A stretch of DNA of 64,000 bases from a candidate division NC10 bacterium CSP1-5. Lineage in GTDB: Bacteria; Methylomirabilota; Methylomirabilia; Methylomirabilales; CSP1-5. Positions 1 through 64,000 of the stretch are shown here, one piece after another. Both the position numbers and the translations under genes were made by a program. The notes below the pieces were generated by a model. The model did no database searches. It was not told the DNA's origin and saw nothing but the letters and a program-made list of their open reading frames with translations. The DNA lies in contig LDXR01000014.1 of the NCBI GenBank assembly GCA_001443495.1, forward strand, positions 1-64,000, written 5' to 3'. The first letter of the stretch is position 1; every line of letters starts with the position of its first letter.

Positions 1-1157
1 CTCAGGGGGATCTCGTCGAAGGCAAAGGTCCGGGACAGGCAGGGATCGACCTTGCCCGCGATGACCAACTGATTCAGGGCCGCACACTGCTCATCATTGG
101 CAAAGTGGGACCCCTGGAACCGCTTCTGCCGCATCCAGAGGTAGCGGAGGTCCACACCTGCAGTATAACCGGTGGTCCCGGCACAGATCACCACCATGCC
201 ACCCGTATCGCAGACAAATATGGACGTCGGGATGGTATCCTCGCCCGGGTGTTCAAAGACCAGGCGCGGGTTCTTCCGCTCACCTACAACCTCCCAAATC
301 GCTTTGCCGAAAGCGCGGGCCCCCTCCAGCCAGCGGTTATACGCCTCGATGTCCTTCCAGTGCGGCAGCATCCCCCAGTGGGTAAACTTCCGCCGATTGA
401 TGTACCCCTTGGCGCCCAGCTTTTGGCAGTACTCCCCTTTGTCGTCGCCCGAGACCACCGCCACCGCGATCCCGCCCGCCGCCTTCGTAATCTGGATGGC
501 CATCGACCCTAAGCCGCCCGCCCCCCCCCAGATCAGGACCACGTCCCCGGGCCGGACCGCATGCTCGGGCCAGCCCTGGAGCATCCGGTAGGCGGTGGCA
601 CCCGACAGCATGTAGGCCGCGGCCGCCTCCCAGCTGAGCTGGGGTGGCTTGGGGAGACACTGGTGGGCCTGGACCCTGGTGAATTGGGCAAAGCTCCCCC
701 AGTTGGCTTCGTAGCCCCAGATCCGAAAGGTGGGGCTGAACATCGGATCGGCCCCGGACCGGACCATGGGGCAGTCGCGGCTCCACATCCCGCAGTGGAT
801 CACCACGTGGTCGCCGACCCGGAGGCCCTTCACCTCGGAGCCGACCGCATAGACGATGCCCGAGGCGTCGCTGCCGCCGATGTGGAAGGGGACGGTGTCG
901 GGATCCTTCTGACGGCTCTTGATCACATCCACCGGGCTCCCGAGGGCGGCCCAGACGTTGTTGTAGTTGATCCCGGCGGCCATGACATAGACCAGGGCTT
1001 CATCCGGCTTGATGGACGGGACCTCGACCTGCTCGACCCGAAAGGCCTTGATCGGGTCGCCAAACCTGTCCTGACGGATGAGGTACGCATGCATGGACTT
1101 GGGGACGGTCCCAAGGGGGGGCATCTCGCCGATGGCGTAGAGCGCTTTCTGGCTCAT
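1..1157 (-). CDS. ccr: Crotonyl-CoA carboxylase/reductase-like protein (3' end outside window)
   Basis: This is a zinc-type alcohol dehydrogenase/enoyl reductase family protein of which about 385 residues are visible; the C-terminus lies beyond the left edge. The N-terminus ([16 protein letters not shown]), [21 protein letters not shown] and the nucleotide-binding [10 protein letters not shown] resemble crotonyl-CoA carboxylase/reductase, the NADPH-dependent enzyme that makes ethylmalonyl-CoA from crotonyl-CoA and CO2. Family members run to about 430-450 residues, so some 50 are missing. The ATG is preceded by GAGGTG at normal spacing. A terminator-like hairpin separates it from the transporter gene upstream. 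A related acryloyl-CoA reductase is the main alternative. A malate synthase-like gene far away in the window could consume glyoxylate from an ethylmalonyl-CoA pathway, but that link is inferred. Confidence 0.8.
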
Positions 1158-1193
1158 CCTGACACCTCGCTCGAGCGGAGCAGTCAAGAGACA

Positions 1194-1225
1194 ATAAGAG
1201 GCTCACCTTGCGGTGAGCCTCTTAT
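1194..1225 (-). terminator. Hairpin terminator after the OFA transporter gene
   Basis: A perfect 14-bp inverted repeat (ATAAGAGGCTCACC and its complement) with a 4-nt loop lies 32 nt beyond the transporter stop codon and upstream of the ccr-like gene. On the minus strand it is followed by ATTGTCTCTT, only moderately U-rich, so termination may be partial with some readthrough into ccr. Confidence 0.65.
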
Positions 1226-1256
1226 GCAAACACCCTCGATTTCCAGGAGACGTTCC

Positions 1257-2495
1257 TTACGCCTTTGCCTCAGCTTCCTTCGGGGCCGGCGCCCTGGTGA
1301 TAAAGGTCAGGGCGAGCCCCGCAGCGCACGCGATCACCAGGTACCAGAAGGCGCTTGTCCAGGCGCCCGTCGCAACCCGAACCTGGATGGCGAAGAGGCT
1401 CAGCACCCCGCCGGCCACGCCATAGGCGGTGAAGAGCCCGCCGTAGTTGATTCCCAGATTCTTGGTCCCGAAGAAGTCGGCGGTGAAGGCCGGCATGAGG
1501 GCCAGCGTGCCGCCAAAGGCGAATCCCACCACGCAGACCCCCAAGGCGTACGTAGCGAAGGTCGTCGCGTTCGGGAGGATGAACAGCAGGGACACAATGT
1601 GCATGGCAAAGATCAGGGCCATTGCGTTCTTACGACCGATCGCGTCGGAAATCGCACCGAAGCCCGGCCGCCCTAACCCGTTAAAGACGGCCAGCATCGT
1701 CAATGCCCCTCCCGCGACGACCGGCGTCAGCCCTGCGACCTCCTGGCCGATGGGGGATGCCTGGGAGATGATGATGAGCCCCACCCCTGCGGAGATGAGG
1801 TACTCAACCCACAGGAGCCAGAAGGGGAGGGTTGCCACCATCTCTCCTAACGAGTAGTCGTACTTCACTACCTTGACACCAGGAGCGGGTGCCGGGGGCG
1901 ACCAGCCTGCCGGCTTGTACCCAGGGGGCGGGTTCCGGAGGAGCGCCCCACAGAAGGTGATGACGGCGCCGAAGATGATCCCGAAGATCACGAACGTCGT
2001 CAGGACGCCTACGTTCGCGATCAGCAGCGGCCCCCCGATGCCGCCGATGATGGCGCCCGCGCCAAACCCCATCACGACCAAGCCCGTCATCAGGCCCCGC
2101 CGATCGGGCCACCACTTGATGGTGACCGCCAGCGGGGTCACATAGGCGGCGCCGAGGCCGAGGCCGCCAATCACGCCGAAAGCGATGTAGAGGCCCGTCA
2201 GGGTGCTCCCAATGATGCCCGACAGGATAAACCCTGCCCCGACGAGGATACCTCCTACCATCGCCACGGTCCTCGGGCCCACCTTATCCTGCCAGCGGCC
2301 GGCAAAGATCAACCCAACCGAGAAGAACGCGATCGAAAGGGCGAACGGCACGGTCGCATCAAAAGCCGACCATCCGTATGCCTTCTGCAAGGGGATCCGG
2401 AAGACGCTCCAGGCATACAGGTTCCCCATACAGAGGTTCATGAGGATTCCCAGGATCGGAAACATTATTCGGTTCGGAAGCCGTTCGTCTGCCAT
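1257..2495 (-). CDS. OFA (oxalate/formate antiporter) family MFS transporter
   Basis: A 412-residue major facilitator with about 12 hydrophobic segments. The N-terminus (ILMNLCMGNLYAWSVF) and the loop KWWPDRRGLMTGLVVMGFG are typical of the oxalate/formate antiporter family, which exchanges small mono- and dicarboxylates across the inner membrane; the substrate cannot be read from sequence. A longer reading starts five codons upstream, but GGGAGG sits 7 nt before the ATG used here, which makes MADERLPNR the likely start. The gene has its own upstream promoter and a long leader. Its position next to the ccr-like gene suggests uptake of an organic acid feeding acyl-CoA metabolism (inference). 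Confidence 0.85.
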   Translation of the reverse strand: MADERLPNRIMFPILGILMNLCMGNLYAWSVFRIPLQKAYGWSAFDATVPFALSIAFFSVGLIFAGRWQDKVGPRTVAMVGGILVGAGFILSGIIGSTLTGLYIAFGVIGGLGLGAAYVTPLAVTIKWWPDRRGLMTGLVVMGFGAGAIIGGIGGPLLIANVGVLTTFVIFGIIFGAVITFCGALLRNPPPGYKPAGWSPPAPAPGVKVVKYDYSLGEMVATLPFWLLWVEYLISAGVGLIIISQASPIGQEVAGLTPVVAGGALTMLAVFNGLGRPGFGAISDAIGRKNAMALIFAMHIVSLLFILPNATTFATYALGVCVVGFAFGGTLALMPAFTADFFGTKNLGINYGGLFTAYGVAGGVLSLFAIQVRVATGAWTSAFWYLVIACAAGLALTFITRAPAPKEAEAKA

Positions 2496-2502
2496 CTTCA
2501 CG

Positions 2503-2545
2503 CCTCCCATCTTTCCAGAAGGGAGGACGACTTTGCCTCCCTTCT
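2503..2545 (-). promoter_or_regulatory. Leader hairpin with possible alternative pairing to the RBS
   Basis: In the transporter leader a 10-bp inverted repeat (2517-2526 with 2536-2545) can form a hairpin just upstream of the start. Its downstream arm contains CCUCCC, which is also complementary to the GGGAGG Shine-Dalgarno at 2503-2508. The CCUCCC element can therefore pair either with the upstream GGGAGG or with the RBS, two mutually exclusive structures. The pairing is visible in the sequence; a regulatory role is inferred. Confidence 0.4.
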
Positions 2546-2956
2546 AAGCCACACGTGCGTAGAGACGTTGACCTCCCCCCCACCCTTGAAAGAAATTCGT
2601 CTTTGACCACCCCCCCTTTCTCTCGTAGATTTATCTCGTATCGATGCCTACGGCCTTGGAGATCATGCGATTGGTCTCTCCTACCAGATTTAACTTCCCC
2701 CTGTCAAGGGAAATGTATAAACGCATTTTACCCCAGAACGGCCTGCATGGACCGCAAACGGCTTTACCTTTGGAATAGGTGCGTAAAATAGTGTTTTATT
2801 CAGGTTTTGTCAAGTAAAAATACACCATTGACACCTCCCTCGTTTCCGCCCGCTTGGGGGCGCTAAGCTAGAGTATGCGCAGGTGGGGAAGGGTCGAACG
2901 GGGACCGTGAACCGAACGTGGCAAGGGGAAAGCTATGGGGAGACGTTCCCCGATGA
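2546..2956. other. Intergenic region: long transporter leader and strand-switch spacer
   Basis: No coding region is supported here. It holds the transporter promoter, about 240 nt of leader including a second minus-strand TTGACA near 2701-2706 without a convincing -10, and purine-rich GGGGGGG tracts near 2570-2620. A plus-strand TTGACA at 2828 has no matching -10. I recognise no known riboswitch in it. Confidence 0.5.
2785..2813 (-). promoter_or_regulatory. Sigma70-type promoter for the OFA transporter
   Basis: On the minus strand a perfect -35 TTGACA (2808-2813) is followed by a 17-bp spacer and TATTTT as -10 (2785-2790). Transcription from here would give a leader of about 280 nt before the transporter ATG. 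Confidence 0.65.
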
Positions 2957-3199
2957 TTACATCATTTCGGGAGGGGAGTCCGGAGGGGGATTCAGCCGCC
3001 GGCTCCGCTTCCCGCACAGGGCACAGACGAGCGAGGTCCCCTGCTCGAGGGTCTGCCAGCGGTGCCAGCGACAGGCGTTTTGCCGGATGTACTCCCAGCG
3101 CAGGCGATCCAGTCGGAAGAGACGGCGGAATCCGGCAACTCCGATAATACCGCCGAGGGATAAGAGCGACACGATCGTGATGACGTCTGTTACAAACAC
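2957..3199 (-). CDS. Small membrane protein with a C-terminal CxxC
   Basis: An 80-residue reading frame with a GTG start. Residues 3-25 (VTDVITIVSLLSLGGIIGVAG) could form one transmembrane helix. A basic stretch follows, and then CALCGKRSRR, a single CxxC that could be half of a zinc site. The RBS is weak (GAGGG about 11 nt upstream). An AT-rich stretch at 3230-3310 could hold its promoter. No family is recognised, and a chance frame cannot be excluded, although the hydrophobic-helix-plus-CxxC layout argues for a real gene. Confidence 0.4.
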   Translation of the reverse strand: MFVTDVITIVSLLSLGGIIGVAGFRRLFRLDRLRWEYIRQNACRWHRWQTLEQGTSLVCALCGKRSRRLNPPPDSPPEMM

Positions 3200-3524
3200 G
3201 ACTCAGTTACCCTCGGTGAGCGGTTGGGGTCCCGTAGATTGTATATTTTCGGTAATGCAAGAATTTTGCCAAGATACCTTCTCATCATATTTTTGCCCAA
3301 TCGTGGGCCCTCTCTGACAGGAGGCCTCACTTTATATGACGCATAACTATCCGCTTTTGTTTCGCCACTCCCGTACGCCACCGCTCGTCCCGGGTGCCAC
3401 TCCCCTGGCCCTCTGACGGGCGGCTGCGTGGATGTATTCTGCCTTTTCCCTTTTTCCTCCGCCTCTCCTGTGCTAAAAATCACGGCAGTGCCTTGGAAAC
3501 GGCCAGGAGACACGAGGGTACCCG
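3200..3524. other. Divergent spacer before the plus-strand island
   Basis: No gene is seen. The left part (3235-3305) is AT-rich and suits a minus-strand promoter for the small membrane protein. The right part must contain the plus-strand promoter of the E2-like/JAMM genes, but no -35/-10 pair stands out. GAGGG lies 8 nt before the ATG at 3525. Confidence 0.4.
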
Positions 3525-4661
3525 ATGATCCGATTGCAGTCCGGCGACCGGGGCCATAGATCGGTATCGAGACTGCTCCAGGCCGTCCTTGAAGAGTACG
3601 AGGTAGCCCTGGGGAGCCCCATTCACGCCTATGCCCCGGCAAGCCACCTCTCCCCTCCGCGGCGGGGCGGCGGCCTGCATCTGCACATCTTCGCCCTGCC
3701 AGTCCGACCGCACTGGTTCAGCCTCTGGCCCATCATCCCCAGCGTCGAGATCCCCGCGGTCTTTTCCTGGGGGCTGAGGCCGGGAACGGAGCGAGCCCTG
3801 GCCCCGGGGAAGCTCTTTGCCCAGGGGGTCCTGAAATACGATCACAGCGGTCACGCCATCGCCGGGATTCTTGGGGAGAACATCTATCTCCTCTTTGATC
3901 TCCAAGGCCAACCCGAAGAGCTGGTGCCGCTCCTCCTGCGGAAGGCCTTCGACCTGTGCCTCGGGGGAATGTCGGGGGTGCTTTCCCTCGAGACCGGAAG
4001 CCTCCCCCATCAGGTCCAGATCATCCTCCACCGCTTGAGTCACCCCACGGCCCTGCTCACCCTGGACCAGCTGAACGCGCGCGGAGACCGTCCGGGAAAC
4101 GGGGATCCAGAGGCCCGGGTCGAGGACGAGGATGTGATCCAGAAGTGGATAGCGGTGAAGGAGGAGAAGCTCAAGGAGCTCTCCCGGCAAATGGGGTCTC
4201 AGACCCGTCTCCTGAACAGCTGCCGGGAGCGGCTCCGCATGCTCAGCTCGCTCAAGGAGGCAGAGCAATCGGAGGACGTGCTGGGGCGCGACATCGACGC
4301 GTTGCTCAACATCCCCGCAGTGCGAGGCGTCGAGGTCCTGAGGGACCGCCTGTGCGTCCTTACGGATACGATCGACACGGTCGTCGCCGGGAAGCGGTAC
4401 CGCCTGGGACGCTTCCGCCTTGACATCCGCTTCAATGGCGATGTGGCCATCAGGAACCTGACCCGGGCATACGGCTACTATGACCACCCTCACGTGTGGA
4501 ATGCCAAGCCGTGCCTCGGGAATATCGGCCCGAGCGTCCTGAAAATGGTCAGCGAGTTTCAATGGGTGGCCGCGGCCGAACTGCTCCTTGAGTACGTGAA
4601 GACGGTAACCCCGAAAGAGTGGTATACCCCCATCGAGCACTGGGAGGAACTCAAGGCGTGA
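3525..4661 (+). CDS. E2-like (RWD/UBC-fold) protein of a bacterial ubiquitin-like system
   Basis: A 378-residue protein in three parts: an N-terminal domain (about 1-175) of unknown family; a charged, probably coiled-coil segment (about 198-250, VKEEKLKELSRQMG); and a C-terminal domain (about 285-378). The last part reads like a UBC/E2 core: strands RYRLGRFRLDIRF and GDVAIRN, then HPHV (321-324), WNAKP, C330, LGN, and a helical tail ending VTPKEWY. In E2 enzymes an HPN motif precedes the catalytic Cys, which is followed by L; HPHV...CLGN is the form I associate with prokaryotic E2-like proteins encoded beside JAB peptidases. C330 is the proposed thioester residue. The stop overlaps the JAMM gene start (GTGA), so the two are translationally coupled. 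The E2 assignment is by motif and context only. Confidence 0.6.
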   Translation: MIRLQSGDRGHRSVSRLLQAVLEEYEVALGSPIHAYAPASHLSPPRRGGGLHLHIFALPVRPHWFSLWPIIPSVEIPAVFSWGLRPGTERALAPGKLFAQGVLKYDHSGHAIAGILGENIYLLFDLQGQPEELVPLLLRKAFDLCLGGMSGVLSLETGSLPHQVQIILHRLSHPTALLTLDQLNARGDRPGNGDPEARVEDEDVIQKWIAVKEEKLKELSRQMGSQTRLLNSCRERLRMLSSLKEAEQSEDVLGRDIDALLNIPAVRGVEVLRDRLCVLTDTIDTVVAGKRYRLGRFRLDIRFNGDVAIRNLTRAYGYYDHPHVWNAKPCLGNIGPSVLKMVSEFQWVAAAELLLEYVKTVTPKEWYTPIEHWEELKA

Positions 4662-5293
4662 ACCGGCCTGACGCCCCCCCTCCCCAGGTCCTCATTGCGC
4701 CGCTCGCCTTCCAAAAGCTGCGCCTGTACATCGAGCTCTGCCCCATGGAGATTGGCGGGCTCGGCGCGGTGGAGCGCTCCGGCCCGAACTTTGTGATCAC
4801 CGACCTCTTCATCCTCTCCCAGAAGGTCTCTCCCGCAGAAACGGAATTGGACCCGGCAGCCGTATTCGAAATGCTGCAGGGCTGCGTCGCCGAAGGGCGG
4901 GACCCCGCGTCCCTCTGCTTATGGTGGCACAGCCACGCCGAGATGGACGTGGAGTGGAGTGAGACGGACGAGCGGACCATCGAGAACTTCCCCGGCGACT
5001 TCATGCTCTCCCTGATCGGCAATAAAGCGGGGGCGCTTACCTGTCGCCTCGACACCCTGCGCCCCACGCGGCAGGTCCTGACCGACCTTCCCGTCACGAT
5101 CATTCCCGACCGGGGGGAGGAAGGCGACGAGGCAGCGCTGCGGGCGTCCATCGTTGCCGAGATGTGCGAGAAGCTCCAGGTGATTACCCGCGACCTCGAG
5201 CTGTACGACAGCCCGGTCGACTTGGAATTTCTGTCTCGCTTCCACCCCGAGCTCTACCCCCCAGGGTCCCTGGAGTCACCCACCGCACCCTGA
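4658..5293 (+). CDS. JAMM/JAB-domain metalloprotease (deubiquitinase-like)
   Basis: A 211-residue protein of the JAB1/MPN+ superfamily with a complete metal site: E31 (MEIGGLG) and H91-S-H93-x7-S101-x2-D104 (HSHAEMDVEWSETD). This is the canonical E...HxH-x7-S-x2-D signature of zinc isopeptidases that trim ubiquitin-like proteins or remove them from targets. The GTG start overlaps the E2-like gene's stop and has GGGAGG upstream; a longer frame would begin inside the neighbour. Coupling to an E2-like gene, with a ubiquitin-like gene about 2 kb downstream, points to processing or deconjugation within one system. JAMM chemistry is well supported by the motif; the substrate is inferred. Confidence 0.9.
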   Translation: MNRPDAPPPQVLIAPLAFQKLRLYIELCPMEIGGLGAVERSGPNFVITDLFILSQKVSPAETELDPAAVFEMLQGCVAEGRDPASLCLWWHSHAEMDVEWSETDERTIENFPGDFMLSLIGNKAGALTCRLDTLRPTRQVLTDLPVTIIPDRGEEGDEAALRASIVAEMCEKLQVITRDLELYDSPVDLEFLSRFHPELYPPGSLESPTAP

Positions 5294-5388
5294 CCCTCCA
5301 CCGGGCAGTTGGGGCCGTGACGGTCAGCGATCAGCTGTTGGCCACTGGGACAAGGCCCACAAGCCTCACGGATGTGCAGGAGTGGATG

Positions 5389-6117
5389 ATGCGATTCCTT
5401 CGAGTCACCGATCTCCAATCGGCGGACAACCACGCCGTGCCCGCCTACCTGTTCCTCCCCGAAGCCCCGCGCGGCGGCGCCGCCGTGGTCCACGGCTACG
5501 GGGGCTGCAAGGAACAGATGCTGGGCATCTCGGCCCGCCTCGCCGAGGAGGGATGGGCGACGCTCGCCCTCGACCTCCGGGGACACGGCGAGCACCCTGC
5601 CCCCCTGGATGAAGGCGTGCTGCAGGATCTCGAGGCGGCCCTCAATTGGCTGCGTCGCTACGAGAAGGTTGTTGCCGTTGGGCATAGCCTGGGCGGGCGG
5701 CTGGCACTCATCTCCAGCGCCGACCTGGTCGTGGCCATCTCTCCCGCCGTTGCCAGTCGGCCCTCCGAGGAGGGACGGCAGATGCTCCTCGCGTTCGGCT
5801 CTACCACGGTCCGGAGCCCGAGTCCGAGCACCATCCTGGAATTGCTCCGGAGGATGGACGAAGTGAAGCAGCCCGACCGGCCGGTCCTGTTCCTGCACGG
5901 GGAACGGGACATCCCGACCCTGATCGAAGGGATTCGTCGCGTGGCTCAGGACCTCCCCCACGCAACCATGGCCCCCGTCACCACCTTCCAGCATCCCGAA
6001 ACCGCACTCACGCCAACGATCATTCCCTATCTGCACCACTGGTTCAACCATCTCGATCTGAAATTCAACCCCGAGGTCTTCCAGCGGGCCATTGACTGGC
6101 TCAGGGAGAAGACCTGA
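5389..6117 (+). CDS. Alpha/beta hydrolase
   Basis: A 242-residue alpha/beta-hydrolase fold protein. It has the oxyanion region VVHGYGG, LALDLRGHGEHPAP, the nucleophile elbow GHSLGG (Ser nucleophile), and HGERDIPT, whose Asp fits the acid position; the final catalytic His is probably in TFQHPET. No signal peptide is seen, so a cytoplasmic esterase, thioesterase or peptidase is likely. The frame is open far upstream into the JAMM gene, but AGGAG 5 nt before this ATG favours MRFLRVTDLQ as start (an ATG three bases earlier is possible). It lies 95 nt after the JAMM gene on the same strand. Whether it belongs to the ubiquitin-like system is unknown. Confidence 0.8.
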   Translation: MRFLRVTDLQSADNHAVPAYLFLPEAPRGGAAVVHGYGGCKEQMLGISARLAEEGWATLALDLRGHGEHPAPLDEGVLQDLEAALNWLRRYEKVVAVGHSLGGRLALISSADLVVAISPAVASRPSEEGRQMLLAFGSTTVRSPSPSTILELLRRMDEVKQPDRPVLFLHGERDIPTLIEGIRRVAQDLPHATMAPVTTFQHPETALTPTIIPYLHHWFNHLDLKFNPEVFQRAIDWLREKT

Positions 6118-6262
6118 GGGTTAAGGGCTGAGTGCTGAGGACCCTTCGGCGGTGAGCCGTTCGACGGTGAGCTCACGATCGAACCGCTCAGGGCCGAACC
6201 GCTGAGCGCTGAGCCAAGTCGAGACCTCAAAGCTCAGTCCTCAGTCCTGAGACCTCAACTCT
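6118..6262. repeat. Heptamer-type inverted repeat region (CTGAG/CTCAG words)
   Basis: Repeated words GGGCTGAGTGCTGAGGA on the left and CTCAGTCCTCAGTCCTGAG on the right form an imperfect long-range inverted repeat with shorter GC-rich hairpins between (CGGTGAGC/GCTCACG). It is one of the roughly 7-bp-period spacer arrays found through the window. It follows the hydrolase stop codon and may also act as a transcript end. Confidence 0.55.
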
Positions 6263-6278
6263 GCGGCAACGGCGCGCC

Positions 6279-6307
6279 TTGACACCCCGATGACAGTGGC
6301 ATAAGCT
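6279..6307 (+). promoter_or_regulatory. Sigma70-type promoter for the first E2 family D-like gene
   Basis: A perfect -35 TTGACA (6279-6284), 17-bp spacer and TAAGCT (6302-6307) as -10. Transcription would start near 6314, only about 9 nt before the ATG at 6323 but 24 nt before the GTG at 6338. This gives the second half of the island its own transcription unit. Confidence 0.6.
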
Positions 6308-6322
6308 AACAGATCAACGAGA

Positions 6323-7129
6323 ATGATGAGGCGAGACGTGGAGCGGATCGAAATCCAGGGGAAGAAGGTGCTGCTCTACCGGGACGGGACCCCGCATACG
6401 CCTAATCGTGAGGTCCCGCTCGAGGATTTCCTTCGGGAGGTCACCGCCGCCGTCCGCCGGCCCGGCCGGGGACACCACCTTCTCCTCCCGCCCGGGGCCC
6501 GCATCGTCAAGCTCGAGGGCGTGGTGAACATCCTGTGCATCGAGACACCACCCCAGGTGCGGGTCATCCGGTGGAGCGCCGCCTCTATGGGAAAGGGGGC
6601 GGAGTACGAGACCTTCCGCCTTGCCTTCCCCTACATCGTCTCTATCTTCCTCTTCTTCCAGGGACGCTTTGAGGATATGCGCGTCTACTACCGGACCGCG
6701 CCGCTGGAGGGCCCGGATGATACATTGCTGATGTCGAATCTTTGGAATGTGCAGGCCGACCCTGAGAAGCCTTCGGCCTGTCGTGCCTGTCTCAGGGGGA
6801 GGCCCGAGGACCTGTGGGAGAGACCGCTCGTCCAGCAGGTGAGGATGCTGCTCGATTTCTTCTGGGGGACCGGCTTTAACACTGACATCGTCGGCAACTG
6901 CTTCGAGCGGGCCAGGACCCTCGATCCACGGATCGCCTCACCCAAGGCCTGGGAGGCGGCCTCAGAGGCCGACCCCCTCTTCCCTCTCCAGGTCCCGTGG
7001 GAGCGGCTGGATTTAACAATCGGGGAAGTCATAGACCATCTCGTGGAGTCCGGCCCCCAGCCTCGCCAGGCCATCGCCGACGCCTCCGATCTCGCCAATC
7101 TCATGTATCGTATCGCCGAGTCGAAGTGA
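6323..7129 (+). CDS. Prokaryotic E2 family D-like protein (PRTRC-B-like), paralogue 1
   Basis: A 268-residue protein paralogous to the gene after the ubiquitin-like gene. The central region reads RLAFPYIVSIFLFF, MRVYYRTAPLEGPDDTLL, NLWNV (139-143), and then C153-R-A-C156-LRG. This matches the layout I know for the prokaryotic E2 family D / PRTRC protein B: a hydrophobic strand, an N-x-x-N-V turn in place of HPN, and a downstream Cys followed by L, with the E2 His absent. A helical segment (170-186) and a conserved tail (DPRI...AW...ADPLFP; SDLANLMYRI) follow. C153 or C156 could carry a thioester. Start is ambiguous: GTG at 6338, with GAGG upstream, suits the promoter better than this ATG. Family placement is a motif-level inference. 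Confidence 0.5.
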   Translation: MMRRDVERIEIQGKKVLLYRDGTPHTPNREVPLEDFLREVTAAVRRPGRGHHLLLPPGARIVKLEGVVNILCIETPPQVRVIRWSAASMGKGAEYETFRLAFPYIVSIFLFFQGRFEDMRVYYRTAPLEGPDDTLLMSNLWNVQADPEKPSACRACLRGRPEDLWERPLVQQVRMLLDFFWGTGFNTDIVGNCFERARTLDPRIASPKAWEAASEADPLFPLQVPWERLDLTIGEVIDHLVESGPQPRQAIADASDLANLMYRIAESK

Positions 7130-7158
7130 CGTGAGCCGCTTCTCACGCCCCTTTGCTG

Positions 7159-7187
7159 TTGACATCCTCCCGGACCGTCAATAGAAT
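7159..7187 (+). promoter_or_regulatory. Strong sigma70-type promoter for the ubiquitin-like gene
   Basis: TTGACA (7159-7164), 17-bp spacer and TAGAAT (7182-7187), near consensus and among the best promoters in the window. It begins about 30 nt after the preceding stop codon, so the ubiquitin-like gene and its downstream E2-like partner can be expressed independently of the first paralogue. Confidence 0.75.
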
Positions 7188-7238
7188 TCAAACAGTGTTC
7201 CCGAACCCGCCACACCCCGATCGAGGGGACGAGGAACC

Positions 7239-7565
7239 TTGAGTAACGACCAACGGAAGCAGATCGGGGCGCCCGGTGGGCGCATCGCTGCACCACCCGC
7301 AGAGGTCGTCGGAACGGTGCGTGTCGTCTATGGCATTCACGCCCTATCCGTCGGCGTTGCCGGGAAGACGGTGGGCGACGTCCGGGTGGTCCTCGGTCAG
7401 GCCATGAACATCAGTCCGAGAGCGATAGCCCTCGTTGACGGGCAGGAGGTGAACGAGGGCCAAATTCTCCTGCCAGGCCAACATCTTGAATTCGTGCGCC
7501 AGGCTGGAGAGAAGGGCGATCGCCGCTGCAGTCTCCTCAGGACGATGGCACCATGGGCGATGTGA
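7239..7565 (+). CDS. Ubiquitin-like beta-grasp protein (Prok_Ub/ThiS-like)
   Basis: A 108-residue protein with a probable beta-grasp domain at about 24-93: strands VVGTVRVVYG and ALSVGVAGKT, helix VGDVRVVLGQAMN, then ISPRAIALVDGQEVNEG and LLPGQHLEFVRQAGEKG. The ending LEFV-R-x-A-G-E-K-G closely resembles ThiS/MoaD-like ubiquitin relatives such as PRTRC protein C. The translation does not stop there but adds DRRCSLLRTMAPWAM, so the precursor would need trimming after G93 to expose a C-terminal glycine, a plausible task for the JAMM enzyme. The start is TTG with GAGGA just upstream. The 3' end overlaps the next gene by 13 nt. Residues 1-22 are probably disordered. Confidence 0.7.
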   Translation: MSNDQRKQIGAPGGRIAAPPAEVVGTVRVVYGIHALSVGVAGKTVGDVRVVLGQAMNISPRAIALVDGQEVNEGQILLPGQHLEFVRQAGEKGDRRCSLLRTMAPWAM

Positions 7566-8377
7566 TCGAGATCGTCGGGGATACAGCGTACGCCATGGGA
7601 GGGGACGGGGCCGGGCGGCGAACCGTAGAGCGGCAGGTCGGTCTACGGGAGCTGCTGGGAGGCATCGCCTCGTCCATGGAGACGTCCCAGAGGGACACGA
7701 CCCTCTTCCTCCCGGCCGGGACCCGGTACGTGAAAGTCCGCGGGGCCTCCACGGGACTCGTGGTAGAGCTGCCCCCCGAGATTCGGCGCATGACCTGGAG
7801 CCCGGCCACGATGGACCAGGGCGGAGCATACAGCACCCACTGGCTCGCCTTCCCCTATACCATTCACATCTGTATCTTGTATACCATCGAGGGGGACGAG
7901 GCGTACGGCGGAGGGCTGGAAGAGATGCGCGTCTATTACCGGAACGCGCCGCTCCAGTCTCCTGATGACCCGCTCTATGTCCCCAATCTTTTCAATGTCC
8001 AGGTCGACCCCGTCCTGACCTCGAACTGCCGCGCATGTCTCCGCGGGCATCCCGAGGATCTGGAGAACCTTCCCCTGGCGAAACAGATGGAGACCCTCCT
8101 CAATTTTTTCTGGGAGACCGGCTTTAACCTTGACATTGAGCGGAACGGCTTCGAGCGGGCCAAGATCCTCGATCCACGGATTGTCTCTCTGCAGGCATGG
8201 GAGTCGGCCTCAAAGGCCGATCCCCTCTTCCCCCTTGGAATCCGATGGGAACCAGCCGGCTGCACCCCCAGGCAGGTGCTGGATCGGCTGATCGACGTAC
8301 GGCGCCCCGATGTCAAACCGTTGCGGAGCGCCTCCGATCTCGCCGACCTGATGTACCGGCTGACGGAGGCCTCCTAA
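7553..8377 (+). CDS. Prokaryotic E2 family D-like protein (PRTRC-B-like), paralogue 2
   Basis: A 274-residue paralogue of the protein encoded before the ubiquitin-like gene. Shared blocks include MRVYYRNAPLQSPDDPL, NLFNV (145-149), C159-R-A-C162-LRG, a following helix (LAKQMETLLNFFWETGFN), FERA..LDPRI and SDLADLMYRLTEAS. Conservation of both Cys and the N-[LF]-x-N-V turn in both copies supports an active-site role for the CRACL segment. The start lies inside the 3' end of the ubiquitin-like gene, so the pair is coupled. The N-terminal third (1-75) is the least conserved part and may be a specificity region. As with paralogue 1, the E2 relationship rests on motif layout and context. Confidence 0.5.
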   Translation: MGDVIEIVGDTAYAMGGDGAGRRTVERQVGLRELLGGIASSMETSQRDTTLFLPAGTRYVKVRGASTGLVVELPPEIRRMTWSPATMDQGGAYSTHWLAFPYTIHICILYTIEGDEAYGGGLEEMRVYYRNAPLQSPDDPLYVPNLFNVQVDPVLTSNCRACLRGHPEDLENLPLAKQMETLLNFFWETGFNLDIERNGFERAKILDPRIVSLQAWESASKADPLFPLGIRWEPAGCTPRQVLDRLIDVRRPDVKPLRSASDLADLMYRLTEAS

Positions 8378-8388
8378 AGGAGCAAGAT

Positions 8389-8473
8389 GGCTGTCAGCAA
8401 GGATAGGCTAGGAGGCTTGCACGCTAGAAGGGAAGAACGGGTGGACGCATCCCAGCAGTTTTTTGCTGACAGC
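8389..8473. repeat. Inverted repeat in the spacer after paralogue 2
   Basis: GCTGTCAGCAA (8390-8400) and TTGCTGACAGC (8463-8473) are perfect 11-nt inverted arms around a 62-nt loop. The arm words (CTGTCAGC, GCTGACGG) are the same as in the arrays at 13905-13975 and 28203-28240. Confidence 0.6.
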
Positions 8474-8509
8474 GGACGGCTGACGGCTCGTAGAAAGGAG
8501 TAGAGGGGT

Positions 8510-8842
8510 ATGATCGACAGGGAGACCATAGAGAAGCGGTATGGTGAACTCGGGACCAGGGATTTCCAACTGAGCATCAATGGGAGGTCCTATGACCTCT
8601 ACGAGATCCTCCGGATCCTCGGCCAGGGGTTTGAGGACATCCGGCCCATTGACGTCTGTTCCGCCACCGAGAACCTGTACGCCATCCGGTACTGTGATCT
8701 TGAAGACCGGCACATCGTGACCATCGAGTTCGATCAGGAATTCCGATTGGTCACAGAGCACCGGACCCACTTGGCGGAATGGATGGGAGAGGACGAATAC
8801 CAGGCGTTTGGGTGGGGGGCCTGGTGTCCCTGGACCATCTAA
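8510..8842 (+). CDS. Unrecognised 110-residue acidic protein
   Basis: A small acidic protein with a good RBS (AAAGGAG about 10 nt upstream of ATG). It begins MIDRETIEKRYGELG, has a strand-rich middle (DFQLSINGRSYDLYEILRIL; LYAIRYCDLEDRHIVTIEFD) and ends with aromatic residues (FGWGAWCPWTI). I do not recognise the family. It might be a small mixed alpha/beta adaptor. It lies in the plus-strand island after the ubiquitin-like and E2-like genes and before a second unrecognised small gene, so it is a candidate accessory component or substrate. The two Cys residues are too far apart for an obvious metal site. Confidence 0.6.
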   Translation: MIDRETIEKRYGELGTRDFQLSINGRSYDLYEILRILGQGFEDIRPIDVCSATENLYAIRYCDLEDRHIVTIEFDQEFRLVTEHRTHLAEWMGEDEYQAFGWGAWCPWTI

Positions 8843-8910
8843 AAAAACCCAACCCCGAACACCTAAGACCCGATGCCGTCGTCGGTGGTCGGTCGTCGCA
8901 CAGGACGGGG

Positions 8911-9270
8911 ATGGGTTGGCGCTTTCGGCTCGCGAAGAAGAAGGGGGGAGACCGGGGTCTCCTCATGGAAGGCCGAGCATCTCCCGAGGGGAGCCGGGAG
9001 GAGGTGGAATTCTTCCTCTTCATCGGATCTGATTATGGGACGGCCGACGTCCATTCGCTACGCAAGGAGTCCTTTGCACTCATCGACTACTTCGCAGGGT
9101 TCCTGGGACCGCCGGCGAGCGGACCCCAACCGATCAATATTGGAGAACTGATGGACAGCGAGGACGAGATTCCGGTGAACGCCTTTTGGCGCATCCGAGA
9201 AGATCACCGCGCAGAGATCGTTGCGGGGCTGCTCAAGGCGCTGGAGGATCAGGAGAAGAGGGATGGATAA
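8911..9270 (+). CDS. Unrecognised 119-residue protein
   Basis: The frame is open further upstream, but the ATG used here has AGGA at suitable spacing and begins a basic stretch (MGWRFRLAKKKGG). The rest is acidic with a hydrophobic core (EVEFFLFIGSDYGTADVHSL; ALIDYFAGFLG; EIPVNAFWRI) and a helical end (AEIVAGLLKALEDQEK). No family is recognised. Its stop overlaps the next gene's start by 8 nt (ATGGATAA), which indicates coupled translation with the helical-repeat gene. Confidence 0.6.
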   Translation: MGWRFRLAKKKGGDRGLLMEGRASPEGSREEVEFFLFIGSDYGTADVHSLRKESFALIDYFAGFLGPPASGPQPINIGELMDSEDEIPVNAFWRIREDHRAEIVAGLLKALEDQEKRDG

Positions 9271-10180
9271 GGGGCCCCGGGTCGAACAGATGCGGCGATA
9301 CATCCACTCCAGGGAAAAAGAGCTCCTCTCCACGATCACAGAGATGACCGAAGACCAACTCCGATGGACCGTCCGCGTGTTCGCCGACTGCCTGGACGAG
9401 ACCAGCCGGACCCTCTGCCTGGAAGGGTACAGCGAATACCACCCCTTCGAGAGGATCCAAGCCTTCGTCGCCTCCTTCATCCCCCAGTACACCCAACTGG
9501 CCCTCGCGGACCTCGACGTCAAGACCCAGGTCGAAGGCTCGGGCCTCAGCGCCCTGACGGAAGAGGAGCTTCAGAACATGTCCTGCGCCGAGAAGTGGTA
9601 CCTGCTGGCCTCGGACGAAGAGGCCCTCACCCCGGCGCAGCTCCGGCGGGAGATGGCCCGGCTCCTGTTCTGCCGGAGCTATGACCTGTACTGCGATCTC
9701 ACCCTTTCCATGGCGGCCATCGAGTTTCCCAGCTACTTTGAAATCCAAGAGTCGTTAGCCAGGCTGTCCCCCGAGGATCTCCGCGCCCTCAGAAACAGGC
9801 TCCTGCCCAAGACCCAGGAGGTGGACAAGGCTCCACCCGAGGCCGCAGACGAGATCTTGCTGGGCATCCGCGAGGAGATCGCCCGCGCCATTTCCCTCGA
9901 CAGACCCCTGGACAGTCTCTTTGAAGGCGCGATGGGGCGGATTCCCCGGGGAGGAGACCAGGTCGCGGAAGCGACAGCGGCCCCGGATACTCCAGTGATG
10001 TCCCGGGAGGAGCTCCAGTTATCCGTCAAGGCCCTGACCGACCTCATGACGGTCGACGAGATGCGCCGTGAGCTTTCCCCCCTCAAAGATCGGTACGCCT
10101 CCTTCTATGACATCCCAGAGGCGGACCTCCATGACCCGTCAGGCGCCTCGATGAGAAGATCGGCGGCCGGACCGTCCTGA
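9263..10180 (+). CDS. Helical-repeat protein, N-terminal part of a gene split by an apparent frameshift
   Basis: A 305-residue, almost entirely helical acidic protein of unknown family. The ATG follows AGGAGAAGAGG and overlaps the preceding stop. A unit of about 140 residues (LTEEELQ...LLASDEEALTPAQLRREMARL...REEIARAISLDRPL) is clearly repeated in the next frame (LLTEDDDGMDASQMARHISRV...RKGIARALSLPEPL). After about residue 290 this frame degenerates to SGASMRRSAAGPS and stops. The -1 frame, open from 10135, instead reads VRRLDEKIGGRTVLSFTDRY and continues without interruption into the second repeat. One protein of about 450 residues is therefore likely, interrupted by an indel or sequencing error between 10135 and 10178, or by recoding. 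Confidence 0.65.
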   Translation: MDKGPRVEQMRRYIHSREKELLSTITEMTEDQLRWTVRVFADCLDETSRTLCLEGYSEYHPFERIQAFVASFIPQYTQLALADLDVKTQVEGSGLSALTEEELQNMSCAEKWYLLASDEEALTPAQLRREMARLLFCRSYDLYCDLTLSMAAIEFPSYFEIQESLARLSPEDLRALRNRLLPKTQEVDKAPPEAADEILLGIREEIARAISLDRPLDSLFEGAMGRIPRGGDQVAEATAAPDTPVMSREELQLSVKALTDLMTVDEMRRELSPLKDRYASFYDIPEADLHDPSGASMRRSAAGPS

Positions 10181-10212
10181 GCTTCACAGACCGGTACCGG
10201 TCGGGCAGTCTG

Positions 10213-10623
10213 GTGACGCGGCAACGCATCTCATCAGAGGTCTGGGCCCTTCTGCCTCATGAGGAGCGAGTCCGTCTCCTCACGGAAGACGACGACGGCA
10301 TGGACGCGAGTCAGATGGCTCGACACATCAGCCGGGTCTTCATGAGCTATCTCTACCAGATGCTCCACGATCCGACCGCACAGATGTCCTTCCTGAAGGA
10401 GCCATTCTACCAGGTCCTGCAGGACACGATCATCACACAGCTCGGCAAGGGGGGGGATAAGGCGGGGCTGCGGGAATTGAACCGCAGAGTGACCCGTGGC
10501 ATGCTCGAGGTCGAGCAGCGGCCCCCGGAAGAGCGGCAGGCCATGCTGCTGGAAGTCCGGAAAGGCATCGCAAGGGCCCTCAGCCTGCCGGAGCCCCTGC
10601 TCGACCCTGAGGCGCACTCCTAA
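10213..10623 (+). CDS. Helical-repeat protein, C-terminal part of the split gene
   Basis: 136 residues if translated from the GTG shown; the frame is open back to 10135, giving a natural-looking extension (DEKIGGRTVLSFTDRYRSG) without ATG or RBS. The content matches the second half of the upstream protein: LLPHEERVRLLTEDDDG, ASQMARHISRVFMSYL and EVRKGIARALSLPEPLL align with the first repeat unit. Lack of a credible start, plus the open upstream reading, makes this the displaced 3' half of one gene rather than an independent one. The product is acidic and helical, with no catalytic motif visible. Confidence 0.6.
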   Translation: MTRQRISSEVWALLPHEERVRLLTEDDDGMDASQMARHISRVFMSYLYQMLHDPTAQMSFLKEPFYQVLQDTIITQLGKGGDKAGLRELNRRVTRGMLEVEQRPPEERQAMLLEVRKGIARALSLPEPLLDPEAHS

Positions 10624-10644
10624 ACCCTCCATGGAGGACGAAAA

Positions 10645-10854
10645 ATGGGCTGGCAATATCAGGAGCGGATGGTGATGTTCAAGGAAACGGCCGAAGGGTT
10701 GGTCAGCGGATTGGATTGGCTCAATGACGTGGGTCGGGAGGGGTGGGAGATGGTTTCTGCGGTCCCCCTGATTGCGCCCAACAAGGATGGCTTCGCCTAT
10801 GGAACGGTGGGGGCTCTCATGATCTTCAAGAGGCCGCAGGCCGAGGGGAGGTAA
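10645..10854 (+). CDS. Small DUF4177-like protein
   Basis: A 69-residue protein with a strong RBS (GGAGG 7 nt before ATG). The pattern MGWQYQERMVMF...LDWLNDVGREGWEMVSAVPL...ALMIFKRP matches the small DUF4177-type fold: a first strand W-x-Y, the L-N-x-x-G-x-E-G-W-E-x-V helix-strand turn, and a last strand ending in F-K-R. These proteins have no established biochemical role. It sits between the split helical-repeat gene and the TPR gene. Confidence 0.7.
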   Translation: MGWQYQERMVMFKETAEGLVSGLDWLNDVGREGWEMVSAVPLIAPNKDGFAYGTVGALMIFKRPQAEGR

Positions 10855-10862
10855 GCCAAGGG

Positions 10863-11900
10863 ATGAGTCAGGACGATCGGCAGGGGACCCCGGGGCAGGG
10901 ACAGGTGAGCCTTCCCGCACTCATGGCAGAACTGGATAGATGTAAAGCGGGGGGGGATGCTCCAGGGACCGGCTGGGCCTTGGCCAAGATCGGGACCGTC
11001 TACCAGACGCAGGGAAAGCATCGGGAGGCCCTCGCGGTCTTTCAGGAAAGCCTCAAGGTCTTTGAGGAACTGGCGGACAAGCCGGGGGAGGCCTCTGTCG
11101 CTGCGTTGATGGGTCATCTTTCGTTTCAGCAAGGCGCGTGGGATCAGGGGTTGGAGTCCCTGGACCGCGCCCGGCGTCTGCAGCAGGAGCTTGACGATCG
11201 GCCCGGGCTCGCCGCCACCCTCGGAAAGATGGGGAACGCCTATGAGGGGAAGGGGGAATGGGAGGAGGCGCTGCAGCACTACCGCGAGAGTATGCGGATC
11301 AAAGAGGAGCTCGGCGACAGGGTGGGCCTCGGCCTGACCTGGAACAATATCGGCACGCTCCGGGCGAAGATGGAGAGATGGGAGGAGGCCCTCGAGGCGT
11401 ACGGGCAGGGTCGGCTCATCCAGGAAGGGACCGGAGATACTCGCGGGCTTTCGATCACCCTGGCCAACATCGGCCGCGTGCATCATCACAGGGGGGAGTG
11501 GCAGAAGGCCGCCGAATGCTACGAAAAGAGCTATGCCCTCCACGAGGCGTTGGGGGATGCCCTGGGGTGTGCAGGGATTCTCAACAGCCTTGGTCTTGCC
11601 CGCAAGGAGATGAGGGATCTCGACGGAGCAGAGGAGACGTACCAACGGGGGATCCAGATCCTGCGGGAACGGGATGACCTCCTCCGCGTCACGGTTCTCA
11701 TGCATAATCTTGCGATCGTCCACGAGGAGAAGGGAGAGTATCGGAAGGCGCTCAGCCTCCTGGAAGAGGTCATCTCGCTCGACAAGCGGATGGGCAATCC
11801 CGATCTGAAACGCGACATGCTCACCTTCCGCCGCATCCGCCGGCGGATGTCCATGGAGCGGGACGTGCAGGTGGAACGGAGGGAGCTCGGAGAAGGATGA
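10863..11900 (+). CDS. Tetratricopeptide-repeat protein (seven 40-residue TPRs)
   Basis: A 345-residue soluble protein. After a short Gly/Gln-rich N-terminus it consists of seven consecutive 40-residue TPR units of the long (TPR_12/Rap-like) spacing. Examples are ALAKIGTVYQTQGKHREAL, TLGKMGNAYEGKGEWEEAL, TLANIGRVHHHRGEWQKAA and LMHNLAIVHEEKGEYRKAL. It ends in a basic-acidic helix. Such solenoids bind peptides or partner proteins, so a scaffold or recognition role in the island is reasonable but unproven. The frame extends upstream across the previous gene; ATG with AAGGG/GGGGAGG upstream and MSQDDRQG is the likely start. Its stop overlaps the next small frame (ATGA). Confidence 0.85.
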   Translation: MSQDDRQGTPGQGQVSLPALMAELDRCKAGGDAPGTGWALAKIGTVYQTQGKHREALAVFQESLKVFEELADKPGEASVAALMGHLSFQQGAWDQGLESLDRARRLQQELDDRPGLAATLGKMGNAYEGKGEWEEALQHYRESMRIKEELGDRVGLGLTWNNIGTLRAKMERWEEALEAYGQGRLIQEGTGDTRGLSITLANIGRVHHHRGEWQKAAECYEKSYALHEALGDALGCAGILNSLGLARKEMRDLDGAEETYQRGIQILRERDDLLRVTVLMHNLAIVHEEKGEYRKALSLLEEVISLDKRMGNPDLKRDMLTFRRIRRRMSMERDVQVERRELGEG

Positions 11901-12046
11901 GGCTGTGGGAGATCACAGGCCAGGGGATCCTCAAAGCTGAGGTCCATGTGAAGGGGCCAGGCGCATGGGTGATCTGTGAGGAGTACGTGGGCCGTGACGA
12001 CCGTGGCGGTGCCACCGAACCGGGGAGGATCCTCCGTGCTTCCTAG
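11897..12046 (+). CDS. Possible 49-residue small protein
   Basis: A short frame whose ATG overlaps the TPR gene stop (ATGA) with AGAAGG upstream. It encodes MRLWEITGQGILKAEV...WVICEEYVGRDDRGG...RILRAS, compact and strand-like, and its end overlaps the GTG start of the nucleotidyltransferase gene by 11 nt. The coupled position on both sides is the main support. No family is recognised. Confidence 0.4.
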   Translation: MRLWEITGQGILKAEVHVKGPGAWVICEEYVGRDDRGGATEPGRILRAS

Positions 12047-12494
12047 GTACCGTTTGACCTCCCGGGAAAAGGCCCACGTCACCTCAGCCCTGCGGGACCT
12101 CCTGGAGTTTCGCGAAGAGGTCCTCTTCGCCTATCTTCACGGTTCCTTTGTCAACGGGAGCCGATTCCGGGACATCGACGTAGCGGTGTACCTGAACCAC
12201 GGGCGCTGGACGCGGCGGGCCTCTCTCCAGTATCAGGTCACCCTCGCCAAGGACCTGAGTCGGGCCTTGCATCTGCCTGTGGATGTCACTGTGCTCAATG
12301 TGGCCCCCCTGGGCCTCCGGCACAACGCTGTCTCCGGACGGGTTCTCCTCTGCCGTGAGGACCGGACGCGCGTCCACTTTGCGGACGGGGTTTGCCGGCA
12401 CTACGAGCAGATTCGTAAGACGGCCCGCCACGCCCTCTTTACACTCCTCTGGGGACATACCACGGCCCGCCGCCTGACCCGATCCCGACAATAA
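12036..12494 (+). CDS. MNT-type nucleotidyltransferase domain protein
   Basis: A 152-residue protein of the minimal nucleotidyltransferase family. The signature GSFVNGSRFRDIDVAVY (G36-S37, D46, D48) supplies the glycine-rich phosphate loop and two metal-binding Asp; RASLQYQVTLAKDLSRAL and VDVTVLNVAPLGLRH complete the fold. In MntA/HepT pairs such proteins AMPylate or otherwise modify a HEPN-domain toxin, but no HEPN gene is adjacent here. GTG with GGGGAGG 8 nt upstream is the likely start; the frame is open further back. It is the last plus-strand gene of the island. The C-terminus is basic (TTARRLTRSRQ). Confidence 0.8.
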   Translation: MLPRYRLTSREKAHVTSALRDLLEFREEVLFAYLHGSFVNGSRFRDIDVAVYLNHGRWTRRASLQYQVTLAKDLSRALHLPVDVTVLNVAPLGLRHNAVSGRVLLCREDRTRVHFADGVCRHYEQIRKTARHALFTLLWGHTTARRLTRSRQ

Positions 12495-12560
12495 CCTCCT
12501 CTGCACTCTCTGCACCTTTCTGTACCTTCTGCACCTTCTGCACTTTCTGCACTCTTTGTA
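12495..12560. repeat. Tandem 9-10-nt repeat array (CTTTCTGCAC type), copy 1
   Basis: Degenerate tandem copies of CTTCTGCAC/CTTTCTGCAC just after the nucleotidyltransferase stop. A second array with the same unit in the same orientation lies on the other side of the zinc-ribbon gene. Confidence 0.7.
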
Positions 12561-12569
12561 TTTTATGTA

Positions 12570-12815
12570 CTATCCCTTCCCGATCAGATGGCTATCCAGC
12601 TCCTTCTGGGCTTCTCGGAGGGTTTTGAAGGGCCACCGCTTGACAGCCGCCTCCTGCGAATGCTCACAGGCGGCGCAGCGCATCACACACACCGTGTCGA
12701 CGTAATAGTGCCCGCAGTTGGGATCGGCGGGGTCATCGGCCAAGGCGATCCGCTCAAAACTGTCCACCTGGTGAAACTGGTCCGCGCCCCCCTGGCCACA
12801 CCGCTTGCAGATCAC
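12570..12815 (-). CDS. Small zinc-ribbon protein
   Basis: An 82-residue protein using a GTG start preceded by GGGGGGAAGA. Metal-binding pairs are CKRCGQ near the N-terminus and CVMRCAAC in the middle, with another Cys-His (NCGHYYVDTVC) between; the C-terminus is helical (LREAQKELDSHLIGKG). The layout suggests a double zinc finger. The frame can be extended upstream, but that part (QKVQKGKRGTEGAKGAEGAE) is encoded by the simple-repeat array and is unlikely to be original. It lies downstream of the U32 genes on the same strand and is flanked by two matching arrays. Function unknown. Confidence 0.6.
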   Translation of the reverse strand: MICKRCGQGGADQFHQVDSFERIALADDPADPNCGHYYVDTVCVMRCAACEHSQEAAVKRWPFKTLREAQKELDSHLIGKG

Positions 12816-12827
12816 TCTTCCCCCCGC

Positions 12828-12925
12828 CCCCTCTGTGTTTTCTGCACCCTCTGCACCTTTTGCACCCTCTGTACCCCTCTTACCCTTCTGTACTTTCTGC
12901 ACCCTTCTGCACTTTCTGTACTGCA
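12828..12925. repeat. Tandem 9-10-nt repeat array (CTTTCTGCAC type), copy 2
   Basis: About ten degenerate copies of the CTTCTGCACC unit between the zinc-ribbon gene and the first U32 gene. Same unit and orientation as the array at 12495-12560, so the two bracket the zinc-ribbon gene as direct repeats. Read on the minus strand it forms an open, low-complexity K/G/A/E/Q-rich frame. Confidence 0.7.
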
Positions 12926-12926
12926 C

Positions 12927-13895
12927 TCATCGCTGGCATCCCTGGACCGCCTCCCTCGCCTCCTGAAAGAGATCGAGGGTTCCTTTGGCCCGCTCGAGAT
13001 CACGCTGGGCCTGGATCCGGGCCAGCCGGGCCTTCCACGGACCGAGATCAAAATCGTGAGGATCGGCCGAGTACGTGTCGATGAGGTCCCGGTAGAATTT
13101 GATCATCCGGCCAATGAGATCCACAGCGTACTCCCGCCCCTGGATCTTGAGGGTGTGAACCCCCATGTCGATGAGGTGGGGAACGTCCTCGAGGAGAAAG
13201 AAGGCATCATTCTTGAGGGCGACCCGGTCCGCCCAGGGGTCGTGATTACCCCGCAACAGGCTCCACGCCTCAAGGCAAACCCGGTAGTCCAGGCCGCCAC
13301 GGTTGGGGCTTCCCTTGAACAGATCTTTGCCGCTCTCATCCTGGCCCCGTTCAAGCCGGTGGTATGGGGACATCCAGCACTTGCCCAGATATGTGTAGCA
13401 CTTGTTGGCGTGGATCAGGACCTCGACCCCGACCTCGATCTCCCGACGCGAGCGGAGCTCCTTCAGCGAGAGCTTGGTGTCGGCCACCACCTGGCGGACC
13501 CCGATCTCGCGGTAGAAACAGATGTCTTCGTCATTCAAGATGTTGGCCCCGATACTGGCGTGGATGGTCAGGTCGGGAAATGTCCGGTGCACCGCCGCCA
13601 TGACCCCCACGTCGCTCAGGATGACCCCGTCGATCCCGTCGCGCACCCATACCTCCATTCGCCTGAGCAGACGTGGAAGCTCCTGGGACGTGGGATGGGT
13701 ATTGACCGCCGCGCGGACCTTGACGCCCCGGGCGTGGGCGATCCGGACCGCCTCCCGTAACGCCTCATCGCTCAGTTCGTAGGCGTCCCGCCTCCGACTC
13801 CAACCCTTGGGCCCGACGTAGAGGGCATTCGCCCCATTTGCCACGGTCGCCTCGACCATCTCAATGCTGCCCGCTGGCGCAAGTAGCTCGACCAT
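12927..13895 (-). CDS. U32 family protein (UbiU-like)
   Basis: A 322-residue member of the peptidase U32 family. It starts MVELLAPAGS with GANALYVG and GWSRRRDAYELS, the usual TIM-barrel N-terminus. HASIGANILN, the Cys pair C166-x6-C173 (CYTYLGKC) and C207 (YRVC) follow, then IQGREYAVDLIGRMIKFYR. UbiU, RlhA and TrhP are U32 proteins in which such Cys ligate an Fe-S cluster used in hydroxylation of ubiquinone precursors or RNA; CYxxxGxC is the UbiU-type pair. Only three suitably placed Cys are evident where UbiU has four. It forms a same-strand group with two other U32 genes. The substrate is not determinable; despite the family name a protease activity is doubtful. Confidence 0.75.
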   Translation of the reverse strand: MVELLAPAGSIEMVEATVANGANALYVGPKGWSRRRDAYELSDEALREAVRIAHARGVKVRAAVNTHPTSQELPRLLRRMEVWVRDGIDGVILSDVGVMAAVHRTFPDLTIHASIGANILNDEDICFYREIGVRQVVADTKLSLKELRSRREIEVGVEVLIHANKCYTYLGKCWMSPYHRLERGQDESGKDLFKGSPNRGGLDYRVCLEAWSLLRGNHDPWADRVALKNDAFFLLEDVPHLIDMGVHTLKIQGREYAVDLIGRMIKFYRDLIDTYSADPHDFDLGPWKARLARIQAQRDLERAKGTLDLFQEAREAVQGCQR

Positions 13896-13904
13896 TGGTC
13901 CCTC

Positions 13905-13975
13905 CTCATGATGAGCTGTCCGCAGTCAGCTGTCAGCAGTCAGCAATCAAGAGATGACCTTGAGCTGACTGCCGA
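13905..13975. repeat. Heptamer array (GCTGTCAGCAGTCA words)
   Basis: Tandem 7-nt words GCAGTCA/GCTGTCA are followed by the inverted words TGAGCTGACTGC. The array covers the spacer and runs into the 3' end of the adjacent U32 gene, whose last residues (about 30, VEPLSRTVGSQLKVIS included) appear to be encoded by repeat-like DNA. Confidence 0.6.
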
Positions 13976-14942
13976 CGGTTCGGCTGAGCGGCTCGACTGA
14001 GCTCGCCGAAGTCTCGCCGAAGCCTGCTGATGGCTGGCTGCCGATGTATAGTTGACCCGATTGACCGAAGTGGAAGCCGTTACAGAGCCCGACCTTCGCA
14101 TGGCCCTGGATCCTCTTCCACCAATCCCCCAGGATCTGATACGCGCCGCTCACGGTGTGCTCCAGGGCCTCTTGGTAGACCTGCCCGATGTCGCGACGGT
14201 ACACGGGATCTTCCGAGATCGCCTCCACCCTGAAGGAGCGAAACCCAGCCGCGACCAGACGGGGGAGATGTTCCAGCATGCAGATATCCCGTCCGCTCAG
14301 GACCCCCTTCCCCACCGACTTCATCGCCCACTCCCCTTGACGGAGGTACAGATCCTGCTGGCACAGATCCGGGCATTTCATTCCCCACACCTTTTCATAC
14401 TCCAGCAGGAAGCAGTAATCGGATATCCCGAGGGGCATCTTGCCGTGCAGGAGGATCTCCAGCTCCAGCCCGGTGTTCTCCGCCATTCCCTCGATCTCTT
14501 CCAGCGAGAGTTCGTAGTTGGGGGTCACGCGGGCCGCCCCGTAGTCTCGGAGGACCGCGGCTCCCGTGTCGGTGTAGACATTCGCGAAGCCACCGATGTG
14601 GATCGCCAGACCAGGAAACTCCGCGTGGAGGATCCGGACCACCCCCAGGTTGTGCGCCTCAACGGCGTCCACCCCCTCCTCGGCGGCCACGGCGATCGCC
14701 CTCCGGATTTGAGGGAGGAAATAGTTCCGGGGGGCCGCATACGTGGTGAGGTAGACCTTGCGCCCCGCCCCCCGGCAGTGGCGGATCCCGGCCCGCAGAT
14801 CCTCAAGCCTCTCCAAGAAATTCGCCTCGTAGTCCCGGCAGAACGGATTTCCCAGGTAGACGGCATCGTACGGACCGAGATCCGACGCCATCAGATCTTT
14901 CATATTGGAGATACCGGTGTTCAGCTCGAAGGCACGGTTCAT
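13947..14942 (-). CDS. U32 family protein (UbiV-like, complete four-Cys set)
   Basis: A 331-residue U32 protein. C35 (GNPFCRDY) plus the cluster C-x12-C-x3-C (YCFLLEYEKVWGMKCPDLC) reproduce the spacing I recall for the four Fe-S ligands of E. coli UbiV. DAVYLGNPF, LTTYAAPRNY, VEAHNLGVVR and VTPNYELSLEEIEGM are typical barrel segments, and SGRDICMLEHLPRLVAAG precedes the C-terminal part. UbiV works with UbiU in oxygen-independent quinone hydroxylation. The ATG lies at the edge of a GGTTCAC repeat with a poor RBS, and the C-terminal about 35 residues look repeat-derived. The other two U32 genes of the group are natural partner candidates. Confidence 0.75.
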   Translation of the reverse strand: MNRAFELNTGISNMKDLMASDLGPYDAVYLGNPFCRDYEANFLERLEDLRAGIRHCRGAGRKVYLTTYAAPRNYFLPQIRRAIAVAAEEGVDAVEAHNLGVVRILHAEFPGLAIHIGGFANVYTDTGAAVLRDYGAARVTPNYELSLEEIEGMAENTGLELEILLHGKMPLGISDYCFLLEYEKVWGMKCPDLCQQDLYLRQGEWAMKSVGKGVLSGRDICMLEHLPRLVAAGFRSFRVEAISEDPVYRRDIGQVYQEALEHTVSGAYQILGDWWKRIQGHAKVGLCNGFHFGQSGQLYIGSQPSAGFGETSASSVEPLSRTVGSQLKVIS

Positions 14943-15243
14943 GGTTCACCGTTCACGGTTCAGGGTTGATGGTCCGAAGTCCGATGTCCGATGTCGCCAA
15001 GAGCGAGGAGGGGTTCCTTCCGAGGCAGGCGACATCTGGCTTGCGTCGGCCGGGGTCCCGCCGCCGGAGCGCAGCGCAGGTGGGGGTGGCCCGCACTGGC
15101 GAATTCCGATGCCTCAGCATGCGTAACGTTGCCTCTGCGCATCAGGTCCCCGGAGAATATGGCGCTGCCGAGGAAGGTCCCTCCGAGCTCTTGGTTCACG
15201 GTCATCGGTCGTCTGTCATCGGTCATCGTTGTTGGGTGCTGTA
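14943..15243. other. Spacer between U32 genes with two heptamer arrays
   Basis: No gene is supported. 14943-14990 carries GGTTCAC/GGTTCAG words followed by CCGATGT copies; 15188-15240 carries GGTTCACGGTCATCGGTC and GTCATCGGTCATCG words. The middle (15000-15180) is unique GC-rich sequence with no recognised RNA. Confidence 0.5.
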
Positions 15244-16167
15244 TCACCGTCCGAGCACCACCCATGATGTCGGGAGGCCGACTGGCTCGGCGTCGGCGAT
15301 CTGCTGTCCGTTTCGGGTCTGATCAATGGCCGTGCGGAAGCGCCGGACCAACGCGAACAAAAGCTCTACGGGGAGGCCTCTCCCCTGAAGCTTGATCACG
15401 TCCACCCCCGCCTCCAGGTAGGCCCCGACCTCGGGTGCCCGGCTCACCTGGCGGGCGGGCAGCACGCGCTCATCTCTTTTCTCTCCGTCGAGATACAGGC
15501 CCCAGGGATGCTGGCATACCTTGAAGCAGACACCCGCGCCCCCCCGCTTGATCGATCCGGTGAGCCGCTCACCGTCGGCCGGCATCTCCGGCATCAAGGC
15601 AGGATTCGTCCGGTAATAGCTCGGCATCCAGCACTTCCCGAGCTGGTGAAATTCATCCACCATATGGATCATGACCTCGATCCGGGCCTTGACATGCGGC
15701 CGGATCTCGGCGATCTCGGCAGGGTGGAGCGTCCCCGGGAGGACCACGCAGCTCGCGCCGATCTCCCCAAGGAGCGCCACGTCGTGAACATTCAGGGCGC
15801 CGCACCCGATGCTGGCGGTCAGCGACAGGTCCGGATAGCGCCGGTGAACACGGGCAAGGATGCCGGGGTCATTGAGGATGACTCCTGCGATCCCCCATGC
15901 ACTGAGCCCTGCAAGGCGTTCAAGGAGAAAGTCGACCTCATGGCCTCGCGGAATCGTGTTGAGGGCGAGCTCGACCGTCGCCCCTCGCTGGCGGGCGAGG
16001 GTCAGGACCTCTTGCAGTTCTGCCGGGGTGAGCTCACCCCGGGCGCCCCCTCGACTCCACCCCTTGAGCCCCACATAGATGGCATCCGCCCCTGCCTCCA
16101 GGCTGGCTTTCGCCGCCTCCACACTCCCAGCAGGAGCCAGGAGAGTTCCCCGATCCTTCATGGCCAT
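15244..16167 (-). CDS. U32 family protein (third member)
   Basis: A 307-residue U32 protein, closest in this window to the first member: LLAPAGSVEAAKASLEAGADAIYVG, GWSRGGARGELT, ILNDPGILARVHRRYPDL, TASIGCGALNVHD, LGKCWMPSYYR and LQGRGLPVELLFALVRRF. The first Cys of the C-x6-C pair is replaced (VDEFHQLGKC), while GKC, GVC and KVC are present, so Fe-S ligation may differ from the first copy. ATG with GAGGA 8 nt upstream is taken as start; the frame is open into non-coding sequence beyond. The C-terminal residues after about 285 border a repeat region. A heterodimeric UbiU/UbiV-like arrangement with the second U32 gene is plausible. Confidence 0.75.
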   Translation of the reverse strand: MAMKDRGTLLAPAGSVEAAKASLEAGADAIYVGLKGWSRGGARGELTPAELQEVLTLARQRGATVELALNTIPRGHEVDFLLERLAGLSAWGIAGVILNDPGILARVHRRYPDLSLTASIGCGALNVHDVALLGEIGASCVVLPGTLHPAEIAEIRPHVKARIEVMIHMVDEFHQLGKCWMPSYYRTNPALMPEMPADGERLTGSIKRGGAGVCFKVCQHPWGLYLDGEKRDERVLPARQVSRAPEVGAYLEAGVDVIKLQGRGLPVELLFALVRRFRTAIDQTRNGQQIADAEPVGLPTSWVVLGR

Positions 16168-16247
16168 GGCATCCTCGTCCGTTCGACCAAGCGAACGAAA
16201 CGCCAGCACGATACCACCCGCATCCGGACCCGTCAAGGGGAAACTCA

Positions 16248-17018
16248 CTAGCGGGTTTGCCCCCCGATGACCCGGGTGATGAGCCCGGCGACCTCGCGGA
16301 GCTTCCGCCCACACCGGGCGAGCCGACGGCGTGGCAGAAGGGAGGCAAACCCAACCACGCCCAGGGCAAGGGTCACTTGACCGCGGTGGTCGAGGATGGG
16401 GGCCGCGACGGCGTTCACGCCCTTGGCCACTTCTCCAAAGCTCTCGGCAAACCCGCGGCGGCGCACTTCGGCCAAGGCCTTCTTTATCTGCGGGTACCGC
16501 TGCTCCCTGCGGCGCTCGGGCCGTTCCAGGACTCCTCGAGACCAGAGCCGATCCAGATCCCCCTCGGGCACATAAGCGAGAAAGCACTGACCTAACGCCC
16601 CCTGACCCAGAGGGAGCGCCTGGCCGATCGGGATCGTGATGCGGAAGGGATCCTGGGCCTCCACCCGTTCCACGATGATCACCCGATCCTGAAATCGCTG
16701 GCCCAAGAGGCAGGTGAGCTTGAGCTCATCAAACAGATCCTGGAGGAACGGTTTAGCCACATCGGCCCGACTGGTAGCCGCCGAGGCCGCCCCTCCGAAC
16801 TCGATGAGGGCCGATCCCAGGCCGTACTTCTTCGTCCCCCCGTCGTAAGAGACCAGGCCATGCCGGGCCAAGGATCTGAGGATGTTAAAACAGGTGCTCT
16901 TGTTGAGGTCAAGGGACCGGCTGAGTTCGGAAACACCCCAGGGCCGGTGGTTCCGGTCTTTCAAGAACGTGAGGATCCGGACCGCGCCTTCCACCGCCGG
17001 GACCTGACTGTGTGCCAT
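16248..17018 (-). CDS. IclR family transcriptional regulator
   Basis: A 256-residue regulator. The N-terminal winged helix spans about 8-65 (VEGAVRILTFL, WGVSELSRSLDLNKSTCFNILRSLARHGLV); the C-terminal IclR effector domain runs about 80-250 (GQALPLGQGALGQCFLAY, VNAVAAPILDHRGQVTLALGVVG). The frame is open 38 codons upstream, but that stretch contains a strong promoter, so MAHSQVPAVEG is the start. A 13-bp palindrome at the predicted transcription start suggests autoregulation. It lies next to the CoA-ligase gene that ends the cluster whose other end is marked by a second IclR gene, so it probably controls that cluster in response to an aromatic or carboxylic acid (inference). Confidence 0.85.
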   Translation of the reverse strand: MAHSQVPAVEGAVRILTFLKDRNHRPWGVSELSRSLDLNKSTCFNILRSLARHGLVSYDGGTKKYGLGSALIEFGGAASAATSRADVAKPFLQDLFDELKLTCLLGQRFQDRVIIVERVEAQDPFRITIPIGQALPLGQGALGQCFLAYVPEGDLDRLWSRGVLERPERRREQRYPQIKKALAEVRRRGFAESFGEVAKGVNAVAAPILDHRGQVTLALGVVGFASLLPRRRLARCGRKLREVAGLITRVIGGQTR

Positions 17019-17046
17019 GGTGAGACCCCTCGAATGTTCTCTGGAT

Positions 17047-17059
17047 AGAACGAAGTTCT
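17047..17059. promoter_or_regulatory. Palindromic operator-like site at the IclR promoter
   Basis: AGAACGAAGTTCT is a perfect 5-3-5 palindrome a few bases downstream of the -10 element, at the expected transcription start. Position and symmetry suit an IclR dimer site. The word ATAGAACGA also occurs between -35 and -10 of the second IclR gene's promoter. Confidence 0.5.
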
Positions 17060-17063
17060 CGTC

Positions 17064-17092
17064 ATTAAACGATGTCCCACCGAACCTGTCAA
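17064..17092 (-). promoter_or_regulatory. Sigma70-type promoter of the first IclR gene
   Basis: TTGACA (17087-17092), 17-bp spacer and TTTAAT (17064-17069) on the minus strand. Its place inside the longest open frame shows that the real start of the IclR protein is downstream. Confidence 0.7.
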
Positions 17093-17113
17093 GAGAAAAA
17101 GGGGCAGGCAACA

Positions 17114-17151
17114 AGAGAGGGGATCCCGACATCGTCGGGACCCCCTCTCTT
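17114..17151 (-). terminator. Terminator hairpin after the CoA-ligase gene
   Basis: AGAGAGGGG-A-TCCCGAC and its near-perfect complement around ATC form a stem of about 16 bp, 30 nt past the ligase stop codon. On the minus strand the tail is TTGTTG; on the plus strand it is TTTTCTT, so it may work in both directions and insulate the IclR promoter. Confidence 0.7.
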
Positions 17152-17181
17152 TTCTTCGCTGATTTTCCTGCTGTCGCGAGA

Positions 17182-18858
17182 CTACCTCTTCGCTTTTTCG
17201 GCCTCCTGCTGCCGGAGGACGCGCCGCAGGAGCTTCCCGGTCCCCGGACCGCCAGGCCCAGGTGCCCGGGGCATCTTGTCGATGAACTCGACCTCGCGTG
17301 GCAGCTTGTAGATCGCGACCTTGCCCTTGCAGAACTCGATCAGCTCCTGCTTCAGTGTGTCCGAGCCCTGCTGACCCGCTTTGAGCTGGACAAAGGCCTT
17401 GGTCTTCTGGCCCATCACGGGATCTGAAGCCCCCACGACCCCTGCATCCGCGACGGCGGCGTGGGTGACCAAGACATCCTCGATCTCCTCCGGGCCGATC
17501 CGGTAGCCCGAGGACTTGATCAGGTCATCCTCGCGCGACAGGAACCAGATGTACCCATCTTCGTCCATGGTGACCATGTCGCCGGCCCGGCACCACCCTT
17601 CCTTGACGACCGAGCGCTGCTTCTCGGGATCCCGCCAGTACGTGGTTCCCGTAGGTCCCCGGGCAACAAGCTGTCCGGTCTCTCCGGGTTTACAATCCTT
17701 CCCCTCCTCATTGACCACCCTGACCTCGTATCCAGGGATGGCGGGACCGATGGAGCCGGGCTTCACCTTTTTGGTGGCCGCCGACGAGATGAAGACGAAC
17801 ATCATCTCGGTGGTCCCCAGCCCCTCAAAGATCTCCTGGCCGAATTTGGCCTTCCAGTCGTGGTAGGTCTTGGCCGTGAGCGACTCTCCCCCGCCGGTAC
17901 AGACCCGGAGGGAACTCAGGTCGTATTTCTTCTCGGCATCCGGGACCTGGAGCATCTTACGATAGGCTGTGGGGAGGGCCGAGAGGATGGTCGCCTTGTG
18001 CTTCTGGATCTGGTCGAACATCCCCTCGGGGCTGAAACGGGGGAAGATGGAGACGGCGGCCCCGAAGCGGTACGGGATCGTCGCCACGGCGGAGTAGCCA
18101 GCCGCCATGGAGATGGGGGCGGCGCTCAGGATGACGTCATGCTCTGTAATCCCCCAACAGTACTTGCCGAAGCCGTCGGGAACGATGAGCGCCTCCTCAA
18201 GGAAATGGGCCGTTCCCTTGGGGAGGCCCGTGGTGCCGGAGGTGTAGAGGAGCACCGAGACATCCATCCGATCGCGGCGGACCGGATCACACTCCGGTTT
18301 CCCGCCATCCACCAGCTCCTGGTAGAGAAGATACCCCTTCTGCTTGAACGTGGCCTGCTCTTCGGGGGTGCCGCCGATCACGATGATATGCTTGAGCGTC
18401 TTGAGATCGGGCCTGGCCTTCTCCAGCTCCTCGAGCAGGGCCGACGCGACCACCACCGCCTTGACCTCGGCATTGTTAAAGACGTGGGCGATCTCGGACC
18501 GCGAGAAGAGCCCGGAGGTCGGCAGGAAGACGCCCCCGATCTTCAAGACGGCGAAATTCGCCACCAGGGCGGGGGGGATATTGGGGGCGCGCAGGGCCAC
18601 CCGGTCCGCCTCCTCGATGCCCAACGCCTTCAGGCTGCTCCCGAGCTTGTTGACCATCCCCAGGAGCGCCTTGTACGGGATCTTGCGATCCTCAAAGAGG
18701 ATGGCCGGCCGATCCCCCTTCCCACCCGCCACCTGCTTGTCGATGAGCTCTTCGGTGCTGTTGAATTTCTGCGGGTAGGCCTGATACTCCGGGAGCTTGT
18801 AGACCCGGGTCGGCCAGAGCTCCCTCGGGGGGAGATATCCTTCCGGGATCTTTCCCAT
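17182..18858 (-). CDS. Acyl/aryl-CoA synthetase (AMP-forming, benzoate-CoA ligase-like)
   Basis: A 558-residue adenylate-forming ligase. The ATP/AMP signature is LLYTSGTTGLPKGTAH; EGLGTTEMMFVFISS, GWCRAGDMVTMDEDGYIWFLSREDDLIKSSGYRIGP (positions about 430-465) and the catalytic Lys region PGTGKLLRRVL are all present. The family activates carboxylates to CoA thioesters through acyl-adenylates; overall pattern and length are closest to benzoate/2-aminobenzoate-CoA ligases. It has a strong RBS (GGAGGAGG) and follows a thioredoxin-like small gene after 13 nt. It is the last gene of a same-strand cluster with two family III CoA-transferases. The actual acid substrate cannot be determined. Confidence 0.85.
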   Translation of the reverse strand: MGKIPEGYLPPRELWPTRVYKLPEYQAYPQKFNSTEELIDKQVAGGKGDRPAILFEDRKIPYKALLGMVNKLGSSLKALGIEEADRVALRAPNIPPALVANFAVLKIGGVFLPTSGLFSRSEIAHVFNNAEVKAVVVASALLEELEKARPDLKTLKHIIVIGGTPEEQATFKQKGYLLYQELVDGGKPECDPVRRDRMDVSVLLYTSGTTGLPKGTAHFLEEALIVPDGFGKYCWGITEHDVILSAAPISMAAGYSAVATIPYRFGAAVSIFPRFSPEGMFDQIQKHKATILSALPTAYRKMLQVPDAEKKYDLSSLRVCTGGGESLTAKTYHDWKAKFGQEIFEGLGTTEMMFVFISSAATKKVKPGSIGPAIPGYEVRVVNEEGKDCKPGETGQLVARGPTGTTYWRDPEKQRSVVKEGWCRAGDMVTMDEDGYIWFLSREDDLIKSSGYRIGPEEIEDVLVTHAAVADAGVVGASDPVMGQKTKAFVQLKAGQQGSDTLKQELIEFCKGKVAIYKLPREVEFIDKMPRAPGPGGPGTGKLLRRVLRQQEAEKAKR

Positions 18859-18871
18859 GGCGCCTCCTCCT

Positions 18872-19246
18872 CTAGGCCTTGCTCAGCAGTTTTTGCAGGG
18901 CCTCCTCCACGCCGATCAATTTGTTCTCTTCCTTATCCATCCGGGGATACACCTCGGTGGGATACCGTTCGGTCTCCTTGTCAAAGACGAGGAGAGCTGG
19001 AACCGCCTTTCCGAATTCCTCTTCAAGCGCGCCCTTCGTCCCGAAGACCGCGCGCTTGGCCGCACTGGGCCCGGTCACGGCAGCATTATAGGTCATGAAG
19101 GCGGCCGGCTGCTCCCCGCAGTCCTGGATCTTGATGTTGACCCCCTTCGCCTTCAGTTGATTCGCAAGATCCACGGCCTTCTTGTTGTCACAGGCGTATT
19201 GTTTCGCCGGCTCTTGCTTGCTGCTGTAATACAATTCGACCTTCAT
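18872..19246 (-). CDS. Conserved-looking 124-residue protein, possibly thioredoxin-like
   Basis: A small protein beginning with a strand-type MKVELYYSS, helix KKAVDLANQLKAKG, strand VNIKIQDCG, and later KAVPALLVFDKETERYP, which resembles the cis-proline strand of thioredoxin-like folds. It ends in a helix (GVEEALQKLLSKA). C19 and C43 are not a CxxC. GGGGG lies upstream of the ATG. It sits just before the CoA-ligase gene. No specific family is recognised; a redox or ArsD-like role is only a guess from fold pattern. Confidence 0.6.
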   Translation of the reverse strand: MKVELYYSSKQEPAKQYACDNKKAVDLANQLKAKGVNIKIQDCGEQPAAFMTYNAAVTGPSAAKRAVFGTKGALEEEFGKAVPALLVFDKETERYPTEVYPRMDKEENKLIGVEEALQKLLSKA

Positions 19247-19315
19247 AGCGTATTCCCCCTTCTTGTCAACGCCCGGATCGCCTCACAAACTATTACAAAC
19301 GCATTTCATTTTCTG

Positions 19316-19417
19316 ACAATGGAGCATTAGACCATTAGACCTCAATGGAGCACCTTTGCCCTATTATGCCATTGCTCCATTGCTCCAAAGTGAACGCACT
19401 TAGTGCGTTTACTTTGG
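19316..19417. repeat. Heptamer arrays plus long hairpin in the spacer
   Basis: 19316-19384 has GAGCATTAGACCATTAGACC words and, in inverted orientation, CCATTGCTCCATTGCTCC; CAATGGAGCA pairs with TGCTCCATTG. 19385-19417 is a separate 15-bp hairpin (14 of 15 paired; CCAAAGTGAACGCAC with loop TTA). The 290-nt spacer holds no gene. Confidence 0.6.
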
Positions 19418-19461
19418 CTCACCGTACCATGCTCTCTTCCTACCGGTCAAGGTGATCTCCC

Positions 19462-19502
19462 GAGAAAAACAGGCCACGGCTGCTCATCACAGCCGTGGCC
19501 TG
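19462..19502 (-). terminator. Rho-independent terminator after the basic small protein gene
   Basis: A perfect 13-bp stem (CAGGCCACGGCTG and complement) with a 7-nt loop, followed on the minus strand by TTTTTCTC. It lies about 35 nt past the stop codon of the Lys/Pro-rich protein gene. Confidence 0.85.
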
Positions 19503-19535
19503 TCTCCACCTTCTTGGATCGCCCAAGGGTAAAAG

Positions 19536-19955
19536 CTACTTGCCCGGCTTCCATCCCTTGGGAATGATCCTCCAGTAGGGCCAGTCGATCTTGATGCAGT
19601 AGCCGTCGTACGCCTTCTGGATGTGGGCGTCGAGCGCCGGCTTATAGCAGTCAGGGCTGTTATGGATCGGACAGTTCTGCGTTGCTGCTGCCATCCTGGT
19701 TGCCTCCTTCCTCTCGATGGGCGGGGCAGGTTTGGGGGCTGCGACCTGGGTCCGGGGAACAGGAGCGGGCTTGCCCGCCCTCTGGGCCGGCCTTGGGGGC
19801 GTTCGTACCTTCTTTTTGGCGGCTACCGGCCTGCCCTTTGGAGCAGCCGGTTTCATCGCTTTCGTCTTGGGCCTGCGACCCTTCGCCGCCTTCTTTCCCA
19901 CCCGAGCAGGGCGCCGCCCCTTTCCCCCCCGTCCCTTTGGATTTGGCTTCGGCAC
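19536..19955 (-). CDS. Basic Lys/Ala/Pro-rich protein with small Cys domain; two possible starts
   Basis: The long form (GTG start, GGAG 7 nt upstream) has 139 residues. The first 87 are histone H1-like (GKKAAKGRRPKTKAMKPAAPKG) and the last 52 form a compact domain (NCPIHNSPDCYKPALDAH, YDGYCIKIDWPYWRIIPKGW). An internal ATG at 19694, starting exactly at that domain (MAAATQNC), has an excellent RBS (AAGGAGG, 8 nt). The gene may therefore give only a 52-residue protein or both forms. The C-terminal domain has three Cys and a His that could bind a metal. It lies between a zinc-ribbon gene and a terminator, in the cluster with the CoA-transferases; it could be a small subunit of their enzyme system (inference). 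Confidence 0.55.
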   Translation of the reverse strand: MPKPNPKGRGGKGRRPARVGKKAAKGRRPKTKAMKPAAPKGRPVAAKKKVRTPPRPAQRAGKPAPVPRTQVAAPKPAPPIERKEATRMAAATQNCPIHNSPDCYKPALDAHIQKAYDGYCIKIDWPYWRIIPKGWKPGK

Positions 19956-19965
19956 CTAATCGCTC

Positions 19966-20373
19966 CTACTTATGTCTTCCCTCCATGATAAAGCGCGGCC
20001 GGCTCCCCACCAGGTCTTCGGCCTTGAGCGGCGCGCCGCTCACCGGCTTGCCCCGGATGCTCTTGGTGATAGGGATCGGCTTGCCGACGAAGTCCGCCCG
20101 GGCCATAACCGGCGGGTTCACCTTGGTCGTATCGGTGATCTTGGTCTTGTAATCCTTGGACTGGGCGAAGCCAGGCAGCTTATCGTGGGGCGGCTTGGCC
20201 TCAGTGGGCCCGGAGACCCGCGTGCCGTTGTCAATCTTCACCGCCCAAATGGCGTCGCAGCCGGCACACTTCACCTTCCCGTCAAAGAACCAGAAGGTGA
20301 ACGGGTCCAAGTAGTTGACGATCTGGCACTTGCCGCACTCCAAGAGCAGCGAGCAATGCTTGAAGTCTGCCAT
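19966..20373 (-). CDS. Rubredoxin-like zinc-ribbon protein
   Basis: A 135-residue protein with two CxxC knuckles (LECGKCQIVNYL and VKCAGCDAIW) about 20 residues apart, as in rubredoxin-like zinc ribbons, within the first 50 residues. The tail is basic, Pro-rich and probably unstructured (ISRGKPVSG-like, SIRGKPVSGAPLKAEDLVG). RBS GGAGGTAGGTGA precedes the ATG. It lies 65 nt downstream of a CoA-transferase subunit gene and 10 nt before the basic-protein gene. The context suggests an accessory subunit of a CoA-dependent pathway; no named family is recognised. Confidence 0.65.
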   Translation of the reverse strand: MADFKHCSLLLECGKCQIVNYLDPFTFWFFDGKVKCAGCDAIWAVKIDNGTRVSGPTEAKPPHDKLPGFAQSKDYKTKITDTTKVNPPVMARADFVGKPIPITKSIRGKPVSGAPLKAEDLVGSRPRFIMEGRHK

Positions 20374-20438
20374 TCACCTACCTCCTCGTCAGCCCAGGGG
20401 GGACCGCCCTTCGCGGCCCCCCTACCCGTCGCTGACCT

Positions 20439-21815
20439 TTAGATGATATCGTTCTTTTCCAGCTCCCGGATCTGGTCCAAGCCGTAGCCGCAGTACTTCT
20501 GGAGAATGTACTCGTTGTCGGCCCCCACCGGCTTGAAGACCCACCGATGGCGCGCAGGGGTATCGGAGAGATGGTACGGCAGCCCCTGGCTCAGGACGTC
20601 GCCGAAGGTTGGGTCATCCATCCAGTGCATCTCGTCCCGCAGGTGGAAGTGCTCCTGCTGGGAGCATTCCTTGTTGCTCCACACCGGCTGGCTGTTGATG
20701 TCGTTCTTCTCCATGATCTGCCAGACTTCCTCTTTGGTCTTGTCCTTGGCCCACTCTTCCATAGCGGTGTAGATCTCGCTCTGGGCCTTGGGTTGAACCC
20801 GATCGTCGTACTTGGCGTACTTGCTCGCCAGCGCCTTCAGGTTTGGCACCAGCTGGCACAGCTTGGCGAAATCGCCATCCTCAGGCGCGGAGATCAGGAT
20901 CTGCCCCGGCTCCGCTTCCAAGGGGATCTTGGACCCTGGGTAGGACGGCTTCCCGCACTGGACAATCCCGTGGACGCACAGCTGCCGATCCCAGTTCCCC
21001 CAGCGCTGCGCGACGACCCCGTAGCGGGCGAACAGGGGGATGGTCCCCTCGATGATCCGGGTCGCGCCGTGGACCTGGCTGTACTCGATGAACTCTCCGG
21101 TCCCCGAGATGTTATCCCGCCACCACAGCGCGGCGAGGCCGGCAAAGCAGCCCATCATGCCCCCCCAGTAGTCGGCCAGCCAGATGGTGTGCTTGGAGGG
21201 GAGCCCGACGGCGGGGTGGCCTTGCCCCGGCCCGGGCATGCCGGTGATGGAGAAGGTTCCGCCTTGGGCCTGGCCCAGGATGTCGTACGAGGCCCGGACC
21301 CGTCCCGGCCCCCAGCCGCCAAAGCCCCCCATCCAGATATAGATCATCCGGGGGTTGATCTTGGCGGCCTGGCGATAGCCGATCCCCCAGCGGTCGAACG
21401 TTCCAGGCCGGTAGTTCTCAGCCTGAATGTCGGTCTTGGCTTGGATGCGGTGAACGATCTCGACCCCTTCGGGCTTGTGGAAGTCCACCGCGAGGAAATA
21501 CTCGTTGTGATTCGCGCCAAAGAACCCGAGGCCCGTCCCCTTATCCGGCATCCACCTGGACAAGGGATACAGGAAGGGCTCGTTGTACGGGGTGGTGTGC
21601 CGCATCGGCTCGCCCCGCCGCGGCAGCTCGATCTTGATGGTCTCCATGCCCAGCTCGGCGAAGTAGTTGGCGCAGGAGGGGCCGAGGATATACTGAGTCG
21701 TGGAGATCGCCGTATACCCCTTGAACGCCTCGGGTTTTTCGAAGATCTTCTTGGCGTCGAAGACCGTGCGACAGTACTCTTCAAAGCTCATCGCCTTGAG
21801 ATCCTTTTGAGTCAT
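20439..21815 (-). CDS. Family III CoA-transferase, subunit 1 (BbsE/BbsF-type)
   Basis: A 458-residue CoA-transferase family III (CaiB/BaiF) protein. Family features are the N-terminal FAELGMETIKIELP, NYRPGTFDRWGIGYRQ, and the catalytic Asp in SYDILGQAQGG, which forms the glutamyl/aspartyl-CoA anhydride type intermediate. Together with the longer neighbour it matches the heterodimeric architecture of benzylsuccinate CoA-transferase (BbsEF), where two related subunits are encoded side by side. AGGAGG precedes the ATG. No benzylsuccinate synthase or other bbs genes are in the window, so the substrate may be another dicarboxylate or aromatic acid. Confidence 0.8.
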   Translation of the reverse strand: MTQKDLKAMSFEEYCRTVFDAKKIFEKPEAFKGYTAISTTQYILGPSCANYFAELGMETIKIELPRRGEPMRHTTPYNEPFLYPLSRWMPDKGTGLGFFGANHNEYFLAVDFHKPEGVEIVHRIQAKTDIQAENYRPGTFDRWGIGYRQAAKINPRMIYIWMGGFGGWGPGRVRASYDILGQAQGGTFSITGMPGPGQGHPAVGLPSKHTIWLADYWGGMMGCFAGLAALWWRDNISGTGEFIEYSQVHGATRIIEGTIPLFARYGVVAQRWGNWDRQLCVHGIVQCGKPSYPGSKIPLEAEPGQILISAPEDGDFAKLCQLVPNLKALASKYAKYDDRVQPKAQSEIYTAMEEWAKDKTKEEVWQIMEKNDINSQPVWSNKECSQQEHFHLRDEMHWMDDPTFGDVLSQGLPYHLSDTPARHRWVFKPVGADNEYILQKYCGYGLDQIRELEKNDII

Positions 21816-21842
21816 GCTGCAGACCTCCTTGTCTCAGGCGTT

Positions 21843-23258
21843 TTAGATGGTCCCCTTCTTCTTGAGGGCGTCGATCTCGTCTTTCTTGAACCCGAAGTAC
21901 TTGCGGTAGATCTCCTCGTTGTCGAACCCGGTCGGCCGGCCGAGCCACTTGATCCGTGGCGGAGCCTTCTGGGCCAACTGGGAGGGCGGGCTGATGACGA
22001 CCTTGCCGTACATGAGATCGTCGACCTGCATCACGTGACCCCGGTACTTGAAATGCGGGAACTCCGCCACCTCGTCGGCAAAGGTCACGCCGCCCGAGGC
22101 CACCTCTTCGGCCTGGAGCTTCGTCTCGGCCTCAAGCCGCGAGTTGTCCTTGAACCACTCGGACAAGGTCGTATAGGTCTCGACCTGGGCATAGAAGGGG
22201 AGCCGGTCCACCACGACCTTCAGCGTCGGGTCCTCGACGATGTGCTGCTCCAGCTCGGGCCGGTCCTTGCCCACCGTCTTCCAGATCCGGTACCAGAGCC
22301 GGTCGTGGCCGCCACCGACCATGATCTGGCCATCCTTGCAAGGGTTCACGGCATAGATATTGATGGCCAGGTCCCAGTTGCCGAAGCGGGGCCGGATGCT
22401 GCCGTCCATCCCCTGCCAGCCCCAGTTATAGTCAATGATCCGCATGATCCCGGCCGCGCCGGTGGCCTCGACGAACTGGCCGCGGCCCGAGATCCTGTCC
22501 CGGTAATTCAGCGCTGCCATGATCCCATTGGCCAGGCACGTGCCGCCCACGTAGTCGCAGACCCACATGCCGGACCGGGTGGGCCGACCGCCGAAGGCGG
22601 CCGGGGCCCCGGTGCCATGGGTAAACCCACAGGCGTTCTGCCCCGTCGGGTCATACATCCAAGGCCGGTCCTTGAGCGGTCCCCACTGCCCCCGCTGCCC
22701 GATCCAGCCGTAGACCAGGCGGGGGTTGATCTCGGAAAGCTGCCGATAGCCGATCCCCCACGCGTCGAACTGCCCGGGGGGGTAGTTCTCGACCAGGATG
22801 TCCGCGTCGACGGCGAGCTTTTTCAGGAGCTCGCGGCCCTCGGCAGACTCCAGGTTCAGCGTCATCGAGAACTTGTTCCGGCACTCGTGGAGGAAGTTTG
22901 CCCCCATCGCCTCGCCGGTGACGTTGTCCTTGAACATCCACTCCTTACGGTTGAAGGGGGTCAGTCGTCGGGTGGGATCCCCGCCGGGGGGCTCGACCAT
23001 GATGACCTCGGCCCCGTGCTCGGCGAAGAGCGAGGTGGCCCAGTGGCCGCCCATGCTCTTCATGGTACAGTCAAGGATCCGAAGCCGGCTCAGCTTCTCC
23101 GGCTTCTTCCCCACATCCCGCCAGTGGACATTGGCTTCGAGCCAGTTGGGGTATTCCCGCGCTGCCTCGCTCAACCCCTTATAGACCTCATCGGGCGTCA
23201 TAAGGGGTACCGCCGGCCATGGCAGCACAGGGATGTCAGAACTCTTGATTTCTGGCAT
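21843..23258 (-). CDS. Family III CoA-transferase, subunit 2 (BbsE/BbsF-type)
   Basis: A 471-residue partner of the adjacent CoA-transferase. It has LFAEHGAEVIMVEPPGGDPTRR, NYPPGQFDAWGIGYRQLSEINPRLVYGWIG-like blocks and the Asp in MYDPTGQNACG at the position of the catalytic Asp. It is the first gene of the cluster (GGAGGAGGAGAGC before ATG) and is separated by only about 100 nt from the second IclR gene. Both subunits keep the active-site Asp, so either or both could be catalytic. Together with the aryl-CoA ligase downstream it indicates activation of a carboxylic acid by two routes, under IclR control. Confidence 0.8.
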   Translation of the reverse strand: MPEIKSSDIPVLPWPAVPLMTPDEVYKGLSEAAREYPNWLEANVHWRDVGKKPEKLSRLRILDCTMKSMGGHWATSLFAEHGAEVIMVEPPGGDPTRRLTPFNRKEWMFKDNVTGEAMGANFLHECRNKFSMTLNLESAEGRELLKKLAVDADILVENYPPGQFDAWGIGYRQLSEINPRLVYGWIGQRGQWGPLKDRPWMYDPTGQNACGFTHGTGAPAAFGGRPTRSGMWVCDYVGGTCLANGIMAALNYRDRISGRGQFVEATGAAGIMRIIDYNWGWQGMDGSIRPRFGNWDLAINIYAVNPCKDGQIMVGGGHDRLWYRIWKTVGKDRPELEQHIVEDPTLKVVVDRLPFYAQVETYTTLSEWFKDNSRLEAETKLQAEEVASGGVTFADEVAEFPHFKYRGHVMQVDDLMYGKVVISPPSQLAQKAPPRIKWLGRPTGFDNEEIYRKYFGFKKDEIDALKKKGTI

Positions 23259-23362
23259 GCTCTCCTCCTCCTACTGGAATAACGGTGATGCCTCTGCTTC
23301 CACGGAACACCGCCACACCGGGACGGCATCTACATTTTGTTCTCTCTCACCTCCTCTCTACG

Positions 23363-24169
23363 TTACCTGGCGGCCAAGGCGCCTACTTCGTACCCCAGGC
23401 GCTGTGAGAGCTTGCTCGCCGCTTCCTTCACGAGGGGGACCAGGTCCTTCTCGATCCGCTCCAGGGAAAACCGCGGGACCGGTCCCGAGAGCGCCACACC
23501 GGCCACGACCCGGTGCGAGTAATCTCTGACCGGCGCAGCGACACACCGGACCCCCTCTTCCAACTCCTCGTCGTCCACCGCATAGCCGAGCCGTGTCACC
23601 TCTTTGAGATGGGTGACCAGCTTGTCAAGGTTATCGATGGTGTGTGGCGTGCGCTTCTTTAGGGTATGGCCCTCAAAGACCTGGGCCAGATGGTCCCGGG
23701 ATTCGTAGGCGAGCTGGACCTTGCCAGAGGCAGTGCAGTACGCGGGCAGACGATGTCCGAGTCGCGGGACGATCCGAACCGTCTGGGAGGTCTCATGCAT
23801 CAGGACATACACCACTTCGGGACCATCCAGGATCGCCAGATATGCGGTTTCGTCACACCGGTTCACCAGGTCCTCCAGGATGGGGCGGGCCTGCCTTCTC
23901 AGGCCCAGATGGTGGACGAAGATATTGGCCACCTCGAAGGTCTTAATCCCCAACCGGTAGTTCCCGGTCCTCTGGTCCTGCTCGATATACCCCCGGACCT
24001 CCAGCGTGGCGAGCAAACGAAAAACGTTGTTCTTGTGCAGTCCGAGCTTGTGGCTCAGCTCCGTAACCCCCAACTCCTCCTGCTCATAGTTAAAGGCTTC
24101 CAATATATCCAGCGCCCGGTCGACGGACTGGACGATGTACTCTGATTTTTCCTTGCGGCGATGAGCCAT
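23363..24169 (-). CDS. IclR family transcriptional regulator (second)
   Basis: A 268-residue IclR regulator. The winged helix spans about 12-75 (SVDRALDILEAFNYEQEELGVTEL, KNNVFRLLATLEVRGYI); the effector domain follows (GHRLPAYCTASGKVQLA, EGVRCVAAPVRDYSHRVVAGVALSGP). It differs from the other IclR gene mainly in a longer, charged N-terminus (MAHRRKEKSEY). It is divergent in sequence but co-oriented with the CoA-transferase genes just downstream and has its own promoter. The pair of IclR proteins flanking one catabolic cluster suggests dual control, for example by substrate and CoA-ester. Confidence 0.85.
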   Translation of the reverse strand: MAHRRKEKSEYIVQSVDRALDILEAFNYEQEELGVTELSHKLGLHKNNVFRLLATLEVRGYIEQDQRTGNYRLGIKTFEVANIFVHHLGLRRQARPILEDLVNRCDETAYLAILDGPEVVYVLMHETSQTVRIVPRLGHRLPAYCTASGKVQLAYESRDHLAQVFEGHTLKKRTPHTIDNLDKLVTHLKEVTRLGYAVDDEELEEGVRCVAAPVRDYSHRVVAGVALSGPVPRFSLERIEKDLVPLVKEAASKLSQRLGYEVGALAAR

Positions 24170-24316
24170 CCGTCCGCCTGGGTGCCAAACGGGACTTGGC
24201 TCCGTGAAGGCTCCCGTTACCGGGATCTCGTTTACGGCGATCGGACTTTCTGACCTAGAAGGATGTGTCTACGTGTGTGGGCGCCTCGTGCCCGGTGAAG
24301 CTAACAAGGCAAGGCT

Positions 24317-24345
24317 AATGTAAAATCTCGTTCTATTCTTGTCAA
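24317..24345 (-). promoter_or_regulatory. Sigma70-type promoter of the second IclR gene
   Basis: TTGACA (24340-24345), 17-bp spacer and TACATT (24317-24322) on the minus strand, about 150 nt before the ATG. The spacer carries ATAGAACGAGA, similar to the operator-like palindrome of the first IclR gene. Confidence 0.65.
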
Positions 24346-24402
24346 GTAAAAAATGAAACCGGGGGGAGCGGGAGACCCGAGGAACCGTCCGGGGGGCGCG
24401 CC

Positions 24403-25068
24403 CTACCTAGGGAGGCCAAAAATCCCCTGCGGGACCTTCTGCCAGTCGGCCAAAAACCGTTCGAGCCCGACATCGGTCAGGGGGTGTTTGACGAGCTGCT
24501 CGAGGACGGGTGGAGGGACCGTGACCACATGGGCGCCCACCAGGGCGGCCTCGACGACATGGCGGGGGTGCCGGATACTGGCGGCCAAGACCTGGGTAGC
24601 GAGGTTGTACGTCCTATAGATGGCGACGAGGTCCCGGACGACATCCATGCCGACGTGCGCGTAATCGTCCAGGCGTCCGATAAAAGGGCTCACAAAGGTC
24701 GCCCCCGCCTTGGCCGCGAGGAGGCCCTGTGTCGCCGAAAAGACCAGGGTCACATTCACGCGGATGCCCGCGCTGCTCAGATCCCGGACCGCCCTGAGCC
24801 CTGGTTTCAGCATCGGGATCTTCACCACCACGTTATCGGCGATCTTGGCGATCTCCCGCCCCTCGGCCATCATCTCCTCGTAGGTCTTGCCGACCACCTC
24901 AACGCTCACCGGGCCGGGAACGATCCGGCAGATCTCCTCGACCACCTCCCGGAAGTCTGCCCCCTCCTTGGCGATCAGGGACGGATTGGTGGTCACCCCA
25001 TCGATCAGCCCGTGCTGCACAGCGTCCCGGATCATTTTCACGCTGGCGCTATCCATAAAGATCTGCAT
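24403..25068 (-). CDS. fsa: Fructose-6-phosphate aldolase/transaldolase-like protein
   Basis: A 221-residue small transaldolase (TalC/FSA subfamily). MQIFMDSASVKMI, DGVTTNPSLIAKEG, SVEVVG, VVKIPML (Schiff-base Lys), VNVTLVFSATQGLLAAKAGA and FVSPFIGRLDD are all present and in order. It interconverts C3 and C6/C7 sugar phosphates in the non-oxidative pentose phosphate pathway, or cleaves fructose 6-phosphate; which activity dominates cannot be told from length alone. The start five codons inside the longest frame is chosen because AGGAGG lies 6 nt before it. It is the last gene of the run that starts with ftsZ and pgeF. Confidence 0.85.
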   Translation of the reverse strand: MQIFMDSASVKMIRDAVQHGLIDGVTTNPSLIAKEGADFREVVEEICRIVPGPVSVEVVGKTYEEMMAEGREIAKIADNVVVKIPMLKPGLRAVRDLSSAGIRVNVTLVFSATQGLLAAKAGATFVSPFIGRLDDYAHVGMDVVRDLVAIYRTYNLATQVLAASIRHPRHVVEAALVGAHVVTVPPPVLEQLVKHPLTDVGLERFLADWQKVPQGIFGLPR

Positions 25069-25194
25069 CGCGCTCCTCCTCAACGTGCCATGCCGTCTCG
25101 TGAAGTGCCAGCTAGCCGGCTAGTCTGCCAGAAAGCTGGAATGCTCAAGAGCCGACAGTCCAGCCTCCGTTCTCGCCTCCTAGCGTCCTCGCGT

Positions 25195-25884
25195 CTACCC
25201 CTGAGGTCGGGCGCCGAAAATCGCCGTCCCGATCCGGACCATGGTCGCCCCCTCCTCCACGGCGACCTCGAAGTCGTGGCTCATGCCCATGGAGAGATGC
25301 CTCAGGCTCAGCTCGGGGAAGCGGGAGACAGCCTCCTCCCGGAGCCGGGTCAACCGCCGAAAGCAGGGCCGGACCCCGTCGGGGTCCGGATCGAAAGGGG
25401 GCATGGCCATCAACCCTTCGATGCTCAGGTGTGGCAGAGACCCCACTCTCTCCAGCAGAGGGAAGAGTTCGATTTCGGTCACTCCGGTCTTGGTCGGTTC
25501 CTCGGCGACATTTACCTCGACCAACGCTCGGACCCGCTTGCCCAGAGTGGATCCCGCCTTATCCAGTTCCTGCGCAAGCTTCCACGAATCGAGGGAGTGG
25601 ACCCAGTCAAAGAGCCGCACCGCCAGTCGCGCCTTGTTGGTCTGGAGGTGTCCCACCATGTGCCACCGGCACGGGGCATTGATCTCGCCGATCTTGGCCT
25701 GTGCCTCCTGGACCCGATTCTCTCCGATATCGCTGATGCCAGCGGCGATGGCCTCCTCAATGGTGGAGGCTGGAAAGCTCTTCGCCACGGCCACCACCAG
25801 AACCTCCCCCGGATCTCGGCCCACCCGCAAGGCCGCCGCCGCGATCCGCGCCCGCACGCTCTCGACCCGCTCCTTGATGGTCAT
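25195..25884 (-). CDS. PLP homeostasis protein (YggS/PROSC family)
   Basis: A 229-residue alanine-racemase-like barrel protein. The PLP Lys is in VAVAKSFPA; GENRVQEAQAKI, WHMVGHLQTNKARLAV, LVEVNVAEEPTKTG, GLMAMPPF and LSMGMSHDFEVAVEEGATMVRIGTAIFGAR are the characteristic family blocks. YggS binds pyridoxal phosphate without known enzymatic turnover and maintains B6 and amino-acid balance. It is often found next to cell-division genes, as here downstream of ftsZ and pgeF. The product ends right after the IFGAR motif, as usual. Confidence 0.9.
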   Translation of the reverse strand: MTIKERVESVRARIAAAALRVGRDPGEVLVVAVAKSFPASTIEEAIAAGISDIGENRVQEAQAKIGEINAPCRWHMVGHLQTNKARLAVRLFDWVHSLDSWKLAQELDKAGSTLGKRVRALVEVNVAEEPTKTGVTEIELFPLLERVGSLPHLSIEGLMAMPPFDPDPDGVRPCFRRLTRLREEAVSRFPELSLRHLSMGMSHDFEVAVEEGATMVRIGTAIFGARPQG

Positions 25885-25983
25885 CCCGCCTCGCCTTACA
25901 AGCTTCTAGCGTACCAACCGTAACGTATCAGAGGGCCTCAGAGGTGTCAATTCCAGTCGTCGACCGACGACCGGCGAGGCTAG

Positions 25984-26052
25984 GTGGCTGGTGGTTGGCG
26001 ACTGGTGGTTGGTCCTACTCACCAATCACTAATCACTAATCACCAGTCACTA
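25984..26052. repeat. Heptamer inverted array (GGTGGTTGG / CCAATCACTAATCAC)
   Basis: Left arm GTGGCTGGTGGTTGGCGACTGGTGGTTGG and right arm CACCAATCACTAATCACTAATC (first part quoted) are 7-bp periodic and mutually complementary, with a short loop. The right arm reaches the pgeF stop codon. The same words recur at 38989-39057 and 48165-48205. Confidence 0.7.
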
Positions 26053-26877
26053 CAGGAGGGCGATGACGCTCATCATCCGGCCCGTCTTTGGCTTTTCGGC
26101 CCGATATGAGTAAAAGAGATCGCTGCGGCACGCGGTGCAGAGGCCGGTGTCCACGACGCGTTCCCGGCTGACCCCTGTCTCGCCCAGGATGGCGATGTTC
26201 AGGCGAGCGAGGTCCAACATCCAGCGACCCTCTCCGATCGGTTTCACACAGCCCTGCCACGCTGTACAGGCCCCCTTCAGCTTGGTGATGACTGGCTCGT
26301 CCACCTCGTAACAGCAACCCCGGATGCCCGGACCGAGCGCGGCATAGCACTCGGCGGGATCGGTGCCATACGCCTCGTGCATCTTTCGAAGTGCGCGCTC
26401 GACGATACGCTGCACACTGCTCCGCCAGCCGGCATGAACGGCCCCGATGACCCGGCGGCGAGGGTCAGCAAGAAAGATCGGCAGGCAATCGGCGGTGCTG
26501 ATGGTGAGTCCGAAACCCGGGACATCGGTCACCATTGCGTCGTAGAGGTAGTCATCATCCAGCAAGAGTCGGGGGAACTGCTCGCGTCCCGCTAGGCCGG
26601 GATCCACGACTAAAACATCGTTCCCATGCACCTGGCGGACGCGCACGATGCGCGACGGATCCAGGCCGAGGACGCTGAAATACCGGCGCCGATTTTCGCG
26701 CACGGCCGCCGGATTGTCGCCGACGCTGAGCCCAAGGTTGAGCGAGTGATACGGCGGGACGCTCACTCCCCCCTTCCGGGTGCTGAAGGCGTGCCGGACG
26801 CCTAACTCATCAAAAAAAGAGAGCCGGAGAAACCCCGGCTCCTCACTCTCGACAATCCCCCGCTCGGTGAATCCCAT
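26050..26877 (-). CDS. pgeF: Peptidoglycan editing factor PgeF (YfiH, multicopper-oxidase-like)
   Basis: A 275-residue YfiH-family protein. The conserved metal site is formed by the His in VRQVHGND, the Cys in STADCLPIFLAD and the His in IGAVHAGWR; GIRGCCYEV and LDLARLN follow. The family was annotated as polyphenol oxidase (laccase), and later linked to removal of misincorporated residues from peptidoglycan precursors. Location directly after ftsZ fits that. A well-formed promoter lies 20-50 nt upstream, and AAGGGG precedes the ATG, so it can be expressed separately from the division genes. Confidence 0.9.
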   Translation of the reverse strand: MGFTERGIVESEEPGFLRLSFFDELGVRHAFSTRKGGVSVPPYHSLNLGLSVGDNPAAVRENRRRYFSVLGLDPSRIVRVRQVHGNDVLVVDPGLAGREQFPRLLLDDDYLYDAMVTDVPGFGLTISTADCLPIFLADPRRRVIGAVHAGWRSSVQRIVERALRKMHEAYGTDPAECYAALGPGIRGCCYEVDEPVITKLKGACTAWQGCVKPIGEGRWMLDLARLNIAILGETGVSRERVVDTGLCTACRSDLFYSYRAEKPKTGRMMSVIALL

Positions 26878-26899
26878 CCCGCCCCTTCGTCTATCCTAC

Positions 26900-26928
26900 A
26901 TTATATATAACACATGTGATTCGCCCAA
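26900..26928 (-). promoter_or_regulatory. Promoter of pgeF
   Basis: A perfect -10 TATAAT (26900-26905) with TTGGGC 17 bp upstream (26923-26928) on the minus strand. The predicted start is about 16 nt before the pgeF ATG. It lies between the ftsZ terminator and pgeF. Confidence 0.7.
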
Positions 26929-26970
26929 TCACCCCGGGCGCAAGAACCCCACGGGGTGTCTCGGGAACGG

Positions 26971-27002
26971 AAAATAACCGGGCGGCCCGGAGAGGGCCGC
27001 CC
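26971..27002 (-). terminator. Terminator of ftsZ
   Basis: A perfect 9-bp GC-only stem (GGGCGGCCC and complement, loop GGAGA) followed on the minus strand by GGTTATTTT, about 20 nt past the ftsZ stop codon. It ends the dcw transcript. Confidence 0.8.
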
Positions 27003-27022
27003 CAAGAGAAGCGAAGGACCGC

Positions 27023-28171
27023 TCACTCCGCCTGGCGGCGGAGGAACGTCGGGATGTCGAGTTCCTCCTCGTCCAGCTCGGCGAGCGTCAACTGGGCCGC
27101 ACCTACCTCTAGCCTGCCCCCCCGCCGCCTGAGATACCCCGGCCGTTCGACTACCTTGCTCGCATAGGCCTTGAGGTCGGCGATCTTGGTCTGCTCGGTC
27201 GCCTTCGCCTGCTGTTGCTCAAACCCGGTCGCGATGACCGTCACCCGCACCTCGCGGTTCATGCGCTCATCGATCACCGCTCCGAAGATGATGTGGGCAT
27301 CGGGATCAGCGGCGGCATAGATCGCCTGACCGACCTGCTCGACCTCATGGAGGCAGAGGTCCGGACCGCCGGTGATGTTGAGCAAGACCCCGCGGGCCCC
27401 CTGGATGGAGACATTCTCCAGGAGGGGGCTATTGATGGCCCGCTGCGTCGCCTCGACGGCGCAGTCCTCGCCGACGGCATGACCGGTCCCCATCATGGCC
27501 AGCCCCCGCTCGGCCATGATGGTCCGCACATCGGCGAAATCCACATTGACGAGCCCAGGGATCACGATGAGATCCGAGATCCCCTGGACCGCCTGGCGGA
27601 GGACGTCGTCGGCAAGCTTGAAGGCCTCGAGAAAGGTCGTGGACCGATCGGCGATGGCGAGGAGTTGCTGGTTGGGAATGGTAATCAGGGTATCAACCTT
27701 CTCCTTGAGCTCCTGCAGGCCCCGCTCGGCCTGCGCCATTCGGACCTTGCCCTCAAACTGGAAGGGTTTGGTCACCACACCCACCGTCAGGATCCCCAAT
27801 TCTTTGGCGAGATTGGCGATCACGGGGGCGGCGCCTGTGCCGGTTCCCCCGCCGAGCCCCGCAGTGACGAAGACCATATCCGCGCTGTCCAGGAAGCTCA
27901 GGATCTTATCGGTGTCTTCGATGGCCGCCTTCCGGCCGATGTCCGGGTTCGACCCGGCTCCCAACCCCTTCGTGAGCTTCTCCCCGATCTGCAGCTTGCT
28001 CTCGACGGGGGAAGAATGGAGAGCTTGAGCGTCGGTGTTGATCACGATGAACTCCACCCCCGTCATCGACGAGGTCGCCATGCGGTTCACCGCATTCGAG
28101 CCCCCTCCTCCGACACCGACGACTTTGATCTTGGCCGTCTTCTGAGGACCCTCTTCTAATTGAAACGGCAT
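27023..28171 (-). CDS. ftsZ: Cell division protein FtsZ
   Basis: A 382-residue tubulin homologue that forms the Z ring. The N-terminal GTPase domain shows [13 protein letters not shown], the tubulin signature [15 protein letters not shown] (about 105-120), VVTKPF and [11 protein letters not shown]; the C-terminal domain carries the catalytic loop. A linker of about 40 residues leads to the conserved tail DIPTFLRRQ that binds FtsA/ZipA-type partners. Length is normal. It is the last gene of the dcw run, about 70 nt after ftsA, with a spacer of GCTGTCAG repeats and a terminator behind it. Confidence 0.98.
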
Positions 28172-28202
28172 CGCTCACCCCCTCCTCTGTGTTAGCCCCA
28201 AA

Positions 28203-28240
28203 AACGCTGTCAGCTGTCAGCCATCAGCCGTCTGATAGCT
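28203..28240. repeat. Heptamer array (GCTGTCA words) between ftsA and ftsZ
   Basis: Tandem GCTGTCA/GCCATCA words with an imperfect inverted partner (TGATAGCTGTTA). It takes up most of the spacer between ftsA and ftsZ. Confidence 0.55.
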
Positions 28241-28241
28241 G

Positions 28242-29480
28242 TTAAAAGAATTCGCCGAACCACTCCCGCATCCTCTCTGTCACCCGACTGAACAGGGCGC
28301 CCTCGGTGACCCGCCGGAACTTCCGCTGGTGTCGATTCTGGGACCCATACAGCACGAGACCCACGGCAGTCGCGTAGATCGGGCTCGCCACCACGTCGAC
28401 GAGCCCCGCCACCCCTGCGGGGATTCCCCGTCTCACCGGCAATGTGAGGATCTCCTCCGCCAATTCCGGAACCCCAGGCATGATTGAGGACCCGCCCGTC
28501 ACGACCATCCCTCCGACGACCGTCTCTTCAAACCCGGCCCGCCGGATCTCCCGATCGACGAGGGAAAAGATCTCCTCGAGGCGAGGCCGGATAATCTCAC
28601 ACAGCATGTGTCGGCTGATGGTGCGGGACCGCCGACCGCCCACGCCCCCCACCTCGATATGCTCCTCCCGCTCGATCAGCGAGGCCACGGCGCATCCGTG
28701 TTTCTTTTTGATCTCCTCCGCTTCATGCATGGGAGTGCGTAACCCGATAGCGATATCGTTGGTGAGATGGTCTCCGCCGACCGCCAGCACCGCCGTGTGC
28801 CAGATGCTCCCCTCTTCGAAGACGGCGATGTCGGAAGTGCCGCCGCCGATATCCACCAGGACCGCGCCGAGGTCTTTCTCGTCGGAGCTGAGGGTCGAGA
28901 GAGAAGAGGCGAGCTGCTGGAGCACGATGTCCTGGACCTCGAGCCCGGCGCGGTTGCAGCATTTGATGATGTTCTGGGCCGAGGTGACGGCCCCGGTCAC
29001 GATGTGGACTTCGGACTCGAGCCGCACCCCGGTCATCCCCAGTGGTTCCTTGATCCCCCCCTGGCCGTCCACGATGAACTCCTGGGGCAGGACATGGATC
29101 ACCTCGCGATCCACGGGGAGGGCGACCGCCTTGGCGGCGTCAATGACCCGGTCCACATCCTTTTGGGTGATCTCTCGACTCTTGCTCGAGACGGCAATGA
29201 CGCCGCGGCTGTTGATCCCCTTGATGTGGCCCCCGGCGATCCCCACGAAAACGGAATGGACATCCACCCCGGCCATGAGCTCCGCCTCTTCCAGGGCGCG
29301 CTTGATGGAGTCCACCGTGACCTCGATGTTGATCACGACCCCCTTCCGGAGCCCCTTGGAGGGACTGGTCCCGACGCCGATGATGTCCAGGCCCCCATCG
29401 TCGAGAAGCTCGGCGATGATGGCGCAGATCTTGGTGGTGCCGATGTCCAATCCCACGATCACGTCATTTTCCCGTGGCAC
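28242..29480 (-). CDS. ftsA: Cell division protein FtsA
   Basis: A 412-residue actin-like protein that anchors FtsZ to the membrane. IVGLDIGTTKICAII is the phosphate-1 motif; the 1C subdomain follows (VDSIKRALEEAELMAGVDVHSVFVGIAG). VDIGGGTSDIAVFEEG is phosphate-2, and VVTGGSSIMPGVPELA the adenosine motif. The C-terminal end (VTERMREWFGEFF) is an amphipathic helix, the usual membrane-targeting sequence. It follows ftsQ after 3 nt, in the canonical ftsQ-ftsA-ftsZ order. Confidence 0.97.
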   Translation of the reverse strand: MPRENDVIVGLDIGTTKICAIIAELLDDGGLDIIGVGTSPSKGLRKGVVINIEVTVDSIKRALEEAELMAGVDVHSVFVGIAGGHIKGINSRGVIAVSSKSREITQKDVDRVIDAAKAVALPVDREVIHVLPQEFIVDGQGGIKEPLGMTGVRLESEVHIVTGAVTSAQNIIKCCNRAGLEVQDIVLQQLASSLSTLSSDEKDLGAVLVDIGGGTSDIAVFEEGSIWHTAVLAVGGDHLTNDIAIGLRTPMHEAEEIKKKHGCAVASLIEREEHIEVGGVGGRRSRTISRHMLCEIIRPRLEEIFSLVDREIRRAGFEETVVGGMVVTGGSSIMPGVPELAEEILTLPVRRGIPAGVAGLVDVVASPIYATAVGLVLYGSQNRHQRKFRRVTEGALFSRVTERMREWFGEFF

Positions 29481-29483
29481 CTC

Positions 29484-30257
29484 TCATCCTCCTTTCTCGG
29501 GCGGCTTCAGGATCACCCGCCCGGGAAATCTGAGATCCGCATACGCGAAACCCTGCAGCCGCTCCTCGCGATGACCCAGGGCCAGGCTGAGACGATGTAG
29601 TTGCGCGAGGGGATCCGGGCCGATCCGCAGAATCGCCCTGCCCCCCGCCAGGCGCAGGACATAGTTGCCGTCCGCCTCGGCGGTCACCTCCTCCACCAGT
29701 GTCTGCCTGAGGAGCGGTGCCTCCCGGAGCAGCTCGAGGAGCTCAAGCCCACCCAGGAGTCGCCGGTCGTCGAGATGCTCCCCGGCCCGGGCCTCGGCTC
29801 TCCAGGCTGCCCGCAGGAGCGGCAGGGCCTGCCCCGGGCGTGCCCGCTTCTCCTCAAGGATGACGGCATCAGCGCTCAGCAGAAACGTCTTCCCGAGGGA
29901 CAGGAGGGCGACGGGCCGTCGCTCCTCGACGGTGATGATCAGGCTGAGGGGGGGCTGCCGCTGGATCGAGGCGCTCAAGACCCAGGGATGGGTCGTGATC
30001 CTGCCAGCCAGCTCCTCGAGATCCAGTTGGAGGATGTTGACCGGCGGCCGGAGCCGCAACCGGGAAAGGATCTCGGCTGTCTCCACGTGGACATTTCCCC
30101 GGACCCGGATCTCACGCACCTCAAGCACCGAGAGCTGACGCAGGGACCCATGGGCCCACCAGACGCCCCCAATGACCAGGGCCACCGCGGTGGTGGTGGG
30201 GACGGCGATCATCCATCGCCGCCAGCGGCCATCACTTTCCTTTCGTCTCCGACGCAC
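29484..30257 (-). CDS. ftsQ: Cell division protein FtsQ (POTRA domain)
   Basis: A 257-residue bitopic protein. A short basic cytoplasmic N-terminus (RRRRKESDGRWRRW) precedes one transmembrane helix (AVPTTTAVALVIGGVWWA), a POTRA domain (LSVLEVREIRVRGNVHVETAEIL... about 45-110) and the FtsQ beta domain. It links FtsL/FtsB to the divisome. The longest frame starts nine codons earlier inside a GTTCACA repeat; GTG with GAGGAGG just upstream is preferred. No ddl gene separates it from murB, unlike in many dcw clusters. Confidence 0.88.
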   Translation of the reverse strand: MRRRRKESDGRWRRWMIAVPTTTAVALVIGGVWWAHGSLRQLSVLEVREIRVRGNVHVETAEILSRLRLRPPVNILQLDLEELAGRITTHPWVLSASIQRQPPLSLIITVEERRPVALLSLGKTFLLSADAVILEEKRARPGQALPLLRAAWRAEARAGEHLDDRRLLGGLELLELLREAPLLRQTLVEEVTAEADGNYVLRLAGGRAILRIGPDPLAQLHRLSLALGHREERLQGFAYADLRFPGRVILKPPEKGG

Positions 30258-30323
30258 TTCCCCTCCTCGGAGTTCACAGTTCACAGCAGAAGGAGATACC
30301 TTTACCCGTGAACCGCGAACGCT

Positions 30324-31232
30324 CTAGTCATCTCCGACGACCCGAACCTCCAGCTCGAGCTCCACCTGCATCTTCTCCCGGACCTGGCGTTGCATCAGAT
30401 CAATGAGGGCCAGCACATCCGTCGCCGTCGCCCCCCCCAGGTTGATGATGAAGTTTCCGTGTTTCGGCGAGATGCAGGCACCCCCGACCCGCACGCCCTT
30501 GAGCCCCGCCTTCTCCACGAGGCGGCCCGCATACTCCCCAGGTGGATTCTTGAATACGGAGCCTGCCGATCGCCACTCCACCGGCTGTCCCCGATTCCGC
30601 TGGATGAGGTTCGCTGAGATCCGACGCCGAATCTCACCGGCGTCGCCCTGCTCCAGATCGAAGGCCGCCTCGAGGAGGACGCATCCCTCCGGCAGGGAGG
30701 AGCGTCGGTACGAAAACTGCAACCGGTCCCGCGAAAAGACGTGCTCATCCCCCTCGCGTGTCAGCAGCCGCACTGCCACCAGGTGATCGGCGATACATCC
30801 CCCAAAGGCGCCGGAGTTCCCCCGGACTGCGCCCCCGACGCTCCCGGGGACCCCCGCCAGGCACTCCACCCCGCTGAGGGCGAGCTTGGAACAGAAGGCC
30901 ACCAGTCGACTCAGGCGGACTCCGGCACCAGCCGAGACTCGCCTTCCCGCCACGTTCAGCTGAGTGAAGATCCCCTCGAGATGAAGAACCACCCCTCGAA
31001 AGCCCCCATCGCGGACCAACAGGTTGCTCCCGCCTCCCAAGACGAGGTAGGGCACCCCCTCCTCTCGGCAGAGCCGTAGGGCAGCCCGGACGTCCGCCTC
31101 ACCTTCGGGAAAGACCATGATGTCTGCAGGCCCCCCAATGCCGAAGGAGGTATATTTACCGAGGGGCTCCCCGTACACGATGCGCCCCTTGATCTGTTGT
31201 TCCAGCCTTTCTTTGAGCGTCGCTCCCACCAT
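30324..31232 (-). CDS. murB: UDP-N-acetylenolpyruvoylglucosamine reductase MurB
   Basis: A 302-residue FAD enzyme that reduces UDP-GlcNAc-enolpyruvate to UDP-MurNAc with NADPH. Evidence: YTSFGIGGPADIMVFP, LGGGSNLLVRDGGF (FAD/diphosphate loop), LAGVPGSVGGAVRGNSGAFGG, QFSYRRSSL, and the substrate segment WRSAGSVFKNPPGEYAGRLVEKAGLKG with the proton-donor Ser, then ISPKHGNFIINLGGATATDV. The YRxS/type IIb-like pattern and length are normal. ATG is chosen over an upstream TTG at the edge of a GGTTCAT array. It is separated from murC by that array. Confidence 0.97.
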   Translation of the reverse strand: MVGATLKERLEQQIKGRIVYGEPLGKYTSFGIGGPADIMVFPEGEADVRAALRLCREEGVPYLVLGGGSNLLVRDGGFRGVVLHLEGIFTQLNVAGRRVSAGAGVRLSRLVAFCSKLALSGVECLAGVPGSVGGAVRGNSGAFGGCIADHLVAVRLLTREGDEHVFSRDRLQFSYRRSSLPEGCVLLEAAFDLEQGDAGEIRRRISANLIQRNRGQPVEWRSAGSVFKNPPGEYAGRLVEKAGLKGVRVGGACISPKHGNFIINLGGATATDVLALIDLMQRQVREKMQVELELEVRVVGDD

Positions 31233-31245
31233 GCCTCTCAATGTC

Positions 31246-31336
31246 GTTCATGGTTCAGGGTTCAGGGTTCAGGGTTCATGGTAAGAGCCTAGTTTGCGCC
31301 GTCCCCACTCTGAACGCTGAACCATGAACTATGAAC
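31246..31336. repeat. Heptamer inverted array (GGTTCAT/GGTTCAG) between murC and murB
   Basis: Left arm: five GGTTCAT/GGTTCAG units; right arm: TGAACGCTGAACCATGAAC and one more unit, complementary to it, with a 30-nt loop. The TAG stop of murC is provided by the last unit, so the C-terminal Gly-Ser of MurC is repeat-encoded. Confidence 0.75.
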
Positions 31337-32705
31337 CTCTTTCGAGGCGGCGGACGATCTCCTCCCCCACCTGCCAGATGTCTCCGGCCCCCAAGGTGAT
31401 CACCATATCTCCAGGGCGGAGCATCGGGATCAACACGTCCGGGATCGCCTCCTTATCCGGGACAAACGTGGCATGGCGATGTCCATGCTCCAACGCCCCC
31501 TCGGCGATCTCCCTCCCGCTGACGCCGGGGATGACCGGCTCACCAGCGCCGTACACCTCGGTCACCACGAGCACGTCGGCCTGGTAAAAGGCGGTGAAGA
31601 ACTCTCCGAGCAGATACTTGGTTCTCGTGTATCTGTGAGGCTGAAAGACCACGACCACCCGCCGCCCAAAGCCGTCCTTGGCCGCATCGAGGGTCGCGCG
31701 GATCTCGGCGGGGTGGTGGCCGTAATCATCCACCACCAGAATCCCGCCAACCTCGCCCTTCACCTGGAAGCGGCGATCGACACCGGCGAACTGCGCCAGC
31801 GCTTCCCGGATGACCTCCGGCTCGATGTTCAGCTCGAGACCGACCGCGACGGCGGCTAACGCGTTGCTCACATTATGGATTCCCGGCACGCGCAGCCGGA
31901 ACTTCCCCAACTCCTCCTGCCGCGCCACGACGGCGAACTCCGATCCCATGCCTTCCAGGTGGATCTCCCTGGCAGTGATGTCCGCCTGGGTCCTGAGCCC
32001 GTACGTGATGAACCGCTTCTCCACCGAGGGGAGGAGGGTCTGAATGTTCTCCTGATCAAGACACAGGATGGCGGACCCGTAGAAGGGGACCTTATTGATG
32101 AACTGCAGGAAGGTTTCTAGAATGTGCGGCAGGTCCCGGTAGTAGTCGAGATGCTCGGCGTCGATGGTCGTTACCACCGCGATCGTCGGTGAGAGCTTCA
32201 GGAAGGATCCATCGCTCTCATCCGCCTCCGCCACCAGGAAGTCTCCCCGGCCGAGCTTCGCATTGGTGTCGAGACCTCTCAGGCGTCCGCCGATGACGAT
32301 CGTGGGATCGAGCCCCCCTTCGGCAAGGACGGTCGCCAGCATGGAGGTCGTCGTGGTCTTGCCGTGGGTGCCCGCCACCGCGACGCCGTACTTGAGACGC
32401 ATCAGTTCCGCCAGCATCTCCGCACGTGGGATCACCGGAATCAGGTGCTGGCGGGCGGCGGCGACCTCCGGATTATCCAGGGCCACCGCCGAAGAGCGAA
32501 CCACCACATCGGCGCCCTGTACGTTCTCCGGCGCATGCCCGATGGACACCCGGATTCCCAGGCTCTCGAGACGCCGAGTCACTTCCGACGCCTTCAGATC
32601 GGATCCTGTCACGAGATACTCCATGTTGTGGAGCACCTCTGCAATCCCGCTCATCCCGGCCCCGCCGATCCCCACGAAATGGATGTGCCGGTACCGCCGC
32701 ACCAT
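31329..32705 (-). CDS. murC: UDP-N-acetylmuramate-L-alanine ligase MurC
   Basis: A 458-residue Mur ligase that adds L-Ala to UDP-MurNAc. [17 protein letters not shown] is the UDP-binding Rossmann start, [12 protein letters not shown] the P-loop (about 111), and [18 protein letters not shown] and [18 protein letters not shown] are diagnostic MurC blocks; the C-terminal domain contains [14 protein letters not shown]. Length is typical. It starts 3 nt after murG ends. The final two residues and the stop come from the heptamer array. Confidence 0.97.
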
Positions 32706-32708
32706 CGG

Positions 32709-33857
32709 TCAATCCCCCGTCCGGCGACCCCACCGCTGCTCCGCGATGTGTCTCGCCGACCGCTCGCCCCGCCGCTCTCCCGCCAGCTGACAGACCAGAT
32801 CGGCAAGATGGGAGGCCGCATCAGGCCGCCCCAGACTGTGCGCCGCCTGGCCCATCGCGGTGAGCGTCCCGGGGTCGTCGAGCAACTCATACAGCTCCAC
32901 TGCGAGTCGATGACCGGTGAGATCCCGGTCGAGGATCATCCATGCACCCCCGACCCTCACCACCTCCTCCGCGTTTTCCCGCTGATGATCATTGGCGGCG
33001 AAGGGATAGGGGATGAGGAGGGCCGGTTTTCCGAGCGCGGTGAGCTCCGCGATGGTGGTCGCCCCGGCCCGGCACACCACGAGGTCCGCCGCCGCGTAGG
33101 CCGAGGCCATGTCCTGGACAAAGGGGAGAACCCGTGCCTCGCCCTTCCAGGCCTGGTACGCCTCCTCCACTTCGCCCCGGTCCCGCTCCCCCGTCGCGTG
33201 GATGATCTGGATCCGATCCCACAATCGACGGAGATGCGGAAGGGCCTCGACCATGGCGCGATTGATCCGGTGCGCCCCCTGACTTCCTCCAAAGATCAGC
33301 ACGGTCCTCCTGGTGGGGTCCAACTGGAAGGCCTCGAGGCCCTTGCGTCGGTCCCCCTCCAGGATCTCCCGGCGGATCGGATTCCCCGTCACCACCACCT
33401 CGCGTCCGAACAACGGGCCGGTCGCCTCCAGGCTCACCGCGACCACGTTTGCAACCCGGGCGAGGACCCTGTTGGTCAGTCCGGGGGAGCGATTCTGTTC
33501 GTGGATGAGGAGGGGGATCCGCCTGAGGACCGCCGCCATACCGATCGGCCCGGCCGCATAGCCGCCCACCCCGACCACCGCGCGAGGTCGATGACGCCCG
33601 AGGAGCCGCAGGGCATGGATCAGGGCCTGAGGGAGGAGCATCAGGGATCTGGCCTGCGCCCCGACCCTCACCCCCTGGAGTCCCTCGACATGGATCGTCT
33701 CCAGGGAAAACCCCTCTGCCGTGAAGGCGGCCGCCTCCAGGCCTCGGGCCGTTCCAACCATCAGGGCTTCGACATCCCGGGCCCGGAGCTCGCGGGCCAG
33801 GGCGAGCGCCGGAAAGACATGGCCCCCGGTTCCCCCGCCTGCCAGCACCACCTTCAT
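32709..33857 (-). CDS. murG: UDP-GlcNAc:lipid I glycosyltransferase MurG
   Basis: A 382-residue GT-B glycosyltransferase that makes lipid II on the inner face of the membrane. MKVVLAGGGTGGHVFPALALA is the N-terminal GGTGGH loop; GVGGYAAGPIGMAA, HEQNRSPGLTNR, IFGGSQGAHRIN and the UDP-GlcNAc site VCRAGATTIAELTALGKPALLIPYPFAANDHQ are present. The open frame extends 74 codons upstream into ftsW on the alternative frame, but the ATG here overlaps the ftsW stop (ATGA) and matches the family start. Confidence 0.97.
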   Translation of the reverse strand: MKVVLAGGGTGGHVFPALALARELRARDVEALMVGTARGLEAAAFTAEGFSLETIHVEGLQGVRVGAQARSLMLLPQALIHALRLLGRHRPRAVVGVGGYAAGPIGMAAVLRRIPLLIHEQNRSPGLTNRVLARVANVVAVSLEATGPLFGREVVVTGNPIRREILEGDRRKGLEAFQLDPTRRTVLIFGGSQGAHRINRAMVEALPHLRRLWDRIQIIHATGERDRGEVEEAYQAWKGEARVLPFVQDMASAYAAADLVVCRAGATTIAELTALGKPALLIPYPFAANDHQRENAEEVVRVGGAWMILDRDLTGHRLAVELYELLDDPGTLTAMGQAAHSLGRPDAASHLADLVCQLAGERRGERSARHIAEQRWGRRTGD

Positions 33858-34981
33858 GGCGTTCCTCCTCGCAGACGGAAATAGCCGGAATAGGCCGGAG
33901 AACGGCGGGAGATGCTCAACAGGATGCCCACCCCGAAGAGGGTCATCACTAACGAGGTGCCGCCGAAGCTCAGAAAGGGAAGAGGAAGACCGGTGATCGG
34001 TAGGAGGCCGACGACCATCCCCACATTCACCACCGCCTGCGTCACGATGAGACAAGTGATCCCCAGGGCCAGATAGCACCCGAAGGGATCAGAGGCCTGA
34101 AGCGCGATCCGGATTCCCCGCCACAGGAAAAAGGCAAAGAGGCCCAGGACCCCTATGGCGCCGGCAAAGCCCAACTCTTCGCCGACGATGGCGAAGATAA
34201 AGTCGGTATGAGGCTCGGGCAGATAGAAGAGCTTTTGCATCCCATCGCCCAGCCCGGCCCCGAGCGAGCCCCCCCGCCCCAAGGCGATCTGGGACTGGTT
34301 CAACTGGTAGAGAAACCGCGGAGAGACCTGAGAGGGGTCCACCATCGCCAGGACCCTCGCCCGGACGTGGGGGACCTGCAGCAGGAGCAGACCACCCAGG
34401 GGCAGAAAACCCAGGCCGGTGAGCGCCAGGTGCGATACCTTGGCCCGCGCGACAAAGAGGAGGGCCCCCACCGTCGCGAGGATGACCAGGGCGGTCCCGT
34501 AGTTGGGTTGAAGCGCGATGAGGAGAGCGACGACCATGGCGAGGATCATGGGGGGCAAGAGCCCGTCCGTGAACTCTCGCACCCGCTCTCCCTTTCGTGC
34601 CAGGAGCCGGCTGAGGTACAGGAGCAGCCCGAACTTGGCGAGCTCGGCCGGCTGAAATGACAGGCTGGAAAACCGAAGCCACCGTCGGGCGCCGTTCACC
34701 CGTGTCCCCACCGCCGGGATCAGGACGATGATCAACAAGAGGACCGAGATCACATAGAGGAGGGGGGCCCACCGCTGAAGCTGGCGGTAGTCCTGTCCCA
34801 GCACCCAGATGAGGGCCGTGAGTCCGACCACGGCCCAGACGACCTGCCGCTTCAGAAAGAAGGAGGGATCCCCGAATTGCTCCTGGGCCCGAATGGCGCT
34901 GGCACTGTAGACCATGAGAATCCCCAGGCCTACCAGGATCAGCGTGATGGTAAAGAGAACTTTATCGTACTCCCCCCGCAT
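33854..34981 (-). CDS. ftsW: Lipid II polymerase/divisome protein FtsW (SEDS family)
   Basis: A 375-residue SEDS glycosyltransferase with about ten transmembrane helices. It polymerises lipid II at the septum with its PBP partner (FtsI, also in this cluster). Signature blocks are FFLKRQVVW, ARRWLRFSSLSFQPAELAKFG, LQPNYGTALVI, YQLNQSQIALGRGG, DFIFAIVGEELGFAG and GMVVGLLPITGLPLPFLSFGGTSL. The Asp/Glu residues of the central loop needed by SEDS enzymes are within these blocks. Starts inside the murD 3' end (20-nt overlap). Confidence 0.96.
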   Translation of the reverse strand: MRGEYDKVLFTITLILVGLGILMVYSASAIRAQEQFGDPSFFLKRQVVWAVVGLTALIWVLGQDYRQLQRWAPLLYVISVLLLIIVLIPAVGTRVNGARRWLRFSSLSFQPAELAKFGLLLYLSRLLARKGERVREFTDGLLPPMILAMVVALLIALQPNYGTALVILATVGALLFVARAKVSHLALTGLGFLPLGGLLLLQVPHVRARVLAMVDPSQVSPRFLYQLNQSQIALGRGGSLGAGLGDGMQKLFYLPEPHTDFIFAIVGEELGFAGAIGVLGLFAFFLWRGIRIALQASDPFGCYLALGITCLIVTQAVVNVGMVVGLLPITGLPLPFLSFGGTSLVMTLFGVGILLSISRRSPAYSGYFRLRGGTP

Positions 34982-36362
34982 CCTCGCTCGACCCCCGATC
35001 GGTCAACCGCCGCACCGCCGCCTTGAAGATCCGTCCTCGCTCTTCAAAGTCCTGGAACATGTCGAAGCTGGCACAGGCCGGAGAGAGGAGCACCACATCC
35101 CCAGGGGCCGCATCCCCGGCTGCAGCTTGGACCGCCTCCTCGAGGCTCGTGACCGCCTTGGTGGGACAGACACCGGAGAGCATCGCCGCGAGCTTCTCCC
35201 GCGCCCGGCCGATGAGAATGGCCGTCTTGACCCGCTCTTTGACCAGAGGGACCAGGGGCCTGAAGTCGGCCCCCTTGTCCAGCCCACCCGCGATCAGGAC
35301 CACCGTTCCCGCCGGAAACCCCTCGACGGACTTCACGGTAGCCCCCACGTTGGTCCCCTTGGAGTCGTTGAAGTACCGGACCCCGGCGATCTCCGCCACC
35401 AGTTCGAGCCGGTGCTCGAGCCCGGGAAAACTCGCGAGGACCTCGCGCATGGAGTGCGAGGGAACCCCCACACATCCGGAGGCGGCGATGGCCGCCAGGG
35501 CGTTCTCGGTGTTGTGGGCCCCCTGGATCTCCAGGGTGTCCCGCCGGCAGACGGCCTCCTCCTTGCCGCCCAGGCGGAGCCAGAGCGTCCCCTCCTTGAG
35601 AAACGCCCCCTCGCTCACCGACTGCCGTCGGCTGAAGAAGATCTTTCGTGCCCGGCATCGGGAGGCCGCGTCGAGCGTCAATGGATCGTCGGCATTCAGA
35701 ACCGCCGTGTCATCAGGCTGCTGATTCAGGAAGATGCGCGCCTTCGCCTGGAGGTATGCGGCGAGATCCGCGTACCGGTCCAGGTGATCCGGGGTGATAT
35801 TCAGGAGGAGGGCCACCCGGGGCCGGAAGGTCTCGATGGCCTCCAGCTGGAAGCTCGAGATCTCGGCCACGACCCAATGCCTTCGGGAGAGCCCGCCCAC
35901 CACATCCGAGAGGGCGGTCCCGATATTGCCGGCGACCACCGCCTCTTTCCCTGCCCGTTCGATCATCAATCCGATCAGGGTCGTGGTGGTACTCTTCCCG
36001 TTGGTTCCGGTCACGGCGATGAAGGGGGCCTCCGTGGCCCGAAAGGCTAGCTCCACCTCGCTCCAGATCCGGACGCCCTGGGACCGCGCCTCTTGAAGGA
36101 GGGGAAGATCCGAGTCGACCCCCGGGCTCACCACAATCAGGTTGGCCTGCAGGAAGGTCCCTGGTCGATGCTGGCCAAGTTCAACTTTCACCCCTCTCCT
36201 TCTGAGGTCGTCGAGATCGGTCTGGATCTTTGCGGCCGGATGATGATCGCTGCCGGTGACGCGCGCCCCCCGACTCACGAGGAGCCTGCAGGCGGCGGCC
36301 CCACTCCGCGCGAGTCCCACCACCGTCACCCTCTTGCCTTGCAGATCCAGCACCCGCTCCAT
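34962..36362 (-). CDS. murD: UDP-N-acetylmuramoyl-L-alanine-D-glutamate ligase MurD
   Basis: A 466-residue Mur ligase that adds D-Glu. The N-terminal domain (VTVVGLARSGAAACRLL) is followed by GTNGKSTTTTLIGLM (P-loop), AEISSFQLEAI, NITPDHLDRYADLAAY, and the C-terminal domain with FNDSKGTNVGATVKSVEGF, LIAGGLDKGADF and LLSPACASFDMF. These are all diagnostic. The longest frame begins eight codons earlier inside a GGTTCAT array; the ATG after CAGGGCAAAGG is used. The 3' end overlaps ftsW. Confidence 0.97.
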   Translation of the reverse strand: MERVLDLQGKRVTVVGLARSGAAACRLLVSRGARVTGSDHHPAAKIQTDLDDLRRRGVKVELGQHRPGTFLQANLIVVSPGVDSDLPLLQEARSQGVRIWSEVELAFRATEAPFIAVTGTNGKSTTTTLIGLMIERAGKEAVVAGNIGTALSDVVGGLSRRHWVVAEISSFQLEAIETFRPRVALLLNITPDHLDRYADLAAYLQAKARIFLNQQPDDTAVLNADDPLTLDAASRCRARKIFFSRRQSVSEGAFLKEGTLWLRLGGKEEAVCRRDTLEIQGAHNTENALAAIAASGCVGVPSHSMREVLASFPGLEHRLELVAEIAGVRYFNDSKGTNVGATVKSVEGFPAGTVVLIAGGLDKGADFRPLVPLVKERVKTAILIGRAREKLAAMLSGVCPTKAVTSLEEAVQAAAGDAAPGDVVLLSPACASFDMFQDFEERGRIFKAAVRRLTDRGSSEDAGGVR

Positions 36363-36372
36363 CCTTTGCCCT

Positions 36373-36471
36373 GGTTCATGGTTCATGGTTCATGGTTCAT
36401 AGAAAGATCGAGACTCTGTTCGCCGGTCATCGGTACATCCGTCTCTGAACCCTGAACTCTGAACCATGAAC
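36373..36471. repeat. Heptamer inverted array (GGTTCAT) between mraY and murD
   Basis: Left: four near-identical GGTTCAT units (36373-36400). Right: CTGAACCCTGAACTCTGAAC and one more unit (36444-36471), complementary to the left arm, around a 43-nt loop. It fills the spacer between mraY and murD, and its left edge touches the N-terminal coding end of murD. Confidence 0.75.
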
Positions 36472-36474
36472 GCC

Positions 36475-37560
36475 TCATCGTAGTTTGAGGGTGGTGAGCG
36501 AGATGAGCGCCAACAGGAACGAAATAATCCAGAACCGCACAATGATCTTGGGTTCGGCGACCCCGTTGAGTTCGTAATGATGGTGGATAGGTGCCATGCG
36601 AAAGATCCGCCGCCCGGTGGTCTTGTACGAGAAGACCTGAAGGAGGACCGAGATCGCCTCAATGACGAAGACCCCTCCGATGATCATGAGGAGCAACTCA
36701 TGCTTGGTCAGCACCGCCAATAGGGCCAGGGCCGTCCCGAGTGCCAACGATCCGGTGTCCCCCATAAAGATCTGCGCGGGATAGGCATTGAACCAGAGAA
36801 ACCCCAGCGAAGCCCCCACCACCGCGCCCCCAAAGATGGTGAGTTCGCTCGATTCGCGAACGTAGATCACCTGAAGGTAGCGGGCGATGGCGCCATGCCC
36901 GGCCAAGTAGGCCAGGACGGTGTAGGCGCCAGCCGCCATGATCATCGGGCCGGTCGCCAGCCCGTCCAGGCCGTCGGTGAGGTTCACGGCGTTACTACAG
37001 CCGACGATGACGAGCATCACCAGGAGGACGTAGACCCACTCCAGGTCCGGCACCAACCACTTGACAAAGGGGATGCTCAGGCGCGTGGTGAATTCGTCCA
37101 CCGGGCTGAGATAGAGGTAGAGACCCACGCCGAGCCCCAGCATGATCTGCCAGGTAAATTTGTAGCGCGGGGCCAACCCTTTGCTGCTCTTCCGCCTCAG
37201 CTTCAGGTAATCATCGCAAAACCCCACGGCGCCCATCCCCAGTGTCCCCAGGAGGATCACCCAGACAAATCGATAGGTCAGGTTTGCCCACAAGAGCGTC
37301 GATCCGATGACCGCGGCAACAATCAAGACTCCCCCCATCGTGGGCGTTCCGGCCTTGCCGAGGTGGGTTCGCGGTCCATCCTCCCGGATCTGCTGCCCGA
37401 TGTGTAGCGCCCGAAGTCGCTCGATGATATAGGGACCCAGGACGAGGCTGAGCAAGAGGGATGTGACGATGGCGCCCGCCGTGCGGAACGTCACATAGCG
37501 GAAGACATTGAAGACCGTGTGGTAATCGACCAGCGGATACAGAAGGTGGTAGAGCATCAC
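36475..37560 (-). CDS. mraY: Phospho-MurNAc-pentapeptide transferase MraY
   Basis: A 361-residue polytopic enzyme (about ten helices) that transfers phospho-MurNAc-pentapeptide to undecaprenyl phosphate, giving lipid I. Diagnostic blocks: GPRTHLGKAGTPTMGGVLI, GFCDDYLKLRRKSSKGL with the Asp pair, NAVNLTDGLDGLATGPM, and FMGDTGSLALG; ending MAPIHHHYELNG with the conserved His box. Its start overlaps the murF stop (ATGA). Confidence 0.97.
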   Translation of the reverse strand: MMLYHLLYPLVDYHTVFNVFRYVTFRTAGAIVTSLLLSLVLGPYIIERLRALHIGQQIREDGPRTHLGKAGTPTMGGVLIVAAVIGSTLLWANLTYRFVWVILLGTLGMGAVGFCDDYLKLRRKSSKGLAPRYKFTWQIMLGLGVGLYLYLSPVDEFTTRLSIPFVKWLVPDLEWVYVLLVMLVIVGCSNAVNLTDGLDGLATGPMIMAAGAYTVLAYLAGHGAIARYLQVIYVRESSELTIFGGAVVGASLGFLWFNAYPAQIFMGDTGSLALGTALALLAVLTKHELLLMIIGGVFVIEAISVLLQVFSYKTTGRRIFRMAPIHHHYELNGVAEPKIIVRFWIISFLLALISLTTLKLR

Positions 37561-38933
37561 AATCCCTCGAGGAGCTTTTCAAGCCCCATCCCTCGCGACG
37601 CTTTCAAAAGGATCCAGGGGGCTCTGGTCACGTGCGCCCTGAGCACCGCCCGCGCCTCCCCATGGTCGCGACAGCAGTGAATCCTGGTGACGTCTAGCCC
37701 ATTGAGGGCGGCCCCTTCGCCGATGGCTCGGGCGCGTTCTCCGACCGTGATCAGCAGTGCCGGGCGCCACCCAGCCACCAGGGCTCCGATGCGCCGATGG
37801 GCGGCCTCCGAGACTGACCCCAGCTCCAGCATATCCCCAAGCACAACGATGGCCTCCCGCCCCTTGGAGAGTCGGACGAAGGCCTCGAGCGACGCCGCCA
37901 TCGAGGTCGGATTCGCGTTATAGGCGTCGTTGACGATCACGGCCCCCGAGGGATGGAGGATCCTTTCCATTCGCATGGGTGCGGCCGGCGCCTGCTCGAG
38001 CCCGGCGGTGATCGCGTCCAGGTCAAGACCGAAGGCGGTCCCGACGGCGGCCGCGGCCAGCGCGTTCCACACATTCAGACGGCCCGGGGTGTTCAGTCGG
38101 ACCGACCGCCCCTTCCTCCCCGCAGCAAGGGTGAAGAGCGTCCGGCCGTTCTGGCCACTTCGGACCCGCTCCGCCCGGACATCCGCCCGTTCGTGAAGGC
38201 CGAAGGTGATCAGACGGCCCCGGACCCTGGGGAAGAGCCGAGTGAGATACGGATCATCCCTGTTCAGGACGGCCACGCGGTCCCCCGTGAGAAACGGGAG
38301 GAGTTCCCCCTTCGCCTCGGCCACCTCTTCTACCGACCCGAGAAACTCGAGGTGCGCCTCTCCAATATTCGTGATCACCCCCACGTCCGGCTGCGCCATC
38401 TCCGCCAGGCGATGGATCTCCCCCCGCGCGTTCATGCCCAGCTCGAGAACCGCGGCCTGGTGCTCTCGCCGGAGCTGCAAGAGGGTGAGGGGCACGCCGA
38501 TCAGATTGTTCAGGTTCCCCAATGAGACAAGGACACGATAGCCCTGGCGCAGGACGCTCCCCGTCATCTCTTTCGTGGTGGTTTTCCCGTTGCTCCCCGT
38601 AATCGCCACAACCCTCGCCGGATAACGCCTGCGCCAGCACTCTGCAATCTGGCCCAGCGCCCACTGCGTCTCCTCGACCTGAATCACGACGAAACCAGGT
38701 GGAAGAGGGATGCTGGGGGGCGCTGCAACCACGCACCCGAGAGCCCCCTTGCCTGCCGCCTCTGACAGGAAGGTATGACCATCGAAGCTCTTGCCCTTGA
38801 GGGCGACAAAAAAGTCGCCGGGCTTGAGGGTTCGGCTGTCGGTGGAGAAACTGGCCATCTCCCGGCCCGGGTCGCCCCCGACGAGCGTGCCCTTCGTGGC
38901 CTCCACTACCTCCTGTACTGTTAACCCCACCAT
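37557..38933 (-). CDS. murF: UDP-MurNAc-tripeptide-D-Ala-D-Ala ligase MurF
   Basis: A 458-residue Mur ligase completing the pentapeptide. The N-terminal domain carries STDSRTLKPGDFFVALKGKSFDGH; then ITGSNGKTTTKEMTGSVL (P-loop), NLNNLIGVPLTLL, ELGMNARGEIHRLAEMAQPDVGVITNIGEAHLE (in pieces), and DAYNANPTSMAASLEAF. The longest frame adds 34 residues (ITNHQPPVDCG...) encoded by a heptamer array; MVGLTVQEV is taken as start although the RBS is weak. Confidence 0.95.
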   Translation of the reverse strand: MVGLTVQEVVEATKGTLVGGDPGREMASFSTDSRTLKPGDFFVALKGKSFDGHTFLSEAAGKGALGCVVAAPPSIPLPPGFVVIQVEETQWALGQIAECWRRRYPARVVAITGSNGKTTTKEMTGSVLRQGYRVLVSLGNLNNLIGVPLTLLQLRREHQAAVLELGMNARGEIHRLAEMAQPDVGVITNIGEAHLEFLGSVEEVAEAKGELLPFLTGDRVAVLNRDDPYLTRLFPRVRGRLITFGLHERADVRAERVRSGQNGRTLFTLAAGRKGRSVRLNTPGRLNVWNALAAAAVGTAFGLDLDAITAGLEQAPAAPMRMERILHPSGAVIVNDAYNANPTSMAASLEAFVRLSKGREAIVVLGDMLELGSVSEAAHRRIGALVAGWRPALLITVGERARAIGEGAALNGLDVTRIHCCRDHGEARAVLRAHVTRAPWILLKASRGMGLEKLLEGL

Positions 38934-38988
38934 ATCGCCATTCCGATGATTCAACGACCATCCGAGCGTTTTGCGTCCACAGTCCACG

Positions 38989-39057
38989 GGTGGTTGGTGA
39001 TTCGTGATTGGTGGTTGGGAAGGAACACCAATCACCAGCCACTAGTCACCAGTCACC
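38989..39057. repeat. Heptamer inverted array (GGTTGGTGATT) between murF and murE
   Basis: Left arm GGTGGTTGGTGATTCGTGATT and right arm CACCAATCACCAGCCACTAG, 7-bp periodic and complementary, separated by only a few bases. The right arm overlaps the last codons of murE. Words match the array at 25984-26052. Confidence 0.75.
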
Positions 39058-40555
39058 TGGTTCCTCCGTTGTAGCCGTGCTCCCCCAGAACCTCGCGGGT
39101 CACCTCCCGGTCATCGAAGGGAATCTTTTTCTCACCGACGACCTGTGTCGTCTCGTGTCCCTTGCCGGCGATCAGGATGACATCGCCGGGCCGCGCCTCC
39201 CCCACCGCCGCCCTCACGGCGTCACGCCGATCCACGCAGCGCATCGTCCTCTCCGCCCCGCCCGACACGCTTCGGATCCCCGCCTCGATCTCCTCCAAGA
39301 TGGTCTCGGGTGATTCGCTCCTCGGGTTATCAGAGGTGAGGATGACCCGGTCGGCCCACCGCACGGCCGCCTCTCCCATCAGCGGGCGCTTCTTCCGGTC
39401 CCGGTCGCCGCCGCATCCGAAGAGGACGATCAGCCGACCCGCGGAGAGCTCCCGCAGAGACCGGAGGACCCACTCGAGGGCATCAGGGGTGTGGGCGTAA
39501 TCCACCACCACCTTGAAGGGCTGTCCGACCTCGACCGGTTCCAGCCGGCCGGGGATGCGGCGCACCGTGGGCAGACCCTCGAGGATCCGCTCGATGGGGA
39601 TCTTGAGCACTCCTGCCACACCCACCGCGGCCAGGAGGTTATAGAGATTGTGCCGACCAAGCAGCGGGGATCGCAGTCCGCCCGTCCCCCACGGGGTGCG
39701 GATGAAGGCACGGATCCCCTGCAGGTCATACGCAGGAGCCACCGCAGTCACATCTGCCTCAGCCGTCAGCCCGTACGTGACCACAGGGGCACGTGCCATC
39801 TCGCGGAGTCGCTTGCCCGCCGGGTCATCCAGGTTGATGACGGCCGTTCCGCCCTTCTCCCGGAGCATCGTGAAGAGCTGAGCCTTGGCGGCGAAATAGT
39901 CTTCCATCGTCCCGTGGAAGTCGAGGTGATCCTGGGTCAGGTTGGTGAAGACGGCGACGTCAAAGGCACACGCCGCCACCCGATGCAGCACCAGGGAGTG
40001 GGAAGAGACCTCCATCACGGCGGCGTCCGCCCCCTGACCACGCATCCACCGGAGCAGCGCCTGCAAATCCGAGGCCTCAGGGGTGGTCCGCTCTGCCTCG
40101 CGGCGGACCCCTCCGCACCGGTACTCGACCGTCCCGATAATCCCGGCCCGATGGCCGCCGGCCTGGAGCGCCGCCTCGACCAGATAGCTCACAGTCGTCT
40201 TGCCATTGGTTCCCGTGATCCCCGTGAGACACAGCTCACGTGAGGGTGCATCGTAAAAGCGCGCCGCCACGTGGGAGAGGGCGCGGCGCGTCTCCTCAAC
40301 CTGGACGATAGTCCCAGGCACCGGTGTCCCCCCGGCGCCTCGCACATCCCTCTCAACGAGGAAGGCACCCGCCCCCCGGCTGAGCGCCTCGGGGATGAAC
40401 CGATGGCCGTCATGTCGCGCTCCCCGGATGCACACAAAGAGGCTCTGGGGTCCTGTCCGCCGGGAGTCGTACTCGACCGAGGCGATCTCCTGGTCCAACG
40501 CCCCCTGCAGGAGCCGGTGGGGAAAGCCGTCAATTAAATCTCGGAGAGGCTTCAT
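39053..40555 (-). CDS. murE: UDP-MurNAc-tripeptide synthetase MurE (meso-DAP type)
   Basis: A 500-residue Mur ligase. The N-terminal domain has VEYDSRRTGPQSLFVCIRGARHDGH; then TGITGTNGKTTVSYLVE (P-loop), MEVSSHSLVLHRV, FTNLTQDHLDFHGTMEDYFAAK, and the C-terminal DYAHTPDALEWVLR. LTSDNPRSE contains DNPR, the motif selecting meso-diaminopimelate rather than lysine, in agreement with the dap genes in this window. The ATG follows GGGAGGCGTG; it overlaps the ftsI 3' end by 26 nt. Confidence 0.97.
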   Translation of the reverse strand: MKPLRDLIDGFPHRLLQGALDQEIASVEYDSRRTGPQSLFVCIRGARHDGHRFIPEALSRGAGAFLVERDVRGAGGTPVPGTIVQVEETRRALSHVAARFYDAPSRELCLTGITGTNGKTTVSYLVEAALQAGGHRAGIIGTVEYRCGGVRREAERTTPEASDLQALLRWMRGQGADAAVMEVSSHSLVLHRVAACAFDVAVFTNLTQDHLDFHGTMEDYFAAKAQLFTMLREKGGTAVINLDDPAGKRLREMARAPVVTYGLTAEADVTAVAPAYDLQGIRAFIRTPWGTGGLRSPLLGRHNLYNLLAAVGVAGVLKIPIERILEGLPTVRRIPGRLEPVEVGQPFKVVVDYAHTPDALEWVLRSLRELSAGRLIVLFGCGGDRDRKKRPLMGEAAVRWADRVILTSDNPRSESPETILEEIEAGIRSVSGGAERTMRCVDRRDAVRAAVGEARPGDVILIAGKGHETTQVVGEKKIPFDDREVTREVLGEHGYNGGTR

Positions 40556-42263
40556 CACGCCTCCCGGCGACTCGCTCGGGTGAGGTGGTAGGGGGGGACG
40601 CAAGATAGTTCAAGGTCTCCCGGGCGATCTCTCGAAAGACGGGGGCTGCAACGGTCCCCCCCCAGGCAATGCCCTGGGGCTCATCGACCAAGACGAGGAT
40701 GGCGAGCCTTGGGTCCTCGGCGGGGACGTAGCCGACGAAGAAGGCCACCACCTTCGTGGGCGAATAACGCCCGGTCTCATGATCGAGCTTTTGCGCGGTG
40801 CCGGTCTTGCCCGCGACTCGGTGGCCGGGAAGCGCCGCCCCCTGCCCGGTCCCCCGCTCGACGACCTCGGTGAGGATCGACGTGAGGGTCCTGGCGGTCT
40901 CAGGCGAGATGACGCGCCTGACCGCCAGGGGTTTGGTCTCCTCGACGCTCCCATCGGGATGGCGAACCGCCAGGAGCGCACGCGGCCGGATCAGGGACCC
41001 CCCGTTCGCCACGGCGCCCATGGCGCTGATCATCTGAAGCGCCGTCGCCGAGATCTCGTGACCGATGGAGAGGGCGCTCAGGGAGAGGTGTGACCAGTGC
41101 CGCGGCCGGCGGATGACCCCGTGGTTTTCACCGGGCAGATCCACGCCGGTCGGGACGCCGAAGCCGAAGCTCGTGATGTAGCTATAGAACCGCTCCTTGC
41201 CCACCTTCATCCCCACCTTGACGGCCCCCACGTTGCTGGAGAAGGCCATGACGTCCCGGAAGGTCATCCACCCGTGTTTCTCGTGGTCCCGGATCTTGAC
41301 CCCCCCGACCTCGATGGTCCCCTCTTCGCCGTAGAAGAGATCGTCGGGGCGCACCAGTCGCTCCTCGAGCGCCGCCGCGGCGAGGACGAGTTTGAAGGCC
41401 GATCCGGGCTCATAGGGATCGGTGAGGGCCCGATTCCGGCGAAAGGCGGGGGACGTACTCGCGTAGGCGCTGGGGTTATACGCGGGGCTGTTGGCGAGGG
41501 CCAGGATCTCTCCGGTCGCGGGATCCATCACAATGGCCGTCCCGGCCCTCGCCCCGGAGCGTCGCACCGCCGCGTCGAGTTCCCGCTCTGCTACATGCTG
41601 GATGACCTCATCAATCGTCAGGTAGAGATCGGCGCCCGGGTGAGTTTCCTTGGATTCCCGAAAGACGATCCTGCCCCTGGCGTCCACGCGACTCACGAAG
41701 GACCGCGGTCCGCCGGTCAGCAGACGCTCATATGCAAGCTCGAGCCCCTCCAATCCTCTGTTATCAACCCCCGCGAATCCGATGAGGTGTGCCGCGAGGT
41801 CCTTCTTAGGATAATACCGTTTCCCTTCAGGCACAAGGCCGACTCCCGGAAGGCTCAGCCTCGAAACGGCCTCCGCCTGTTCGGGATCCACCTGGCGTTG
41901 GATCCACACGAAGGGTTGATCACTGCGGAGCTTCGCCTGAATCTCACGGACGGGAAGCCTGAGGACCCGGGCCAGCCGCGTCGCGGTGGCGCTCGGGTCC
42001 TGCACCAGGCCCGGATGGGCAAAGACCGACGCGGCATCCAGGGTGATCACCAACATCCGCCCGCGGCGATCATAGATCGTCCCGCGCTTGGCAGCCACGG
42101 GGATGCGGCGTTCATACTGCCCTTCGGCTCGGGTACCGAGACGCTCGTGCCGGATGATCTGAATCACGTAGAGGCGAGCGCCGACGACGCCCAACAGGGC
42201 GGCGAGGAGGACGGCCAGGACGGCGATCCTGGCGCGGGGAGGGGTCCCGAAGGACGCGGTCAT
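40530..42263 (-). CDS. ftsI: Septal transpeptidase FtsI (PBP3, class B PBP)
   Basis: A 577-residue class B penicillin-binding protein. One N-terminal transmembrane helix (IAVLAVLLAALLGVVGARLYV), a pedestal dimerisation domain (YERRIPVAAKRGTIYDRRG...), and the transpeptidase domain with the nucleophile SAFK (YEPGSAFKLVLAAA), SSN (FSSNVGAVKVG) and KTGTAQK motifs, all intact. It cross-links septal peptidoglycan with FtsW. It follows ftsL directly (adjacent stop and start). Confidence 0.95.
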   Translation of the reverse strand: MTASFGTPPRARIAVLAVLLAALLGVVGARLYVIQIIRHERLGTRAEGQYERRIPVAAKRGTIYDRRGRMLVITLDAASVFAHPGLVQDPSATATRLARVLRLPVREIQAKLRSDQPFVWIQRQVDPEQAEAVSRLSLPGVGLVPEGKRYYPKKDLAAHLIGFAGVDNRGLEGLELAYERLLTGGPRSFVSRVDARGRIVFRESKETHPGADLYLTIDEVIQHVAERELDAAVRRSGARAGTAIVMDPATGEILALANSPAYNPSAYASTSPAFRRNRALTDPYEPGSAFKLVLAAAALEERLVRPDDLFYGEEGTIEVGGVKIRDHEKHGWMTFRDVMAFSSNVGAVKVGMKVGKERFYSYITSFGFGVPTGVDLPGENHGVIRRPRHWSHLSLSALSIGHEISATALQMISAMGAVANGGSLIRPRALLAVRHPDGSVEETKPLAVRRVISPETARTLTSILTEVVERGTGQGAALPGHRVAGKTGTAQKLDHETGRYSPTKVVAFFVGYVPAEDPRLAILVLVDEPQGIAWGGTVAAPVFREIARETLNYLASPPTTSPERVAGRRDEASPRFN

Positions 42264-42614
42264 CTACGGCTCCTCGAGCTGGATGATCTGCCCCGGACGG
42301 GGGTTGACCATGCCCAGCTCACGTCGGGCGAACTCTTCGACCCTCTTCAGGGAGCGGAGTCGGCTGAGCTCCATCCGGAGCGTCTTCCCTTCCTGGGTCA
42401 GGCTGGCCTGCGCGGCCCGGTGCCGCTCGATCTGGTAGCCAAGACGCACCACCTGGATGTGCTGCCACACGTAGAAGAGCAGACCGAGCAGCAGCACCCC
42501 GCACACGATGAGCTTCTGTTTGGACTCGGGTGACAGCCCCCGCTTCGCGCGCCGGGCCCGGACTCCGAAGGGGAGCTCCTGCTGGATCGATCCTGAGCGG
42601 ACCTCAGGGGCCAT
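42264..42614 (-). CDS. ftsL: FtsL-like divisome protein
   Basis: A 116-residue bitopic protein in the usual ftsL position between rsmH and ftsI. A basic cytoplasmic N-terminus is followed by a transmembrane helix (KLIVCGVLLLGLLFYVW) and a periplasmic coiled coil (YQIERHRAAQASLTQEGKTLRMELSRL, about 60-90), then RRELGMVNPRPGQIIQLEEP, typical of FtsL/DivIC. It overlaps the rsmH stop by 11 nt. Confidence 0.85.
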   Translation of the reverse strand: MAPEVRSGSIQQELPFGVRARRAKRGLSPESKQKLIVCGVLLLGLLFYVWQHIQVVRLGYQIERHRAAQASLTQEGKTLRMELSRLRSLKRVEEFARRELGMVNPRPGQIIQLEEP

Positions 42615-43524
42615 CCTGCTCCTCCCGCCGCTCGGCGGCCCGCAGCTTAGCGCTCCGAGCCCGAGGGTTCACGCCCGTCTCGCCAGCCGACGGCGTCACA
42701 GGACGCCGGGTGAGGATCCGGACACGGGGGACCGCGCCCGGCGCCGCCAGCCGACGGAATAGATGCTTTACCACCCGATCCTCCAGGGAGTGAAAGGCGA
42801 TCACACAGATCCGTCCCCCAATTTTGAGCAGGTCTATCGCCGCCTCAAGCGCCTCCTCCAGCCCCTCCAGCTCTTGATTGACGGCGATGCGGATCGCCTG
42901 AAAGGTGCGCGTCGCCGGATGGATCCGGCGGGGCCAGAGTCGCCGCGGGATGGCCCGGCTGATGACCGTGGCCAGCTCCTGCGTGGTCTCTAAGGATCCG
43001 TGATCGCGCGCGCGCGCGATTGCCCGGGCAATCTGACGGGCCCACCGCTCCTCGCCGTACTCTCGAATGATCCGCGCGAGGCGCTCCTCCGGAAGGGCGT
43101 GGAGGAGCGCCCGGGCCGTTAGCCCCCCACCGTGCCGGTCCATTCGCATATCCAGAGGCCCCTCCATGCTGAAGCTAAACCCCCGACCAGGATCGGCGAG
43201 CTGCAGCGACGAGACCCCCAGATCACAAAGGATCCCGTCGAATCGCCCCAGGTGGAGCGTGGACACCAGCACGGGCAGCTCCCGGAAATCCCCACGGATC
43301 AATCGCACCCGGTCGCCGAAACGCTCCAGTGCACCCCTGGCAACGGCAATCGCCTCGGGGTCCCGATCGACCCCGACTAGCCGAGATGGCGGTCCGGCCG
43401 CATCCAGGATCGCTGCGGCGTGGCCTCCACCCCCGACGGTGCAGTCCAAGTACAGCCCGTCCGGCCTCGGTCCGAGGGCGGCCACCACCTCCCGGACCAG
43501 GACCGGGATATGCCCAGTCGTCAC
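42604..43524 (-). CDS. rsmH: 16S rRNA m4C1402 methyltransferase RsmH (MraW)
   Basis: A 306-residue SAM-dependent methyltransferase. HIPVLVREVVAAL, DCTVGGGGHAAAIL (SAM loop), GVDRDPEAIAVA, FDGILCDLGVSSLQLADPGRGFSF, DMRMD, IRIAVNQELEGLEEAL and CVIAFHSLEDRVVKHLFR are all diagnostic. It methylates N4 of C1402 in 16S rRNA. GTG start overlapping the STAS gene stop (GTGA). Confidence 0.97.
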   Translation of the reverse strand: MTTGHIPVLVREVVAALGPRPDGLYLDCTVGGGGHAAAILDAAGPPSRLVGVDRDPEAIAVARGALERFGDRVRLIRGDFRELPVLVSTLHLGRFDGILCDLGVSSLQLADPGRGFSFSMEGPLDMRMDRHGGGLTARALLHALPEERLARIIREYGEERWARQIARAIARARDHGSLETTQELATVISRAIPRRLWPRRIHPATRTFQAIRIAVNQELEGLEEALEAAIDLLKIGGRICVIAFHSLEDRVVKHLFRRLAAPGAVPRVRILTRRPVTPSAGETGVNPRARSAKLRAAERREEQDGP

Positions 43525-43883
43525 CCCGCCATGGCGAGGCGCTTGAGTCGACAGGCCTGTCGGGCGCCGCGCTCCTCCCGGTAGTGCTCAAAAAATGGGA
43601 ACACCCCGGCGGACCGAAACGTCTCCTCGACTGCGGGAGGGAGCGCCAGCAGACTCACATCGCCATCAAAGCGCCGGAGCCGGCACAGGGTGCTGGTCAA
43701 GACCTCGAGACTCTTCTCGTTCACCGACCGCAGGCGGCGACAGTCCAGAATGACCTGCAGGTACCCCTCTGCCGCCACCTTGATGATGGCCTCGCGGAGC
43801 GCCATCATCCGCACGAGATCAATGGACCCTGCCAGCCGCAAGATCGCGATCCGTTCCGCTCTCTGTTTCTCCACTATGACCAT
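43521..43883 (-). CDS. STAS-domain protein (anti-sigma factor antagonist-like) within the dcw cluster
   Basis: A 120-residue single-domain STAS protein: strand IAILRLAGSIDL, helix MMALREAIIKVAAEGY, strand LQVILDCRRLRSV, then NEKSLEVLTSTLCRLRR. The SpoIIAA-type site D-S-S-G-L reads N-E-K-S-L here, so the usual phosphorylatable Ser is replaced by an acidic residue. It lies between mraZ and rsmH, a place where I know no STAS gene in the canonical dcw cluster. Coupled to rsmH by a GTGA overlap. It may act in a regulatory partner-switch, or be an independent structural adaptor. Confidence 0.8.
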   Translation of the reverse strand: MVIVEKQRAERIAILRLAGSIDLVRMMALREAIIKVAAEGYLQVILDCRRLRSVNEKSLEVLTSTLCRLRRFDGDVSLLALPPAVEETFRSAGVFPFFEHYREERGARQACRLKRLAMAG

Positions 43884-43896
43884 CTCTGCTCCATGG

Positions 43897-44340
43897 CTAG
43901 ATTCCCAACTGGGTCAACTTGGTGGCGATATCTTCGAAGGTAACCGGGGAGGTCGTCAGGAACTGCTCCCAACGCTCCCGATCCCAGATCTCGATCCGAT
44001 TCAGGGCCCCGACAATAATCACCTCCCGATTGAGACCGGCCTTCTCCCGGTGCTGGGGAGGGACCAGGATGCGTCCCTGTCCATCGACCGGACTCTCAGT
44101 CGCCCCCGAATAGAAGAGGCGAAGGAAGGCGCGGATGTCCTTTTCAAAGTTGCTCTGGTTTTGGATTCTTTCCTCAAACCGTGCCCAGACATCGAGCGGG
44201 TAGGCGGTGATACAGGTGTCAAAGTCGGTGAGGACGAGGATGTTCTGACCCCGCTTCTTCAGCGTCTGGCGGAATCTGGCCGGGATGCTCAGTCGGCCTT
44301 TATCGTCGATGGTGTGCGGGAATCGTCCGATGAATCTCAT
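43897..44340 (-). CDS. mraZ: Transcriptional regulator MraZ
   Basis: A 147-residue protein with two AbrB-like half domains: MRFIGRFPHTIDDKGRLSIPARFR and, from about residue 80, ATESPVDGQGRILVPPQHREKAGL, each with the DxKGR/DxQGR turn used for DNA contact. MraZ forms a ring and represses the dcw operon. TGGGA boxes and a strong promoter lie just upstream, so autoregulation is directly supported by the sequence. First gene of the dcw cluster. Confidence 0.97.
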   Translation of the reverse strand: MRFIGRFPHTIDDKGRLSIPARFRQTLKKRGQNILVLTDFDTCITAYPLDVWARFEERIQNQSNFEKDIRAFLRLFYSGATESPVDGQGRILVPPQHREKAGLNREVIIVGALNRIEIWDRERWEQFLTTSPVTFEDIATKLTQLGI

Positions 44341-44365
44341 GACCTTCCCAAATATGCACCTTTTA

Positions 44366-44390
44366 TACCATTCCTTCCCACATCATCCCA
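44366..44390 (-). promoter_or_regulatory. MraZ-binding boxes (TGGGN repeats)
   Basis: On the minus strand TGGGA-TGATG-TGGGA-AGGAA-TGGTA: three TGGNN units separated by 5 nt, the exact 10-bp periodic arrangement of MraZ sites. They lie between the predicted transcription start and the mraZ ATG. Confidence 0.8.
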
Positions 44391-44402
44391 CTTCGCGGCT
44401 GA

Positions 44403-44431
44403 AAAATATCGTTTTAGAATCCTCTTGTCAA
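44403..44431 (-). promoter_or_regulatory. dcw cluster promoter (P-mraZ)
   Basis: TTGACA (44426-44431), 17-bp spacer, TATTTT (44403-44408) on the minus strand. The -35, spacer and -10 are the same in design as the transporter promoter at 2785-2813. About 60 nt from TSS to the mraZ ATG, containing the MraZ boxes. Confidence 0.75.
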
Positions 44432-44571
44432 GAAAAATCAACAGGTTCCGATGATTTTATTTCTTCGTGGAACAACCCCTGTATGTTGGGTTGGAGAGGG
44501 ATAGGGACAGGCAGATCTAGGGCGAGGGCGGCGGAATGCCCGAGGAAAGGGGCCCGGACGCGGAGCACCCC

Positions 44572-44928
44572 TTACAGGGTTGCGGCAATCCGGTTCTGTT
44601 CGTCGAGGAGGACGATCCTGGGCTTGTGCTCTCCCGCCCGAGCCTCTTCGACCATGCCGTAGGCGGCGATGATCAAACGGTCGCCGGGATGCGCCAGCCG
44701 CGCCGCTGCCCCGTTGACGACGATCGTGCCGGAGCCGGCCTCTCCGGCGAGGGTGTAGGTCTCGAAGCGCGTCCCGGTGCTGACGTTATAGACCTGCACC
44801 TGCTGGTACGGGAGGACGTCGGCAGCGGCGAGGATCGTCTCATCAATGGTGATGCTCCCCTCGTACTGAAGATTCACCTCTCGTACCACGGCCCGATGAA
44901 TCTTGGATGCCAGCATGATCCGATGCAT
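44572..44928 (-). CDS. panD: Aspartate 1-decarboxylase PanD
   Basis: A 118-residue pyruvoyl enzyme making beta-alanine from aspartate for pantothenate. The self-cleavage site is G24-S25 (YEGSITID); K9 (ASKIHRA), Y58-like positions in GTRFETYTLAGEAGSG and NGAAARLAHPGDRLIIAAYG are conserved. ATG with GGAGAGG upstream is used; the frame extends six codons further. It follows panC directly and is the last gene of the panB-panC-panD run. Confidence 0.95.
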   Translation of the reverse strand: MHRIMLASKIHRAVVREVNLQYEGSITIDETILAAADVLPYQQVQVYNVSTGTRFETYTLAGEAGSGTIVVNGAAARLAHPGDRLIIAAYGMVEEARAGEHKPRIVLLDEQNRIAATL

Positions 44929-44946
44929 GGTCGCCTCTCCCTTCAC

Positions 44947-45795
44947 TCAATGAGTATCGATCATAAGGTTGTCGATGAGACGTGCCTTCGAAAAGCGGAC
45001 GGCGAGCAGCGCGACGGCTGGACCTTCCACCGTCTCCAGCGGCTCGAGGGAGCTGGGATGGCACACGGCGACATAATCAATCGTAGCGGTGGTCCCCTGG
45101 TGGATCATCCGCCGCATCCCCTCCGCCAGCCCTCGGGCATCCCGCTCACCCCGCCTAACCTGATCGGCGGCCCACCGGAGGGCCTGGTACAACACCGGGG
45201 CTTGCCGCCGCTCACCCGGTGTGAGATTGACGTTGCGAGAGGACATGGCAAGCCCATCCGGCTCCCGGACGGTGGGCAGCACGACTACCTCGATATCCAT
45301 ATCGAGATCCCGGGCCATGCGTGTGATGACGCACGCCTGCTGGTAGTCCTTCTGGCCAAAGTAGGCGCGGTGCGGTCTCACGATATGGAAAAGCTTCGCC
45401 ACGATCGTTGTGACTCCCCGGAAGTGCCCGGGGCGGTACGTACCTTCCCACCGGCGCGTGAGTCCCTCGACCTCGACGAACGTGGCGTACCCGTCCGGAT
45501 ACATGCTTTTCTGCTCCGGGACGAAGACGAGATCGGCCCCCTCGGCGGCCGCCTTGGCGAGATCCCCTTCGAGATCGACCGGATAACGCTCCAGATCCTC
45601 CTGCCGGTCAAACTGGGTCGGGTTGACAAAGATGCTCACCGCCAGGACGGGGTTGTTGCGGCGGGCGGTGCGCAAGAGGGAGAGGTGGCCTTCGTGCAGG
45701 TAGCCCATGGTGGGGACGAAGCCGATTGCCCTCCCCGCTGCACGAAGCGCGCTCACCCGCCTCTGCATCTGGGTTGCGTCGCCGAGCACCTCCAT
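44947..45795 (-). CDS. panC: Pantothenate synthetase PanC
   Basis: A 282-residue enzyme that condenses pantoate and beta-alanine with ATP. FVPTMGYLHEGHLSLL (HxGH-like nucleotide motif), SIFVNPTQFDRQEDLERYP, YRPGHFRGVTTIVAKLFHIV, FGQKDYQQ and MSSRNVNLTPGER (KMSKS-like) are diagnostic. Length is normal. 4 nt after panB, 18 nt before panD. Confidence 0.97.
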   Translation of the reverse strand: MEVLGDATQMQRRVSALRAAGRAIGFVPTMGYLHEGHLSLLRTARRNNPVLAVSIFVNPTQFDRQEDLERYPVDLEGDLAKAAAEGADLVFVPEQKSMYPDGYATFVEVEGLTRRWEGTYRPGHFRGVTTIVAKLFHIVRPHRAYFGQKDYQQACVITRMARDLDMDIEVVVLPTVREPDGLAMSSRNVNLTPGERRQAPVLYQALRWAADQVRRGERDARGLAEGMRRMIHQGTTATIDYVAVCHPSSLEPLETVEGPAVALLAVRFSKARLIDNLMIDTH

Positions 45796-45799
45796 CGCC

Positions 45800-46684
45800 T
45801 CAGCCCCGCCCGAGCGTCTTCACCTGCCGACGCCGCCGGTCGAGCTGCTCTTGCCACCGCCGGACCTCCCCGTCATCGAGGCGAAAGGCATGCTCGGGGC
45901 CGGGATACTCGCCGGCCTTGACCTCCTGGCGGTACCGGGTGAAGGCCGCCGCGATGGTCTCCTTCAGGTTCGCGTAGCGCTTGACGAACTTGGGGGTGAA
46001 GTCGTCGAAGAGCCCGAGGAGGTCGTTCGTCACCAGCACCTGGCCATCGCAAGAGGATCCCGCCCCGATGCCGATGGTCGGGATCCGGAGCTCTGTGGTG
46101 ATAACCTCCGCCACCTGCCAGGGGATGCCTTCGAGCACGAGGGCAAAGACCCCTGCCTCCTCGAGGAGCAGGGCATCCTCCCGCAAACGCTCAGCCGCCG
46201 CCGCGGTCCGGCCCTGAACCTTGAAACCCCCGAACTGATGGACCATCTGGGGGGTCAGCCCGAGGTGACCCATCACGGGGATGCCGACGGATGTGAGACG
46301 CCGCGTGAGGTCAGCTACCTCGCGCCCCCCCTCCAGCTTGACCGCCTGGGCGCCGGCCTCCTTCAGAAATCGACCGGCGTTCCTCACCCCGTCTTCCACG
46401 CTGGCCTGAAACGAGCCGAACGGCATGTCGGCTACGAGGAGGGCCCGCTTCACCCCTCGACTCACGGCGCGCACGTGATGCAGCATCTCCTCCATGGTGA
46501 CGGGCAGGGTGGTCTCATACCCGAGCCCCACCATGGCCAACGAGTCGCCCACCAGGATCACCTCGATCCCCGCCTCATCGAGGAGCCGAGCGATCGGGTA
46601 GTCGTAGGCTGTGAGCATGCTGATCCTTTCGCTGCGATCCTTCATCTCCCGCAAGGTGACCGTCGTTACCCGCGCTGTCGCCAC
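45800..46684 (-). CDS. panB: Ketopantoate hydroxymethyltransferase PanB
   Basis: A 294-residue TIM-barrel enzyme that forms ketopantoate from 2-oxoisovalerate and methylene-THF. ISMLTAYDYPIARLLDEAGIEVILVGDSLAMV, KLEGG, GIPVMGHLGLTPQ, and GIGAGSSCDGQVLVTNDLLGL contain the Mg-binding Asp and catalytic Glu regions. The longest frame starts with TTG at the edge of a GGTTCAT array; GTG with GGAGGAGG 7 nt upstream is preferred. Confidence 0.96.
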   Translation of the reverse strand: MATARVTTVTLREMKDRSERISMLTAYDYPIARLLDEAGIEVILVGDSLAMVGLGYETTLPVTMEEMLHHVRAVSRGVKRALLVADMPFGSFQASVEDGVRNAGRFLKEAGAQAVKLEGGREVADLTRRLTSVGIPVMGHLGLTPQMVHQFGGFKVQGRTAAAAERLREDALLLEEAGVFALVLEGIPWQVAEVITTELRIPTIGIGAGSSCDGQVLVTNDLLGLFDDFTPKFVKRYANLKETIAAAFTRYRQEVKAGEYPGPEHAFRLDDGEVRRWQEQLDRRRRQVKTLGRG

Positions 46685-46702
46685 GATCGATCCCTCCTCC
46701 CT

Positions 46703-46780
46703 CAAGGTTCATGGTTCATGGTTGATGGTTCATGGAAAAACCTGGGCTCTTAACGAACCCTGAACCATGAACCCGAACTA
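46703..46780. repeat. Heptamer inverted array (GGTTCAT) upstream of panB
   Basis: Left arm of four GGTTCAT/GGTTGAT units, right arm GAACCCTGAACCATGAACCC complementary to it. The array lies between panB and the terminator of the deoxynucleoside kinase gene, so it would be the panB leader. Confidence 0.7.
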
Positions 46781-46785
46781 TGAAC

Positions 46786-46816
46786 AAAAAAGACCTCCCG
46801 GACGTGCCGGGAGGCC
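46786..46816 (-). terminator. Rho-independent terminator after the deoxynucleoside kinase gene
   Basis: An 8-bp GC-rich stem (CCTCCCGG/CCGGGAGG, 5-nt loop) extended by flanking pairs and followed on the minus strand by TTTTTT. The clearest intrinsic terminator in the window. It separates lysA-...-dNK from panBCD. Confidence 0.88.
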
Positions 46817-46931
46817 TAGAGTGAGCGATGCCGCTCTCGCGTCCTGAGACCCTTCGCCACTCCCGACGGTTTCTGTTCAGGGTGGCATTTCCTGCCGTTC
46901 GAGCGGCCCTTCCCTGCCCGTCTCGGTCCGC
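46817..46931 (-). other. Possible structured RNA/3' UTR before the terminator
   Basis: Between the kinase stop and the terminator, the minus-strand sequence can form several stems: GGCA-GGAAA-UGCC, CCACCC with GGGAGUGG, and GCGA...UCGC. It is not one of the RNA families I can recognise by eye. It may be a structured 3' UTR or an sRNA ending at the terminator. Confidence 0.3.
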
Positions 46932-47579
46932 CTAGGATCCAAGCGGGACGTAATACCGCATTCCCCGCTTCATCGACTGCATCTGTCCTATGAGGTCGTC
47001 AAGGTCCCCCTTCCGTTTGACAAAGTCGATGTCCGTCGTGTTGACCACCAGCAGAGGCGTCTCCGTGTAATGGAAGAAAAAGTGCGTATACGCCTGAACC
47101 ACATCCTCCAGGTATGCGCGCGGGATGTCCCGTTCGTATGCCCGCCCTCTGACGGCGATCCTCTTATACAATACCTCCACGTCCGCCTGCAAGTAAATAA
47201 CGAAGTCGGGCTTGGGGATGCGGGCCTCCAAGAGGGCGTGCATCTTCTCGTAGAGGGCGAGCTCGTGATCATCCAGGGTGAGATAGGCGAAGATCCGGTC
47301 CCGCGCAAAGAGATGGTCACAGACCACCCGCTGCTTGAACAGATCGAATTGCAGGAGCTCCTGCTGCTGGCGGAAGCGGGTCAGCAGGAAATAGAGCTGG
47401 GTCTGAAAGGCGTGCCGCCGCATATCCTGATAGAAATCCTTCAGGAAGGGGTTCTCCTCGGCCGCCTCCAGAACCGCCCGCGCCTGCAGCCGTTGGGCCA
47501 GCAGTTCGGCGAGCGCCGTCTTGCCCACCCCGATCGGCCCCTCGACGGCCAGGTAGTGCGCCTCGAAGCCGGCGGTCAC
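46932..47579 (-). CDS. Deoxynucleoside kinase family protein
   Basis: A 215-residue P-loop kinase. YLAVEGPIGVGKTALAELLA is the Walker A, EENPFLKDFY and the lid/arginine-rich VRGRAYERDIPRAYLEDVVQAY, with VVCDHLFARDRIFAYLTLDD between; this pattern is that of deoxyadenosine/deoxyguanosine kinases (dNK/Dgk). It phosphorylates deoxynucleosides for salvage. GTG start overlapping the folK stop (GTGA). folK-dNK adjacency is common in several bacterial phyla. Confidence 0.85.
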   Translation of the reverse strand: MTAGFEAHYLAVEGPIGVGKTALAELLAQRLQARAVLEAAEENPFLKDFYQDMRRHAFQTQLYFLLTRFRQQQELLQFDLFKQRVVCDHLFARDRIFAYLTLDDHELALYEKMHALLEARIPKPDFVIYLQADVEVLYKRIAVRGRAYERDIPRAYLEDVVQAYTHFFFHYTETPLLVVNTTDIDFVKRKGDLDDLIGQMQSMKRGMRYYVPLGS

Positions 47580-48124
47580 GGTACACTCCTCTTTCCGGCC
47601 CGGGCGACACACCACTCCCGGGCCACCATCCGAACCTCGGGAAGCTGTGGAAGATGCGCGAGGAGGTCACTCACCCGGGTCCCGAGCCCCGGGTGCACCA
47701 GACCGGGGTCCAGCTCGGCCAGCGGGATGAGGACGAAGCGTCGCAGGTGCATCCGGGGGTGCGGGACCTGAAGATGCGGCTCCGCGATGATGCGAGATCC
47801 GTAGAGGAGAAGGTCCAGGTCTACGAGGCGTGCCTCTCCCCGCTCGCGGCGGCGCGGCCGGCCACAGGCCTCCTCCACTTCCCCGAGGGTCGCGAGCAGC
47901 TCGTCGGGGCCGAGAGAGGTCTCGATCTCTGCCACGCTATTGAAGAACCAGCCCGCCGCCGCCTCCACCGGCTCCGTCTCATACAGGGACGAGAGGCGGA
48001 GGAGGTGGATGCCGGGACGGCATAGGAGGAGCGAGAGGGCCTGCTCGAGCGCTCTCTGCCGATCCCCCACGTTTCCGCCGAGACCGAGATAGGCAACGGG
48101 GTTTGTTGGGTTTGTTGGGTTCAT
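47576..48124 (-). CDS. folK: 2-Amino-4-hydroxy-6-hydroxymethyldihydropteridine pyrophosphokinase FolK
   Basis: A 182-residue HPPK of the folate pathway. YLGLGGNVGDRQRALEQAL, SSLYETEPVE, FFNSVAEIET, RRRERGEARLVDLDLLLYG (Mg-binding Asp pair) and VPHPRMHLRRFVLIPLAELDP are diagnostic. The first ten residues (MNPTNPTNPVA) are encoded by a repeat array, and no other start codon lies closer to the conserved YLGLG. It is placed between dapL and dNK. Confidence 0.92.
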   Translation of the reverse strand: MNPTNPTNPVAYLGLGGNVGDRQRALEQALSLLLCRPGIHLLRLSSLYETEPVEAAAGWFFNSVAEIETSLGPDELLATLGEVEEACGRPRRRERGEARLVDLDLLLYGSRIIAEPHLQVPHPRMHLRRFVLIPLAELDPGLVHPGLGTRVSDLLAHLPQLPEVRMVAREWCVARAGKRSVP

Positions 48125-48205
48125 AGGGTTCGTAGAGTTTATTGGGTTTGTTGCGTTTAGCCTCCTAGCCTTCCAGCCACCAATCACTAACCACCATCCA
48201 CCAAC
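48085..48205. repeat. Repeat array upstream of and into folK
   Basis: 48085-48160 has 9-bp words GGGTTTGTTG/GGGTTCATAG; 48165-48205 has 7-bp words CACCAATCACTAACCACC as in other arrays. The folK start codon and first codons lie inside it (NPTNPTNP). Confidence 0.65.
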
Positions 48206-48207
48206 CA

Positions 48208-49380
48208 CTACAGGCTCATCGTGCCGATGCGTTCCACGGCCTCCCGAATCTGGTCAACCGGAACGGTGAGGGCGGCCCGGATAAACCCCTCGCCGTGGGG
48301 GCCGAAACCGATGCCCGGCGTCATCACGATCCCTGCCTCACTCAAGAGCCGCTTGGCGAGCTCGGTGGAGTTCTGCCCTGGAGGGACCGGGATCCAGACG
48401 TAGAAGGTGGCCCGCGGCCTCGGGACGTTCCATCCGAGACGGGTGAGACCCTCGACGAGGACGTCCCGTCGCTCCTGATAGACCTTGCAGTGGGCCGCGA
48501 CGCAGTCCTGCGGGCCCTTGAGCGCCTCGATCCCGGCGAGCTGGATCGCCTGGAAGACGCCGGAGTCCACATTGGTCTTGATCCGGCCAAGTCCGGCCAA
48601 GAGGTGGGCATTCCCCACGGCAAACCCGATCCGCCAGCCGGTCATGTTGTACGTCTTGGACAACGAGTGGTACTCGATCGCCACCTCTTTGGCCCCCTCG
48701 ACGCTCAGGACAGAGGAGGGCCGGAAGCCGTCGAAGGCGATCTCGGAGTAGGCGGCATCGTGGCAGAGGATGAGACGGTGTCTCCGGGCAAAGGTGACAG
48801 CCTGAGCCAGGAACGCCTCGGGGGCACCCGCCGCCGTCGGATTGTTGGGGTAATTCAGGAAGAGCATCCTGGCCTTGCGCAGCACGTCGACCGGGATGCT
48901 CTCCAGATCCGGTAGGAAGCCGTTCGAAGGATAGAGAGGGAGGGCATAGGGGGTTCCACCGGCAAAGGCCGTCGCCGCTTGATAGACCGGATAGCCGGGA
49001 TCGGGGATGAGCACCGCATCGCCGGGCTCGATGAAGGCGAGCGGCATGTGGGCGATCCCCTCCTTGCTGCCGATGAGCGTCAAGACCTCTGTGGTAGGAT
49101 CGAGGTCCACCCCGAACCGGTTCCGGTACCATTCGGCCACCGCCTCGCGGAACTCCAAGAGCCCCTCATACGAGGGATAGCGGTGATGCCGGGGGTCTGC
49201 GGCGGCCTCGGCCATCCGCTTGACGATATGGGGGGGCGTCGGAAGGTCCGGGTCCCCGACCCCCAGATCGATGATGTCCGTTCCCCGCTTGATCGCCTCT
49301 TGCTTGAGCCGATCGATCTCCGCGAAGAGATACGGGGGGAGCTGCCTCAGTCTGGTGGCATACGGAAACTGTCTCTTCAT
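48208..49380 (-). CDS. dapL: LL-diaminopimelate aminotransferase DapL-like
   Basis: A 390-residue class I/II PLP aminotransferase. RLRQLPPYLFAEIDRLK, DLGVGDPDLPTP, YPSYEGLLEFREAVAEWY, LNYPNNPTAAGA, and the PLP Lys in YHSLSKTYNMTGWRIG, then GIVMTPGIGFGPHGEGFIR. It lies directly downstream of dapB in the lysA-dapA-dapB order, which supports conversion of tetrahydrodipicolinate to LL-DAP in one step. AGGAGG precedes the ATG. Sequence alone does not fully exclude another aminotransferase. Confidence 0.85.
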   Translation of the reverse strand: MKRQFPYATRLRQLPPYLFAEIDRLKQEAIKRGTDIIDLGVGDPDLPTPPHIVKRMAEAAADPRHHRYPSYEGLLEFREAVAEWYRNRFGVDLDPTTEVLTLIGSKEGIAHMPLAFIEPGDAVLIPDPGYPVYQAATAFAGGTPYALPLYPSNGFLPDLESIPVDVLRKARMLFLNYPNNPTAAGAPEAFLAQAVTFARRHRLILCHDAAYSEIAFDGFRPSSVLSVEGAKEVAIEYHSLSKTYNMTGWRIGFAVGNAHLLAGLGRIKTNVDSGVFQAIQLAGIEALKGPQDCVAAHCKVYQERRDVLVEGLTRLGWNVPRPRATFYVWIPVPPGQNSTELAKRLLSEAGIVMTPGIGFGPHGEGFIRAALTVPVDQIREAVERIGTMSL

Positions 49381-49497
49381 CGGGCCTCCTAGGGCTGGCG
49401 GGTGGGCTTCATCGGGCCGATGCCAGACAGGGTCCCCGTGGCGATAATGTCTCCAGGAAAGAGCGGCATGATCCTGGCCGAAGTCTGCCGACATCTC

Positions 49498-50301
49498 CTA
49501 TGTCAGCCCGAGGACGTCCGCCATGTCATAGATCCCCTTGGGGGCCTGCGCCACGAACCGAGCAGCTCGCAGCGCCCCCCGAGCGAAATTGTCCCGGCTA
49601 TGCGCCCGGTGACCAATTTCGATCCGCTCTCCCATGCCTCCGAAGAGGACGGTATGCTCCCCCACGATATCGCCTGCGCGGACGGTATGGACGCCGATCT
49701 GCGCCTGTGGCCGCTCCCCCACGATCCCCTTCCTCCCGTAAATGCCGACCTGTTCCAGGTCCCGCCCCAACGCCTCGGCCACCACCTGGGCCATCCGGAG
49801 GGCGGTGCCGGACGGGGCATCCTTTTTGAAGTGGTGGTGGGCCTCGACAATCTCCACATCATAGTCGTCCCCCAGGGTCCGGGCCACCTCCCGCAACACC
49901 TTGAAGAGGACGTTGACCCCCACACTCATGTTCGGGGAAATGACGCAGGCTATGTGGGCGGCGAGACGCCGGGCCTCCGCGAGATGTTCCTTGGTCAGCC
50001 CCGTCGTGCCCACAACGATGGCCACACCCGCCTTGCTCGCCTCACGGAGATGATCGATAGAGGCCTCTGGCGCCGTAAAGTCGATGACGACGTCGGCGCC
50101 CGTGATGATCTTCGCCAGGCCATCGGCCACCTTGACCCCCACCGCCCCGATCCCGGCCACCTCTCCGACATCTTGCCCGATGGCGGTGTGACCGGGGCGT
50201 TCCGTGGCCCCGACGATCCGAAAGTCGCCCGCCTCCTTCGCGAGGGCCAGAACGCGACCCCCCATCCTCCCAGCGGCCCCGGTCACAATGACTCGGATCA
50301 T
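49498..50301 (-). CDS. dapB: 4-Hydroxy-tetrahydrodipicolinate reductase DapB
   Basis: A 267-residue NAD(P)H enzyme of lysine/DAP synthesis. IRVIVTGAAGRMGGRVL is the dinucleotide loop, IDFTAPEASIDHL, GTTGLTKEHL, SPNMSVGVNVLFKVL, EIVEAHHHFKKDAPSGTALRM with the catalytic HHxxK and the PSGTA loop. RAGDIVGEHTVLFGG is also conserved. It lies between dapA and dapL. Confidence 0.97.
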   Translation of the reverse strand: MIRVIVTGAAGRMGGRVLALAKEAGDFRIVGATERPGHTAIGQDVGEVAGIGAVGVKVADGLAKIITGADVVIDFTAPEASIDHLREASKAGVAIVVGTTGLTKEHLAEARRLAAHIACVISPNMSVGVNVLFKVLREVARTLGDDYDVEIVEAHHHFKKDAPSGTALRMAQVVAEALGRDLEQVGIYGRKGIVGERPQAQIGVHTVRAGDIVGEHTVLFGGMGERIEIGHRAHSRDNFARGALRAARFVAQAPKGIYDMADVLGLT

Positions 50302-50361
50302 CGCTCCTCCGCTCGGTGATTCAGCGATCGGCTCTGGGCTGTATTCTCACGCCCCGAAGGC

Positions 50362-51246
50362 TCACGACAGTAGGCCATAGGCTCGCAGTGCCTTCTGCAG
50401 TTTGTCCCGGTTGGCCTGAGACATCGGACAGAGCGGCAGCCGGAGCTCGCCATTCAGTCTCCCGAGAAGCTGCATGGCGGTCTTCACCGGGATCGGATTG
50501 GTTTCGTAGAACATGGCCTTGCAGAGGGGGAAGAGGCGGAGGTGAAGCTCTTTCGCCCGCTTCCAATCGCCGTTCAACGCGGCACGGGTCATCTCTGCCG
50601 TCTCCTTCGGGACGATGTTGGCGACAACCGAGATCACCCCCTTCCCCCCAACGGCCATCAGGGGGAGGGTCAACGTATCATCGCCCGAGACGACCGTGAG
50701 CCGATCCCCGCAGAGACTGATGACCTCCGTCATCTGCTCGAGCGATCCGCTGGCCTCTTTCATGCCGACGACGCTTGGCAGCTCCGCTAGGGCCGCCACG
50801 GTCTCGGTAAGCATGTTGACCCCGGTCCGCCCCGGAATGTTGTACATGATGATCGGGATGTCCACCGCCGCCGCCACCGCTGTGTAGTGGGCAATCAGGC
50901 CTGCCTGTGTAGGCTTGTTGTAGTAGGGGCAGACCATCAGCACGCCGTCCGCGCCCGCCTTCTTGGCGTGTTGGGTGAGCTCGATCGCCTCGGCGGTGGA
51001 GTTAGACCCGGTCCCGGCCACCACGGGGATCCGGCCCGCCGCCGCCTCAATCGTGACCTCCACGACCCGCTTGTGCTCCGCATGGCTCAGTGTCGGAGAC
51101 TCACCGGTGGTCCCACACGGAACAATGGCATCGGTCCCGTTCTTGACGTGAAACTCGACCAGCTCGCGGATCTTGGGTTCATCGACCTTTCCGTCTCGAA
51201 AGGGGGTGACCATCGCCACGATGGAACCTTCAAAGCTCTTCTTCAT
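50362..51246 (-). CDS. dapA: 4-Hydroxy-tetrahydrodipicolinate synthase DapA
   Basis: A 294-residue TIM-barrel aldolase that condenses pyruvate and aspartate semialdehyde. GSIVAMVTPFRDGKVD, GTTGESPTLSHAEH, AGTGSNSTAEAI, YYNKPTQAGL, MYNIPGRTGVNM (catalytic Tyr) and VGMKEASGSLEQM (Schiff-base Lys), SGDDTLTLPLMAVGGKGVISV. All family residues are visible. About 70 nt after lysA. Confidence 0.97.
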   Translation of the reverse strand: MKKSFEGSIVAMVTPFRDGKVDEPKIRELVEFHVKNGTDAIVPCGTTGESPTLSHAEHKRVVEVTIEAAAGRIPVVAGTGSNSTAEAIELTQHAKKAGADGVLMVCPYYNKPTQAGLIAHYTAVAAAVDIPIIMYNIPGRTGVNMLTETVAALAELPSVVGMKEASGSLEQMTEVISLCGDRLTVVSGDDTLTLPLMAVGGKGVISVVANIVPKETAEMTRAALNGDWKRAKELHLRLFPLCKAMFYETNPIPVKTAMQLLGRLNGELRLPLCPMSQANRDKLQKALRAYGLLS

Positions 51247-51317
51247 CGCCCTCCTCCTCCCCGTCTATGGGTCTTGGGTGTTCTACCCGATACCCTCCAC
51301 GGTCATCGGTCGTCAAA

Positions 51318-52574
51318 TCAGAGGTTGTCCGGAATCTCTTCGCCGCGAATGAGATCCTCGTAACGCTCCCGCGCCCGGATCAGGAAGTGCCGATCGCCCC
51401 TGACCAGGACCTCGGCGGCCCGAGGTCGGGCGTTATAGTTCGAGGCCATGGTAAATCCGTAGGCGCCGGCGCTCATCACCGCCAAGAGCTCTCCGGGCTC
51501 CACCATGGCGATCTCCCGATCCTTCGCCAAGAAGTCTCCCGACTCGCAGATCGGGCCAACCACATCCACGGTGAGGCGCTGCCGCCCTTCCTGCCGCCGG
51601 ACGGGCTGGATGGCGTGGTACGAGCCATACAGGCTCGGGCGGATCAGGTCGTTCATCCCCGCATCCACAATGATAAAATCCTTCGTGGGGGTCCGTTTCG
51701 TGTAGAGGACCCTGGTCACGAGGATCCCGGCGTTCCCGACAATCACGCGTCCCGGCTCAAAGAGGATGGTACATCCCAGATCCTTCAGGATGGGGATGAC
51801 CGCCCGGGCCATCTCGGTCGGGTGCGGCGGCGTCTCGTCTCCATACGGGATCCCCAGCCCGCCGCCCACATCGAGGTACCGAATATCCATCCCACGCGTG
51901 CGCAGCTCACGGATCAACTCGGCAATGCGGGTCAGGCTATCGACGAAGGGACTCACATCGGTGATCTGCGAGCCGATATGGGTATGGATTCCGACGATGG
52001 CGATGTGGGACAGCGTCTGCGCCAGCTGATACTCCTCCAAGGCGATCGAGATGTCTATGCCGAACTTGCTCTTCCTGAGCCCGGTGGAGATGTACGGATG
52101 CGTCTTGGGATCCACATCGGGGTTCACCCGAACGGCCACCCGTCCCACCGTCCCCATCTCTCCCGCCACCTGATTGAGCAGACGTAGCTCTTGCGAGGAT
52201 TCCACATTGAACATGAGGATGTCCGCCTTGAGGGCTTCCTGCATCTCCTCCCGATTCTTCCCCACCCCGGCGAAGACAATCCGCTCGGGAGGTATGCCTG
52301 CGTAGAGCGCCCGGAAGAGCTCTCCGCCCGAGACCACGTCCGCCCCACCGCCCATCGTGGCGAAGAGCTTCAGGATAGCGAGGCTGGCGTTCGCCTTGAC
52401 GGCAAAGCAGATCAGACGCGGAACCTCCCGGAAGGCCTCATCGAAGACGCGAAAATGGCGGGTGAGGGTGGCGTGACTGTACAGATAGAAGGGGGTCCCA
52501 ACCTCATCGGCAAGGGCCGAGATGGGGACCTCTTCACAGTAGAGATCCTCACCCCGGTAGTGAAAGTGATGCAT
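51318..52574 (-). CDS. lysA: Diaminopimelate decarboxylase LysA
   Basis: A 418-residue PLP enzyme that converts meso-DAP to lysine. FAVKANASLAILKLF holds the PLP Lys; VVSGGELFRAL, RVNPDVDPKTHPYISTGLRKSKFGI, GIHTHIGSQI, YLDVGGGLGIPYG, EPGRVIVGNAG, GPICESGDFLA and AGAYGFTMASNYNARPRA are diagnostic. The longest frame has 18 more residues; ATG with GGGAGA upstream fits the family start. First gene of the lysine cluster, with its promoter upstream. Confidence 0.97.
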   Translation of the reverse strand: MHHFHYRGEDLYCEEVPISALADEVGTPFYLYSHATLTRHFRVFDEAFREVPRLICFAVKANASLAILKLFATMGGGADVVSGGELFRALYAGIPPERIVFAGVGKNREEMQEALKADILMFNVESSQELRLLNQVAGEMGTVGRVAVRVNPDVDPKTHPYISTGLRKSKFGIDISIALEEYQLAQTLSHIAIVGIHTHIGSQITDVSPFVDSLTRIAELIRELRTRGMDIRYLDVGGGLGIPYGDETPPHPTEMARAVIPILKDLGCTILFEPGRVIVGNAGILVTRVLYTKRTPTKDFIIVDAGMNDLIRPSLYGSYHAIQPVRRQEGRQRLTVDVVGPICESGDFLAKDREIAMVEPGELLAVMSAGAYGFTMASNYNARPRAAEVLVRGDRHFLIRARERYEDLIRGEEIPDNL

Positions 52575-52618
52575 GGATGAATGTCTCCCGCGCGGCGGGA
52601 CTCTGTCGTACTTCTCGT

Positions 52619-52647
52619 TAGGTAGCACAGCCCTGGCAGCCTGTCAA
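52619..52647 (-). promoter_or_regulatory. Probable lysA promoter
   Basis: TTGACA (52642-52647) and, 17 bp downstream on the minus strand, TACCTA (52619-52624) preceded by TGC, an extended -10. The predicted start is about 35 nt before the lysA ATG. Confidence 0.5.
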
Positions 52648-52710
52648 AGGGAAAGTAGGAGCGAGCGCCGCGGCGCGGCCGATGCCGCGGCCCCCGTCAC
52701 GATCGCCCCC

Positions 52711-52739
52711 TTGACTGGCGCTCCATCCTCCTTTAGCAT
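52711..52739 (+). promoter_or_regulatory. Promoter of the malate synthase-like gene
   Basis: TTGACT (52711-52716), 17-bp spacer, TAGCAT (52734-52739). The leader would be about 110 nt and includes GC-rich palindromic stretches. It is divergent from the lysA promoter. Confidence 0.55.
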
Positions 52740-52856
52740 CTGGCTATTTCCGCCGCCGGTAGCATCCAGGGGGGGGCCCGTACGGCAGCCGGGTCCAGGC
52801 GGCCCGGTGGTTCAATGTAGGCATGCCCACAGGGACATGCTGAGGAGGCCGAGGCC

Positions 52857-55166
52857 ATGATCATCCGCGAGGACATCGCCCAAACCTTTCCGGAGCTCTT
52901 CGGGACCAAGAAAGTCAACGGCCGGGAAGTCGACGTCGAACAGCTGATCGTCGCGCTCACCCGCGAGCTGGCTCCCGAGATCGCGAAGGCCCTCACCGCG
53001 CGCCGGGAGCTCCTCGCATCCTCCGCGCCGGTCAGGGAGAAATACGCCTGGCCGAAGTGGGACGACACCTTCGACGACCCCGTGACGGGGAAGCCCTGGA
53101 CCTTTCACCAGATCGTCCAGGGCATGATCGACAACTTCCTCGGCCAGGACAGCCAGTGGCGCTGGCGCCTCAACGACGAGGTGCCCATCCCGAAGGACGC
53201 CCATCCGTTGACGAACCCCGGCCTGGAACTCACGGGCCCGTGGCATCCGCTCGACATGGCCTTCAACGCCTTGAACAGCGCGGCGCCCATAAACATGCCG
53301 GACTTCGAGGACGCCTCGCCCCCTCATTTCCGGCCCGACGGCGCGCCTAAGAATCAGCCCATCGGGGTCTTCGCGGCCATGCAGAACGCCAAAGACATTA
53401 TGGAGGGCCGCTGGGCCGACCGTCCCTACGAGGTGGTGAAAAAAGGCCAGCCTCGCGTGTACCGGATCAAGAAGTCCCCGGCCGAGTGGCCGACCCGGTT
53501 CGCCCGGCCTCCCGGGATGCACGTGCAGTACGACCACATCACGGTGGACGGCCGGCCTGTGCCCGCCATGATCCCCATTACCATCCTCTGGGCCGTCAAC
53601 ACCTATGACGGCCTCACGCGCGCCGGCACCGGCATGTACTACTACATCCCGAAGATCCAGACCCCGCAGGAGGCCCTGATTCTCGAGAAGCTCCTGGTGC
53701 GGGTGGAGGAGGCGATCGGCGTGCGGCCGGGGACCTTCAAGATCAAGATCCTGTATGAGGAGGGCAACGCGGGCCGGTTCCTGCCCGCGATCGCCTGGGT
53801 GCTGCGGCGCCGGCTCCTGGGGACGAACGTCGGCCGCTGGGACTACCTGGGCAGCCTCATCGAGATGTGGAAGGACGACCCGCAGGGCGTCTTTCCGGAT
53901 CCGCAGTCGATCGGCATGGCCTCGCCGAACATGATCGCGTACCAGCGGTACAACGCGCTGATGATGCTCATGGCCGGCATGAAGAACGGCGAGCTCAGCC
54001 ATGGGGGCCCCATCGGCGGCATGGCCGCGGTCATGATTTACCCGCAGGCCGACCCGTATGGCCGCGCCAGCTACAACCCGCTCGCGCTCCGCGCCATTGT
54101 CATCGACAAGCTCAGAGAGCGCCTGCTGGGCCTCCTGTTCGTGCCCGACGGACCCTTCCCCGCCGGGCAGCAGCCCACCCTGGAAGAGATCCTCTCCGGC
54201 CGGGTCAGGGGACGCCTCTACGATGCCTATCGGCAGAGTTGGGTCGCCAGCCCGGAGCCGGCTTACGTCGCCGCGGGCAACGGGCCCCTCCAGGCGCCGG
54301 TGACGCAGCTCCAGGCCCTCGTCGATGCGCCGCGCGAGACCGTGGACGTGAAGGGCAAACCGGTGCCGACGGTCGCCAGCGGTCTCAGCGACGCGGAGCG
54401 GTCCCTCCTCCAATCCCGCGACCTGCTGAACGCGCAAGGCAAGATCACGGCCTGGGTCATCACGAAGGACATGTACGACACGCCGGAGAAGCTCTTCACG
54501 CGAGAGCTCTGGGAGGACATCTACGGGGTGCCGAAGGGCGACATCACGATCGAGAACATCCAGCACGCCTTCTACATGGCCGCGAACTACGGCTTCCAGA
54601 TCCTCAACGGCAACTTCGCGGCCGCCATCGACGACTACGAGCTCCACCTCAGGTTCATGAACGACCTCGCCACCTATCGGATCGACGTCTCCTGGCTCTG
54701 GGCCCTCATCCATCACCGGGCCGCCATCACGAAGGACGGCTACCTCAAAGGCCCGGCCCTCACCGAGGACGGGCTCGTCCCGGCCCAGAACGCCTTCCAG
54801 GTCAAGGCGGGTACCCGCTTCACGAAAGAGCTGTTCGAGAAGTTGTGGGACTCCCACAACGAGTGGACGTACGCGTTCTTCGCCGAGCTGGACCGCCGCG
54901 GCGACCCGGGCCGCTTCGACCGCGCCAAGGCGCCCGTCATCATGGAGCTCCTCAAGCGGCAGCTCCTCTGCCCCCGCTACATCCAGCACAGCGCCCGCGT
55001 GCTCTTCGTCGCGGGGGAGGCAAACAGCCAGGAGCACACGCAGATCTTCGAGGCGATCTTCGACCTCTCCCGCGAGGAGATCGTCAAGCGCGTCCAGGCG
55101 GGCACCATGAGCAAAAAGGCCCTGGCCGCCCACGACTACGTGTACGACCTCTTCCTCGCTCACTGA
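52857..55166 (+). CDS. Divergent malate synthase A-like protein (769 aa)
   Basis: Recognisable malate synthase blocks: GPWHPLDMAFNALNSAAP, MPDFEDASPPHF (about 147-158), YYYIPKIQTPQEALILEKL (260-280), GTFKIKILYEEGNAGRFLP (E301/E302), the hallmark GTNVGRWDYLGSLI (about 322-335, D329), GGPIGGMAAVMIYPQADP and QSWVASPEP. Malate synthase condenses glyoxylate and acetyl-CoA. Length is about 770 against roughly 530-550 for the A form, mostly through an N-terminal 100-residue extension and a longer C-terminal part (IHHRAAITKDGYL...). Codon use appears richer in G/C at third positions than in the neighbours, which may point to transfer. Whether the modified protein has the same reaction is untested. 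Confidence 0.75.
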   Translation: MIIREDIAQTFPELFGTKKVNGREVDVEQLIVALTRELAPEIAKALTARRELLASSAPVREKYAWPKWDDTFDDPVTGKPWTFHQIVQGMIDNFLGQDSQWRWRLNDEVPIPKDAHPLTNPGLELTGPWHPLDMAFNALNSAAPINMPDFEDASPPHFRPDGAPKNQPIGVFAAMQNAKDIMEGRWADRPYEVVKKGQPRVYRIKKSPAEWPTRFARPPGMHVQYDHITVDGRPVPAMIPITILWAVNTYDGLTRAGTGMYYYIPKIQTPQEALILEKLLVRVEEAIGVRPGTFKIKILYEEGNAGRFLPAIAWVLRRRLLGTNVGRWDYLGSLIEMWKDDPQGVFPDPQSIGMASPNMIAYQRYNALMMLMAGMKNGELSHGGPIGGMAAVMIYPQADPYGRASYNPLALRAIVIDKLRERLLGLLFVPDGPFPAGQQPTLEEILSGRVRGRLYDAYRQSWVASPEPAYVAAGNGPLQAPVTQLQALVDAPRETVDVKGKPVPTVASGLSDAERSLLQSRDLLNAQGKITAWVITKDMYDTPEKLFTRELWEDIYGVPKGDITIENIQHAFYMAANYGFQILNGNFAAAIDDYELHLRFMNDLATYRIDVSWLWALIHHRAAITKDGYLKGPALTEDGLVPAQNAFQVKAGTRFTKELFEKLWDSHNEWTYAFFAELDRRGDPGRFDRAKAPVIMELLKRQLLCPRYIQHSARVLFVAGEANSQEHTQIFEAIFDLSREEIVKRVQAGTMSKKALAAHDYVYDLFLAH

Positions 55167-55383
55167 GGAGACCGACATAAGCGATTCTTTCTTGGCAAGG
55201 CGAGTTGAAGGACATCCCCCCTGCCCCCTGGCATTGCACTGAGCGCAGGCACCCCGAAGGCGGCCGAAAATTCTTCTGGCCGACCTCATTTTGAACTTGA
55301 CAACTAACTGAGATGGCCCGATGACCGTCGCTGCCACAAACGGGTGGGCCAACCGCAGAAGTCCGGATCGAAAGGGAGCAGTG
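55167..55383. other. Spacer after the malate synthase-like gene
   Basis: A 217-nt spacer. CGGCCGAAAATTCTTCTGGCCG (55261-55282) is an imperfect hairpin followed by ATTTTG and may terminate the upstream gene. TTGACA at 55297-55302 has no good -10 at 17 bp but could serve the membrane methyltransferase gene. No other gene seen. Confidence 0.4.
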
Positions 55384-56499
55384 ATGACGAACATGAGGAA
55401 AGCGTTGAAGCCAGCGGTGTGGATGTTCTACGTGGTCATCGTCTTCGAGATCCTGTTCATGATCAGCCCCTTCGCCCTGTACTTCTACTCGGCGTATGGA
55501 CCAACGCTCAACGTCTTCCACCGGTGGCCCTGGACCGCGTGGCTCACCCAGTTTTTTCTGCCGCACATCTCGGAGACTAGCAGCCCGCTCCTCAACGCCC
55601 TGCCCGGGCTCGGCGGGCTGCTGATCCTCGCCGGCGCGGTGCTGTTCCTGGCCGGTGCGATCCCCGTCTACTGGGCAAAACTCCGGGGCCGCGGCCCGGT
55701 CACCGGCTGGCTCTACGCGCTCATCCGACATCCGCAGTATGTCGGACTGGCAGTGATAGGTCTAGGAACCCTGTTGATCTGGCCACGCTTCCTGGTACTT
55801 GTCACTTACGTCACGATGCTCTTCCTGTACGCCGTTCTGGCCCACTGGGAGGAAGAGCAGTGTCTGACCCGATTCGGCGAAGCCTACCGTGCTTATCAAG
55901 CCCGGACAGGGATGTTTCTGCCGCGAAGCCTGTCCAAGCGGCTCCCCCGGATCCTGCCGGTATCGACGAGCAAGAGGGTTCTCGCAGTCCTTGGGCTCTA
56001 CGCGGTGCTACTCCCGGCGACGATCACGCTCGGCTTCGGCCTGCGCGACTATTCGCTCTCAAAGATCTCAGCTTTTTACACGAAAAGCACCGCAGTGCTC
56101 TCCCCCGCCCTCCTGACCGACCAGGAGTTGGGCGCGGCGTATCGCACGGCGATAGCCGACACTAGAGTGCAAAAAGCAATTATCGCTGCCCGTCCGGCAA
56201 AGCTCATCGTCTACGTCGTGCCCGTGGAGTGGTACCTCCCGGATCTCCCCATCGAGGCGGTCCACAAGTCCGGAGGTCATCAGACGCGAGCCGACTTCGA
56301 CCGGCGACACTACAAGGTGCTCTTCACCGCGGCACGAATCCACACGGTGGAAGCCACAGAGAGGGACATCATCACATCTGCCTACGGCCGGGACCCGATC
56401 GTGCTGGCAAAAGTCGATATTTCTGTCCCGGAGGTGAGCGGGATCGACACACCACCGCCCCATGTGGTCTGGGGCGACATCCCCACCCCGATGTTTTGA
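55384..56499 (+). CDS. Isoprenylcysteine methyltransferase-like membrane protein with C-terminal extension
   Basis: A 371-residue protein. About five hydrophobic segments in the first 200 residues include the ICMT/PEMT signature LYALIRHPQYVGLAVIGLGTLL and HWEEEQCLTRFGEAYRAYQART, the SAM-binding RHP...E-x-x region of this membrane methyltransferase family. Another segment (VLAVLGLYAVLLPATITLGFG) precedes a soluble C-terminal part (about 230-371) with no recognised motif. The ATG follows GGGAGC; the frame is open 21 codons upstream. It lies between the malate synthase-like gene and an alpha/beta hydrolase on the plus strand. Substrate unknown. Confidence 0.7.
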   Translation: MTNMRKALKPAVWMFYVVIVFEILFMISPFALYFYSAYGPTLNVFHRWPWTAWLTQFFLPHISETSSPLLNALPGLGGLLILAGAVLFLAGAIPVYWAKLRGRGPVTGWLYALIRHPQYVGLAVIGLGTLLIWPRFLVLVTYVTMLFLYAVLAHWEEEQCLTRFGEAYRAYQARTGMFLPRSLSKRLPRILPVSTSKRVLAVLGLYAVLLPATITLGFGLRDYSLSKISAFYTKSTAVLSPALLTDQELGAAYRTAIADTRVQKAIIAARPAKLIVYVVPVEWYLPDLPIEAVHKSGGHQTRADFDRRHYKVLFTAARIHTVEATERDIITSAYGRDPIVLAKVDISVPEVSGIDTPPPHVVWGDIPTPMF

Positions 56500-56564
56500 A
56501 GCCGCAATCTGATCCCGATTCCGTTTGACTTTCCCCCGGTCACTTCCCATAATTCCATCCCACT

Positions 56565-57365
56565 ATGCCAATCGCGCCGCCGAGGCGGCTTCATCGGGAA
56601 CGCCTTCGGATTGATAGACTGCCGGTTGCGTACGCTCGCGCGGGGGCGCGATGGCCCCTGTGGCGTGACCGCCTAGTCCTGATTCACGGCAGTGGGTGCA
56701 GCGCCGACTCCTGGCGGTACCAGCTGGACGGCCTCTCCAAAGACTTCGCGGTGGTCGCGGTGGACCTGCCAGGGCATGGCACCTCCGAGCCGGTGAGCGA
56801 CCCATCTATCAAGCGGTACGCCCTGACGGTGAAAGGGCTGCTCCAACGAGTTGGAAGAAGAAAGGTCTTTTTGGCGGGCCACTCGATGGGCGGGGCCGTT
56901 GCGCTCCAGGTCGCCCTGGAACATCCGGAGCTACTCAAGGGCGTGATCCTCGTCGCAACGGCGGCCTACCTTGATATGCTGGCGCTCACGCCCAACATGC
57001 TCCTGTGGGCGGCGGCCACCATTCCGCATAAGTTCAAGGGGATGTTCTTCTCGAGTCTGGTCACGAAGGAGGCACTGGCCATGGCGCGAGATGATGTCCG
57101 GCGCTGCAGCCTGGAGACGATCCTGGGCGATTTCGCCGCCTGCCGCAACTTTGATTTCAGGGGTCAGCTCAAAGGGCTCAAGCTGCCAACGCTGATCCTG
57201 TGCGGGAGCGAAGACCGGATGACGCCGGTCCGTCACTCCAAGCGTCTACATCAAGAGATATCCGGATCCACTCTGAGGGTGATCGAGAAGGGAGGGCACA
57301 TGCTCCCCCTTGAAGCACCGAAAGAGGTCAACGCCGCCATCCGGGAGTTCATCCGAAGGGTCTAG
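56565..57365 (+). CDS. Alpha/beta hydrolase
   Basis: A 266-residue alpha/beta-hydrolase fold protein. LVLIHGSGCSADSW is the oxyanion loop, VVAVDLPGHGTS, the elbow LAGHSMGGAVAL with the Ser nucleophile, LPTLILCGSEDRMTPVR with the acid, and EKGGHMLPLEAP with the final His: the full triad is intact. It resembles carboxylesterase/MhpC-type enzymes. It ends 21 nt before the convergent subtilase gene. Substrate unknown. Confidence 0.85.
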   Translation: MPIAPPRRLHRERLRIDRLPVAYARAGARWPLWRDRLVLIHGSGCSADSWRYQLDGLSKDFAVVAVDLPGHGTSEPVSDPSIKRYALTVKGLLQRVGRRKVFLAGHSMGGAVALQVALEHPELLKGVILVATAAYLDMLALTPNMLLWAAATIPHKFKGMFFSSLVTKEALAMARDDVRRCSLETILGDFAACRNFDFRGQLKGLKLPTLILCGSEDRMTPVRHSKRLHQEISGSTLRVIEKGGHMLPLEAPKEVNAAIREFIRRV

Positions 57366-57386
57366 GGCCGACGTGGGTCGTGACTG

Positions 57387-58700
57387 CTATTTCGATCTCT
57401 TCTTCGGCTTGAGCCTCAGGGCCTTGACGGCCGACGCCGCGTCGATGACCCCATAGCCTAGGTCGTAGTCCCAGCCGTTGCCCTCCAGATCGCGGGTGGT
57501 GCGCTGCAGCAGACCCTTCAACTGGGCGGGGCCGAGCTTCTTGGTGGAGACCTTCTGGCGAATTGCACCAGCCACCCCGGCAGCGACCGGGGATGCAGCC
57601 GACGTTCCACCATCGGCCGGGTAGACCCCAGAGCCCCGGAAGTGGCTGTAGGCTGCGAGATCGGGCTTACGATTATACAGCCCTCCCGGCCCCTGGGACG
57701 AGTAGCCCAACCGGCGATCGGTCACGGTCACGGCGGCCACGGTCACCACGTCGGGATGCGAGTTTGCGCCATGGATGCTCGCTCCAGGGCCGGTGTCCCC
57801 GGTGCCACACCGGCCATCAGGGCATTCGGCGCCACAGTTGCCCGCCGCAAAGAAGACGTCTGCGCCCGCCGCCACCAGGCTGGCCACGATCTGGTTGAAG
57901 GGGTGCTCTGGATTGGCGCTATAGTTCTCGGGCGAGCCGATGGGCGCGTCTTCGGAGCGATCGAACATGCCCCAACTGTTGTTGACGACCAACGGACCGG
58001 GCTCGCGGTCCAGCTGATCCCTGAGGTCAGCGAAGGCAGCGATGGCATCCGACAGAAACGCGGTCCAGGTCCCGGCCTGAGACTGAAGCAGGGCGTAGTC
58101 GAGGATGCGCGCCTCAGGGGACGCGATGCGGACGTCATGGGCCACCATCGTCCCATGATCCGGAGGCGTAGAGCCTGGCACGTACCCCGGAAAGGGGGCC
58201 CAGCCCCCGGCGACCGGGATGCGGCTGCCATCGATGCCGGTGTCCACCACCGCCACACGCACCCGCCGTCCGGTGAGGCCTACGCGGCGCAATATCGCAA
58301 CCCCCAACTTGCGGGCCACGTCGCGGTCACTGCCGATCGGGCGGTCACCGCAGTAGGGGGCAGGAAAGGGGGCAACCGAGGGATCGGCGAACACCCCGAC
58401 CACATCCTGCGCGCGGTCGTGGCGGAGGCGTGCGATGGCGTCTTCGTCCTCGAACTCACACCGCACGCTATACATGGTGACCGCCTCAACGTCGCCATAA
58501 TTGAAGCCTCGGGCGGCGGGGCGTTCCGCGGCAGGGCCAATCCGACCCAGGATCCGAACCGGATGGTATCTCTCATCGAACACCATCCCGCTGACTTTGA
58601 TCGCGGTCTCAAGCAGGGAACCGACCAGGGCAAACGATCGGCGGCCCCACGCCTGCTGCAATGGCTTCCGGCTCCGGAGTAACACGATGCGGCGATGCAC
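57387..58700 (-). CDS. Subtilase family (S8) serine protease
   Basis: A 437-residue subtilisin-like protease with an intact triad: D153 (VAVVDTGIDGS), H182 (PPDHGTMVAHD), S367 (DGGTSAASPVAAG), plus the oxyanion Asn N288 (FFAAGNCG). No signal peptide is evident, so it is either cytoplasmic or exported in an unusual way. Residues about 65-110 (DVEAVTMYSVRCEFEDEDAIARL) could be a propeptide-like domain. A gene for a separate small propeptide-like protein lies just upstream on the same strand. The C-terminus ends in a basic tail (RLKPKKRSK). Confidence 0.9.
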   Translation of the reverse strand: MHRRIVLLRSRKPLQQAWGRRSFALVGSLLETAIKVSGMVFDERYHPVRILGRIGPAAERPAARGFNYGDVEAVTMYSVRCEFEDEDAIARLRHDRAQDVVGVFADPSVAPFPAPYCGDRPIGSDRDVARKLGVAILRRVGLTGRRVRVAVVDTGIDGSRIPVAGGWAPFPGYVPGSTPPDHGTMVAHDVRIASPEARILDYALLQSQAGTWTAFLSDAIAAFADLRDQLDREPGPLVVNNSWGMFDRSEDAPIGSPENYSANPEHPFNQIVASLVAAGADVFFAAGNCGAECPDGRCGTGDTGPGASIHGANSHPDVVTVAAVTVTDRRLGYSSQGPGGLYNRKPDLAAYSHFRGSGVYPADGGTSAASPVAAGVAGAIRQKVSTKKLGPAQLKGLLQRTTRDLEGNGWDYDLGYGVIDAASAVKALRLKPKKRSK

Positions 58701-58802
58701 CTTTCTCCTCCCAGCGTCAATGAATCACGATGGCGATGGGTCAACGACTGTCTTGTGCACCTCGTTGTCCCGTGGGTCGTTGTGTACGCGAACCAGATTC
58801 CG

Positions 58803-59063
58803 CTACCGGGACAGCGGCTGCTGGCGGGTATCGGCAAAGAAACGGATCCCGGGGATCTGCTCGGCTTTCGATCGCGCCTCGGGCGTGGCCGTTCCGCGCA
58901 CCACGTACCGCCCGAGCTTCGGGTCAATCAGAACAGGCCCGTAGCTGCTGTCGAGTTCGATGCCTGTCGCTCCGAGGAGGTCGTGGACCGCCGCCATGTC
59001 AAGCCTCTGGCCCGGCCGGTCCACTTGGATGATGAAACGCGTGACAGATTGGGGTTGATGCAT
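58803..59063 (-). CDS. Small protein resembling a subtilase propeptide/I9 inhibitor
   Basis: An 86-residue protein encoded about 100 nt before the subtilase. VTRFIIQVDRPGQRLDMAAVHDLL, TGIELDSSYGPVLIDPKLGRYVVRGTATPEARSKAEQIPGIRFFAD has the strand-helix-strand-strand-helix-strand pattern of I9-type propeptides, ending with the usual GI-x-F-x-D strand. Propeptides are normally fused to subtilisins; a separate gene would act in trans as chaperone or inhibitor. The longest frame extends 25 codons upstream; the ATG before HQPQSV is preferred. The fold is inferred from pattern and context. Confidence 0.5.
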   Translation of the reverse strand: MHQPQSVTRFIIQVDRPGQRLDMAAVHDLLGATGIELDSSYGPVLIDPKLGRYVVRGTATPEARSKAEQIPGIRFFADTRQQPLSR

Positions 59064-59082
59064 CGCCCTGACGTGTCGCTTC

Positions 59083-59268
59083 TCAGACCAACCAATACAT
59101 ATACAGAAATTCGCCCCTCCGCGACGCAATACACTCAATCGCGGTGCAGGGGTCGAGGTACGAGGTTTGGGGAGGGGGTTCGGGCTTGGGGGGCCGGGGA
59201 CCGTTCTTCACGCCACAGGCCGAGAGGAACCACACGACCACAAGGAGGACGATGATGACAGCCCTCAT
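59083..59268 (-). CDS. LptM-like small lipoprotein
   Basis: A 61-residue lipoprotein precursor. The signal peptide MRAVIIVLLVVVWFLSAC ends with the lipobox LSAC; CGVKNGPRPPKPEPPP resembles the mature start of LptM/YifL (CGxKGPxxxP), which supports assembly of the LPS translocon LptD. The gene overlaps the argH stop (ATGA), and argH-lptM adjacency is typical. The C-terminal tail (about 25 residues with two further Cys) is longer than usual. It indicates an outer membrane. Confidence 0.65.
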   Translation of the reverse strand: MRAVIIVLLVVVWFLSACGVKNGPRPPKPEPPPQTSYLDPCTAIECIASRRGEFLYMYWLV

Positions 59269-60665
59269 TTCTTTCCCATTTCCTTCTTGAGTTCGGCCCG
59301 GATCACTTGAATGGCCTTGCGCACCTGCTTCGGGGCCGTCCCCCCCACGACTGCCCGTCGGTGCAGCGAGGCATCGAGAGCGATATAGGTGTAGAATCCT
59401 GCGTCAAAAAGGGGGGAATAGCGCGAGAGCTCCTCCCGGGAAAGCTCTTCCAATCGCTTTCGCTGCTCGATGCAGTACCGCACGATCTTGCCGACGACCT
59501 CATGGGCCCGGCGAAAGGGAAGTCCCTTGCTCACGAGGTAGTCTGCGGCATCAGTGGCATTCAAGAATCCCTCTTCCGTCGCCTGCCGCATGCGATCGGC
59601 ATTCACCCGAAGGCCCCGGAGCAACGGGGCGAGGACTTGTAGCGTCCCGCGCAGTGTATCTACCGCATCAAACACCCGTTCCTTGTCCTCCTGGAGATCC
59701 CGGTTGTAGCTCAAGGGAAGCCCTTTCATGGCGGTCAGGAGTGCAATCAGGTCGCCAAAGACCCGCCCCGTCTTCCCCCGGGCCAATTCGGCGACATCCG
59801 GGTTCTTCTTCTGGGGCATCAGGCTCGACCCCGTGGCAAACGCCTCCGGGATATCGACGAAGCCAAATTCCGTCGACGCCCACAGGATGATCTCCTCGCA
59901 GAGACGAGACAGGTGCATCATCGTGATGCTGGAGGCCGCCAGAAACTCCACGGCAAAGTCCCGATCCGAGACGGCATCGACGCTGTTTCGCGAGACCTCG
60001 GGAAACCCCAGCTCCTCTGCGAGCGCGGCCCGGTCGATCGCATAGGCGGTCCCCGCCAACGCCCCGGAGCCGAGGGGCATGACGGTGACGCGCTGAAGAC
60101 CATCGCGGAATCTCGCCCCATCGCGACGGAGCATCTCAACATAGGCCAGCAGGTGATGGGCCCAGAGGAGCGGCTGGGCCCGCTGCAGGTGCGTGTAGCC
60201 CGGCATGATCACATCCAAGTGCGTCTCGGCCTGGTCCAACAGGGCCTCCTGCAGTGCACGGATCTCGCGCACGATCTCACCGGTCTCGGCCCTGAGATAC
60301 AGACGGAGATCGAGCGCCACCTGCTCGTTCCGGCTCCGGCCGGTGTGCAGCTTGCCCCCCACCTCGCCGATCTTTTCAATCAGCCGCCCTTCAATATACA
60401 TATGGATGTCTTCATGGGCGGGATCGGGGTCGAGCCGCCCTTTATCCAGCTCCTTCTTGATCTCTTCGAGGCCCCGAATGATTCGCCCCGCCTCGACGCC
60501 GGTCAGGACGCCCGCCTTCATCAACGCGCGGGCGTAGGCGATCGATCCCTGCACATCATATGGGTACAGACGCCAATCGAAGGAGATCGAGGCCGTATAC
60601 GCCTCGACCTGCGTATCGGTCCCCTCCCCGAACCGGCCTCCCCACGCCTTCTTGGTCTTGCCCAT
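59265..60665 (-). CDS. argH: Argininosuccinate lyase ArgH
   Basis: A 466-residue fumarase/aspartase superfamily enzyme, cleaving argininosuccinate to arginine and fumarate. WGGRFGEGTD, SIAYARAL, DPDPAHEDIHMYIEGRLIE, TGRSRNEQVALDLRLYLR, GYTHLQRAQPLLWAHHLLAY, SSITMMHLSRLCEEIILW and the signature GSSLMPQKKNPD (about 280) are present. 2 nt after argG. Confidence 0.97.
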   Translation of the reverse strand: MGKTKKAWGGRFGEGTDTQVEAYTASISFDWRLYPYDVQGSIAYARALMKAGVLTGVEAGRIIRGLEEIKKELDKGRLDPDPAHEDIHMYIEGRLIEKIGEVGGKLHTGRSRNEQVALDLRLYLRAETGEIVREIRALQEALLDQAETHLDVIMPGYTHLQRAQPLLWAHHLLAYVEMLRRDGARFRDGLQRVTVMPLGSGALAGTAYAIDRAALAEELGFPEVSRNSVDAVSDRDFAVEFLAASSITMMHLSRLCEEIILWASTEFGFVDIPEAFATGSSLMPQKKNPDVAELARGKTGRVFGDLIALLTAMKGLPLSYNRDLQEDKERVFDAVDTLRGTLQVLAPLLRGLRVNADRMRQATEEGFLNATDAADYLVSKGLPFRRAHEVVGKIVRYCIEQRKRLEELSREELSRYSPLFDAGFYTYIALDASLHRRAVVGGTAPKQVRKAIQVIRAELKKEMGKK

Positions 60666-60667
60666 CG

Positions 60668-61879
60668 CTACTTTTTCCCTCGCCGCCGCATGGCTTTGAG
60701 GCGCAATCGCAGGGCATTCAGCCGGATGAACCCTCCGGCGTCCTTCTGGTCGTACACCCGATCGGCCTCGAAGGTCGCCATAGCGGCATCGTACAGGGAG
60801 ACAGGGGACTTTCTTCCCACCACGATGCAGGTGCCTTTGAAGAGTTTGAGGCGCGCGGTCCCGGTCACGTGCTTCTGGGTCTCGTCGATCATCCGCTTCA
60901 GGACTTCCATCTCGGGCGAATACCAGTACCCGTAATACACCAGCTCGGCAAAGCGAGGGATCAGTGCATCTCTCAGGTGCATGACCTCGCGATCCATGGT
61001 GATCGATTCCACCGCCCGATGGGCCACCTGCAGCACCGTGCCACCGGGCGTCTCATAGACCCCCCGGGACTTCATCCCCACGTACCGGTTCTCGACGAGA
61101 TCCACCCGACCGACGCCGTGCTTGCCCGCGACCTCGTTCAGCGTCGCAAGGAGCTTCGCCGGCGAAAGCCTCCGTCCATTCACGGCGACGGGGAGCCCCT
61201 CGGTAAAGCCGATCTCGACATAGGTTGAATGGTCAGGAGCCTTCTCCGGAGCAACGGTCAGGGTGAACATCTCCTGGGGCGGCTCTCGCCACGGATCCTC
61301 GAGCACGCCTCCCTCAAAGCTGATGTGAAAAAGGTTCCGGTCAGTCGAGTACGGCTTTTCCATCGTCACAGGGATCGCAATGCCATGCCGCCTCGCATAG
61401 TCGATCAGGTCAGAGCGGGATCTGAGGTCCCACTCCCGCCACGGGGCGATGACCCGGATCGCGGGATCCAGCGCCATATAGGTCAACTCGAACCGCACCT
61501 GGTCATTCCCTTTTCCGGTGGCCCCGTGGGCGACCGCATCCGCCCTCTCCCGTCGGGCGATCTCGATCTGACTCTTGGCGATCAGGGGGCGAGCCATAGA
61601 GGTGCCGAGCAGATATCCTCCCTCATACACGGCGTTCGCCTTCAAGCACGGAAAGACGAAGTCCCGGACAAACTCCTCTTTCAGATCTTCGATGACCACC
61701 TTGCGCGCCCCGGTCTTCACGGCCTTCTCTCTCACCCGTTCGAGCTCCTCGCCCTGACCCAAATCGGCGCAGTAGGCGACGACCTCGCACCGGTAGGTCT
61801 TGATGAGCCAGTGCAGGATCACCGAGGTGTCGAGCCCCCCGCTATAGGCCAGCACCACTTTTCTGATCTGCTGCGTCAT
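60668..61879 (-). CDS. argG: Argininosuccinate synthase ArgG
   Basis: A 403-residue ATP-dependent synthase joining citrulline and aspartate. [18 protein letters not shown] is the PP-loop; [76 protein letters not shown] and [25 protein letters not shown] are diagnostic. About 30 nt after argF. Confidence 0.97.
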
Positions 61880-61912
61880 ATCTCGTCCACGATCAAATCA
61901 CGGCGCTGCTTC

Positions 61913-62851
61913 TTACTCTCTTGAGCTTGACCGCCCCAAGAGGGCTGCCAGGATCGCCTTCTGGACATGGAGACGGTTTTCCGCCTGATCCAGAATGATG
62001 GAGTGCGGTCCGTCCATCACTTCATCGGTGATCTCTTCGCCCCGATGGGCCGGGAGGCAGTGCATGACCAACACATCCTCCTGCGCGAGGTCCACCAGGG
62101 CCTGATTGACCTGGAAACCTTGAAACTCCTGCTTCCGGCGACTTCCCTCTTCCTCCTGCCCCATGCTCACCCATACATCCGTGTAGAGGACATCCGCACC
62201 CTCGGAGGCCCGGGCGGGGTCGTGAATGATCTCGAGCCGCGCCCGAGTCGCCGCAGCCTCTTCCCGCGCCTTCGCCACCACGTCCCGGTTCGGTGCGTAC
62301 CCCTTGGGGCACGCCACGGTGAGATCGACCCCCATCTTCGCCGCCCCGTAGAGCCAGGAATGGCAGACATTATTGCCATCGCCGATGAAGGCGACCCGGA
62401 GACCCGCAAGGTTGCCCCGCTTCTCCTTCAAGGTGAAGAGGTCGCTGAGCGCCTGGCAGGGATGGGTGAGATCGGTCAGCCCGTTGATCACCGGGACCGT
62501 CGCGTGCTGCGCCAGTTGCTCCACGGTGGCATGGTTGAAGGTGCGCGCGACGATCCCATCCACCCATCGCGAGAGATTCTTCGCGGCATCCTCGACGGTC
62601 TCCCGCGCCCCCAAACGGATGTCCTGCGGAGCCAGATAGATCGCATGCCCCCCCAACTGGGTCATCGCCACCTCGAAGGTCACCCGCGTTCGGAGCGACG
62701 GCTTCTCGAAGATCAGGGCTAATGTCCTGGCCGGCAACAGGGGGTGGGGTATCTGCTGGTGAAGCCGTTGCTTGAGATCCGTCGCCAGATCGAAGAACCC
62801 CTCGATCTCTCCTCGGGTCAGATCGCGGATGGAAATGAGGTTTCGCTTCAC
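61913..62851 (-). CDS. argF: Ornithine carbamoyltransferase ArgF
   Basis: A 312-residue transcarbamoylase. The carbamoyl-phosphate loop is EKPSLRTRVTFEVAM; GHAIYLAPQDIRLGARE, VARTFNHATVEQLA, NGLTDLTHPCQALSDLFTL, FIGDGNNVCHSWL, DVWVSMGQEEE and VMHCLPAHRGEEI are the expected sites. Its start overlaps the argD stop (ATGA). Confidence 0.97.
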   Translation of the reverse strand: MKRNLISIRDLTRGEIEGFFDLATDLKQRLHQQIPHPLLPARTLALIFEKPSLRTRVTFEVAMTQLGGHAIYLAPQDIRLGARETVEDAAKNLSRWVDGIVARTFNHATVEQLAQHATVPVINGLTDLTHPCQALSDLFTLKEKRGNLAGLRVAFIGDGNNVCHSWLYGAAKMGVDLTVACPKGYAPNRDVVAKAREEAAATRARLEIIHDPARASEGADVLYTDVWVSMGQEEEGSRRKQEFQGFQVNQALVDLAQEDVLVMHCLPAHRGEEITDEVMDGPHSIILDQAENRLHVQKAILAALLGRSSSRE

Positions 62852-64000
62852 GCGGTCACCTCCTGGAGGACCTTATCCAGGATGCCGGCCGCCGCTCGCA
62901 CCTCTTCCTCACTCACGATGAGGGGCGGCGCAAACCGGATGACCTTTTCACCCGCATTGCTCAACAGGAGTCCCGCTTCGAGACACCGGTTCAGGACCGG
63001 TCTCACCTCTCGATCGAGCTCCATGCCGATCAGCAGCCCCTTCCCCCGCACGGCCTTCACCGCGGCATGGCGGGCCTGGACGGTCTGAAGCTCCTGCAGT
63101 ACTCGCCCGCCCATCTCGCCCGCCCGGGCGACAAGCCCCTGTTCCAGGATCGTCGTGAGCGTCGCAATGGCAGCCGCAGTAACCAACGGATTTCCCCCGA
63201 ATGTCGCGGCATGGGTCCCGGGGGTGAAGCTCGCCGCCACCACTTCGGTCGCCAGCATGGCCCCAATCGGAACCCCGCCGCCCAGGGCCTTGGCCAGCGT
63301 CATGATGTCCGGTGGAGCCCCCCAGTGTTCGTACGCAAAGAGGCGGCCGGTCCGGCCGATGCCGGTCTGGACCTCGTCGAAGATCAGGAGGGCCCCCGAC
63401 TCATCGCAGAGCTTCCGAAGTCCCTGAAGATACCCGGCCGACGGGACACGGATTCCCCCTTCTCCCTGAATCGGCTCGACCAGGATGGCCGCGGTTGCGG
63501 GACCGACAGTCCGCTCGACCGCTGCCAGATCATCGAAGGGGACATACCGGATGCCGGGAAGGAGCGGCTCAAAGCCTTGCTGATACTTGGTCTGGGCCGT
63601 GGCGGTCACGGTGGCCATCGTCCGCCCGTGGAAGCCGCCCTCCATGGTGATGATCTCGACCCGCTCTCGACTGCCGCCGTCCTTGGCGTACTTCCGGGCC
63701 AGCTTGATGGCCGCCTCGTTGGCCTCGGCGCCGCTGTTACAAAAGAAGACCCGATCGGCAAAGGAGTGCTGGCACAGGAGTTCAGCCAGGCGGATCTGGG
63801 GAGTGACGTGATAGAGGTTGCTGACGTGCAGCAGCGTTGCCGCTTGAGATGTGACAGCCTGGACAATGGCCGGATGGCAGTGGCCCAGGGCGCAGACGGC
63901 GATCCCGGCGACGAAGTCGAGATACTCCTTCCCCTCCACATCCCAGACCCGACACCCCTCCCCCCGCTCGAGGACTACCGGGAATCGGGCATAGGTATTG
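62848..64000 (-). CDS. argD: Acetylornithine aminotransferase ArgD (5' end outside window)
   Basis: A class III PLP aminotransferase, 384 residues visible; the window edge cuts the N-terminus (the visible part starts NTYARFPVVLERGEGCRVWD, close to the family start, so about 10-20 residues are missing). FCNSGAEANEAAIKLARK, GGFHGRTMATVTATAQ, IFDEVQTGIGRTGRLFAYE, PLP Lys in TLAKALGGGVPIGAM, and THAATFGGNPLVTAAA are diagnostic. It converts N-acetylglutamate semialdehyde to N-acetylornithine. First visible gene of argD-argF-argG-argH. Confidence 0.95.
   Translation of the reverse strand, partial: NTYARFPVVLERGEGCRVWDVEGKEYLDFVAGIAVCALGHCHPAIVQAVTSQAATLLHVSNLYHVTPQIRLAELLCQHSFADRVFFCNSGAEANEAAIKLARKYAKDGGSRERVEIITMEGGFHGRTMATVTATAQTKYQQGFEPLLPGIRYVPFDDLAAVERTVGPATAAILVEPIQGEGGIRVPSAGYLQGLRKLCDESGALLIFDEVQTGIGRTGRLFAYEHWGAPPDIMTLAKALGGGVPIGAMLATEVVAASFTPGTHAATFGGNPLVTAAAIATLTTILEQGLVARAGEMGGRVLQELQTVQARHAAVKAVRGKGLLIGMELDREVRPVLNRCLEAGLLLSNAGEKVIRFAPPLIVSEEEVRAAAGILDKVLQEVTA

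Follow-up and report, generated by a model that had tools for sequence, protein, structure and literature searches.

The window analysed here is a stretch of 64,000 nucleotides of contig C14 from the candidate division NC10 bacterium CSP1-5 (source genome G000). Six genes, A to F, lie on its plus strand at 3525–8377 (Table 1); all six ORFs were found and their translations checked, in agreement with the single-strand six-gene cluster described in a first-pass annotation. That annotation had read the cluster as encoding components of ubiquitin-like (Ubl) conjugation, namely a JAMM peptidase, a Ubl and E2-like proteins, and this is supported by what follows. Homologous blocks are present in other NC10 metagenome-assembled genomes (MAGs), with synteny kept across families, and pairwise comparison with G008 (an incomplete MAG, as are G011 and G018) gave dN/dS values of 0.09–0.30 for each of A–F, indicating purifying selection and hence that the cluster is more than a chance assembly. 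A scan of a contig collection returned only three loci, all of them from NC10.

Table 1. Genes of the window locus and its downstream flank.
Gene	Product	Position	Strand	Basis or remark
A	E2-like protein, 378 aa, coiled coil + C-terminal YDHPHV-x6-CLGN	3525..4661	+	alignment, profile ranking, C22 paralogue
B	JAMM metallopeptidase, 211 aa	4658..5293	+	motif, Prok-JAB sub-threshold, PDB sequence search
C	alpha/beta hydrolase, 243 aa	5386..6117	+	PF12697 E=1e-13
D	E2-like/PRTRC_B-like protein 1, 268 aa, NLWNV...CRACLRG	6323..7129	+	alignment, tree, best PRTRC_B match of 34 families
E	ubiquitin-like protein, up to 108 aa, start TTG 7239 or later	7239..7565	+	conserved AGEKG, best PRTRC_C match
F	E2-like/PRTRC_B-like protein 2, 274 aa	7553..8377	+	alignment, tree
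G	110-aa protein, adjoins D in relatives	8510..8842	+	no Pfam match over cut-off
I+J	two frames here, single 453-aa frame in relatives	9266..10623	+	compared with L011
K+L	DUF4177-like protein (K, 69 aa) and TPR protein (L), downstream of D in relatives too	10645..11900	+	

In the translation of A the proposed YDHPHV and C330-LGN motifs are both present; YDHPH and CLG are invariant in 23 of 23 aligned members, and A thus carries the HPx...C active-site motif of the E2/UBC superfamily (HPH ... CLG, n=23). A classical E2 profile ranks the A family first among 34 local families, with an alignment confined to the motif (HPNI..G-ICL with HPHV..-PCL). An AF2 model of A (pLDDT 77.5) gave no PDB match at E<=0.001 in Foldseek, and no UBC fold was among the matches listed. 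B is read from a GTG at 4658, its start overlapping the stop of A (GTGA). The complete JAMM motif claimed for it (E31, H91-S-H93, S101, D104) was confirmed, and these residues, forming the pattern E ... HxH-x7-S-x2-D, are invariant in all nine aligned members. B matches Prok-JAB below threshold (E=0.004) and an N11-like JAMM in a PDB sequence search (E=0.005); it does not match PRTRC_A. Other JAMM genes of the genome were set aside: two are RadC-like, one is unlinked and one lies in a sulfur locus.

D and F are paralogues, as proposed, with 48% identity. All 25 homologues aligned keep their second Cys (C156 in D). Their assignment to prokaryotic E2 family D is not supported in the form given: PF14460 (Prok-E2_D) matched in 0 of the 35 genomes of the order at E<=10 and in none of the 25 members, with a control set also giving no match over cut-off, and the 25 sequences share no invariant His downstream of C156, a residue that is absolutely conserved in the E2-like protein of type 6d operons (PMC1779556) and marks type 6d/PRTRC E2s. 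Genome searches with PF14461 gave no match, its control likewise matching nowhere. The PRTRC_B profile picks the D/F family first among 34 local families, at a weak absolute score, and PRTRC_B itself ranks first with the classical E2 profile. For D, an AF2 model (pLDDT 82.5) gave no PDB match at E<=0.001 and no UBC among the Foldseek matches listed; against viral models it gave four significant matches, all to unnamed phage proteins, and a tblastn search of phages with D gave no match. F was found only in G000, G008 and G012. We considered whether F arose from D by a recent tandem duplication and set this aside: the tree separates the two, with a single D+F clade not rejected (p-AU 0.12).

E had been described as ending in GEKG. 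The ORF in fact runs on for 15 codons (DRRCSLLRTMAPWAM), reaching 13 bases into F; GEKG is plausibly the mature C-terminus, since conservation stops at AGEKG and relatives carry 0–23 residues beyond it, the 15-residue tail of E being unconserved. Across the Ubls a fixed AGEKG or [RK]GG is followed by variable tails. The PRTRC_C profile picks the E family first among 34 local families, at a weak absolute score, and one E-family member matches ThiS at 0.0026. Scans of A, D, E and F against Pfam, NCBIfam, PADLOC and PHROGs returned no informative family, and PDB sequence searches with profiles of A, D and E returned coiled-coil or chance matches only.

The assignment of C as an alpha/beta hydrolase is clear, and C adjoins D in seven loci (L012, L013, L040, L044, L047, L048, L056). 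The I/J frame is broken near 10140. A small Polbeta-type nucleotidyltransferase gene, M, lies at 12018. ChlI-type AAA+ and vWA genes stand beside D in relatives and are absent from the window.

The first-pass annotation saw no E1 in the window and described the cluster as a system without one. While the former is correct for the window and for the whole of C14, the latter is rejected by the genome itself. Three ThiF genes were found above threshold in G000, of which two lie in Ubl loci, on contigs C22 and C10. At C22 a paralogue of A adjoins a ThiF gene, followed by a Ubl ending in ...KIRGG; this ThiF matches PADLOC E1-E2 models at 7e-15. At C10 a Cdc48-like AAA+ ATPase (best NCBIfam match CDC48, 3.5e-26) is followed by JAMM, ThiF and a Ubl 55% identical to E. 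C13 carries a separate MoeB-type/JAMM/cysteine synthase-like locus. A survey of the neighbourhoods of homologues for ThiF found both arrangements as operons in relatives. A–JAMM–ThiF–Ubl forms one operon in G016, G015 and G019 (the last with a shorter JAMM call), and because relatives join these genes, A and B of the window are, to judge from gene order, very probably the split-off half of a C22-type system. AAA–E2-like–JAMM–ThiF–Ubl, in which the E2-like gene is a D/F homologue, is complete in G028, G022, G009, G013 and G010. AAA and JAMM stand without an intervening E2-like gene in six genomes: G000 (gap of ~60 bp, L060), G012 (a separate MAG, L105) and four members of family f3. We set aside an assembly artefact as the cause of this deletion, as a second MAG also shows it. 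Five of the six genomes with this gap carry a D-type gene elsewhere; the exception, G015, has E1, Ubl and JAMM genes, and no E2-like gene was detected in it. One Ubl pathway adjoins storage-polymer metabolism and chaperone genes.

Co-occurrence of the E2-like homologues with the JAMM gene, set beforehand as a test of refutation, is found in relatives. Across the order, E2-like and ThiF genes are both present in 15 genomes and both absent from 17, with ThiF only in one and E2-like only in two (raw counts, relatedness ignored), and Ubl presence follows nearly the same set of genomes.

Described bacterial Ubl systems are mostly compact operons, often plasmid-borne or in defence islands; Bub-type systems have separate Ubl, E2, E1 and JAMM proteins. 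An E1 in the same operon, as in Bil and Bub, is missing from the window, which has no ThiF, and is found in the operons of relatives. The B (E2-like)–A (JAMM)–ThiF order of PRTRC/type 6d systems (Iyer et al. 2006, PMC1779556) matches AAA–E2-like–JAMM–ThiF–Ubl, and the PRTRC_C end AAGTKG resembles the AGEKG of the NC10 Ubl. With TIGR03736 (PRTRC_ThiF; cut-off 144.75) the ThiF of L041, a C10-type locus, scores 68.7 bits (5e-19) and that of C10 49.7 bits, both related to the family and below its cut-off; with TIGR03735 (PRTRC_A, a JAMM with N-terminal domain; cut-off 101.8) the L041 JAMM scores 38 bits (1e-9) over nearly the full model. In these operons the D/F homologues stand where PRTRC has PRTRC_B, an E2-like protein according to the description of type 6d systems (PMC1779556); gene context supports that their place in a PRTRC-like operon is that of the E2. 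The systems differ in that PRTRC has ParB, E and F, in place of which the gene lists of C10-type loci show a Cdc48-like AAA+, and in that the E2-like genes of G000 sit in a separate locus. The compared PRTRC loci are on plasmids, whereas the NC10 loci share MAG contigs with housekeeping genes; tblastn of plasmids with A and with the E2-like protein gave no match. BilABCD (ISG15-like; PMC11354881) shares the four-part layout of A–JAMM–ThiF–Ubl, with separate Ubl, E2, E1 and JAMM. Compared by description, it is set apart by the short ThiF (~220 aa) and single small Ubl domain of this NC10 system, and by the CEHH motif of BilB as against HPH-x6-CLGN and a coiled coil in A. CBASS Cap2/Cap3 combine an E1-E2 fusion with a JAMM, and the score of the C22 ThiF against PADLOC E1-E2 models is the point of resemblance. 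NC10, by contrast, has one gene for the E1 and another for the E2-like protein, and also encodes a Ubl; no CD-NTase gene was seen adjoining its E1 loci. Finally, Kaur et al. 2020 (PMC7159879) describe FtsH-ternary MoxR-vWA systems that include a Ubl module. These tie AAA+ chaperones to Ubl conjugation, as the NC10 loci would, and the ChlI-type AAA+ and vWA genes beside D in relatives of the window locus are a further point in common; genes for caspase, EAD1 or RING proteins were not seen in the NC10 loci.

We consider it probable that the window locus is a satellite of two Ubl conjugation pathways whose E1s are encoded elsewhere in the genome, that is, a dispersed PRTRC-like network with E1s in trans. 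In the PRTRC-like pathway, the C10 ThiF would adenylate E or its C10 paralogue, cut back beforehand to ...AGEKG, and D or F would receive it for attachment to target proteins; precursor trimming or tag removal would fall to JAMM peptidases, and unfolding or extraction of tagged proteins to the Cdc48-like ATPase. In the other pathway, the C22 ThiF would pass the ...KIRGG Ubl to A, with JAMM B trimming this Ubl or reversing the tagging. The thioester linkage of Ubl to D, F and A, the action of the E1s in trans and that of the AAA+ on tagged proteins are our inferences. A wider reading is possible, and we offer it tentatively: NC10 might have a chromosomal two-modifier network in which the ...KIRGG and ...AGEKG Ubls each have their own ThiF E1 and JAMM, the second being tied to a dedicated Cdc48-like unfoldase, and in which the E2-like enzymes moved from the E1 operons to one satellite locus, the window, shared by the two pathways and serving them in trans, in parallel to ubiquitin and p97/Cdc48.

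That D/F and their relatives are adaptors or scaffold partners of PRTRC-like Ubl machinery rather than E2s, with the invariant Cys being structural or redox-active, seems rather unlikely. The D model without a UBC match, the missing Prok-E2_D match, the lack of a conserved downstream His and the presence of two neighbouring cysteines (CxxC) all suit such a role, but operon position, the profile rankings and a Cys kept by all 25 sequences argue for an E2. It is quite improbable that the Ubls are sulfur-transfer carriers (ThiS/MoaD-like) and not protein modifiers: Ubl_A does match ThiS at 3e-4, just under cut-off, and the ThiF-type E1s are short, but no thiamine, Moco or cysteine-synthase gene was seen in the Ubl loci, whereas the MoeB-type/JAMM/cysteine synthase-like locus lies apart on C13, and E2-like partners and variable tails favour conjugation.

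The broken frame of the adjacent I/J and the restriction of Ubl and F at the window locus to three genomes could be taken as signs of leftover genes without function, yet we regard decay or chance assembly as very improbable, given low dN/dS in A–F, intact catalytic residues and conserved synteny. Still less credible is an E1-independent system in which the window genes are self-sufficient and E is attached without ThiF adenylation; it would fit a contig with no ThiF anywhere, but E, A and B all have close paralogues that are operon partners of ThiF genes, both in this genome and in those of relatives, and ThiF and Ubl co-occur across the order.

Under the satellite reading, two Ubl pathways appear in free-living bacterial genomes, their E1 and E2-like genes can lie in different loci, and one pathway has a dedicated AAA+ ATPase. 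Ubl loci described as E1-less may only seem so from one contig. The pairing of Ubl and AAA+ is the most interesting part of the NC10 system. If this reading is true, whether Ubl tagging and Cdc48-type unfolding were paired in bacteria independently of eukaryotes would become a directly testable question.

The cluster in the window had been described in the first-pass annotation as a candidate ubiquitin-like (Ubl) system without an E1. This claim is withdrawn, since a genome-wide search for ThiF (G000, a MAG of 2.77 Mb and 99.7% complete, in which the window belongs to contig C14) located two ThiF genes in Ubl loci, on contigs C10 and C22. Three ThiF matches scored above the cut-off: the C22 gene is flanked by an A paralogue (33% identical) and a 77-aa Ubl with a KIRGG end, the C10 gene is part of AAA+-JAMM-ThiF-Ubl with a Ubl 55% identical to E, and the C13 gene, of MoeB/rhodanese type, has a cysteine-synthase-like gene and a JAMM as neighbours in what, judging from the ORF sequences, appears to be a canonical sulfur locus. 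The window holds no ThiF, no AAA+ and no second JAMM of the C10 or C22 locus types.

All six reported ORFs were found at their positions: A (E2-like), B (JAMM), C (hydrolase), D and F (E2-like/PRTRC_B-like paralogues, 48% identical) and E (Ubl). Because the reading frames of A and B overlap by four bases (GTGA) and those of E and F by 13, translational coupling of both pairs is suggested. Given a GTG start for B, its JAMM residues E31, H91, H93, S101 and D104 are correct, and they are invariant in 9 aligned members; YDHPH and CLG of A are conserved in 23. E was said to end in GEKG: the ORF continues 15 codons beyond, while conservation does end at AGEKG. Purifying selection acts on each of the six (dN/dS 0.09–0.30 against G008). 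Protein identity at one locus was 93–99% to the closest relatives in the collection, which are NC10/Methylomirabilota and place the organism in this group.

Coordinates of features in the window and in compared loci
Feature	Sequence	Coordinates	Remark
B, start	window	4658	GTG
C, start	window	5386	ATG
C-D intergenic	window	6118-6322	short near-repeats GAACCGCT/GAGCCGTT, CTGAG
I + J, downstream genes	window	9266-10623	single 453-aa frame in L011, L012; split here by a frame change near 10140, either a true mutation or a sequencing error
176-aa JAMM-like protein	L148 (G000, C21)	4817-5347	additional, stand-alone; no Ubl partner close by
Window-type JAMM B	L047 (G017)	9184-9819	alone next to MFS gene, some kilobases from C-D; A-ThiF-Ubl located away from it
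AAA+-JAMM-ThiF-Ubl	L060	7511-11142	constant genomic setting, next to polyhydroxyalkanoate-type genes, DnaK, Hsp20, DnaJ
AAA+-JAMM-ThiF-Ubl	L054, L057, L058		same setting
ChlI-type AAA+ beside D-type gene	L040	6379-8536	with vWA
ChlI-type AAA+ beside D-type gene	L046	3183-5319	with vWA
ChlI-type AAA+ beside D-type gene	L048	1-794	

An A-JAMM-ThiF-Ubl operon (system I), with a four-part layout like that of Bil/Bub, occurs in G016, G015 and G019 (the G019 JAMM call is short and lacks the motif), and in family f2 an A-JAMM pair is unaccompanied by ThiF or Ubl. A PCTA cysteine (PCTA or SCTA) is found in nearly all ThiF proteins of system I, whose Ubl has an invariable [RK]GG followed by 0–6 residues. 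Since A-JAMM and A'-ThiF-Ubl stand at separate places in the window's genus (the former at the window locus) and in one operon in relatives, A and B represent one half of a split system I, the one with the E2-like protein and the JAMM.

The second arrangement, AAA-E2like-JAMM-ThiF-Ubl (system II), is a single operon in G028, G022, G009, G013 and G010. Its closest known system is PRTRC/type 6d, whose B-A-ThiF order on plasmids matches E2-like-JAMM-ThiF; in NCBIfam searches with locus L041, ThiF matched PRTRC_ThiF (4.5e-19), JAMM matched PRTRC_A (1.2e-9) and AAA+ matched CDC48 (3.5e-26), all under the family cut-offs. In G000 about 60 bp separate the AAA+ stop from the JAMM start, with no E2-like gene between, and this gene is likewise missing from the AAA+ operon in the separate MAG G012 and in four f3 genomes. 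A D-type gene lies elsewhere in five of the six genomes without the operon copy, G015 being the exception. ORFs around the C10 locus read as polyhydroxyalkanoate-like genes (thiolase, PhaC-like, phasin-like) and the chaperone genes DnaK, Hsp20 and DnaJ. ChlI and vWA genes, both absent from the window, flank D in f3/f6 relatives and recall the FtsH-ternary MoxR-vWA systems, in which Ubl modules are linked to AAA+ chaperones (PMC7159879).

Evidence that D, F and A are E2 enzymes is mixed. The assignment of D and F to Prok-E2 family D is not supported, as Pfam Prok-E2_D gave no match. When 34 local protein families were ranked blind, the PRTRC_B profile placed the D/F family first (30.7) and A second (20.9), and PRTRC_C placed the E family first. 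A classical E2 profile from yeast Ubc4 and human UBC9 (these two checked against PDB chains) plus human UBE2N ranked PRTRC_B first and A second, the alignment with A being limited to the HPN...ICL motif. For D and A, AF2 models (pLDDT 82.5 and 77.5, respectively) had no PDB match at E<=0.001; against viral-database models D had four at that threshold, all unnamed phage proteins. The downstream His typical of PRTRC/type 6d E2s is missing in D and F. We consider A a likely E2, and for D and F the balance tips slightly towards this role.

Among 35 genomes of the order, in counts that ignore relatedness, E2-like and ThiF genes occur together in 15 and are both lacking in 17; 1 genome has ThiF alone and 2 have an E2-like gene alone. 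Ubl is present in 17 (G002 and G008 added, G004 absent), again irrespective of relatedness. No ThiF of system II type was found in G008 (68% complete). In a tree of 25 E2-like proteins, AAA-operon and window types separate (support 98/97); D and F both belong to the latter, yet in separate clades. F and a Ubl at the window locus are confined to G000, G008 and G012. The AAA-operon copy has been lost from G000 and G012, whereas G009 and G013 keep it and have a window locus that contains D without F or a Ubl. The pattern, a single event among close relatives, is suggestive of replacement but does not prove it.

The literature searched, which excludes most subscription journals, yielded no article about Ubl conjugation in Methylomirabilis. 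Gene content, motifs, synteny, co-occurrence and selection are established here. In the mechanism that we propose, ThiF would work in trans, with D, F and A as putative carriers of Ubl; JAMM may trim Ubl or take it off, and tagged proteins would be handled by the AAA+ protein.
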